Positions 1 through 41,359 of a stretch of DNA of 41,359 bases are shown here, piece by piece. Under the pieces are notes generated by a model. The model was given only the letters and a program-made list of their open reading frames with translations. It did no database searches and was not told the origin of the DNA. Every line of letters begins with the position of its first letter. The first letter of the stretch is position 1. The position numbers were made by a program, and so were the translations under genes. This stretch comes from Gammaproteobacteria bacterium (GTDB lineage: Bacteria; Pseudomonadota; Gammaproteobacteria; Steroidobacterales; Steroidobacteraceae), in contig DAHUXE010000134.1 of assembly GCA_027307325.1 (NCBI GenBank), positions 1 to 41,359 of the forward strand, given 5' to 3'.

Positions 1-443
1 GGCAGCAGGGCCTCGATCTCCCCGCGCAGCCGGCGGGCGAGCGTCGGGCTCGCGCCCGCGGAGCTCACCGCGATGACGATCGGCGAGCGGTCGATGATTG
101 CCGGGAAGATGAAGCTCGAGAGCTCGGGCGAATCGACCACGTTGACCGGAATCTCGAGCGCGTGTGCGGCTGCCGCCGCCGTGGCATTCACCTCGGGGTC
201 GTCGCTCGCCGCCACGACCAGCGCGGCGCCGGCGAGCTGCCCGGGAGCGAAGGGCGCTGCGAGGTGCGCGAGCTCGGCGCGGGCCGCGCGCGCCGCGAGT
301 TCCGGCACGAGCTGCGGCGCGGCCACGGTGACGCGCGCGCCTGCCTTGAGAAGCCACTCGGCCTTGCGCGCGGCGACCGGGCCGCCGCCGACGACCAGCG
401 CGATGCGGGAGCGGAGCCGCAGGAAGATGGGGAGGTAGTCCAT
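1..443 (-). CDS. cysG: Siroheme synthase N-terminal domain (precorrin-2 dehydrogenase/ferrochelatase), partial, runs off the left edge
   Basis: Minus-strand translation MDYLPIFLRLRSRIALVVGGGPVAARKAEWLLKAGARVTVAAP...; Rossmann GGGxVAxRK motif typical of CysG/Met8; adjacent to cysH. Confidence 0.9.
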   Translation of the reverse strand, partial: MDYLPIFLRLRSRIALVVGGGPVAARKAEWLLKAGARVTVAAPQLVPELAARAARAELAHLAAPFAPGQLAGAALVVAASDDPEVNATAAAAAHALEIPVNVVDSPELSSFIFPAIIDRSPIVIAVSSAGASPTLARRLRGEIEALL

Positions 444-460
444 GGCGGGGGCTGCTGCGC

Positions 461-1177
461 TCAGGCGTTGACCGCCACGCGTGCACGCGGATGCAGGCCG
501 CATTCGCGCGACTCCGGCCGCTCCCACCACCAGCGGCCGGCGCGGCGACTCTCGCCGGGTTGGATTGCGCGCGTACAAGGGGAGCATCCGATGCTGGGAA
601 ACTGCCGATCGTGCAGCAAATTGTACGGCAGGCGGTGCGCGCGGATGTACTGCCATACCTCGGTCTCGCTCCAGTCGAGGAGCGGGCTGATCTTGTAGAG
701 GTCGTAGGCCGCGTCCCAGACGACACTCGCGCCGGCCGCACGGTCGGCCGACTGCTCGCGGCGCACTCCCGTCACCCAGGCGGGGTAGCCGGCAATCCCG
801 CGCCTGAAGGGCTCCACCTTGCGCACGCGGCAGCACAGCAGCCGCGCCTCGACGCTCGCGTAGAAGCCGTTCACGCCCTGGGCCGCGGCCAGCCGCTCGA
901 GCGCCTGGGCGTCGGGATACACCACCCGGAGCCGGCGCTGGTAGCGGCGCTGCAGCTGTTCCATGAGCTGATAGGTCTCTTCGTAGAGCCGCCCGGTGTC
1001 GATGGTGAACACGTCGATTCCGGGAAGGTGCGACCAGATGATGTCGGTCAGCACCACCGCCTCGGCGCCCAGGCTGTTGGAGTAGACCAGCCGGCCGTGG
1101 CGGCGCAGCTCCGTGTCCAGCAGGCGGCGCGCGGCGTCGGCCTTGCTCTCGGGAGCGGGTGAGGGCAGCTCTCCCAT
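461..1177 (-). CDS. cysH: Phosphoadenylyl-/adenylyl-sulfate reductase
   Basis: 238 aa; YSNSLGAEAVVLTDII, IDTGRLYEETY, CCRVRKVEPF, RREQSADRA, C-terminal SIGCSPCTR motifs. Confidence 0.95.
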   Translation of the reverse strand: MGELPSPAPESKADAARRLLDTELRRHGRLVYSNSLGAEAVVLTDIIWSHLPGIDVFTIDTGRLYEETYQLMEQLQRRYQRRLRVVYPDAQALERLAAAQGVNGFYASVEARLLCCRVRKVEPFRRGIAGYPAWVTGVRREQSADRAAGASVVWDAAYDLYKISPLLDWSETEVWQYIRAHRLPYNLLHDRQFPSIGCSPCTRAIQPGESRRAGRWWWERPESRECGLHPRARVAVNA

Positions 1178-1296
1178 GGTGCCCCGACTATAGCCGCGCC
1201 GCCCCTCAGGGCTGAACGAAGCATTGCTTCTTAGGCACTGTGCGGCAGTTATACAGCGGTGACAGGCCTCGAGCGGGGCGGTAGCCTTGAGTTCGA

Positions 1297-2268
1297 ATGA
1301 AACTCCATCAACTGCGTTATCTGACGGCCGTCGCCCAGAGCGGTCTCAACATCACGGCGGCGGCCCACAAGCTCCACACCTCGCAGCCGGGCGTCAGCAA
1401 GCAGATCAAGCTGCTCGAGGATGAGCTCGGCTTCCAGATCTTCGTGCGCGAGGGGCGCAATCTCACCCGCATCACCCCGGCCGGTCAGCAGGTGATCGAG
1501 CGGGCGCTGCGCATACTCCAGGAGGCGCAGAGCATCCGCGACCTGTCGACGGAGCTGCGCGACGAGGGCAAGGGGAGCCTGTCGATCGGCACGACGCACA
1601 CCCAGGCCCGCTACGTCCTGCCGGACGTGATCCGCGAATTCCGCGCCCGCTACCCGCAGGTGCGTCTCAACCTCCACCAGGGCACCTCCGAGCAGATCGC
1701 CGAGATGGTCGCGAGCGACCGGATCGACTGTGCCATCGCCACCGGCTCGGAGGGACTGTTCGCGGACCTGACTCTGCTGCCCTGTTATCGGTGGTACCGC
1801 ACGGTGATCGTTCCGCGCGGGCACGCGCTGGCGAATGGCGGCAGGCTCACGCTGCGCGCGCTGTCGGCGTATCCGCTCATCACCTACACCTTCAGTTTCA
1901 CGGGGCCGTCCTCGCTCCACGAGGCATTCGCCAGGGTGGCGCTGATCCCCAACGTCGCCATCACCGCACGCGACGCCGACGTGATCCAGACCTACGTGCG
2001 GCTCGGGCTCGGCGTCGGCATCGTGGCGCACATGGCGATCGATCCGGAAGATCCGGATCTGGTGGCGGTGGATGCAAGCCACGTGTTTGCCGCCCACACC
2101 ACCTGGCTCGGGTTCCGGCGCGGAACGCTGCTGCGCAAGTACATGTATGACTTCGCCCAGCTGCTCGCGCCCCACCTGGACCGGCGGCTCGTCGACCGGG
2201 CACATCGCGCTGCCTCTGCCGCGGAGGTCGCGCAGCTCTTCAGCGACATTGCGCTGCCGGAGCGTTAG
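1297..2268 (+). CDS. cysB: LysR-family transcriptional regulator, CysB-like
   Basis: 323 aa; MKLHQLRYLTAVAQSGLNITAAAHKLHTSQPGVSKQIKLLEDELG; divergent from cysH in a cys locus. Confidence 0.93.
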   Translation: MKLHQLRYLTAVAQSGLNITAAAHKLHTSQPGVSKQIKLLEDELGFQIFVREGRNLTRITPAGQQVIERALRILQEAQSIRDLSTELRDEGKGSLSIGTTHTQARYVLPDVIREFRARYPQVRLNLHQGTSEQIAEMVASDRIDCAIATGSEGLFADLTLLPCYRWYRTVIVPRGHALANGGRLTLRALSAYPLITYTFSFTGPSSLHEAFARVALIPNVAITARDADVIQTYVRLGLGVGIVAHMAIDPEDPDLVAVDASHVFAAHTTWLGFRRGTLLRKYMYDFAQLLAPHLDRRLVDRAHRAASAAEVAQLFSDIALPER

Positions 2269-2288
2269 GCACACGGATGTGCTTGTGG

Positions 2289-2777
2289 CTACAGAGTGAA
2301 GCGCTGGCGCTCGAGCGGGATGCCTGCGGCACCCGGCTGATAGGCGACCGTGTAGCGCGTCAGGGCGCGGCGCGCGGCCTCGAGGTCCTCCCCGGCGCCG
2401 AGCTCGATGGCGTCGAAGCCGCAGCGCGCCAGCAGGAACACCTGATCGCGTTTGACTCCCGCCCCGACGGCGCGCAGCTCGCCCCGGAAGCCGAGACGGC
2501 TGCGCAGCAGCCGCCCCTGTGAGTAGCCGCGGCCGTCACCGGCGTTGGGGAACTCCACTGCCACCAGCGCCAGGTGCGGCAGCTGCGCGGCCAGATCCTC
2601 GGGCGCATCCCCCGGGGCGATGCGCACGCCTAGCCGCCCGCACCACGCCGCCCACCGAGCCCCATCCGCGCGCAGCCGCTCGAGCGGAACGATGAGCGCG
2701 GCGGCGCCCTCGGGGTCCTCGCCGAGATGAACCCAGTCGTCCGCGACGATCTCACGCCGCCTGAGGATGTAGCGCAT
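2289..2777 (-). CDS. DUF934 family protein (sulfite-reductase associated)
   Basis: 162 aa; MRYILRRREIVADDW start and GDGRGYSQGRLLRSRLGFRGELRAVG core typical of DUF934; start overlaps the end of cysI. Confidence 0.85.
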   Translation of the reverse strand: MRYILRRREIVADDWVHLGEDPEGAAALIVPLERLRADGARWAAWCGRLGVRIAPGDAPEDLAAQLPHLALVAVEFPNAGDGRGYSQGRLLRSRLGFRGELRAVGAGVKRDQVFLLARCGFDAIELGAGEDLEAARRALTRYTVAYQPGAAGIPLERQRFTL

Positions 2778-4407
2778 AGGCGCCCGCGCGGAACGGCTCG
2801 AGCCCCACCCGCCGCAGCGTATCGATGAACGGCTCGTCTTCCGTGCGCAAGGCGCGGTACACCTCGACGATACGGCCGATGGTCGGCGCGACCTCGTGCT
2901 TCGGCACCGAGGGGCCGATCACCTCGCCGAGCGCGGTGAAGCCGTTGGCCGAGCCGCCGAGGCTCACCTGGTACCACTCCTCGCCGTGCTTATCGACCCC
3001 GAGGATGCCGATGTGCCCGACGTGGTGATGGCCGCAGGCATTCATGCAGCCCGACATCTTGATCTCGATATTGCCGAGATCGTAGAGGTAGTCGAGAGCG
3101 TCGAATTGCCGCTGGATGGCGTGTGCCACGCCGAGCGTGCCGGCGTTGGCGAGCGAGCAGAAATCGAGTCCCGGGCAGGCGATGAGATCGGTGAGCGTGC
3201 CGATGTTCGGCATCGCGAGGCCCTGATCCTCGAGCTCGCGCCACACGGCGTAGAGCTCATCCTGCCGCACGTCGGCGAGCAGGAGATTCTGGGTGTGGGT
3301 GGTGCGAACCAGGCCGAAGCTGCAGCGCTCGGCGAGGTCCGCCACCGCCTCCATCTGCGCCGCGGTCGCGTCTCCCGGATTTGCGCCGTGCGCCTTGAGC
3401 GAGACGAACACTGCCCGGTAGCCCGGCACGCGGTGCGCGCGCGTGTTGTAGCGGAACCAGGCGGCAAAGCGCGGCTCGCGGCCGCGAGCGACGTCCCGGT
3501 CGGCGAGCGCCTCGTAGCGCGGCGGGCGGAAGAAGGTGCGCATGCGCTCGACTTCGGCGGCCGTCACGACCGGCGCGTCCGCGCGGCAGGCCTGCCATTC
3601 GGCCTCGACCTCGTCGCGGAAGGCCGCGGCACCCAGCGACTTGACCAGTACCTTGATGCGGGCCTTATGGATGTTGTCGCGGCGTCCATGGCGGTTGTAC
3701 ACGCGCAGGATCGCCTCGAGGTAGCCGAGCAGGTCCCCGAGCGGCAGGAAGTCGCGGATCGGTACGCCGATCGCCGGGGCGCGGCCGAGCCCGCCGCCGA
3801 CCAGTACCGCGAAGCCGGGCGCGCCGTGCGCGTCGCGCTCGAGACGCAGTCCGATGTCGTGCACCTCGGAGGCGGCGCGGTCCTCCGCCGACCCGGTGAT
3901 CGCGATCTTGAACTTGCGCGGCAGGTAGGTGAATTCCGGGTGCAGCGTCGCCCACTGCCGCACGATCTCGCAGTAGGGGCGGGGGTCGTCGATCTCGTCG
4001 CGGGCGATGCCGGCCATGTGATCGGCCGTGACGTTGCGCACGCAGTTGCCGCTGGTCTGGATCGCATGCATCTGCACGGTGGCGAGCTCGGCCAGGATGT
4101 CCGGCACGTCGGCGAGCGCGGGCCAGTTGAGCTGCAGGTTCTGCCGGGTGGTGAAGTGTCCGTAGCCGCGGTCGTAGCGGCGCGCGAGCCCGGCGAGCTT
4201 GCGCAGCTGCGCCGAGCGCAGCAGCCCGTAGGGGATGGCGATGCGCAGCATCGGGGCGTGCCGCTGGATGTAGAGGCCATTGTGCAGGCGCAGCGGGCGG
4301 AACTCGTCCTCGGAGAGCTCGCCCGCGAGATGCCGGCGCGTCTGGTCGCGGAACTCAGCGACACGCTCCTCGACGAAGGCCTGGTCGAGCTCGTCGTAGC
4401 GGTACAT
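2752..4407 (-). CDS. cysI: Nitrite/sulfite reductase (hemoprotein subunit)
   Basis: 551 aa; TSGNCVRNVTADHMAG, CPGLDFCSLANAGT and KMSGCMNACGHHHVGHIG siroheme/4Fe-4S motifs. Confidence 0.93.
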   Translation of the reverse strand: MYRYDELDQAFVEERVAEFRDQTRRHLAGELSEDEFRPLRLHNGLYIQRHAPMLRIAIPYGLLRSAQLRKLAGLARRYDRGYGHFTTRQNLQLNWPALADVPDILAELATVQMHAIQTSGNCVRNVTADHMAGIARDEIDDPRPYCEIVRQWATLHPEFTYLPRKFKIAITGSAEDRAASEVHDIGLRLERDAHGAPGFAVLVGGGLGRAPAIGVPIRDFLPLGDLLGYLEAILRVYNRHGRRDNIHKARIKVLVKSLGAAAFRDEVEAEWQACRADAPVVTAAEVERMRTFFRPPRYEALADRDVARGREPRFAAWFRYNTRAHRVPGYRAVFVSLKAHGANPGDATAAQMEAVADLAERCSFGLVRTTHTQNLLLADVRQDELYAVWRELEDQGLAMPNIGTLTDLIACPGLDFCSLANAGTLGVAHAIQRQFDALDYLYDLGNIEIKMSGCMNACGHHHVGHIGILGVDKHGEEWYQVSLGGSANGFTALGEVIGPSVPKHEVAPTIGRIVEVYRALRTEDEPFIDTLRRVGLEPFRAGAYALHPQAA

Positions 4408-4474
4408 GGCCTTCCGACTATATTCGTGGCGCCGGCGGCCGCTAAATACCCTGTGGTTGGGTGCGCCTCTTTCT

Positions 4475-4491
4475 GGGGTTATGAGCGTGTG
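4475..4491 (+). repeat. Left att core (direct repeat)
   Basis: ggggttatgagcgtgtg, identical to 15503-15519. Confidence 0.88.
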
Positions 4492-4547
4492 TGCAGGTTA
4501 CTTCGCCCCATGCAGGCACAAAGAATCATCGGGTTGCGGGCGGCACC

Positions 4548-5696
4548 TCAACCCTTCCCCGACTCGTTTGTCGTTTGTTTGTCGTTCCGGTAAGGGTTTG
4601 TGGCGTTCTCGATAGCCGCCGCCGCTGATGCGAGCGCTTCCGCAGTGGTACCGCCATAGAGCGCGAGCGTCGTAGCGTAGTCCGTGTGCCCGAGCACCCG
4701 GTGCACTACGCCCGGTGCCACCCCCGCCGAGACGAGCGCGGTCGCCGCCGTGTGCCGCAGGCAGTGAAACGGTCGCGGCGACAGGCCCGCACGCTTCAAC
4801 GCTCGGTGCCAACTCGTCGTGAAGTTCGCGGGGTCCATCGGGCGGCGACCCGATGCGGTCGCGAGCACGAAGTCCTCCGCGCGCTTGCGGGCGGCAGGCA
4901 GGCTGAGCTTGTACTGCGCGAGCGCAGCGGCGAGGGAGCTTGGAATCGCGACCGTGCGGCGACCCGCTTCAGTCTTAAGTTCCGACGTGCACTTGTCGCG
5001 ATCAGCCCACTGCTCGCGGACGTGGATCTGGCGCTGCTCAAGATCGACCGCGCCCCATTTCAGCCCCAAGATCTCGCCGCGCCTCATGCCTGTCAGTCCC
5101 GCGATCATCACCGCGACCCGCATGCGCCCCGTACAGGCTGCGAATACCTGCGGCAGCTCGTGGGGCGCGAAGGCGAGGGCACGGCGGGTGCCGATGCTCG
5201 GCTGGCGCACGGCGGCAACCGGGTTGAACGCAGCCAAGTGATCGCGCTGCGCGAAGCCATAGAGCAGCGTCAGCACCGCGAGGACTTTCTGCACCGTCGC
5301 AGCACCGTCGCCCTGCGCGAGCAGCTGATCGCGCCATTGCTCGATATGGCTCGCTTGAATCGTGACGAGCCGCGTTGTGCCCCAGCGCTTGAGGATCCTC
5401 TTCAGCGCCGATTCGTAACTGATCCTTGTCGCCGTGCGAATCTTCGCCGTGCGACGCGGCGAGTAGTCCGCCGACCGCCAAGCCTCCGCCAGCTCGCCCA
5501 GCGTAATCGTTCGCGAGTTCGCGTTGTAACGACCCTCGTGAACCTGCTGAAGGAGCTTCGGGGCCTCGTCCGCAGCCTCGCGCCGTGACTTGAAGTAGCG
5601 GACGCGCTGCTTGCCTGTACCCGGATCGCGGAACGCGATAGTGAAGTAGGTGTAGCGCTTGCCGCGCGAGGTGCGAAGGGTCTTGCGGATGTTCAT
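4548..5696 (-). CDS. int: Tyrosine-type site-specific integrase
   Basis: 382 aa; GLTGMRRGEILGLKW (Arg I), SELKTEAGRRTV (Lys), FHCLRHTAAT (HxxRH), VLGHTDYATTLALYGG (GH...Y); all catalytic boxes present. Confidence 0.95.
   Translation of the reverse strand: MNIRKTLRTSRGKRYTYFTIAFRDPGTGKQRVRYFKSRREAADEAPKLLQQVHEGRYNANSRTITLGELAEAWRSADYSPRRTAKIRTATRISYESALKRILKRWGTTRLVTIQASHIEQWRDQLLAQGDGAATVQKVLAVLTLLYGFAQRDHLAAFNPVAAVRQPSIGTRRALAFAPHELPQVFAACTGRMRVAVMIAGLTGMRRGEILGLKWGAVDLEQRQIHVREQWADRDKCTSELKTEAGRRTVAIPSSLAAALAQYKLSLPAARKRAEDFVLATASGRRPMDPANFTTSWHRALKRAGLSPRPFHCLRHTAATALVSAGVAPGVVHRVLGHTDYATTLALYGGTTAEALASAAAAIENATNPYRNDKQTTNESGKG
4565..4584 (+). repeat. Candidate integrase arm-type site, left
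   Basis: cgtttgtcgtttgtttgtcg; two TTTGTCG boxes 11 bp apart; 19/20 match to 15375-15394. Confidence 0.5.
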
Positions 5697-5860
5697 TTGG
5701 TTCTCCTGCCTTGCCGCGCGAGGTACTCATCGACTGCGCGACGGATGAGCGCTGACACGGGGGCATCGGTCGCAGCGCTGATGGTCTTCAGCTGCTCGAT
5801 CTGGGTCTTCTTCAGGTAAGTCAGCACGGGGGACAGCGCGGACGATTTGCCTAGCGGCAT
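5693..5860 (-). CDS. Ribbon-helix-helix (CopG-like) DNA-binding protein
   Basis: 55 aa MPLGKSSALSPVLTYLKKTQIEQLKTISAATDAPVSALIRRAVDEYLARQGRRTK; RHH pattern (SALIRRAVDEYL); ATGA overlap with int. Confidence 0.75.
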   Translation of the reverse strand: MPLGKSSALSPVLTYLKKTQIEQLKTISAATDAPVSALIRRAVDEYLARQGRRTK

Positions 5861-5884
5861 AGCTTCAGCTCCGAGTGTGTATGG

Positions 5885-5902
5885 GTGATAGTACTATATC
5901 AC
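5885..5902. promoter_or_regulatory. Palindromic candidate operator upstream of the RHH-int genes
   Basis: GTGATA-gtacta-TATCAC perfect inverted repeat, about 25 nt upstream of the RHH start. Confidence 0.5.
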
Positions 5903-6123
5903 ACCTCGGCACTTGCTCTCTCACCCCGGGGCGGATTTGGCCCAAGCTCCGGGGCGGTGAGCACGCAATGGCAGCCGGAGTCCGGCACCAGCGCACCCAC
6001 CGCCCCCTTGCCTCGCACGGGGTCTCCAACGCACGCCGCCGACAGGAGATCGACCCACCGGCATGCGTCACCGCGCGGCTCACCACACGCCGGGGGTTCT
6101 CGAACCGGCGTGCCGTGATTCAT
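5899..6123 (-). CDS. Small uncharacterised ORF
   Basis: 74 aa MNHGTPVREPPACGEPRGDACRWVDLLSAACVGDP...; ATGA overlap with the upstream ORF suggests coupling; product unknown. Confidence 0.4.
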   Translation of the reverse strand: MNHGTPVREPPACGEPRGDACRWVDLLSAACVGDPVRGKGAVGALVPDSGCHCVLTAPELGPNPPRGERASAEV

Positions 6124-6356
6124 GACCCCTCAGCCGCCGCCTCGATCATGTCCTCAAGCCGCCGCCGCAGCTGATCGAGGATGACGCGCGAGCCGTCATC
6201 GGCAGTGATCGAGATGTCGTACCAGCCATTGCGGCAGGCGGCCTCGACAGGGCGCAGCAGCGCTTCGAGCCCGGCGACCGTGTGGTGCCCCTCGGCAAGA
6301 CTCCGCGCGGTCAGACGCGCGAGGCGCTGAGCATCGACTGCCGTCAAGCTGCTCAT
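6120..6356 (-). CDS. Hypothetical protein
   Basis: 78 aa; ATGA-type overlaps with both neighbouring ORFs. Confidence 0.6.
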   Translation of the reverse strand: MSSLTAVDAQRLARLTARSLAEGHHTVAGLEALLRPVEAACRNGWYDISITADDGSRVILDQLRRRLEDMIEAAAEGS

Positions 6357-6748
6357 GTTTTCGTCTCCTCTGAACCGTACTGCTTCTCGATGCGCGCCTG
6401 CTCGGACGGCAGCGCTTCAAGTACCGCGCGCACCGCGGAGGCGAGGGCATCTGGCGAGCTTCCCTCACCGAGCACGAGCCGTAGTGCGTCGCACAGATCG
6501 AGCGGTCGCAGTGTCGTCGCCTGTGCCGCGAGCGCGAGGACGAGCATCTGTAGGAACGGCTCGCGCGCGATCTTGAGCATCCCGGCGTAGCGGTCACGCG
6601 CTTCCACGAGCTGCAACAGCACCACGCGCTCGCGCTCGTCGGGGGAGGAGTCGAGATGGTTGCGCCGCATCTGAGCTACGAGCGCGTCGATGCCCCGGGT
6701 CAGACTCTTCAGGTCACGGTGGTCGCCGAGGTCGGTTACGTCGCTCAC
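6353..6748 (-). CDS. Hypothetical protein (helical, terminase-neighbourhood)
   Basis: 131 aa from GTG at 6748: VSDVTDLGDHRDLKSLTRGIDALVAQMRRNHLDSSPDERERVVLLQLVEARDRYAG...; GTGA overlap with the upstream gene. Confidence 0.65.
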   Translation of the reverse strand: MSDVTDLGDHRDLKSLTRGIDALVAQMRRNHLDSSPDERERVVLLQLVEARDRYAGMLKIAREPFLQMLVLALAAQATTLRPLDLCDALRLVLGEGSSPDALASAVRAVLEALPSEQARIEKQYGSEETKT

Positions 6749-7101
6749 TTGAAGAACTCCCGGTAAGGGCGCGCTTGCTCGATCACAGTCTCCGCCTGCG
6801 CGAGAGCCGCCTCGACCGTGTATTCCTCGCCTGCGAAGCTGAAAGGCTCGTCGCCGTGTCGTTGCACCGCCGCACGCAACTCCGTCAAGGCATGGTCGAG
6901 CGCGGCGAAGTCGAGCTTTGTCTCGCGTCGCGGGCGCTCCAGCAGCGCGTCCGCCCACGTGAGGTGCCGTAGTTCGAGGTGGCGGATGGTCTCGGCGATC
7001 CCGTGCGCGACGGTGAGCGCATCGAAGGCGACCGCTCGGGCGCTACGCGCGCCCGAAACGGTGTCACGCACGGCCTTCAACGCACCACTAACCGCGCTCA
7101 C
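6745..7101 (-). CDS. Hypothetical protein
   Basis: VSAVSGALKAVRDTVSGARSARAVAFDALTVAHGIAETIRHLEL...; GTG start overlaps the stop of the upstream gene. Confidence 0.65.
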   Translation of the reverse strand: MSAVSGALKAVRDTVSGARSARAVAFDALTVAHGIAETIRHLELRHLTWADALLERPRRETKLDFAALDHALTELRAAVQRHGDEPFSFAGEEYTVEAALAQAETVIEQARPYREFFK

Positions 7102-7403
7102 GCTGCCGCCGCGGTAATATCGGCCACGACGCTGAAGGGCAGGCGGCTCGCCCACAGCAGCTCGGGCTCGCGTCGCCCGATTTCTGTCAGCGCCGCATCG
7201 AAGGTGATTTTGTGGTCGAAGGCGAGGTTCTTCGCCTGCTCTACGAGCTGTCCCTCGATGGCGCCGCGTGCGTCGGAGTCGATGGTGGGTGTTTCACCCG
7301 TCATCCGGCAGCGACCAAACAGCACCTTGATCTCGGTAGTAGGTATCTCGACCTCGCCGGCTTCATTTCGACTGAATGTCATTTTCATCGTCATCGTCGT
7401 CAT
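7098..7403 (-). CDS. Hypothetical phage-type protein
   Basis: MTTMTMKMTFSRNEAGEVEIPTTEIKVLFGRCRMTGETP...; AGGAG just upstream; exact ATG among several candidates uncertain. Confidence 0.65.
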   Translation of the reverse strand: MTTMTMKMTFSRNEAGEVEIPTTEIKVLFGRCRMTGETPTIDSDARGAIEGQLVEQAKNLAFDHKITFDAALTEIGRREPELLWASRLPFSVVADITAAAA

Positions 7404-7411
7404 CTCCTGTG

Positions 7412-8986
7412 TTAAGGAATCCAACCCTTCAGCCTCGCATGAGCCCACGCCGCCGCGTCCCCACCTGGGGTCGAGCGGGAGGGCTCGTGATAGTCGGCGA
7501 ACGTGCCCGAGTGCGTGATGCTTGGCAGTGAACTTGGGATCAGGAACGGGTCTTCGCCTGTTTGCTCCGCCGCATCGACCATCGCCCGCAGGACTTCAGC
7601 TGCCGCGCTGCCGCGCTGCGCGAGCCAGATCGCGCCGACGACGGCATTGCTGCAGTCATCGGGCGAGCCCTTGGGGCAATCGAACGAGGAACGACCCCCA
7701 GGTTGCGCGCGGCGCTGCACGGTGCGCAGCTGGCGGATGAGGCGCGCATCATCGAGCAGATCGACGAGCCCGTTGCTGAACGTCGCGATGGCCTCCCGAT
7801 ACAGATCGCTCTTGGGGAGAGGACTGCACAGGTAGGTGATGCCGCGCACCTGCAGCGCCTCGGCAGGCCAATCGCCGCCATAGTGATCGCCCGTGACGCT
7901 CGTCAGGGCGTAGGTCCTGCACAGGCCCGCGACGCGGCTCGCCGCTTCGCCAGTCGAGAACGGCGGGCGGATGTCGAGCAGCGCGTCGACGACGATGCGA
8001 TCACGTGCTTTGTGCACAATGGCCGTCGCCCACGAGTCGCGACCGCTGCCGCCCGCAGGGTCGGTAAAGGCGTAGTAACGGCTCGACGCGCCCTCATGGT
8101 GAGCAGAGAAGGGCCGAATGGTGATGCCCACCGACACTGCGCGCGTGATCCAGCGCTCTTCGTAAGCGGCTGTCAGGTCCGTGCGGAACTCGCCGAGCCA
8201 CTCGGCACGCGCGGCTTCGGGATCCTCCGCGAGCGCGCGGTCAATCGTGCTTTGCGGGATCGTGGGGTTGAAGGTGCGGGTGGGACCCGTGATGTAGAGC
8301 GCGGGGGACTTGTTGACGGCAAAGTGGCGCGTGTGCGCTTCGCCCACGACGCCAGTCTGCAGGTAGGGCGAAGAGATCACGGCGAGAATGCCGTCGAGCG
8401 TGGCGAGACCTGGCTTCACCGCGCGAATCAGCTCGCGGTCGGGCTCGGCGGAATCGTCCTGCGGCAGGAAGGAGGCTTCGTCCACCACGACGCAACTGAA
8501 GGTGCGTCCTCGCGTGCCGCGAAAGGTCGCGGTGTGCACTTCGAAGGTGGTTTGATGCTCGCCAAACTCCAGCACATCGGCAGTCGCACGGGTGAGCGCG
8601 GCTGACATCATGGGCGAGGCCCGGGCGCACTGATACGCGTAGCCAAACAACACGCCCGCTTGCTTGCGATCTACTGCGACGCAGGCAGCGACCGCCATCT
8701 CGCCAATAGCGAGCCGCGTGCGCCAATCTTCCACGCAGCACCACAGGGCTACCCGCGAGGCAAAAAGCGACTTGCCCGAACGGCGACCGAGGATCAGGTA
8801 GATTTCGCGTGTTGGATTAGATGAGAAGCGCGTGCGCCCTGTGATTCGCTTCGCGAGCGCTAGGTCCTCGCGTGACAACAGGTGCGCATCACCATCGATC
8901 AATCGCGCGCAGACGTGCAGTGCGCGGTAGGTAGGGTCGCCGAGTGCGCCAAGCGTTGGGTCAGTTAGGAAGTCGTAGAACTTCAT
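7412..8986 (-). CDS. terL: Phage terminase large subunit (ATPase plus RNase H-fold nuclease)
   Basis: 524 aa; Walker A LGRRSGKS, Walker B CVVVDEASF, coupling motif ISSPY, nuclease acidic residues in FTDPAGG, TGDHYGGDW and GSPDDCSNA. Confidence 0.88.
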   Translation of the reverse strand: MKFYDFLTDPTLGALGDPTYRALHVCARLIDGDAHLLSREDLALAKRITGRTRFSSNPTREIYLILGRRSGKSLFASRVALWCCVEDWRTRLAIGEMAVAACVAVDRKQAGVLFGYAYQCARASPMMSAALTRATADVLEFGEHQTTFEVHTATFRGTRGRTFSCVVVDEASFLPQDDSAEPDRELIRAVKPGLATLDGILAVISSPYLQTGVVGEAHTRHFAVNKSPALYITGPTRTFNPTIPQSTIDRALAEDPEAARAEWLGEFRTDLTAAYEERWITRAVSVGITIRPFSAHHEGASSRYYAFTDPAGGSGRDSWATAIVHKARDRIVVDALLDIRPPFSTGEAASRVAGLCRTYALTSVTGDHYGGDWPAEALQVRGITYLCSPLPKSDLYREAIATFSNGLVDLLDDARLIRQLRTVQRRAQPGGRSSFDCPKGSPDDCSNAVVGAIWLAQRGSAAAEVLRAMVDAAEQTGEDPFLIPSSLPSITHSGTFADYHEPSRSTPGGDAAAWAHARLKGWIP

Positions 8987-9399
8987 TCGGGCGCCTCAGC
9001 CTCCGGCGTTGAGGCAGGCACGACTGAGCGCGCGGCGACGTAGTCACGCAGCGTCACGACTTTGCGCGCTCGACGTTCGAGGCCGAGGGTGGAGGCAAGG
9101 CGCACAAACGTCTGTAAGGTTGCGAGGTATCGAGCGAGGTCGACGTTCTCGCCCTTGGCAAGCCGTGCTTCCTCAGTAATCAGCAGTGCATCGAGGTGCG
9201 CGGTACGTTGGATCAGTCGCAGCTTCACGAAGGACAAGGGTGCGTCGCCCTGATCTGCCTTCATCTGCTCGATGGCGGCGAGCATGTGCCGCGCGTCACG
9301 GTATCGACGGTCAAGGCGAGCGAGTGCGCCCTCACTGTACTTGCGCGGCAGGTAATGCTGACGCTTCGATGTGACGCCTGATCCCTTGCCACCCATCAT
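8983..9399 (-). CDS. Probable terminase small subunit-like protein
   Basis: MMGGKGSGVTSKRQHYLPRKYSEGALARLDRRYRDARHMLAAIEQ...; position directly upstream of terL with ATGA overlap; start uncertain (ORF open to 9663). Confidence 0.5.
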   Translation of the reverse strand: MMGGKGSGVTSKRQHYLPRKYSEGALARLDRRYRDARHMLAAIEQMKADQGDAPLSFVKLRLIQRTAHLDALLITEEARLAKGENVDLARYLATLQTFVRLASTLGLERRARKVVTLRDYVAARSVVPASTPEAEAPE

Positions 9400-9467
9400 C
9401 GACCTCGCATCGGTTGTTGAGTCAACATGCACAATCTCGCAAACAAACATGAGATTCCCACCGCGCT

Positions 9468-9845
9468 TCAGCTCGTTACACGTGCCCTTCTCACTCTCAA
9501 TGAGAGGGTACGGGCTCGCGGTGTTGGTCCCGAGATCGAGCGACCATTTCCATCTCTCTCCTGCGTCGCACGTAACCACTTCATCGCCTCCTGCGGATCG
9601 AACCTCACGTGCGCCCCAAGTCGCACGCACGGGCAGTCGAGTTCGCGCGCTGCCGCGCTCCACCAGCTCGCCGCCATGCCCGTCAGTCGCCCCAGCTCCT
9701 TCGCGCTGACGAGGAGTGGCGTCGCAGCGTCCGCAGGGGGCGGGGCAGGGGGCTCGACGTGCGGCCGCCGATGGGCCTCGTACACGTCGCGGGGCAGATC
9801 GAGCACGCCCAGCGCTCCTAAGGGAATGAGCACGCGCTCAGTCAT
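9468..9845 (-). CDS. HTH / excisionase-like DNA-binding protein
   Basis: 125 aa; VSAKELGRLTGMAASWWSAAARELDCPCVRLGAHVRFDPQEAMKWL resembles an AlpA/excisionase-type HTH. Confidence 0.6.
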   Translation of the reverse strand: MTERVLIPLGALGVLDLPRDVYEAHRRPHVEPPAPPPADAATPLLVSAKELGRLTGMAASWWSAAARELDCPCVRLGAHVRFDPQEAMKWLRATQERDGNGRSISGPTPRARTLSLRVRRARVTS

Positions 9846-10146
9846 GCGCTAGCACCCCCATAAACGCCGCGCGAGGGGCGCGCTGCGCCCGTTCTGAGCG
9901 GCGATCCTGCGTACGACGTGCACGCGCCCCGGATTGCAGGATTTCCCACCGTCGCACGCTCGCTTTACTGTCACGCTGACGCTTGTGCTGCGGGGATTGC
10001 GGGGATTGCGGGGATTTTTTAAGACTTCGCGAGCGAGAATCGCTGAAGATTCTTGACGCAGTAGGGCTGAAAACTCCCCGCGAACCCCGCGAACCCCGCG
10101 CGACGCGCTGTAAGCCCTTGATGCTGGGTTCCACGTCGTCCCTCAC
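9838..10146 (-). CDS. Small basic repeat-containing ORF
   Basis: 102 aa from GTG; GTGA overlap with the primase stop; contains the 9-bp repeats as SPQSPQSPQ and GSRGSRG. Confidence 0.4.
   Translation of the reverse strand: MRDDVEPSIKGLQRVARGSRGSRGVFSPTASRIFSDSRSRSLKKSPQSPQSPQHKRQRDSKASVRRWEILQSGARARRTQDRRSERAQRAPRAAFMGVLAHD
9989..10015. repeat. Iteron-like tandem repeat, 3 x TGCGGGGAT
   Basis: tgcggggat repeated three times exactly. Confidence 0.85.
10076..10102. repeat. Inverted iteron-like tandem repeat, CCCCGCGAA x2 + CCCCGCGCG
   Basis: 9-bp periodic CCCCGCG units, inverted relative to the TGCGGGGAT array. Confidence 0.8.
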
Positions 10147-12581
10147 ATCGGCGTGTGCGGTGGGAGAGGGGGCGGCGCACCCCCTTCAACGCGCCACAGT
10201 GCAGCCTTCGCGCGAGAGTCGAGGCCGCCGCGCACGAGACGCATCTCGCCGACGACCCGCCCAGCCACACTCTTGAGCCACCACCCCACCCGCTCCGCAT
10301 TCAGGAGCACGGCGGTATCCGTCACCCTCGCGTCGGTCGCATCGCCAAGCAGCGAGCGCATGTTCGCCCACAGCCTCACGGTCTCGGGGTTCGCGATGCC
10401 CTCGGGAGGTATCGTGCTCGCGAAGTCCTTCACGATGAATCCGCCGCGCTGCCTGAAGGGTGCTTCCTGTTGCAGCTGCGCGAGCAACAACAGCACCTGA
10501 GCGAGGAGCTGCGTCTTCGTGTCCTGCGCCCCCGATTCCTTCACCGATTCGACAGGATCGCTGTGCCCGAGCCATATGAGCGGCGACGCAACCCACTTCA
10601 ACCACTCTTCATAGCCGACGAGCCGCGACCCTCGATCCCCCGCGCCACTCGCGAGATACGCAGCGCACAGCGTGAACAGATCGCTGAGGATCGTGCTGCG
10701 CGCCGCTCGCACGTCCGCAAGCAACGTTGGTCGTTTGAAGCTACGCAGCGCTGGGTGCTCGATCTTCGGATCGATGCGAATGACGATCACCCGTCGCACG
10801 AGATCGGCACCGGGCGTAATGCCGACCCCAGTCATCATCACCAAACGACAGAAGTCCGCGAAGCGCTCCTCCGTCGTACCGAGCACACGAAGCCAAGCGC
10901 TGCGCTCACTGAGCACCTGTGCGAGCAGCGCACTGGTGACCTCTGTTCCGTCCGGGATGTTGTCGGGCAGTAGCACGTGACGACCGCCCATGAGCGCAGA
11001 GGCGAGCTGCTTGCGAAATTCCTCTCCGTTCTCGAAAGGCATCACAGGGGGCAATTGCCCGGTCGAAATGATCCCAGCGAGACACGCGAGCGTCGTCGCT
11101 CCCGCGCCATGATCGGGTTTCGTCACCATGAACCCCGGCGCGGTCGGGAGAGAGGAGCGCAGCGCTGCCGTCAACATCAGCGCGAGCGCGCGGTCCTGAT
11201 CGTCATCCACGAAAGGAAATTCGTTGAGGTAGCTGAGCACTCGGTCCCGAGCCTGCTCCGCTGTCGCCTTGTCGAGCCTGCCGGGCAAGCGCACGTCCTG
11301 CGGGCACTCGACCCATGTCGAGCCATGCAGCCCGGCGATACTCACGAGCTGCTTGCCATCGAACAACGGGACCTGCGACACGCGCTCAAGCTGCGGCAGG
11401 CGCGCGAGGCGCGAAGGAGCTTCAGCGATGGCGCGCGCGATATCGGAGGGGCAATCCGCCCGCGCGGTGACGCTGTGGCCGCTCTTCACCGGGCGTTCAA
11501 CTTGAAACTCGATGGCGCGGCTCAGGTCGACGCGCAAGGATGTCAGACTGATCGCCTCTAGTTCGAGGACGGGCACCTTCACGCTGCCAGGTCCGTCGCG
11601 CAGGACGATGTACGGGCGGACGAGCCTCTCGCCTCGGCCATATACGCGCAGCTCGTGCGCCTTCTCGATCAGTACGCCGAGGGTCTCGTCCACGGCCTCA
11701 GCAATGCCGCCTGCCTGATACGTGATGCGTGCGCTGCGTTCGGGACCTGTGTCGTTGACTCCCATCAGCTCGCAGAACAGGCGGGTGGCGGGACCCCCAA
11801 GGCTGTCCTCGAGCTTCTTGCGCCCCGGGACCGCCTTCGTGCGCTTCGGGTTGCTCCATGAGTCTGCAAGCTTTGCCACCCGCTCGACGCGCTCCTCGAT
11901 CTTCGGGTCCTCGCGCACCGTCGCGACGATGCGAATGAAGTTTTCGACCCTCTTGGCCTTCCATCCGCCGCGAAGCAGCGTGCCTGCAACTCTGACGTTG
12001 AGGTCGTTGTGCGCGCCCTCGTCCCACCGTTTAGCAACGAGATACGCCGCCATCAGCCGATCGATTCGCAGCCGCAGTTCCTTGTGCTCGATCTCAGACG
12101 GCTCCCCGTCTCCACCTTCGGCCCAGTCGTAGCGCTCGCCGGTCGGATGCACGCTGCCGGGAAGCACGCTCTGTGTACCTTCGCCGAGCAGCTCAACGAT
12201 GCGCGCCTTCTCGCCCTTTGGCGTGTCGGGGTCGTCGTAGCGTTTGGTTTCCCAGCCGCCTTTGCAGCGATACGCCCAGTGGCTCTCGGGATTGCTCTTG
12301 CGACCCCAGCACATACCTGTCTTGGGCAGGAAGTACGGCGCGAGAGCGCGGGCCAGCGGATGGTCTAGGTCAACATCGACTGCGCCGCTTGAACTAGGTC
12401 CCCATAGGCCGCCGACATTCTGTCGCGCCCCGTTGAAGTACTGCGGCGCGGTCTCGCTGGTAATTACTAGATGCGGCCAGCCCTCGATGACGCAGCCTTT
12501 CTCCTTGTAGGGGAGAGGAAGGGGACTGATGCCCCGCTCGATGTATGTGAGAGCGAGAGCAAGTGCCTTAACGGTGCTCAC
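10143..12581 (-). CDS. Bifunctional primase-polymerase / helicase-like replication protein
   Basis: GTG start at 12581: VSTVKALALALTYIERGISPLPLPYKEKGCVIEGWPHL...GAVDVDLDHPLA (prim-pol N-terminal domain); C-terminal P-loop-like GAGATTL and HVLLPDN motifs. Confidence 0.82.
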   Translation of the reverse strand: MSTVKALALALTYIERGISPLPLPYKEKGCVIEGWPHLVITSETAPQYFNGARQNVGGLWGPSSSGAVDVDLDHPLARALAPYFLPKTGMCWGRKSNPESHWAYRCKGGWETKRYDDPDTPKGEKARIVELLGEGTQSVLPGSVHPTGERYDWAEGGDGEPSEIEHKELRLRIDRLMAAYLVAKRWDEGAHNDLNVRVAGTLLRGGWKAKRVENFIRIVATVREDPKIEERVERVAKLADSWSNPKRTKAVPGRKKLEDSLGGPATRLFCELMGVNDTGPERSARITYQAGGIAEAVDETLGVLIEKAHELRVYGRGERLVRPYIVLRDGPGSVKVPVLELEAISLTSLRVDLSRAIEFQVERPVKSGHSVTARADCPSDIARAIAEAPSRLARLPQLERVSQVPLFDGKQLVSIAGLHGSTWVECPQDVRLPGRLDKATAEQARDRVLSYLNEFPFVDDDQDRALALMLTAALRSSLPTAPGFMVTKPDHGAGATTLACLAGIISTGQLPPVMPFENGEEFRKQLASALMGGRHVLLPDNIPDGTEVTSALLAQVLSERSAWLRVLGTTEERFADFCRLVMMTGVGITPGADLVRRVIVIRIDPKIEHPALRSFKRPTLLADVRAARSTILSDLFTLCAAYLASGAGDRGSRLVGYEEWLKWVASPLIWLGHSDPVESVKESGAQDTKTQLLAQVLLLLAQLQQEAPFRQRGGFIVKDFASTIPPEGIANPETVRLWANMRSLLGDATDARVTDTAVLLNAERVGWWLKSVAGRVVGEMRLVRGGLDSRAKAALWRVEGGAPPPLPPHTPM

Positions 12582-12597
12582 GTGCCGCAGCGCTCCC

Positions 12598-12813
12598 TTA
12601 CGAGTTGCGCCCGCCGAAGAGTTCCTCCCGCCGTCGCTCGACGTGCTCACGTACCGCGGCGATATCGTTCTGGGTAAAGAGTCGCCGCCCGTCGGTGGAG
12701 CGCAGTGGGTGCAGGGTCCCGGCGTTCGCGAGGTTGCGCACTGTCGATTCGCTGACGCCTGTCGCCCGCGCGACGGCTGCGGTCGTGAGGGTGTGCTGTG
12801 ACTTGTTCGCCAT
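12598..12813 (-). CDS. MerR/AlpA-like helix-turn-helix regulator or excisionase
   Basis: 71 aa MANKSQHTLTTAAVARATGVSESTVRNLANAGTLHPLRSTDGRRLFTQNDIAAV. Confidence 0.82.
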   Translation of the reverse strand: MANKSQHTLTTAAVARATGVSESTVRNLANAGTLHPLRSTDGRRLFTQNDIAAVREHVERRREELFGGRNS

Positions 12814-12836
12814 GAAAGGCCTCCGTGTGTTCGTTG

Positions 12837-12954
12837 CACGCTGTAGTTTGCGCGGCCTGCAACAGCGTGATTGCAGTGAGGCTTTTCGCTGGCTTTTTGT
12901 CGGGCTTTCGGGCTTCTGAGGCCGGGGTGTTATCATTTGCTGCACGTTGCAAAT
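12837..12954. promoter_or_regulatory. Divergent control region with inverted repeats
   Basis: CACGCTGT (12837-12844)/ACAGCGTG (12862-12869) and ATTTGC (12935-12940)/GCAAAT (12949-12954); recurrent TTGCA boxes between divergent genes. Confidence 0.5.
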
Positions 12955-12966
12955 AGAGAATTCGTG

Positions 12967-13314
12967 ATGCCCCGCTGGCCGTGTTCCACAACTGATGAGC
13001 GCAAGCAACTCAAGGCGAAGGCGCTCAAGCAGCTCAACGGCACGCTGATCCCCGGCGACCGCGTGCTCGCTGGGAAGTTGGAGTTCGTCGTGGAGGCGGA
13101 GAAGGCAACCGCGCTGTCCGAAAGGGCGATATATGCAGCGGTGAACACGATGAGCGCGCAGCCGTGGATGATGCACATCGACGGCCAGCCCGTGACGCTT
13201 GCCTCTAGCGCCGCGCATTGGCTCGCATCGCAGCGCCACGAAGAAGCGCAAGAGCACCGCTCGTTAATCGATTGGGCGACCTACGGCAAGCGCGGGGGTC
13301 GCCCGGTAAAGTAA
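12967..13314 (+). CDS. Hypothetical phage/satellite protein
   Basis: MPRWPCSTTDERKQLKAKALKQLNGTLIPGDRVLAGKLEFVVEAEKATALSERAIYAAV...; divergent from the HTH gene. Confidence 0.65.
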   Translation: MPRWPCSTTDERKQLKAKALKQLNGTLIPGDRVLAGKLEFVVEAEKATALSERAIYAAVNTMSAQPWMMHIDGQPVTLASSAAHWLASQRHEEAQEHRSLIDWATYGKRGGRPVK

Positions 13315-13323
13315 GGATTGCAC

Positions 13324-13677
13324 ATGGATCTGAAGCAGTTCGTTTCCATCTCTCTTCAGCAGATCGTGGCCGGTGTGGCTGAGGCGCAGAAAGCCGATCA
13401 TGGTGGCGAGGTCAATCCGACGATCTGGCGAACCGGGGACGCAGGGAAGCTCAAGATCGTGGAGTCAAACACCGGAAACTGGATTCATATGGTCGATTTC
13501 GACATTGCGGTGACCGTCGGGGAATCGACGGGAACGCAAGGGGGCATAGGACTGGTCGTCGGGCCGGTCGCTCTTGGCAGCAGAGGCCAGAGCAATGCTG
13601 AGACTTCGAGCGTTAGCCGTATCCGCTTTCAGGTTCCTGTTTCTTGGCCAACTCCCCCACCGAAGTCCGGGGCCTAA
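13324..13677 (+). CDS. Small beta-rich protein, possibly trypco2-like (Trypsin-co-occurring domain-like)
   Basis: MDLKQFVSISLQQIVAGVAEAQKADHGGEVNP...VDFDIAVTV...GGIGLVVG...SRIRFQVPVSWP; assignment from pattern resemblance only. Confidence 0.6.
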   Translation: MDLKQFVSISLQQIVAGVAEAQKADHGGEVNPTIWRTGDAGKLKIVESNTGNWIHMVDFDIAVTVGESTGTQGGIGLVVGPVALGSRGQSNAETSSVSRIRFQVPVSWPTPPPKSGA

Positions 13678-13775
13678 ACGAGGCGGGATTTTTGAGCACG
13701 GCAAGGAGGCGGCAGTGGGGTACTCAAGAAGTCGCGCGACTCGCGAGCGCGGTTCGTGCGAGCGGGTAATCGACC

Positions 13776-14939
13776 ATGACCGTCGATGAGATTATCGAAA
13801 GGTTCAAGAAGGAGCGCCTTCCACGGCTCAAGAAGAGGACGCAGGGGGATTACGGACGGCACTTCGTCCTTCTGAGCCGTGACTTCGGACAACGGCAGGC
13901 GAAGGACCTCACGTTGAAGGAACTGCAAGGATGGATGAACGTCGAGACGGGAAAGATTCAGCGAAACCGCCAAATGGCAGCCCTGTCGTCTCTCCTTGGT
14001 GCGGCGGTCAAGTGGGGTTGGCTTGACTCGAACGTCTGCAAGGAGGTTGAACGAAACAAGAGCAAAGCTCGCGAGAGGATAGTGACGGACAAAGAGTTCG
14101 CCCAGATGAAGACGTACGCTGGCAGACGGATGCCGATGGCAATGGACCTTTCACTGCTCGCCGGGCTGAAGCAGGGAGCGATACTTGAGCTCACATGGAC
14201 GCAGATTGACCGTCAGGACAACGTTATCCGCATCCGGCACCATTTAACCGGCAGACAGATTCAGATCCCAATCACTCCCGAAATAGATGCGGTGCTCGCC
14301 AAGTGCAAGGAGCTTCCTGCCAAGAAGAAGAACCTCTACGTAATACCTAACCGTCAAGGTGATGCGTACACAAGCGAAGGGTTCCGCGCGATGTGGCAAC
14401 GCGCGGTGAAACGCTACCTCAAGACCGGCAACGACCATTTTACGTTCGAAGACATCCGACAGACTTGGGCGCACAGGCAGACGCTGGAGAAACTAACGCC
14501 TACTGCGCGTCGCGGTGGCGCAGGTTTTGTTGATCAAGCTCGAATCGAAGAGCTGCGAGCGCTGCAGGGTAAGAAGCCGAATCCAACTCGCTTAACGCGA
14601 TTGTGTGAAGAAATAAATGCTTGCTACAAGAACAACTCCCTACTGGCGGTGGCACTATTGGCACGTACAGTGATCAATCATGTTCCACCGGTTTTTGGCT
14701 TCAACACCTTTAGTGAAGTGGCAAACAACTACGGCGGTGACCCGAAGACCAACAAGTCATTCAAGCAGATTGCCCGACGTTTGGAGGAGGCGGCGCGGAG
14801 TATTGGGGATAAGATTGCGCACGAAACCATGCGACCGGTCGAGTCGCTGCCATCAGCGGCGCAAGTGGACTTCAGCCCCGAATTCGACGTGCTTCTCGAA
14901 GAAGTTGCGCGGTTGCTTCGCGAGCGAACGAGCCCTTAG
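13776..14939 (+). CDS. Degenerate tyrosine-recombinase domain fused to an uncharacterised C-terminal domain
   Basis: 387 aa; N-terminal SAM-like plus catalytic fold (AMDLSLLAGLKQGAILELTW, YTSEGFRAMWQRAVK, HFTFEDIRQTWAHRQ), no GH..Y box; C-terminus RLTRLCEEINACYKNNSLLAVALLARTVINHVPPVFGFNTFSEVANNYGG...VDFSPEFDVLLEEVARLL. Confidence 0.85.
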   Translation: MTVDEIIERFKKERLPRLKKRTQGDYGRHFVLLSRDFGQRQAKDLTLKELQGWMNVETGKIQRNRQMAALSSLLGAAVKWGWLDSNVCKEVERNKSKARERIVTDKEFAQMKTYAGRRMPMAMDLSLLAGLKQGAILELTWTQIDRQDNVIRIRHHLTGRQIQIPITPEIDAVLAKCKELPAKKKNLYVIPNRQGDAYTSEGFRAMWQRAVKRYLKTGNDHFTFEDIRQTWAHRQTLEKLTPTARRGGAGFVDQARIEELRALQGKKPNPTRLTRLCEEINACYKNNSLLAVALLARTVINHVPPVFGFNTFSEVANNYGGDPKTNKSFKQIARRLEEAARSIGDKIAHETMRPVESLPSAAQVDFSPEFDVLLEEVARLLRERTSP

Positions 14940-14993
14940 GAGAGCTGAGGACTGACCCCACAAGCACGGGCGCCCGCCTCGCGTTAGGTAGCT

Positions 14994-15341
14994 ATGAATG
15001 CCGGTGCAAACCAGCGTGAGATTTTTCGGGCACAAGCCCGGCGCTCCGACCGAGCTGCGGTGCAGCGGCTCGTCGAGCGGCTGCCCGGTCCCATTCAGAG
15101 CAGTCTCAGTAGCCGCCTGCGAGACGCCAGAGGTTTTTTCGCCATGCAATACGACGCGGAGACCCGCCGTGGGTTCTGGATAGTCGCTGACGTTAAGATT
15201 GTGCTGGTGCTTACGATCACGGAGGTCGCCGATGAAGAGGAAGCCGCAGCCATTTGGATAGCCATCGAGGAGCAGGAAGCAGAAAGCGATCCAGACAAAA
15301 TCATCGCCATCCTGGGGGCGAAGAAGGTCACTCGAAACTGA
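14994..15341 (+). CDS. Hypothetical protein
   Basis: 115 aa; ...YDAETRRGFWIVADVKIVLVLTITEVADEEEAAAIWIAIEEQEAESDPDKIIAILGAKKV; protein-like composition, start uncertain. Confidence 0.45.
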   Translation: MNAGANQREIFRAQARRSDRAAVQRLVERLPGPIQSSLSSRLRDARGFFAMQYDAETRRGFWIVADVKIVLVLTITEVADEEEAAAIWIAIEEQEAESDPDKIIAILGAKKVTRN

Positions 15342-15374
15342 CCGGCCCCCCTCGCCGACGAAGGTGACTGCGCA

Positions 15375-15394
15375 CGTTTGTCGATTGTTTGTCG
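15375..15394 (+). repeat. Candidate integrase arm-type site, right
   Basis: cgtttgtcgattgtttgtcg; two TTTGTCG boxes 11 bp apart. Confidence 0.5.
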
Positions 15395-15502
15395 AGAGCT
15401 GCGTCAGGCTGCGTCTCTCGACGTAACGGGCACGCAACGTAACCTACGGAAAAGACAAGGGGCGTAACCCCGCGTCAAGCAGCGTCACGCCCCGGTCTGT
15501 CG

Positions 15503-15519
15503 GGGGTTATGAGCGTGTG
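15503..15519 (+). repeat. Right att core (direct repeat)
   Basis: ggggttatgagcgtgtg, identical to 4475-4491. Confidence 0.88.
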
Positions 15520-15572
15520 CAACACTAGCGGCCACGCGCGGCGGAACGCGCGGATCTTCGGGGGATGCGGCC

Positions 15573-16025
15573 GTGGCGGGACTGTACTTCGAGGAGTTCG
15601 AACCGGGACAGCGCTTCGAGCATGCGGTGCGACGCACCGTAACCGAGGCCGACAACGTGCTCTTCAGCACGCTCACCATGAACCCGGCGGCCATCCATCT
15701 CGACGCCGAGTACGCGCGCGGGACGCCCTTCGGCGTGCCGCTGGTCAACAGCGTGTTCACGCTCGGGCTGCTGGTCGGGCTTTCGGTCTACGACACCACC
15801 TTCGGCACCACCATCGGCAACCTCGGGTTCGAGGAGGTGCGCTTCCCGAAGCCGGTGCTGCCGGGCGACACGCTGCGCGCGGCGACCACGGTAGTTTCCA
15901 AGCGCGAGAGCCAGTCGCGCCAGGATTCCGGCATCGTGGTGTTCGAGCATCGTGCCTTCAATCAACGCAACGAGGAGGTCGCTTCGTGCCGCCGCGCGGC
16001 ACTCATGCTGAAGCGGCCGGCGTGA
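15573..16025 (+). CDS. MaoC-family dehydratase
   Basis: 150 aa; hot-dog fold [41 protein letters not shown]. Confidence 0.9.
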
Positions 16026-16957
16026 GCGCAGAGCGCGCGCCGGGCATGCTGCGCTCCTGGCTGTTCGTCCCTGGCGACAGCGAGCGCAAGCAGGCGAAGG
16101 CACTCGGCACCGCAGCCGACGCGCTGATTCTCGATCTCGAGGACTCGGTGGATCCTGCCCAGCTGCCGGCGGCGCGGGCACGGGTGCGGGAGCTGCTGCG
16201 CACGCAGCCGGCGGCAGCGGCGCCGCAGCTGTGGGTGCGGATCAATTCTCCGCCGAGCGGGATGTGGCGCGAGGACCTGGCGGCGCTGTTCGGCGCGGGC
16301 CGCGGACCGGCCGGGATCGTGCTGCCGAAGGTCTCGACGCCGGCGGAGATCGTCGAGGTGGCTGACCATCTCACGACACTCGAGCGGGAACGCGCCGTGG
16401 ACGCCGGAGCGACGGAATTGCTCGTCATCTCGACCGAGACCCCGCGCGGACTGCTGTCGCTGCCCGGGTATCCGGCGGCCCTCGGCGCCGCGCGCGCGGC
16501 CGCGGTGCGGCTCACGGGGCTCACCTGGGGAGCGGAAGACCTGGGCGCGGCGCTCGGCGCGAGCGCCAGGCACGACGCCTCCGGGGCGCTGACCTTCACT
16601 TTCGCGCTGGCGCGCACCACCTGTCTGCTGGCCGCCGCAGCGCTCGGCGTGCAGGCGATCGACGGCGTTCATGTCGACTTTCGCGATGCGGCCGGCCTCG
16701 CACGCGCGCTGGCCGAGGCGCGCCGTGACGGCTTCTCCGGCAAGCTCGCCATTCACCCCGACCAGGTCGCGCCGATCAACGCGGCGTTTACTCCGACCGA
16801 GAAAGAGCGTCAGCACGCGCGGCGCGTAGTGGCGGCCTTCGCCGCGGCCGGCGGCGCCGGCGTCGCGAGCCTCGACGGACAGATGATCGACCGCCCGCAT
16901 CTGCTGCAGGCACGCCGTGTACTCGGTAGCTCATTTGGCCCAAATCGCAGGAGGTGA
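16022..16957 (+). CDS. HpcH/HpaI aldolase / CoA ester lyase (CitE-like)
   Basis: GTG start overlapping the maoC stop; [37 protein letters not shown]...[14 protein letters not shown]. Confidence 0.9.
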
Positions 16958-16964
16958 TTTGGGC
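16938..16964. terminator. Hairpin spanning the stop codon of the CoA lyase
   Basis: GCCCAAATC-gcaggaggt-GATTTGGGC perfect 9-bp stem between convergent genes; no T-tract. Confidence 0.4.
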
Positions 16965-17079
16965 GCACATTACTTCGATCTACGCCGGCGCACGGGCTTT
17001 CGCCGGCTGCGCAGCAGGGAGCGGCTCCGGTGAACGGCCTGGTTTCCGCCGGCAAGAGGAGCGACTCTTGCCCCATCAG

Positions 17080-17700
17080 CTACAAGTCTGACTGCGGCGG
17101 CTCGAGCTGCAGCAGGTCCTCCGGGGTGTCGAGGTCGAGCTCGGCGGCCGGCATTGGCACACGGACCACGCGATCGGCGCTGCGGCGCAGGATCGCGCGT
17201 GCGCCGCCGTCGCCGCGCAATGCCGCGAGCTCGGTGAAGGTGCTGCGGGGAAAGATCGCCGGCGCGCCGGTAGTTCCCGCATAGAGCGCCGCGACGATGC
17301 AGCGCGGACGCCGGCGCCAGGCGCCCGCGAGGCGCTTGAGGTCGTTGCTCGTGACCGCCGCCTGATCCGCGAGCACGAGCAGCACGCCGGCGCAGCTGGG
17401 CGGGAGGCGCGCCACTCCGGCGCGGATCGAGCTCGCGAGTCCCTCGCGCCACCGGCGGTTGACGATCACCGAGCCGGGCGAGTGCTTGAGGAGCGGCGCG
17501 AGCTCACCCGCGCCCGCGCCCAGCACGACGATGAGCGCGTTGCCCGCGACCTCCGCGGCGCGTGTCACCACGGTATGCAGCAGCGGGCGGCCGCCGATGC
17601 GCACGAGCTGCTTGGGCGAGCCGAAGCGGGTCGAGGCGCCCCCTGCCAGCACGATCGCGTACAGCCGGTCGCCGGCTCGGCCCACGGGTAGCTCGCCCAT
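17080..17700 (-). CDS. Nucleotidyltransferase (MocA/MobA-like molybdenum cofactor cytidylyl/guanylyltransferase)
   Basis: 206 aa; YAIVLAGGASTRFGSPKQLVRIGGRPLL, VLADQAAVT, LDLDTPEDL. Confidence 0.87.
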   Translation of the reverse strand: MGELPVGRAGDRLYAIVLAGGASTRFGSPKQLVRIGGRPLLHTVVTRAAEVAGNALIVVLGAGAGELAPLLKHSPGSVIVNRRWREGLASSIRAGVARLPPSCAGVLLVLADQAAVTSNDLKRLAGAWRRRPRCIVAALYAGTTGAPAIFPRSTFTELAALRGDGGARAILRRSADRVVRVPMPAAELDLDTPEDLLQLEPPQSDL

Positions 17701-17711
17701 CGAACCCGCTC

Positions 17712-18245
17712 CTATCCCGGCCCGGGCATGACGCCGGCGGTGAGCGCGGCGCGGCAGCGCGCATAGAGCGCGCGCTCCCGGCAGATGGAATCGGCATCGA
17801 TTCCACCGAACGTCCGCCAGTCCGCGACGCGCGGATTCCTGGCGAGCAGCGCTTCGACGGCGGCACGCCGGGCGTCCCAGGACCCGTTGATGAACTGCAC
17901 GACGGCCTGCCAGTCTCCGAGTGCGCCTCCGTGCGCCGCGAGCCGCGCGAGCGCCTCGCGGCCGCCGCCGCTCGAGCCGAGGGCTGCGACGGCCGTGCGG
18001 CCCGCGTCCGCCGCGGGACGCAGCGCATAGAGCTCGCCAAGGCGCGCATCGCGCTCATCGAACCACCCGAGCACGCACCCGAGATACTCGGCGCACGCCC
18101 GGCACGAGGCTTCGAACGCCGCGGCGGCGGGGGCGGCCGCCGCGCCGCCGGGATGAGCCGCGGCGCCTTCCCGCGCGATCTCACGCACGCGGCTGCGCTC
18201 GGTGGCAAGCTGCGTACGCAGCAGCTCGATCTCGTGCACGGTCAC
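17712..18245 (-). CDS. Hypothetical protein
   Basis: 177 aa ORF MTVHEIELLRTQLATERSRVREIAREG...; no family recognised. Confidence 0.6.
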   Translation of the reverse strand: MTVHEIELLRTQLATERSRVREIAREGAAAHPGGAAAAPAAAAFEASCRACAEYLGCVLGWFDERDARLGELYALRPAADAGRTAVAALGSSGGGREALARLAAHGGALGDWQAVVQFINGSWDARRAAVEALLARNPRVADWRTFGGIDADSICRERALYARCRAALTAGVMPGPG

Positions 18246-18489
18246 CTCAAGGAGTTACATGATATATAGGGTGTAAGAACTTGATAAGACTATCTTATAT
18301 TACCCAAGATCGTGCGATCGCCCAGCCCCGGCTCACGCAACCCCGGGGCGAGCGAGGAGCCACGATTATGCCAGCCTCGCGCTCGCCAACCGCAGTGCCG
18401 GGCACACCCGCCGAGCCGTTGCGTGTACCCGTACGCCTTCAGTAGAGTCCCTGAGCCTTTTGCATTCCGCCCCCAAGAATCCCAACGCG

Positions 18490-20971
18490 ATGAGCAAAAC
18501 CGATCCCTGGGTCGTGCACAAGTTCGGGGGGTCGAGCGTTGCCGACGCCGACTGCTTCCGCCGAGTGGCGGCCATCATCGCGGCGCTGCCGGCGACCCGG
18601 GTCGGCGTCGTGCTGTCCGCCTGCCGCGGCGTGACGGACGCGCTGCTGCGCCTGGTGGCGCTCGCCGAGCGGCAGGATGACGGATTCCGAGCAGAGGTTG
18701 CGGAGCTGCGGGCGCGCCACGGCGCGATCGCCGCCGAGCTGCTCGAGCCCGCCTCGGCCTGGAGCTATCTCGAGGGCTTCGATCGCGATTGCCGCGACCT
18801 GCTGGCGGTGCTGCACGCCGTCACCCTGACCCGGGCGGCAGCCCGCAACGTGACCGACCTCGTGGCCGGTTACGGGGAGCTCTGGTCGACACAGCTGTTC
18901 CAGCGCTTTCTCGCGGAGCGCGGCCGCCGCCCGGGTGCGGTGCAGTGGATCGACGCACGGCGGGTGGTGATCGTCGAATGGGGACCGCTGGGGCCTGGCA
19001 TCCAGTGGGCCGAATCGCATGACAACCTCGCGGCGCTCGTGCCGCGGGACTTCCGCGGCACGCTCGTCATCACCGGCTTCATCGCCTCCGACAAGCGCGG
19101 CGTGCAGACCACGATCGGCCGCAACGGCAGCGATTTCTCGGCCTCGATCTTCGGCAAGCTGCTGGCCGCCGGGGAGATTCATATCTGGACCGACGTCGAC
19201 GGCGTGCTGTCGGCCGATCCACGCCGCGTGCCCGATGCGCGGGTCATCGACTCGCTCTCCTACAACGAGGCGATGGAGCTCGCGTACTTCGGCGCCAAAG
19301 TGATCCATCCGCAGACCATGGCGCCCGCGGTCGGCGACGGCATCCCCGTGTGGATCCGTAACACCTTCGCGCCGGAGAAGCCCGGGACGCTCATCTGCGC
19401 ACACCCGGTGTCGGCGCTGCCGGTCAAGGGAATCACCAGCATCGAGCGCGTCGCGCTCATCAATCTGGAAGGCACCGGGATGATCGGCGTGCCGGGCACC
19501 GCACACCGCCTGTTCGGGGCGCTGCGCGAGGAGCGCATCTCGGTCATCCTCATTTCGCAGGGGAGCTCGGAGCACTCGATCTGCTGCGCCCTGCCGCAGG
19601 AGCAGGCGGAACGCGCCGTGACGGTGCTGCGGCAGGCGTTCGCGCGCGAGCTCGCCGAAGGGCAGATTCAAAGCGTCGATATCGACCCGGACCTGGCGAT
19701 TCTCGCCGTGGTGGGCGATGGCATGGCGGGTACGCCGGGCGTCGCCGCCAAGGTCTTCAACTCCCTCGGCGCCTCGGGTGTCAACGTGCGCGCCATCGCG
19801 CAGGGGGCCTCGGAGCGCAACATCTCGGTGGTAGTCGAAGGGCGCAACACCACGCGTGCGCTGCGGGCGGTACACGCGGGACTGTATCTCTCGCCGCACA
19901 CGCTGTCGGTGGGCGTCATCGGGCCCGGCAGCGTCGGCCGGGCGTTCCTCGGGCAGCTCGCCTCGCAAAGCGAGCGGCTGCGCGGCGAGGCGCGTCTCGA
20001 CCTGCGCCTGCGTGGCGTCATGGGCTCGCAGCGTATGCTGCTGGCGGAGCCGGCGCTGACGCCGGCCACCTGGCGCGAGGAGTACGAGCGCAGCAAGGTG
20101 CCCGCCGACGTCGAGCGTTTCGTCGAGCACGTGCGCGTCGACTACCTGCCGCACACGGTGCTGGTCGATTGCACGGCGAGCGCCGCGGTCGCCGCGCGCT
20201 ACGCCGACTGGCTGGCGGCCGGCATCCACATCGTGACCCCGAACAAGCGCGCCAACAGCGGCGACCTGGCCTACTACCGGCGGCTGCGGGAAGCGCGCCG
20301 CGCCGGCGGCTCGCACTACCTGTACGAGGCGACCGTGGGCGCGGGGCTCCCGGTGGTGCACACCCTGCGCGACCTGTGCGAGACCGGCGACGAGGTGGCG
20401 AGCATCGAGGGCATACTCTCGGGCACGCTCGCCTATCTCTTCAACGTCTACGACGGCACCGCCAGCTTCTCCGACATCGTGCGCGATGCGCGCCAGCGCG
20501 GCTATACCGAGCCGGATCCGCGCGACGACCTGTCGGGGACCGACGTGGCGCGCAAGATCATCATCCTGGGCCGCGAGATGGGGCTCGGCCTCGAGCTCGG
20601 CGACGTGAAGATCGAGAGCCTGGTGCCGGCGGAGCTGCGCAGCGGCTCGATCGAGGAGTTCATGCAGCGGTTGCCGCGCTACGACGCGACGATGCGCGCC
20701 CGCCTCGACGCGGCGCGCGCGCGGCACCGTGCTGCGCTACCTCGGCCGCCTGACCGCGGCGGGGGAGGCGAGCGTCGGCCTCGCCGAGCTGCCCTCGAGC
20801 GATGCCTTCGCCAACATCGCGCTCACCGACAACGTGGTGCGCTTCGCGACGCGCCGCTACTGCGAGAACCCGCTCATCGTGCAGGGGCCCGGCGCGGGAC
20901 CGGAGGTGACTGCGGGCGGAGTGTTCGCGGACCTGCTGCGTCTCGCGGCGTACCTGGGGGCACGCCTGTGA
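18490..20971 (+). pseudogene. thrA: Bifunctional aspartokinase / homoserine dehydrogenase, frameshifted near 20713-20723
   Basis: MSKTDPWVVHKFGGSSVADADCFRR... to RLDAARA in one frame; C-terminus GTVLRYLGRLTAAGEASVGLAEL...GGVFADLLRLAAYLGARL continues in another frame. Confidence 0.88.
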
Positions 20972-21903
20972 GCGCGCCGGAACGCGCCACCGCCTTTGCT
21001 CCGGCTTCGGTCGGCAACGTCGCGATCGGCTTCGACATCCTCGGCTTCGCGGTGGATGCGCTCGGCGACCGCGTGAGCGTCGCGCGCCGCGGCACGCCCG
21101 GCATCGAGATCGGCGCGGTGCGCGGCGTTGCCGGGAAGCTGCCGCAGGAGCCGCGCGACAACACCGCCGGGCGCGCGCTGCTCGCGCTCGAGGAGACGGT
21201 ACGGCCGGGCTTCGGGTTCATCGTGGAGATCGACAAGGGCATCCCGCTCGGCTCCGGGCTCGGGGGCTCGGCGGCCTCCGCGGTGGCCGCGGTAGTGGCG
21301 GCGAACGCCCTGCTGCCCACACCCTGCAGCCGCGAGCAGCTGCTGAAGTTCGCGATGGCGGGCGAGGCGGTCGCGAGCGGGTCGCTGCACGTCGACAACA
21401 TCGCACCCTCGCTCTACGGCGGCCTGGTTCTCACGGTCGGCATCGATGAGCCGCGCGTCAAGCAGATTCCCGTACCCGCCGGCATCCGCGCCATCATCGT
21501 CCACCCGCACATGTTCCTCGCCACCGCCGAGGCGCGCGCGATACTGAAGCGCAGCGTCGAGCTCTCGGACTTCGTATGGCAGACGGCGAATCTCGCCGGC
21601 TTCATCTCCGGGTGCTACACGGACGATCTCGACATGATCCGCGCCTCCCTGGAGGACGTGGTCATCGAGCCGCAGCGCCAGGCGCTGATCCCGGGCTTCC
21701 AGGAGGTACGCCGCGCCGCGATGCGCGCCGGGGCGCTCGGATGCTCGATCTCGGGCGCCGGCCCCGCGATCTTCGCCTGGGCGCTCGAGACGAGCGCCGC
21801 CGCCGTGCTCGAGGCCATGCGCGGGGAGTTTGCGAACCGCGGCCTGCCGAGCGACGGCTGGATCGTCGACATGCGCGGCGCGGGCGCCCGGGTGATCGCA
21901 TGA
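20968..21903 (+). CDS. thrB: Homoserine kinase
   Basis: GTG start overlapping the thrA stop; ASVGNVAIGFDILGFAVDALGD and IPLGSGLGGSAASAVAAVVAAN GHMP-kinase motifs. Confidence 0.93.
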   Translation: MSAPERATAFAPASVGNVAIGFDILGFAVDALGDRVSVARRGTPGIEIGAVRGVAGKLPQEPRDNTAGRALLALEETVRPGFGFIVEIDKGIPLGSGLGGSAASAVAAVVAANALLPTPCSREQLLKFAMAGEAVASGSLHVDNIAPSLYGGLVLTVGIDEPRVKQIPVPAGIRAIIVHPHMFLATAEARAILKRSVELSDFVWQTANLAGFISGCYTDDLDMIRASLEDVVIEPQRQALIPGFQEVRRAAMRAGALGCSISGAGPAIFAWALETSAAAVLEAMRGEFANRGLPSDGWIVDMRGAGARVIA

Positions 21904-21922
21904 GCGCACGGGCCGCGCAGCC

Positions 21923-23254
21923 GTGAGCGAGGCATTCGCCTTTACCAGCTCACGCGATGCGAGCGTCCGGGTGGGTTTCAGCGCCGCGCTCCTGCAGGGG
22001 CTCGCGCCGGACGGCGGGCTGTACGTGCCGGCGGGCTGGCCGCAGCTCTCGCCCGGGGATTTTACCGACGCCGCGACCATCGCCGAGGTGGCGCAGCCGC
22101 TGCTCGCGCCGTTTCTCGCGGGCGACCGGCTCGCTGGCGAGCTGGCGGCGCTGGCGCACGAGGCCTTCGCCTTTCCGGCGCCGCTCGTGCCGCTGCAAGC
22201 GGACGGGCATCTCTCGGTGCTCGAGCTCTTTCACGGCCCGACCGCTGCCTTCAAGGACTTCGGCGCGCGCTTTCTCGCGGCCTGCTTCACCCGCCTGCGC
22301 GGCGCGGACCCGCGGACGCTCACGATTCTCGTCGCCACCTCCGGGGATACCGGCGGCGCGGTCGCGGCCGCCTTTCACCTCCGGCCCGGGATCGAAGTCG
22401 CGGTGCTCTTTCCCAGAGGCCTCGTGTCGCCGACCCAGGAGCGTCAGCTCACCTGCTGGGGCGACAACGTGCGCTCGCTCGCGGTGCGCGGCACGTTCGA
22501 CGACTGCCAGCGCCTCGTAAAGGAAGCGTTCCTCGACCCGGAGCTGCGCGCGCGCGGCGCACTCTCATCCGCCAACAGCATCAACCTCGGACGCCTGCTG
22601 CCGCAGGCGGTCTACTACGCGGCCACGAGTCTCGCCGTCTGGCGGGCGCACGGCGAGCCCGCGTCCTTCGTCATTCCGAGCGGCAATCTCGGCAACTCGC
22701 TGGCCTGCCTCTGGGCGCGGCAGGCGGGGCTGCCGATCGGCGCGGTCCTGCTGGCACACAATGCCAATCGGGCCGTTCCCGATTACCTCGCCAGCGGGGA
22801 ATGGCGCCCGCGGCCGAGTCTCGCGACGCTGGCATCCGCGATGGATGTCGGCAACCCGAGCAACATGGAGCGCCTGCGCTCGCTCTATCCCGGGCTCGAG
22901 CAGTTACGGGCGGCGGTGAGCGCCGTCAGCATCGGCGACGGGGAGATCCGCGAGCGCATCCGCGCCGGCTACCGTACCTACGGGCAGATCTGGTGCCCGC
23001 ATACCGCGACTGCCGCGGAAGCCTGGGAGAGGCTACCCGCGGCGCAGCGGGCCCGTGGCCGCTGGGTACTGGTGTCCACGGCCCATCCGGCCAAGTTCCG
23101 CGAGATCGTCGAGCCTCTCATCGGACGCAGCGTGCCAGTGCCGGAAAGCCTCGCGCGGCTGTTTGCGCGACCGTCCCGGTGTGTTGAAATCGACCCTACG
23201 CTGGCGGCGCTGCGTGCGGCGCTCGAGGCGCAGGGGGGATCGTGGACGAGCTGA
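21923..23254 (+). CDS. thrC: Threonine synthase
   Basis: 443 aa; HGPTAAFKDFGARFLA (PLP lysine), ATSGDTGGAVAAAF. Confidence 0.94.
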   Translation: MSEAFAFTSSRDASVRVGFSAALLQGLAPDGGLYVPAGWPQLSPGDFTDAATIAEVAQPLLAPFLAGDRLAGELAALAHEAFAFPAPLVPLQADGHLSVLELFHGPTAAFKDFGARFLAACFTRLRGADPRTLTILVATSGDTGGAVAAAFHLRPGIEVAVLFPRGLVSPTQERQLTCWGDNVRSLAVRGTFDDCQRLVKEAFLDPELRARGALSSANSINLGRLLPQAVYYAATSLAVWRAHGEPASFVIPSGNLGNSLACLWARQAGLPIGAVLLAHNANRAVPDYLASGEWRPRPSLATLASAMDVGNPSNMERLRSLYPGLEQLRAAVSAVSIGDGEIRERIRAGYRTYGQIWCPHTATAAEAWERLPAAQRARGRWVLVSTAHPAKFREIVEPLIGRSVPVPESLARLFARPSRCVEIDPTLAALRAALEAQGGSWTS

Positions 23255-23838
23255 GCAGGGTACCGCCCGCCGCCTGGGCTGTGGGACTCGGGGCGGCGGC
23301 GCTGGTGTTGGCGCTGTGGTGGGCGTGGCGCTGGTACCGCCACTACCGCGCCCGCCGGGCGCTGCGCGCCGCGGTCACCGGCGGGGCCGCCGATCATCTG
23401 ATCAACGCCCTGGTGCCGGACGGCATGGGGGGCGGCTTTCACGTCGATTTTCTGCTGCTCACCATGCGCGGGGTGATCGTGATCGACCTGCGCGACGTGC
23501 GCGGCAACATCTTCGGCGGCGATCAGATGGCCGAGTGGACCGTCATGGACGGCCCGCGGCGCTTCACCTTCACCAACCCGCAGAGCGCGCTCTACGACCG
23601 GATCGCCGCGGTGAAGGCCGTGGCGGGCGACGTACCGGTCGAAGGCCGGATCGTCTTCACGCGGCGCGCCAGGTTCCCCAAGGGCCTGCCGAAGTGGACG
23701 CTGATGGTCGATGCCCTGCGCGCGGAGTTTCCGCCCGTCGAGTACCAGTCGCACGCCGAGGCCACCGCCCCGCTGCACGCAGGCTGGCAGCGGCTCAAGG
23801 AAGCCGTGAAACCGAGCTTCATGGCCGACATGCGCTAG
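23242..23838 (+). CDS. NERD domain-containing membrane-anchored protein
   Basis: N-terminal TM segment, then DHLINALVPDG...HVDFLLLTMRGVIVIDLRDVRGNIFGGD. Confidence 0.8.
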   Translation: MDELSRVPPAAWAVGLGAAALVLALWWAWRWYRHYRARRALRAAVTGGAADHLINALVPDGMGGGFHVDFLLLTMRGVIVIDLRDVRGNIFGGDQMAEWTVMDGPRRFTFTNPQSALYDRIAAVKAVAGDVPVEGRIVFTRRARFPKGLPKWTLMVDALRAEFPPVEYQSHAEATAPLHAGWQRLKEAVKPSFMADMR

Positions 23839-25251
23839 TCAGGACACGGTGCGGGCGTGGTCGGCGAGCACCAGCGACACGCAGGCGGTGAGCTTCTTCG
23901 CGTATTCGACGTGCAGAAACTCGTTCGGCCCGTGCGCGTTGGCCTGAGGCCCGAGAACCCCGGTGATGAAGAACTGCGTACGGGGAAAGCGCTCGCCCAG
24001 CATGCCCATGAACGGGATCGTGCCGCCACAGCCGAGGTGCACGGCGTCGCGGCCGTAGATCGCCTGGCTGGCGCGCGCGATCGACTGCTCGAGCCACGGC
24101 GCGAACGTCGGGGCGTTCCACCCGGTGTTGGCCGAGCCCGGCTCGAAGCGCACTTCGGCGCCATAGGGCGGGTCGCGCTCGAGTGCCTCGCGCACCGCCT
24201 GCGCCGCGCGCGGCGCATCGCAGGTCGGTGGAGTGCGCAGCGAGAGCTTCACGGTGAGCTGCGGCAGCAGCACGTTGCCCGCGGTGACCGTCGGCGGCAG
24301 GCCGTCCGCGCCGGTGACGGCCAGCGTGGCCCGCCAGGTGCTGTTGATGATGAGCTCGGCCGGATCGTTCGACACCGGCTGCACGCCGCGCACCCACGGG
24401 AGCTTCCCGGCGACCGAGTCGCCCAGCACCTTCGCCGCCATGACCGCCTGTACCCGGCGGTCGGCCGGCAGCGTCACGTGCAGATCATCGAGCAGCAGAT
24501 CGCCGGTGACCGGATTCTCGATGCGCGCGAGCAGCTGCTCGAGAATCCGGAACGGGGTCGCGGCGATGCCGGTCGCCATCCCGGAATGTACGCCCTCGGT
24601 GAGCACCCGCACGCTGAGGGTGCCGACCAGGTTGCCGCGCAGTGAGGTCGTGCACCAGAGCTGATCGTAGTTGCCGCACTCGGCATCGAGACACACGACG
24701 AGCGAAGGCTCCCCGAGGCGTTCACCGAGGGCCGCGAGATGCGCCGGCAGATCACCTGAGCCGCTCTCCTCGCAGGCCTCGATCAGCACGACGCAGCGCG
24801 GCAGCCGCACCTTGAGCTCCTTGAGCGCGGCGATGGCCGTGAGGGAGCTGAACACCGCGTAGCCGTCGTCGGCGGCGCCCCGTCCGTAGAGCTTGCCGTC
24901 ACGGATGACGGGTTCCCAGGGGCCAAGGCCCGGCAGCCAACCGGTAAACTCGGGCTGCTTGTCGAGGTGGCCATAGAGGAGGGCGCACCCGGGAAGCTCG
25001 CCGGGCACGTCGATCAGCAGCAGCGGCGTGCGGCCCGGGAGGCGGCGCACCTCGACCCGCATCCCCGGCAGGGGCTGCAGCCGGCACCACTCGGCCATGA
25101 GCTGCACGGCGGCCTCCATGTGGCCGTGACTCTCCCACTGCGGGTCGAAATCCGGCGACTTGTTGGGGATGCGCACGTAAGCAACCAGACGCTCGATGAT
25201 CGACTCGTCCCAGACGTTGCCGACGAAGGCGCTGAGTCTCTTGAGATCCAT
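23839..25251 (-). CDS. M20 family metallopeptidase (dipeptidase-like)
   Basis: 470 aa; LLYGHLDKQPE, GRGAADDGYAVFSSLTAI, EACEESGSGDL, CGGTIPFMG. Confidence 0.92.
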   Translation of the reverse strand: MDLKRLSAFVGNVWDESIIERLVAYVRIPNKSPDFDPQWESHGHMEAAVQLMAEWCRLQPLPGMRVEVRRLPGRTPLLLIDVPGELPGCALLYGHLDKQPEFTGWLPGLGPWEPVIRDGKLYGRGAADDGYAVFSSLTAIAALKELKVRLPRCVVLIEACEESGSGDLPAHLAALGERLGEPSLVVCLDAECGNYDQLWCTTSLRGNLVGTLSVRVLTEGVHSGMATGIAATPFRILEQLLARIENPVTGDLLLDDLHVTLPADRRVQAVMAAKVLGDSVAGKLPWVRGVQPVSNDPAELIINSTWRATLAVTGADGLPPTVTAGNVLLPQLTVKLSLRTPPTCDAPRAAQAVREALERDPPYGAEVRFEPGSANTGWNAPTFAPWLEQSIARASQAIYGRDAVHLGCGGTIPFMGMLGERFPRTQFFITGVLGPQANAHGPNEFLHVEYAKKLTACVSLVLADHARTVS

Positions 25252-25292
25252 GGGCTACGTTCCTCTGATTGTATTCAGTAACTTAGAGACTA

Positions 25293-26165
25293 TTAATAAA
25301 GTAATGTATCGATAGCCTCACGCGCCCCCGGCAGCCGGAACAGCGCGCGCGCCCCCGCGGTGCTCGAGCGCGCGAGCGCATCCGGCGGCTCCCCGCGCGC
25401 ACGTGCCACCACCGCGGCGATGTGCGCAAGATACGCCGGCTCGTTGCGGCGCGAGGCGGGCCGGGGCTGCAGATCCCGCGGCAGAAGATACGGTCCGTCC
25501 GTCTCGAGCAGCAGCCTTCCGGCGGGAATGGCGCGCATGAGCGGTGCGAGGTGCGACCCGCGGCGCTCGTCGCTGATCCAGCCGGTGATGCCGATGGCGA
25601 GCCCCAGCGCGAGGTAGGCATCGAGCTCCGCGGCGCCGCCGGTGAAGCAATGCGCCACACCCGCGTGCCGGGCGCCGTGCTCGCGCAGAATCGCGATGAA
25701 GTCCGCGTGCGCATCGCGCTGATGCAGGAACACGGGCTTGCCGAGCAGGGCGGCCAGCTCGAGCTGGCGGTGGAAGGCCTGCCGCTGCGCCGCGCGCGGG
25801 GAGAAATCGCGGAAATAGTCGAGGCCGCATTCACCGACCGCCGCCACTTCTGGAGCGCGCGCCAGCGCGGCGAGCTCCTCGAAGCGCGCCGGGCTGAGCT
25901 CGCCCGCATGATGGGGGTGCACGCCCGCCGTGGCAAACAGCGTTCCGGGATGCTGCCGCGCGAGCGCGATGGCGCCGGCGGTGCCGGCGAGCGTCGCACC
26001 GGTGACCAGCATCTGCACCACACCTGCCGCGCGCGCGCGCGCCAGCACCGCGTCGCGGTCTGCGTCGTAGCTGTCGTGGCCGAGGTTGATGCCGATGTCG
26101 ATGAGCGCGGCGGGCGGTGCGTCCGAGGGGGCGGGTGGCGGCGCGGCTGTGCTATGGTTTTGCAT
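25293..26165 (-). CDS. TatD-family hydrolase / DNase
   Basis: ALIDIGINLGHDSYDADRDAVLARA, TAGVHPHHAGE, AVGECGLDYFRDFSPRAAQRQAFHRQLELA, LLLETDGPYLLPRDL. Confidence 0.92.
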   Translation of the reverse strand: MQNHSTAAPPPAPSDAPPAALIDIGINLGHDSYDADRDAVLARARAAGVVQMLVTGATLAGTAGAIALARQHPGTLFATAGVHPHHAGELSPARFEELAALARAPEVAAVGECGLDYFRDFSPRAAQRQAFHRQLELAALLGKPVFLHQRDAHADFIAILREHGARHAGVAHCFTGGAAELDAYLALGLAIGITGWISDERRGSHLAPLMRAIPAGRLLLETDGPYLLPRDLQPRPASRRNEPAYLAHIAAVVARARGEPPDALARSSTAGARALFRLPGAREAIDTLLY

Positions 26166-26913
26166 GCGCGCGAATATTCTACTGCCCGCGGCCGCGGTGC
26201 TCCTGGCGGTGAGCGGGGTGGCGTCCGGCGCGCATACCTCCTGGCGCGACATCGAGAGCCGCATTCAGTACGGCTATTACACCGAGGACGCCGCGGCGCT
26301 GCGGAGTCTGCGCGGTCTGATCGCCGCCGACGAGTCCCGCGACCGGCTGCACGGCTATTACGCGGCGCTGCTCGCCTGGCGGGAGGCGCAGCTCGCCGCA
26401 CAGGCGGGGCCTGCGTCCCGGGGCGCCGCGGCGGGCGATCTCGCGCAACGCTGCGTCAGCGAGGCAGACAAGATGCTGGAGGCGGATGCAGCCTTTGCCG
26501 ACGTCCTGGCGCTGCGTGCGGCGTGCCTCGCCACACCGCTCGGTCGGGCGGGTGCGAGCCTTGCCGCGCACCGCGCGCGCCGCGACATCGAGCGCGCGCT
26601 CAAGGCCTCGCCCCACGATCCGCGCGTACTGCTGGTCGACGCGATGAGCGACTATCAGCTCGCGCCGCCGGAGGGCAACAAGGAACGGGCGCTGGCGAAG
26701 CTGCGGCTGGCAGTCGCGGCCTTCGAGGCCGAGCGCGCCGGCCTCGAGCGGTTGCCGGGCTGGGGTGCCGCGGAATCCTATCTGTACCTCGCGCAGGACT
26801 TGCTCGACCACGCCGATCCGGTCGGGGCGCGGGACGCACTCGAGCATGCGCTGCTGATCGCGCCCGAGTTCGCGCAGGCGCGGCGGCTGATGGCCCGCAT
26901 CGTCAGCGGCTGA
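26164..26913 (+). CDS. Putative exported protein with TPR-like helices
   Basis: MRANILLPAAAVLLAVSGVASGAHTSWRD signal peptide; helical repeat composition. Confidence 0.75.
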   Translation: MRANILLPAAAVLLAVSGVASGAHTSWRDIESRIQYGYYTEDAAALRSLRGLIAADESRDRLHGYYAALLAWREAQLAAQAGPASRGAAAGDLAQRCVSEADKMLEADAAFADVLALRAACLATPLGRAGASLAAHRARRDIERALKASPHDPRVLLVDAMSDYQLAPPEGNKERALAKLRLAVAAFEAERAGLERLPGWGAAESYLYLAQDLLDHADPVGARDALEHALLIAPEFAQARRLMARIVSG

Positions 26914-27070
26914 AGCGGCGCGCTTAGGTTCCCCGGCTGACATTTGTCAACCAGCCGCGCTGCGCTCCGCCACAGGTCGGCGCATCCGCAGCACTGTATG
27001 GCTCGCGGCGGTGCAGCGGCACGGCGGCTGATGCTATCGTTGCGCGCCTGCGTGCCGGGACGGGAAGGGA

Positions 27071-28321
27071 ATGAGCGCGGAACCTGACAAGAAGGCGCTG
27101 TTGGGGCAGCTGCGGATCGACCGCGGCACGGAGCCGGCCGGGCTCACGGCCGGGCGGCGTGCCTGGATGATCGGCGGCGTGGTCGCGCTCATCGTGCTCC
27201 TCGGCGGCGGGGCGTGGCTGGCGCTGTCGACGCGCGGCGCCCTGCCGGTGCACACGGCTCTCGCCCAGTCGCTGGGCGGCGGCGGCGCCGGCGCCTCGGT
27301 GCTCGCCGCCACCGGTTACGTCACCGCACGGCGCGAGGCGACGGTGTCGGCGCAAATCACCGGCAAGGTGACCGCCGTGCTGTTCGATGAAGGCGACCAC
27401 GTGAGCGCCAGTCAGGTGATCGCGCGCCTCGACGACACGGCGCAGAAGGCGGCGCTGGCGCAGGCACAGGCGGAGTTTCAGTCGACGCAGGCGGTGCTGC
27501 GGCAGGACCAGGCGCAGCTCGCCCAGTACCTGCGCGACGTGGCGCGCAACGAGGATCTGGTGAAGCGCAACCTGGTCTCGCAGCAGGCCGTCGAGCAGTC
27601 CCGCACGCAGGTGGACACCCAGACCGCGCTGGTGCAGTCGCAACGCGAGCAGATCGAGCTGGCGGCGGCCAACGTGAGCGCCGCGCGGGTGCAGCTCGAC
27701 TACTGCACGGTGCGCGCACCGTTCAGCGGCGTCGTGATCGCCAAGGCGGCACAGGTCGGAGAGATCGTCTCGCCGCTGTCGGCCGGCGGCGGCTTCACGC
27801 GTACCGGCATAGGCACGCTGGTCGACATGGACTCCCTCGAGATCGAGGTCGACGTCAACGAGGCTTACATCAACCGCGTGGAGCCCGGCCAGCCGGTCGA
27901 ATCGGTGCTCAACGCCTACCCGGACTGGCGTATTCCCTCGCACGTGATCGCGATCATTCCGACCGCCGACCGCTCCAAGGCGACGGTCAAGGTGCGCATC
28001 GGCTTCGACCTGCGGGACACGCGCATCGTGCCGGACATGGGCGTGCGTGTGTCGTTCGAGGAAAAGACCCGGCCGGGCGAGGCCGCGCAGCGGCGGCCGC
28101 GCGGTGTGCAGCTGCCGGCCGGGGCGCTGCGCAAGGACGGCAGCGACGACGTCGTCTACGTGCTGAAGGAGGGGCGCGCACAGCGCCGCGCCGTGACCCT
28201 CGGCGCGGGCAGCGGCGACGCGCGCCAGGTGCTCGCGGGCGTGAGTCCCGGCGAGAGCGTCATCGTCGACGCGCCGGCCGGCATCAAGGACGGCGCGGCG
28301 GTCACCGAGACCAAACAGTGA
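27071..28321 (+). CDS. HlyD/MacA-family periplasmic adaptor (efflux)
   Basis: N-terminal TM, barrel-sandwich ATGYVTARREATVSAQITGKVTAVLFDEGDHV, RAPFSGVVIAKAAQVGEIVSP. Confidence 0.92.
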   Translation: MSAEPDKKALLGQLRIDRGTEPAGLTAGRRAWMIGGVVALIVLLGGGAWLALSTRGALPVHTALAQSLGGGGAGASVLAATGYVTARREATVSAQITGKVTAVLFDEGDHVSASQVIARLDDTAQKAALAQAQAEFQSTQAVLRQDQAQLAQYLRDVARNEDLVKRNLVSQQAVEQSRTQVDTQTALVQSQREQIELAAANVSAARVQLDYCTVRAPFSGVVIAKAAQVGEIVSPLSAGGGFTRTGIGTLVDMDSLEIEVDVNEAYINRVEPGQPVESVLNAYPDWRIPSHVIAIIPTADRSKATVKVRIGFDLRDTRIVPDMGVRVSFEEKTRPGEAAQRRPRGVQLPAGALRKDGSDDVVYVLKEGRAQRRAVTLGAGSGDARQVLAGVSPGESVIVDAPAGIKDGAAVTETKQ

Positions 28322-28336
28322 GTGAGAGGAACAGCT

Positions 28337-29023
<687 letters not shown>

Positions 29024-29126
29024 TTCATCGGGCAAAATCTCAGCAAGCGATCTTGCCGGACATCAGCTGCGTTTCCGCCGGCAAAACGCGTGGGTTTTGC
29101 CGGCTGCGCAGGAGGACCAGAGTTAC

Positions 29127-30287
29127 ATGACCCGCACCGGCTTCGTCGTCGCAAATCTCTTCCGCAAGCGCACGCGCACGATCCTGACGCTGCTGTCGGT
29201 GATCATGGCGTTCCTGCTGTTCGGACTCCTGCAATCGGTCAACACGGTGTTCAGCTCCGGCGCCGACTTCGTGGGCGCGACGCGCCTGTTCGTTCAGGCG
29301 CGGGTGTCCTTCACCACGCCACTGCCGCGCAGCATGGTGCCGAAGCTCGAGGCGATCCCGGGAGTGGCGCGCGTGGCCTACCAGCAGTGGTTCGGCGGGG
29401 TATGGCAGACCAACACCCCGCTCATCATGTTTGCCCTCGACCCGCAGCGTTACCACGACGTCTATGCCGAATGGAAGATGCCGGAGGCGCAGTGGCAGGC
29501 TTTCGAGCAAACCCGCACGGGCCTCATCGTCGGGCGGCAGCTCGCCAATCAGCACGGCTGGAAGCTCGGCCAGAAGATTCCCATCTCCTCGAACATCTGG
29601 CCGCAGAAGAACGGCAGCAAGGCGTGGGAGTTCGACCTGGTCGGAATCTTCGACGGCAAGGACGAGGACTGGCAGAAGCGCACCAACCTGGCCTTCATCC
29701 AGCAGGACTACTTCGACGAGGCCAACCAGTTCGGCCTCAAGGGGCGCACCAACTTCTTTATCCTTAAGCTCGCCCCGGGCGCCGACGCGCAAGCCGTCAG
29801 CAAGACCGTCGACGCCATGTTCGAGAACTCCCCCGACGAGACCAAGACGCAGACGGAGAAGGATTTCAACATCAGCTTCGTCAAGCAGATCGGCGACATC
29901 GGCCTGATCGTGCGCTGGATCCTGTTCGCGGTGTTCTTCACGCTGCTGCTGGTCGTCGGCAACACCATGGCGCAGAGCGTACGCGAGCGCATCCCCGAGC
30001 TTGCCGTGCTGAAGACGCTTGGCTTTTCCGACGGCAGCGTATTCGGCTTCGTGCTCGCCGAGGCGTTCGCCCTGGTGCTCGCTGGCGGCCTGATCGGCCT
30101 GGCACTCGCCTCACTCGCCGGCGCGATGGTGGAGAAGGCCACCGGAGGACAGTTTCTGCTGCGGCTCGACGCCTCGGTTTGGCTCCTCGGGGTGCTGGCG
30201 ATCGTGCTGATGAGCCTGGCCGTCGGCCTGTTGCCGGGGTTGCGCGCACGGCGGCTCGAGATCGTGGACGCACTGGCCGGCCGCTGA
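29127..30287 (+). CDS. ABC transporter permease (FtsX/MacB-like)
   Basis: MTRTGFVVANLFRKRTRTILTLLSVIMAFLLFGLLQSV; RERIPELAVLKTLGFSDGSVFGFVLAEAF. Confidence 0.92.
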   Translation: MTRTGFVVANLFRKRTRTILTLLSVIMAFLLFGLLQSVNTVFSSGADFVGATRLFVQARVSFTTPLPRSMVPKLEAIPGVARVAYQQWFGGVWQTNTPLIMFALDPQRYHDVYAEWKMPEAQWQAFEQTRTGLIVGRQLANQHGWKLGQKIPISSNIWPQKNGSKAWEFDLVGIFDGKDEDWQKRTNLAFIQQDYFDEANQFGLKGRTNFFILKLAPGADAQAVSKTVDAMFENSPDETKTQTEKDFNISFVKQIGDIGLIVRWILFAVFFTLLLVVGNTMAQSVRERIPELAVLKTLGFSDGSVFGFVLAEAFALVLAGGLIGLALASLAGAMVEKATGGQFLLRLDASVWLLGVLAIVLMSLAVGLLPGLRARRLEIVDALAGR

Positions 30288-30302
30288 CAAGGAGACCCGA
30301 CC

Positions 30303-31481
30303 GTGTTGCGACAGGCATTTGCCATTACCGGCCTCAGCGTCCGCAGCATCCCGGAGCGCTGGGCGCCTTCGCTCGTCATCGTCATCGGGCTGGCCGGTGT
30401 CGTGGCGGTGTTCACGGCGCTGCTTGCCATGGCCGCAGGCTTCGAGAGCACGCTCAGGGCCACCGGCCGGCACGACGTGGCGATCATCCTGCGCGGCGGG
30501 TCGGACGCCGAGCTCAATTCCGCCTTCGACCGGGACTCCACCGATCTCATCAAGCAGGAACCGGGCATCCGCCCCGGGGCGGACGGCAAGCCGCTCGCCG
30601 CGGCCGAGCTCATGGTGATCGCGGAGCTGGTGCGCAGGGACGACGTGAAGAGCGGGGCGAACGTCACGCTGCGCGGCGTGGAGCCCGCGGCTTTCATCCT
30701 GCGCCCGCAGCTGAAGATCATAGCCGGCCGTAATTTCACCCCCGGCCTGCGCGAGATCATCGTAGGGCGTGGTGTGCTCTTGCAGTTTCAGGGCGCGAAC
30801 ATCGGCCAGATCGTGCGCATGCGCGGCTCGGAATGGACGGTCGTCGGGGAGTTCGCCTCTGGTGACTCTCATGAGAGTGAGATGTGGACCGACATCAACG
30901 TCGCCCGCTCGACCTTCGGGCGCCTCGGGGCGAGCTCGGTGCTCGCGGCTCTCGACGGGGCCGACGGCCTCGAGCGGCTGAAGGCGGCGGTGGCGGCGGA
31001 GCCGCGCCTGTCGCTCGACGTGCTGCGCGAGGACGATTACTTCAGCGCTCAGACCCGGCAGTTCCGCGCGACCATCGGGGTGCTGGCCGGGGTCGTGACC
31101 GTGATCATGGGACTCGGCGCAGTATTCGCCGCGCTCAACAGCATGTATGCGGCGGTCGCCTCACGCGGCAAGGAGATCGCCACGCTCCGGGCACTGGGAT
31201 TCGGCGGGTTCGCGGTGGTGGTGTCGGTGATGATCGAGGCGCTGCTGCTGGCGCTGGCCGGCGCGCTGCTCGGCGCGCTGATTGCCTATCTGCTCTTCAA
31301 CAACCTGTCGGTGTCGACCCTGGGGCAGAGTTTCACCCAGGTGGTGTTCAGCTTCAAGGTGACGCCGGAGCTCGTGACCCGTGGCCTCGTCATCGCGCTC
31401 CTCATCGGCATGCTGGGAGGCTTCCTGCCGGCACTGCGCGGGGCGAGGCTGCCGGTGACTACGAGCCTGCGCGAGAGCTGA
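30303..31481 (+). CDS. ABC transporter permease (FtsX/MacB-like)
   Basis: GLGAVFAALNSMYAAVASRGKEIATLRALGFGGFAVVVSVMIEALLLALAGALLGA. Confidence 0.92.
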   Translation: MLRQAFAITGLSVRSIPERWAPSLVIVIGLAGVVAVFTALLAMAAGFESTLRATGRHDVAIILRGGSDAELNSAFDRDSTDLIKQEPGIRPGADGKPLAAAELMVIAELVRRDDVKSGANVTLRGVEPAAFILRPQLKIIAGRNFTPGLREIIVGRGVLLQFQGANIGQIVRMRGSEWTVVGEFASGDSHESEMWTDINVARSTFGRLGASSVLAALDGADGLERLKAAVAAEPRLSLDVLREDDYFSAQTRQFRATIGVLAGVVTVIMGLGAVFAALNSMYAAVASRGKEIATLRALGFGGFAVVVSVMIEALLLALAGALLGALIAYLLFNNLSVSTLGQSFTQVVFSFKVTPELVTRGLVIALLIGMLGGFLPALRGARLPVTTSLRES

Positions 31482-32481
31482 GGGCCGCGCACAGCGCGTG
31501 CACGTCCTGCTCGGGCTGATCCCAAGAGACGACGAAGCGCGCATCCCCGGCCGCTTCCGGACCCCAGTCGTAGAACTCGAACCCCGAGGAGCGCAGCGCC
31601 TGGCGGCGGGCGGCGCCGAGCCGCACGAACACCTCGTTCGCCTCGACCGGGTGCAGGAGCGCCGCAGCCGCGGCCGCACCGATGAGCTGCGCCAGGCGGT
31701 TGGTGCGCTCGGCATTGCGCCTCCAGACGCCCGACTCGAGATAGGCGAGCAGCTGCGCGGCGACGTAACGCGACTTCGACAGCAGGTGGCCGGCGCGCTT
31801 GCGCCGCAGCTCGAAGTCGCGCACCAGAGCCGGGTCGAAGAACACCACCGCCTCGGCGGCGAGCGCTCCGTTCTTGGTCGCACCGAATGACAGCACGTCG
31901 ACCCCGGCGCGCCAGGTAACCTCGTCCGGAGCGCAGCCGAGGAAGGCGAGGGCGTTGGCGAAGCGCGCGCCGTCCATGTGCACTTTCAGCCCGTGGTGGT
32001 GCGCGAGCTCGCACAGGGCGGCGAGCTCCGCCGGGCGGTAGGCGGTGCCGAGCTCGGTCGCCTGGGTGAGCGAGAGCGCCGCGGGCTGGACGCTGTGAAG
32101 GTGGCGCGGATGGGCCGCGAGCGCCGCACCGACGGTCGCGGCGTCGAGACGCCCGTGAGCCCCCGCGAGCAGCTCGAGCTGTGCGCCGCCCGAGAAGAAC
32201 CCGGGTGCGCCGCATTCGTCGACCGCGATGTGTGCCTCGTGGTGCGCGAAGATGGCGCCGTAAGGCGGGCTCAGGCACGCGAGCGCGAGCGAGTTGGCGG
32301 CCGTCCCGGTGGTGACCGCGAAGGCGCGCACCGGCGTGCCGAAGTGCGCGCTCAGCGCTCCGTCGAGGCGCAGCGTCCACTCGTCGTCGCCGTAGGCGCG
32401 GGCCCGGCCGTGATTCACCTCCTGCAGGGCCGTCATGATCTCCGGGCAGGCGGTCGCGGTGTTGTCGCTGAAGAATCGCAA
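31459..32481 (-). CDS. ltaE: Low-specificity L-threonine aldolase (beta-eliminating lyase)
   Basis: MRFFSDNTATACPEIMTALQEVNHGRARAYGDDEWT, HMDGARFANALAFLG, SFGATKNGAL. Confidence 0.92.
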   Translation of the reverse strand: MRFFSDNTATACPEIMTALQEVNHGRARAYGDDEWTLRLDGALSAHFGTPVRAFAVTTGTAANSLALACLSPPYGAIFAHHEAHIAVDECGAPGFFSGGAQLELLAGAHGRLDAATVGAALAAHPRHLHSVQPAALSLTQATELGTAYRPAELAALCELAHHHGLKVHMDGARFANALAFLGCAPDEVTWRAGVDVLSFGATKNGALAAEAVVFFDPALVRDFELRRKRAGHLLSKSRYVAAQLLAYLESGVWRRNAERTNRLAQLIGAAAAAALLHPVEANEVFVRLGAARRQALRSSGFEFYDWGPEAAGDARFVVSWDQPEQDVHALCAALSSRAGS

Positions 32482-32519
32482 GACTTACGGCTCCCGTGCG
32501 CCTCTGAAGGGCTGGCGGC

Positions 32520-33527
32520 TCATTCGATGCGCCAGCGGAACGACCAGGCTCCCACGCCGAGGAACACCAGCGTCGTGGCGGCAAGATACAACAGGTTGGG
32601 GGCAATCTGCGCGAGCCCGGCGCCGTCCAGCATCACGGCGCGCGCCGCATCGAGCAGATGCGTGAGCGGAAACACGTGGGCGACCCACTGCACCCAGCGG
32701 GGCGAGCCTTCGAGCGAGAACCAGATCCCCGAAAGCAGCATCATGGGCCAGGTGAGGAGGTTCAAGAGCCCGCCGACCAGCTCCTCGCTGGAGAAGCGCG
32801 CCGCGATCGTGAGCCCGAGCGCGATCATGGACAAGGCGCCGGCCAGCGCGAGCAGCAGCAGCAGTGGCACACTGCCGGCGGAGTGGAAGCCGATGATGGT
32901 GCCGATGCCGGCGTAGAGCACCACCGTGACGAAGAGGATGAGGGTGAGGCGCGAGAGTACCTGCGCGCAGAGAAACTCGAAGGCGGTGAGCGGCGTCGCG
33001 TGCAGCCGCTTGAGGAAACCGCTCTTGCGATAGCGCAGCACCACGTAGCCGACCCCGAACAGGCAGCTGAACATCATGTTCATGCCGAGGATCCCCGGGA
33101 ACAGCCAGTCGATGTAGCGCAGCGCGGCGCCGGTGACCGGCTCACGGTGCGCGGCCGGTTCGGCGGCAAGCAGCAGCTTCTCGACCACGTAGCCCTTCGG
33201 GGAATCGGTATTGACCCAGTAGCGGGTGCCGGCGCCGAAATCGACGAGCAGGTCGATCTGCTGGTGGGTGAGCTTGTGCAGCGCCGCCGCCTGCTCCGGC
33301 AGGGGCACGAACTGCACGTAGCGCTCGGCGAGGAAGGGATGCGCACGGGCGTCGGCGGATGCGCCCAGCAGCCCGACCTTGAACAGCGGGCGCTGCGGGC
33401 CGCCGAACACGAAGCCCATGCCGATCACCAGCATGATCGGCAGCAGCAGCGTGAAGAGCAGCGTGCCGCGGTCGCGCACGAACTCGAGGTTGCGCGCATG
33501 AAACACCGACAGCAGCCGGCGCATCAC
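32520..33527 (-). CDS. ABC-2 type transporter permease
   Basis: 335 aa; GILGMNMMFSCLFGVGYVVLRYRKSGFLKRLHATPLTAFEFLCAQ; six TM-like segments. Confidence 0.9.
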   Translation of the reverse strand: MMRRLLSVFHARNLEFVRDRGTLLFTLLLPIMLVIGMGFVFGGPQRPLFKVGLLGASADARAHPFLAERYVQFVPLPEQAAALHKLTHQQIDLLVDFGAGTRYWVNTDSPKGYVVEKLLLAAEPAAHREPVTGAALRYIDWLFPGILGMNMMFSCLFGVGYVVLRYRKSGFLKRLHATPLTAFEFLCAQVLSRLTLILFVTVVLYAGIGTIIGFHSAGSVPLLLLLALAGALSMIALGLTIAARFSSEELVGGLLNLLTWPMMLLSGIWFSLEGSPRWVQWVAHVFPLTHLLDAARAVMLDGAGLAQIAPNLLYLAATTLVFLGVGAWSFRWRIE

Positions 33528-34414
33528 GGCCGCAGCTCCTTGCCGGTGAGCTCGAGGAACAGATCCTCGAGATTGGGCGGGCGGATGCGCAGGTTCGTGA
33601 GCGGCACCTGCGCCGCGAGCAGCGTGCGCAGCGTCCCCTCGAGGTCGTCGGTGGTGATCTCGACGCGGTCGCTCGCGTCCATGAGCCGCAGCGGCAGGCT
33701 GCGGGCGGCCGGCGGAAAATCCTGGCGCGGCAGCTCCAGCAGCACGTCGGCGAAATGCTCGCGCAGCAGCCGTCGCGGCGCGCCCTGGGCGACGATCCGG
33801 CCGCGGTCCATGATGGCGATCTCATCACACAGGAGCTCCGCTTCCTCCATGTAGTGGGTCGTCAGGATAATGGTCTTGCGGCGCGCCTTGATGGACTCGA
33901 CCAGCTGCCAGAAATTGCGCCGCGCCTGCGGATCGAGCCCGGTGGTCGGCTCGTCGAGGAACAGCACCGCCGGGTCGTTCACCAGGGCGATGGCGAGCAA
34001 CAGCCGCTGCTGCTGCCCGCCGGAGAGCTTGCGTGCATCGCGGCCGGCGAGCGTCTCGAGCGCACAGATGCGGATCACCTCCTCGACCTCGAGACCGCGG
34101 GTGTAGAGGCCGCGAAACAGGGCGATGCACTGGCGCACGGTGAGGAAATCCTGCAGCGCGGTCTTCTGGAAGAGGATGCCGGCTTCTTCGCGAAAGCGCG
34201 GTCCGAGGGGCTCGCCGCGGTAGCGGACCTCGCCGGAGGTGGGCGTCAGGATCCCCTCCATGATCTCGACCGTCGTGGTCTTGCCGGCACCGTTGGGACC
34301 CAGGAGCCCGAAGCAGATTCCCTCGGGCACGTGGAAGCTGACGCCGTCCACCGCCACGGCGGCGGGGTAGTGCTTGACGAGACTCGAGACCTCGAGCAGA
34401 GGGAGTGCGCTCAC
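33524..34414 (-). CDS. ABC transporter ATP-binding protein
   Basis: LGPNGAGKTTTVEIMEGI, LSGGQQQRLLLAIALVNDPAVLFLDEPTTGLDPQARRNFW. Confidence 0.95.
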   Translation of the reverse strand: MSALPLLEVSSLVKHYPAAVAVDGVSFHVPEGICFGLLGPNGAGKTTTVEIMEGILTPTSGEVRYRGEPLGPRFREEAGILFQKTALQDFLTVRQCIALFRGLYTRGLEVEEVIRICALETLAGRDARKLSGGQQQRLLLAIALVNDPAVLFLDEPTTGLDPQARRNFWQLVESIKARRKTIILTTHYMEEAELLCDEIAIMDRGRIVAQGAPRRLLREHFADVLLELPRQDFPPAARSLPLRLMDASDRVEITTDDLEGTLRTLLAAQVPLTNLRIRPPNLEDLFLELTGKELRP

Positions 34415-34494
34415 GGTCGCGCGATCCTAGCGGATCGGGGCAGGGACGTCTCCGGGCGGTGTGTCGCCGGGCCTCGACGTGTACCATCGGCCGC

Positions 34495-35352
34495 ATGACA
34501 ACCCGCCAGTACGAAAAATCCGAGCGCGTCGACCTCGCCGACGAGGCCGTGCACTGGGATCTCGGCAGCTCGCTCTCCTATGGTGAATACCTGCACCTCG
34601 ACAAGCTGCTGAGCGCGCAGCACCCGCTGACTGGCGAGCACAACGAGATGCTGTTCATCATCGTGCACCAGGTATCGGAGCTGTGGATGCGCCTCATGCT
34701 GCACGAGCTGACCGCCTCGCTGGAATGCGTACGGCGCGACAATCTCGATCCGGCGCTGAAGATGCTGGCGCGCATCTCGCGCTCGCAGAACCAGCTGATC
34801 TCGGTGTGGGACGTGCTCTCGACGATGACGCCGTTCGAGTACACGGCGTTCCGCAACGCACTGGGGCGCTCCTCCGGCTTCCAGTCGGTGCAGTACCGCA
34901 TGCTGGAATTCCTGTTCGGCAACAAAAACGCCGAGATGCTCGCCGTGCACAAGCGCGACCCGCAGGCCTATGCGGCACTCGAGCGTGCGCTCGCCGAGCC
35001 CTCGCTCTACGACGAGGTGCTGCGGCTCCTCAGCCGCCGCGGCTACGGGATCCCGGAGGACTACCTGTCACGGGATTTCCGCGAGCCCTACGTCGCCAGC
35101 AAGCAGGTCGCGGGCGCGTGGCTCGGGGTCTATCACAACACCGGCAAGGACTGGGATCTCTACGAGCTGGCCGAGCGGCTGGTGGACCTCGACCACAACT
35201 TCCAGCTGTGGCGCGCCCATCACCTGAAGACGGTGGAGCGCATCATCGGCTACAAGCCCGGCACCGGCGGCACCGGCGGCGTGTCTTACCTCGCCAAGGC
35301 GCTCGAGCTCAAGTTCTTTCCGGAGCTGTGGCAGATCCGGACCTCGATGTAG
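34495..35352 (+). CDS. kynA: Tryptophan 2,3-dioxygenase
   Basis: YGEYLHLDKLLSAQHPLTGEHNEMLFIIVHQVSELWMRLMLHEL, HNTGKDWDLYELAERLVDLDHNFQLWRAHHLKTVERIIGYKPGTGGTGGVSYL. Confidence 0.96.
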   Translation: MTTRQYEKSERVDLADEAVHWDLGSSLSYGEYLHLDKLLSAQHPLTGEHNEMLFIIVHQVSELWMRLMLHELTASLECVRRDNLDPALKMLARISRSQNQLISVWDVLSTMTPFEYTAFRNALGRSSGFQSVQYRMLEFLFGNKNAEMLAVHKRDPQAYAALERALAEPSLYDEVLRLLSRRGYGIPEDYLSRDFREPYVASKQVAGAWLGVYHNTGKDWDLYELAERLVDLDHNFQLWRAHHLKTVERIIGYKPGTGGTGGVSYLAKALELKFFPELWQIRTSM

Positions 35353-35368
35353 TCCTTTGAATTGCCGG

Positions 35369-35944
35369 CTACGGGACTGTCGGTCGTACCGCCAATACCA
35401 GTATCGCGATAGCCGCCAGGAGCAGCAACCCGAAGCCGACGACCGCCGGCACAAGCCACTGTCGGCCAGAAGCTTCGATCTGTGTCAGCGACACTTCATC
35501 GGCGGGCGCGGTGAAACTCACTAACCCTCGCTTGTAAGCGCGCCACAAGAGCGCGTACGGCACTCCCACCACGAGCAGATAGATCCCGACGCATGACGAG
35601 ACGCTGCCGAGCAGATGCTGCGCCGGTCTGTCGAACGATGCGTAGGCGAACCATGACGCGCAACTCTGCGAGACCACTATCCCGAACACCAGGACGTACA
35701 GGTGCGCAAAATAGAACATCTTCAGGAAGGACTTGATCTTGCGTTCCTCGACCGGGCTCACGAGGTAGCCTCGTTTGCGGGGGTCGCCGGAAAAGACGAC
35801 GACTCGCCCGGATTGGGTATCCCGGAACGAGCGATTCACCATTGCGTCGATGAGACCCACGATGACTAGCTCCTGCGTGGCGGGCACGTACCCGGCCTTG
35901 CGTGGCAGTGTGGCCCGTGGGTAGTCACACCGGGCTAACCACAC
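35369..35944 (-). CDS. Hypothetical membrane protein
   Basis: 191 aa with several hydrophobic stretches (FAHLYVLVFGIVVSQS, GIYLLVVGVPYALLW, VGFGLLLLAAIAILVLAV). Confidence 0.65.
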   Translation of the reverse strand: MWLARCDYPRATLPRKAGYVPATQELVIVGLIDAMVNRSFRDTQSGRVVVFSGDPRKRGYLVSPVEERKIKSFLKMFYFAHLYVLVFGIVVSQSCASWFAYASFDRPAQHLLGSVSSCVGIYLLVVGVPYALLWRAYKRGLVSFTAPADEVSLTQIEASGRQWLVPAVVGFGLLLLAAIAILVLAVRPTVP

Positions 35945-36068
35945 GTGCCTCCCACTAAGCCCCTCTTGAGCTCGGGATTCGGTGGATCACCGAGCCGATT
36001 CCTCTCGAGTCTCATCCCGGATCATAAACCGGCGCTGGCTGCCAGCGAGGCCCGGAGCGCGCGTGCGT

Positions 36069-36632
36069 TCATTCACGCAGGCGAATGTCCCCTTCGTTCT
36101 GCGGCCGGCGTCCGCGCTTTCCGGCGTAGGAGGCCCGAATACGCGCAAGGTCCTGCGTCGGGTCTCCCGTAAGGCGCAGGTACGTCTCGATGCCTACGGT
36201 CCTGGTCGCGTAGTCGATGTAACCCAGGCCGAGACACAGGCCGCCGGCAAGTGCGACCCGATAGAAGCCGGATTTCCAGTGATTCGTGTGGGCGCGGGTG
36301 CCCTCGGGAGCCACGCCCAGCCACATCGATTCTGTCCTGGCAAATTCCGCGAGTAATGTGTCCACGAACCCCGAGGGATCGCGTCGATTGACCGGGATGC
36401 CTCCCAGACGCAGCAACAGCCGCCGTACCGGCCAGCGAAACAGTGTGTCCTTGCCAAGCCAGCGCACCTGAAAGCCGGTGGCGATCTTATAGAGGATGCC
36501 GATGAAGAAGTCCCAATTCGAAGTGTGTGGATAGACAACGATGATCCCTTTGGGAGCAGGCGGAGGCACGAACACGAGGCGCCAGCCAAACAGCCGCAAT
36601 AGCAGCCCCGAAACCCGCTGCGCAAACGTCAT
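36069..36632 (-). CDS. PlsC-like 1-acyl-glycerol-3-phosphate acyltransferase
   Basis: VVYPHTSNWDFFIGI, GGIPVNRRDPSGFVDT, APEGTRA (block pattern of LPLAT family). Confidence 0.85.
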   Translation of the reverse strand: MTFAQRVSGLLLRLFGWRLVFVPPPAPKGIIVVYPHTSNWDFFIGILYKIATGFQVRWLGKDTLFRWPVRRLLLRLGGIPVNRRDPSGFVDTLLAEFARTESMWLGVAPEGTRAHTNHWKSGFYRVALAGGLCLGLGYIDYATRTVGIETYLRLTGDPTQDLARIRASYAGKRGRRPQNEGDIRLRE

Positions 36633-36914
36633 GCGAGGTTGCTGCCTTCCCGGCTCATAGCGCCGACGCAAGCGGCAGCCTCACGCCCCCCCCGCCAACA
36701 GGCCCTTGCCCGACTCCCCCAACGTGACGTTGATGGAATACCGAAGGGGTCGCATTGCGCGAGGGTAGCCGCGATGGGTCAGGCTGGCAAAGTTGGCGAA
36801 CAGCGTCGCCTCGCGGCGGTGAGCAGCCGCCCCCTTCACGCGTGAAGGTGAAGGTCCCGTGCGGCATTTGATGCGTTTCCACTAACGCCGCCGGTCATGT
36901 GAAAATCGGTCCAT

Positions 36915-37946
36915 ATGAAGATCGCAAAGAAACACTCGAAGTCAAAGCCCAGAGATCGCCGCACTCTCTATCCCGCAATCAGGCCCTACCGCAAAGGGTT
37001 GCTGCGCGTATCGGAACTGCACGAAGTCTATTTCGAGGAAAGCGGCAATCGACACGGCAAGCCTGTGATCTTCCTGCATGGTGGACCCGGTGGGGGCACT
37101 GAAGCCAGGATGCGCCGCTTCTTCGATCCCCAACGCTACCGAATCGTCCTGTTTGACCAGCGTGGCTGCGGCAAGAGCCGACCCCATGCGAGCCTTGTCG
37201 ACAACACCACCTGGCACCTGGTGGAAGACATCGAGCGCCTGCGTCAGCACCTGGGAATCGATCGCTGGTTAGTATTCGGCGGATCATGGGGCTCTACTCT
37301 GGCACTGGCCTACGCCGAGACTCATCCCCAAGCCGTAACAGAGCTCATCCTGCGCGGCATCTTCCTGCTGCGGCGCTGGGAAGTGGAATGGCTATACCAG
37401 AACCCATTTGGCACCGGCGCTCAGTTCCCGGAAGGATGGGAGGCCTTCATCAACCACATCCCGCCCGAGGAACGCGGCGACATGATCGGCGCCTACTACA
37501 AACGACTGACGAGCCCGGATCGCAAGGTCATGATTGCGGCCGCCAAGGTCTGGTCGGCCTGGGAAGGCTCCACCATCCACCTGCAACCCGACCCAGGGAC
37601 GGTCGCCTCGTTCAAGAAGGCCGAATACGCCGCCGCGTTCGCCCGGATCGAGTGCCACTACTTCCTGAACAGAGGGTTCATGCGGTCGGACAACCAGCTG
37701 CTGGAGGACCTTGGGCGCATCCGCCACATCCCCGCAGTCATCGTCCACGGCCGCTACGACGTGCTCTGCCCAGCCAGGATTGCCTGGGAGCTGCACCGCT
37801 CCTGGCCGCGAGCCCGGCTGCGCATAGTCCCCGACGCCGGCCACTCCGCCTTCGAACCCGGCATCACGCACGAGCTGGTCGCCGCGACCGATCGCTTCGC
37901 CAGGAAGCCAGCCCGCCGCCGCCGCAGCTTGCGCGCTAAGGCTTAA
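36915..37946 (+). CDS. pip: Proline iminopeptidase
   Basis: HGGPGGGTEARMRRFFDPQRYRIVLFDQRGCGKSRPHA, GGSWGSTLALAYAETHP. Confidence 0.94.
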   Translation: MKIAKKHSKSKPRDRRTLYPAIRPYRKGLLRVSELHEVYFEESGNRHGKPVIFLHGGPGGGTEARMRRFFDPQRYRIVLFDQRGCGKSRPHASLVDNTTWHLVEDIERLRQHLGIDRWLVFGGSWGSTLALAYAETHPQAVTELILRGIFLLRRWEVEWLYQNPFGTGAQFPEGWEAFINHIPPEERGDMIGAYYKRLTSPDRKVMIAAAKVWSAWEGSTIHLQPDPGTVASFKKAEYAAAFARIECHYFLNRGFMRSDNQLLEDLGRIRHIPAVIVHGRYDVLCPARIAWELHRSWPRARLRIVPDAGHSAFEPGITHELVAATDRFARKPARRRRSLRAKA

Positions 37947-38000
37947 CGGACACTCACCCATTTAGCGCGTCATATAAGAACCGAAGCGACTCGAGCAAAA

Positions 38001-38864
38001 ATGATGAATCGTCTGCTGCGCTGGTCGGGCCTGGCGTTGGGAACCGTGGTTGCGCTGGCAATCATCGCCTTCGGGGTCGTGTACATGCTGTCCGAGCGCA
38101 TTCTCGGGCGCACGTACGAGGTGCCCATCGTGGCCGTCTCGATTCCGACCGATCCGGCTGCCATTCTCGAGGGCCGTCGGCTGGCTACTGTCCACGGGTG
38201 TTTCGCAGATTGCCACGGGAAGCAGGGGGAGGGCCGCGTCATGTTCGACCGGCCGATGATCGCCCGCATCGTCGCTCCCAATCTGACCACCGCGGTCCGC
38301 AGATACACCGATGCACAGCTCGCGACCATCATCCGGCAGGGTGTGCGTCCGGGCGGGCGCAGTGTGCTGGTGATGCCTTCGGAGGCGTTTGTTGCGCTGA
38401 CGGACGCAGATCTTGGGAAGATTCTCGCGTATTTGAAGAGTCTGCCGCAGATGGCAGGTCCGGGTCCGCTGGTCTCGCCGGGGCCGCTCGGACGCATTGG
38501 ACTCGTGGCTGGCAAGTTCAAGATGGCGGCACAACTGATTGCCAAAGCCATTCCCCCTCCGGAGGCAACGACCGAAGAGGCGGCGTTCGGACGTTACCTG
38601 GCGCGAACTACCTGCGCCCCGTGCCATGCGAGCGACTTGCGCGGTGCTTCCAATCCGGACTTCACAAGTCCGAGTCTGCAGGTCGTGACCGCGTATTCGC
38701 AGGACGCGTTTACGCAGCTGCTGCGAACGGGCGTAGCACTCGGGGGAAGGAACCTTCGCACGATGAGTCCTTATGCGCGGACGAATCTCTCGCACCTCAC
38801 GGATGCGGAGATAGCCGCCCTGTACGGCTATCTGCACGCGTTGCCTGACGCCGCGGGGCACTGA
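38001..38864 (+). CDS. Membrane-anchored diheme cytochrome c
   Basis: N-terminal TM anchor; heme sites HGCFADCHGK (CX3CH) and RTTCAPCHAS (CXXCH). Confidence 0.85.
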   Translation: MMNRLLRWSGLALGTVVALAIIAFGVVYMLSERILGRTYEVPIVAVSIPTDPAAILEGRRLATVHGCFADCHGKQGEGRVMFDRPMIARIVAPNLTTAVRRYTDAQLATIIRQGVRPGGRSVLVMPSEAFVALTDADLGKILAYLKSLPQMAGPGPLVSPGPLGRIGLVAGKFKMAAQLIAKAIPPPEATTEEAAFGRYLARTTCAPCHASDLRGASNPDFTSPSLQVVTAYSQDAFTQLLRTGVALGGRNLRTMSPYARTNLSHLTDAEIAALYGYLHALPDAAGH

Positions 38865-38867
38865 AGC

Positions 38868-40610
38868 ATGGGGCGCAGGCACGAGCGCGTGTTTCGGACG
38901 GCACTGATCCCGGTCGTTTCCCTCCTCGTGGGACTGATAGGCGTCCTCCCGGCCCCCACCCTGGCCGATACGCCGGCCGACCTCGTGCTACTGCACGGGA
39001 AGATCCACACCCAGGACGCAGGCCGGAGCATCGCGCAGGCGCTCGCGGTGCGTGGCAACACGATCATCGCCGTAGGAGCCGATGAGTCGCTGAGCCGCCT
39101 CATCGGGACTCACACTCGCACCGTCGACCTGCGCGGCCGGGTCGTGCTCCCGGGCATCATCGACGCGCACGTCCATCCGGCCGAAAGTGCACAGGATCTC
39201 GACAAGTGCAGCATGCACGATGAATTGCTGCCACCCGCGGACATCAAGCGAAAAGTAGCCGAGTGCCTGAAGCAGGAGCCGGCGCGGCACACGCCATGGT
39301 TCGAGGTCGTCATGGTGAATGCCTCAGCCCTGACGCTCACGCGACAAGACCTCGATGAGATGTCCGCAGGGCGACCGCTTCTCCTGGAGAGCGGCGATGG
39401 GCACACTGCGTGGGCCAACTCGGCGGCGCTCCATGCGGCCGGCATCGGTGCGCGCACCAAGGACCCCACCGGCGGGCACATCGAGCGCGATGCGAACGGC
39501 CGTCCCACCGGCACGCTGCGCGATGTGGCCGCCGAGATCGTGTTCGCCGCGAAACCCGCGCCGAGCCTCGACTTCGAGGCCGGAATGCTCGACAGGGCGT
39601 TCCAGGCGATGCGGGCGACCGGCATTACGTCCGTGCAGGATGCGGATGCCGATGACCATCTCATGCAACTCTACAAGAGACTCTATGACGAGCATCGGCT
39701 CGACATGCGCGTCCGCGCCAGCTTCGGCTTGAAGCGTACCGACCGGTCGGCCAGGGCCCTGATCGGCGAGGCGCTCAAATTCCGCACGCGATGGGCTATC
39801 GATCCGGAGCATTTGCGCGCGGATGCGATCAAGATCTTCGCCGACGGGGTCATCGAGTACCCCGCGCACACGGCAGCGCTCCTCGAGCCCTACCTGGATG
39901 CGGCGGGCCGCCCGACGGAGGACCGTGGTCCCACTTACTATCCGCAGGAGCACTTGAACAGCATCGTCGCGGCGGCGGATGCCGCCGGCTTCACGGTCCA
40001 TGTTCACGCGATCGGCAATCGCGCCGTGCGCTCCGCGCTCGATGCCTTCGCCTATTCCCGACAGCGCAACGGAGCGCGCGACAACCGCGATCAGATCGCA
40101 CATCTGGAGCTCGTTGACCCGCAGGACGTCCCGCGCTTCAGGGCGCTCGGCGTGATCGCCAATTTCCAGCTCCTATGGGCCGAGCGCGACCCCTACATCG
40201 TCGCTGCCACGCTTGCCTATCTCGGGGCCGAGCGCTCGCGTCACCTCTATCCGGCGCGCTCGCTTCTCGATGCGGGCGCATTGATCGCGGGTGGGAGCGA
40301 CTGGGGCGTCAGCAGCTTCGATGCCTTCGAGGCGATGGAGCACGCTATCACCCGCTGCAAGGCGCGCGGCGGCGAGCCGCTCCTGCCCGAGCAGAGCATT
40401 CCGCTGCAGGTGATCCTCGATGCATACACGGTCAATGCCGCCTACGCGCTCAAGCAGGAGCGCTTCACCGGGAGCCTGGAGAGCGGCAAGCGCGCCGACT
40501 TCATCGTGATCGATCGGGACATCTTCGCGATCGACCCGTTCGCGCTGCATGAAACGCGCGTTGACTCGACGTATCTCGACGGACGCGAGGTGTATGCCGC
40601 ACCGCGCTGA
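38868..40610 (+). CDS. Exported amidohydrolase-family protein (YtcJ-like)
   Basis: 580 aa; signal peptide; VVLPGIIDAHVHPAES, VHVHAIGNRAVRSALDAF, GGSDWGVSSFD, SGKRADFIVIDRDIF. Confidence 0.9.
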   Translation: MGRRHERVFRTALIPVVSLLVGLIGVLPAPTLADTPADLVLLHGKIHTQDAGRSIAQALAVRGNTIIAVGADESLSRLIGTHTRTVDLRGRVVLPGIIDAHVHPAESAQDLDKCSMHDELLPPADIKRKVAECLKQEPARHTPWFEVVMVNASALTLTRQDLDEMSAGRPLLLESGDGHTAWANSAALHAAGIGARTKDPTGGHIERDANGRPTGTLRDVAAEIVFAAKPAPSLDFEAGMLDRAFQAMRATGITSVQDADADDHLMQLYKRLYDEHRLDMRVRASFGLKRTDRSARALIGEALKFRTRWAIDPEHLRADAIKIFADGVIEYPAHTAALLEPYLDAAGRPTEDRGPTYYPQEHLNSIVAAADAAGFTVHVHAIGNRAVRSALDAFAYSRQRNGARDNRDQIAHLELVDPQDVPRFRALGVIANFQLLWAERDPYIVAATLAYLGAERSRHLYPARSLLDAGALIAGGSDWGVSSFDAFEAMEHAITRCKARGGEPLLPEQSIPLQVILDAYTVNAAYALKQERFTGSLESGKRADFIVIDRDIFAIDPFALHETRVDSTYLDGREVYAAPR

Positions 40611-40713
40611 CCGGGGTGGAGGCAGAGCAGGGCGGGAGCGGCACATGCCGTTAGCTTGCGGAGCAGTGTAAAGTAAGGTCTGTCGTCCTTGCTGGCCATT
40701 GTCAGGTGAGTTT

Positions 40714-41359
40714 ATGAAAGCATCATCGGCGCTCATTACGAGCGCGCTTGCCGCCTGTGCGGTCGCTGCCTTCGCCGCCGACAAGCCTCGCAACGCGGCG
40801 GCGATGCCGGTGACCGAAACACTCTGGGGTCAGAAGGTCACCGACAACTACCGCTATATGGAGCAGGCCGGTCCCGAGACCATGGACTGGATGAAAGCCC
40901 AGGGTGCCTACACCCGTTCCGTGATCGATTCGATCAAGCCACGTGCCGCACTCGGCGAGCGGGTGGCCGCCTTCACGGCGAGCTTCGGCCTCATCAAGAA
41001 CTACGCACGTTACGGGGAACGCGACTTCTACCAGGAGCGCGCATCGGGCTCCGACAACTTCGACCTGATGGTCAGGGACGCACACGGCGTGCGCAAGGTC
41101 GTCGACATCGCCGCGATCCGGGCCGCCCATGGCGGCCAGCCCTATGCCATCAACTACATCCTTGCAGCGCCGGATGGCTCGAAGGTCGCGGTCGGAATCT
41201 CCGAGGGGGGCTCGGAAGACGCCTCGCTCAGCGTCTATGACGCCGTGAGCGGCCGACAGATAGCCGGCCCGATCGATCGGGCGCAATTCGGAGCGACGGC
41301 GTGGAGCGACGACTCACGGTGGCTGCACTTCAATCGGCTGAAGAAGCTGGCTCCCGGTG
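40714..41359 (+). CDS. Prolyl oligopeptidase (S9A) N-terminal portion, runs off the right edge
   Basis: MKASSALITSALAACAVAAFAADKP signal peptide; VTETLWGQKVTDNYRYMEQAGPETMDWMKAQ typical S9A N-terminus; open to window end. Confidence 0.85.
   Translation, partial: MKASSALITSALAACAVAAFAADKPRNAAAMPVTETLWGQKVTDNYRYMEQAGPETMDWMKAQGAYTRSVIDSIKPRAALGERVAAFTASFGLIKNYARYGERDFYQERASGSDNFDLMVRDAHGVRKVVDIAAIRAAHGGQPYAINYILAAPDGSKVAVGISEGGSEDASLSVYDAVSGRQIAGPIDRAQFGATAWSDDSRWLHFNRLKKLAPG

Follow-up and report, generated by a model that had tools for sequence, protein, structure and literature searches.

A dead lambda-type tyrosine recombinase joined to a widespread, uncharacterised C-terminal domain in a satellite-like element of a gammaproteobacterium

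The locus described here raises the question of what a tyrosine recombinase is kept for once its active site has gone and a foreign domain follows it in the same protein. The gene lies on contig DAHUXE010000134.1 of a bacterium assigned to the Steroidobacteraceae (Gammaproteobacteria), and the whole stretch of 41,359 nucleotides that was analysed is referred to below as the window. An initial annotation, made from the sequence alone, had read the gene as a phage-type tyrosine recombinase of about 240 residues, with an eroded active site, fused to an unrelated and uncharacterised domain. Its coordinates and translation were verified, and the gene is a single intact open reading frame, with 389 codons open in frame in the host assembly. 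Its parts are as follows.

13776–14939, plus strand: pseudo-recombinase and C-terminal domain in a single open reading frame of 387 amino acids (continuous open frame, host assembly)
13776–14480, plus strand: residues 1–235, lambda-type tyrosine recombinase with core-binding domain and truncated catalytic domain, without box III or Tyr (PF00589, phrog_1, AF2, Foldseek)
14169–14171, plus strand: codon 132, catalytic Arg-I position, here Lys (Arg in 28 of 28 aligned integrases)
14244–14246, plus strand: codon 157, catalytic beta-hairpin Lys position, here Leu (Lys in about 96% of relatives)
14448–14459, plus strand: box II, EDIR, with Glu at the His position and Arg-II kept (alignment to relatives)
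14481–14525, plus strand: linker or fusion junction (integrase similarity stops at about residue 235, the C-terminal domain family begins at about 251)
14526–14936, plus strand: all-helical C-terminal domain of an unnamed family, with invariant R297, H302, P304, P305 and H349 (full-protein numbering)

The two halves can be matched separately. In a search of 296 genomes from the order, the top matches to integrases end at residues 228–244, and residues 250–382 are matched at 44% by one different protein; the open reading frame therefore consists of two domains joined at about residues 235–250. No second full-length copy of the gene is present in the host assembly, where a weak partial match is to an intact integrase nearby (30% over residues 103–213), and no close relative of the full architecture was found in searches that included viral contigs.

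The first half is a phage-type tyrosine recombinase, as had been proposed. PF00589 (Pfam Phage_integrase) matches residues 118–234 at 6.7e-11, the phrog_1 integrase family matches residues 1–232 at 1e-33, and a PDB sequence search with the fusion protein gave lambda integrase at 4.6e-9. With the AF2 model of residues 1–250 (pLDDT 90.6), Foldseek also gave lambda Int (E 1.3e-10, TM 0.75), and the phage repressors MrpR (SPbeta) and SroF (phi3T) were among the matches. The core-binding domain and the topology of the catalytic domain are present, the latter over its first two-thirds, while the final helices carrying box III and the Tyr are gone. The same truncation is seen on the phrog_1 profile, of which the fusion protein covers positions 164–403, versus a reach to position 456 by the intact integrase.

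The claim that the active site is eroded also held, although one of the substitutions cited for it does not bear that weight. Arg-I is replaced by Lys, as annotated, and the hairpin Lys by Leu, and neither the Gly-His of box III nor the Tyr nucleophile is found in the fusion protein, so that it cannot recombine DNA. The change of the box II His to Glu is real, but since members of the subfamily (28 viral integrases) may have H, N, R, K or E there, it is not diagnostic of a dead site. A frameshifted integrase C-terminus, which the annotation had itself raised against its reading, was ruled out, as no displaced box III or Tyr remnant occurs in any frame of 14301–15600.

Outside the active site the recombinase half is a typical member of its family in an alignment with 28 viral integrases, the closest viral relative used (L125) being 38% identical. 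Compared with 25 non-redundant relatives it keeps 8 of the 13 most conserved columns, which is below every one of them, and 25 of the 33 columns in the next conservation class, which is an ordinary rate. The losses at columns conserved in at least 85% (P87V, Y102I, A126S, R132K, D135A, K157L and P182A) cluster on the catalytic columns R132, D135 and K157, plus P87 and Y102. An N-terminal part that runs for 240 codons without a stop and keeps its fold, with its active site destroyed, is the pattern expected if the recombinase had been retained for binding only.

The second half has no match in Pfam, NCBIfam, PADLOC or the PDB by sequence searches. When a six-sequence alignment was used as the query for a scan of 84,980 genomes, 97 relatives were found, of which 80 were kept, and viral contigs yielded 10 more. 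The family spans more than 15 phyla, among them Pseudomonadota, Bacteroidota, Chloroflexota, Cyanobacteriota, Acidobacteriota and several Patescibacteria. The search with this domain alone, which had been suggested as a check, returned about 100 relatives with varied partners; in nearly all of them the domain forms the C-terminus of the protein, and the N-terminal half varies between families. The family was rightly called uncharacterised, but the description of its members as stand-alone proteins does not stand, as they are rarely so and the domain usually follows another N-terminal domain. In the 58 members scanned for N-terminal partners, recombinase domains were found in two and a homing-endonuclease-associated repeat in one, and most matched nothing; by eye, some of the N-termini resemble zinc ribbons or winged helices.

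Residues R47, H52, P54, P55 and H99 (domain numbering) are invariant in the family, with the limit that the first four lie within the search pattern and their invariance is biased accordingly, while H99 lies outside it. The R-x4-H-x-PP and D-x3-H motifs are both present in the fusion protein (R297, H302, P304, P305, D345 and H349), and its C-terminal domain is all helical in the AF2 model (pLDDT 95.4). This domain keeps 18 of the 19 most conserved columns in spite of its long branch (length 1.46, median 0.46) in a tree that is poorly resolved and does not fix its position, and so is not a dead remnant. With the catalytic columns lost and those of the C-terminal domain kept, the fusion gene is, judged from its sequence, a remodelled gene and not a pseudogene. 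A mixed full-length alignment misplaced integrase tails onto the C-terminal domain and was discarded.

The annotation had also proposed an effector or regulatory domain, in a cargo slot where defence genes often sit; our comparisons did not establish either an effector function or an anti-phage role. No PADLOC model matches the fusion protein at E<=1, and its relatives give weak and scattered matches. Across the loci compared there is no conserved operon partner, bar near-copies and a small Patescibacteria subgroup, and the neighbours of about 100 relatives are mixed, including some that belong to defence (HamB, SoFic, methyltransferases) and many that are housekeeping genes. As both kinds of gene occur near the relatives, an anti-phage role of the fusion gene is possible. 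Small genes lie directly upstream of the C-domain gene in several loci (L052, 5174–5659; L071, 5181–5669; L073, 5181–5669; L111, 3082–3570; L044, 5205–5663; L032, 1418–1999), and the proteins encoded downstream of them have N-termini of winged-helix-like appearance. The small genes of L052, L071, L073 and L111, which come from Patescibacteria and a viral contig, form one cluster, and this hints at a two-gene module in this subgroup. On a Methylobacter plasmid, a DUF3644 gene (L024, 2299–3381) adjoins the C-domain gene.

The C-terminal domain is modelled as an alpha-helical bundle, which may be HEPN-like. No Foldseek match had an E-value below 0.4; the highest TM-scores among the matches listed were to the HEPN protein 2HSB (0.57/0.61, E = 2.3), and AbiV and other HEPN entries were also among them. 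The spacing in the family is R-x7-H, in place of the Rx4–6H of the HEPN catalytic motif. The profile comparison with DUF4145 was not accepted as proof of HEPN homology, as hhalign gave P of 0.01–0.02 and a reversed DUF4145 alignment scored equally, though the aligned motifs are similar (RSIGDKIAH against RVIGNEAVH). Since the Foldseek matches are not significant and the profile does no better than its reversed control, we treat the HEPN-like assignment as a lead and not as a result. The domain can be compared with the HEPN superfamily (AF_0298, PDB 2HSB; AbiV, 9BJ7; HepT) and DUF4145 in its all-helical fold and its conserved R-x7-H motif, but has no significant Foldseek E-value, no Pfam match and no profile score above the reversed control.

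A recombinase was found ahead of the same domain in two further proteins, from Thiobacillus sp. 0-1251 (L093, where the gene is on an 859-kb contig) and from a Cycloclasticus MAG (L077), which make up two of the 90-odd relatives and are 34% identical to each other over 407 amino acids. As in the fusion protein, a dead tyrosine recombinase precedes the domain, but here the recombinase part is of the integron-integrase or Xer-like kind (TIGR02249, best match 4e-34) and extends through the Tyr region. Relative to IntI4, L077 has Asp for Arg-I, Lys for His-II and Ile for His-III, L093 has Glu, Arg and Leu at these positions, and in both a Tyr is still present. Pairwise BLAST found no similarity between their recombinase part and the N-terminal part of the fusion protein, and comparison of profiles for the two kinds gave a general fold relationship only. 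The three recombinase fusions occupy three places in the poorly resolved tree of the C-terminal domain, which requires no more than two origins. This is therefore a recurrent architecture, and, as read from their catalytic residues, dead recombinases of two different kinds are joined to one C-terminal domain.

The fusion gene is part of a region of about 11 kb that is bracketed by a pair of 17-bp direct repeats, a feature absent from the initial annotation.

4475–4491, no strand: left copy of the 17-bp direct repeat, GGGGTTATGAGCGTGTG, a putative att site
4548–5696, minus strand: the element's own tyrosine integrase, intact, with its R, K, HxxR, GH and Y boxes
15503–15519, no strand: right 17-bp direct repeat GGGGTTATGAGCGTGTG, putative att, 564 bp past the end of the fusion gene

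Within the repeats the intact integrase lies at the left end, as the annotation had stated, and genes resembling a large terminase subunit and a primase are present together with small regulators. Next to the right repeat come the fusion gene and neighbours without assigned function, which agrees with the earlier placement in an end or cargo slot, and third-position GC in these genes is 0.58–0.78 versus 0.91 in a chromosomal gene. A nucleotide search found no similar element in the phage collection. It is reasonable to regard the element as satellite-like, with accessory genes at one end, and the presence of an intact integrase and a flanking repeat suggests that it integrates without need for the fusion protein. 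The terminase-large-like gene (7412–8986; phrog_9, 7e-17) is followed by a 226-aa open reading frame (8983–9663) in the position of a small terminase; this arrangement in an element of only 11 kb is unusual for a satellite, which would be expected to borrow its packaging functions. Upstream of the fusion gene, a 119-aa open reading frame (13318–13677) is matched by nothing in Pfam, NCBIfam, PADLOC or PHROG, and the one relative found is on a plasmid; we take it to resemble Trypco2-type conflict-system proteins, and found no sign of a functional pairing with the fusion gene.

We lean, with modest confidence, towards the fusion protein being a pseudo-recombinase that binds DNA and either positions a new, possibly HEPN-like domain or is itself controlled by it. 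The recombinase part, keeping the core-binding domain of lambda Int and most of the catalytic fold, would no longer cut DNA but would still bind a specific core-type site, for example an att-like site or an operator belonging to the element, to its helper or to a competing phage. The C-terminal domain would act at or away from that site, through RNA cleavage, oligomerisation or the binding of a partner. If so, the N-terminal module would set what is sensed, with a C-terminal module constant across the family, and the gene would be accessory cargo for regulation or for interference with other phages rather than for integration. Counted against DNA binding is the loss of part of the recombinase C-terminal helices, and against the reading as a whole the lack of a close relative of the full architecture, the weak HEPN-like assignment and the lack of a conserved partner gene. 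A bolder version is speculative and rather unlikely: that a constant C-terminal effector is aimed by interchangeable sensor or DNA-binding modules, two kinds of dead recombinase having been recruited for targeting, so that mobile elements could recognise rivals by their integration sites and act against them.

The protein could instead regulate the element, or act as its immunity repressor, in the manner of MrpR, its C-terminal domain serving only for oligomerisation or signal input and having no toxin or nuclease activity. MrpR represses SPbeta though most of its catalytic residues are missing (PMC10516654), both it and SroF are among the fold matches, and a helical bundle would suit such a domain. 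We nevertheless regard this as possible but doubtful, for the gene is at the cargo end by the right repeat, away from the replication genes, the C-terminal domain is found as well in proteins with no obvious phage or satellite setting, and MrpR keeps its Tyr and has no extra domain of this kind reported. It is somewhat less probable that the fusion is an evolutionary accident, in which a decaying second integrase was joined by deletion to a neighbouring gene and now rides passively on an active C-terminal domain. The truncation does coincide with the start of that domain, and the long branch fits as well, but 240 codons without a stop, ordinary rates at non-catalytic columns and the presence, in two further genera, of another kind of dead recombinase ahead of this domain argue otherwise.

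A misjoining of two genes during assembly might be suspected, as the host assembly is a fragmented, metagenome-type one of 199 contigs and the identical architecture was not found elsewhere. The junction, however, is in frame, in a linker and exactly at the domain boundary of the family, the integrase half carries active-site substitutions not expected of a misjoined intact integrase, the element ends are coherent and analogous fusions exist; a chimera is thus very improbable. That the protein still recombines or inverts DNA through a modified active site, the C-terminal domain taking the place of the usual tail, is scarcely credible: Arg-II is retained and changes at His-II are tolerated in relatives, but this is contradicted by the missing nucleophile, the missing box III and the replacement of Arg-I and the hairpin Lys.

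The preferred reading, of a dead recombinase retained for binding DNA, draws attention to the C-terminal domain itself. An uncharacterised domain found in more than 15 phyla and fused to dead recombinases of two kinds is worth characterising. These fusions hint at site-specific action on DNA by some members of the family and point to candidate sites, att-like cores, that are directly testable.

To our knowledge few recombinases in bacteria have become DNA-binding proteins, MrpR being the characterised case. In the open-access literature searched, we found no report of a fusion between a tyrosine recombinase and a HEPN or defence domain. MrpR (YopR; PDB 8A0A), the master repressor of the SPbeta prophage, combines a tyrosine-recombinase fold and DNA binding with the loss of recombinase function (PMC10516654), and by analogy with it the earlier suggestion of a recombinase scaffold serving as a DNA-recognition module is supported. 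MrpR and SroF of phi3T (PDB 9RD5/9RGL) resemble the fusion protein in carrying this fold, with catalytic residues lost, in a phage-type element, but their catalytic domain is full-length, with the Tyr, and they are not reported to carry an additional domain at the C-terminus. The match of MrpR to the fusion protein is of remote fold only (TM 0.41/0.33), and the PDB sequence search lists lambda Int and no relationship to MrpR. With lambda-type phage integrases (PF00589, phrog_1) the protein shares the core-binding domain and the catalytic domain as far as it extends, unlike them in having no Arg-I, hairpin Lys, box III or Tyr and in its added foreign domain. In animals, the Crypton-derived DUF3504 proteins (KCTD1, ZMYM2-4, QRICH1 and WOC) contain a domesticated tyrosine-recombinase domain that has lost the catalytic tetrad and is combined with other domains, and many of these proteins are transcription regulators (PMC3212892); unlike the present protein they are eukaryotic, have unrelated partner domains and arose independently. 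The dead recombinase as a DNA-binding module is thus known, and what is new is its joining to a widespread domain absent from Pfam, NCBIfam, PADLOC and PDB sequences. The occurrence of this domain on a different disabled recombinase in two other bacteria suggests that recombinases no longer able to cut DNA are put to new use as targeting modules.
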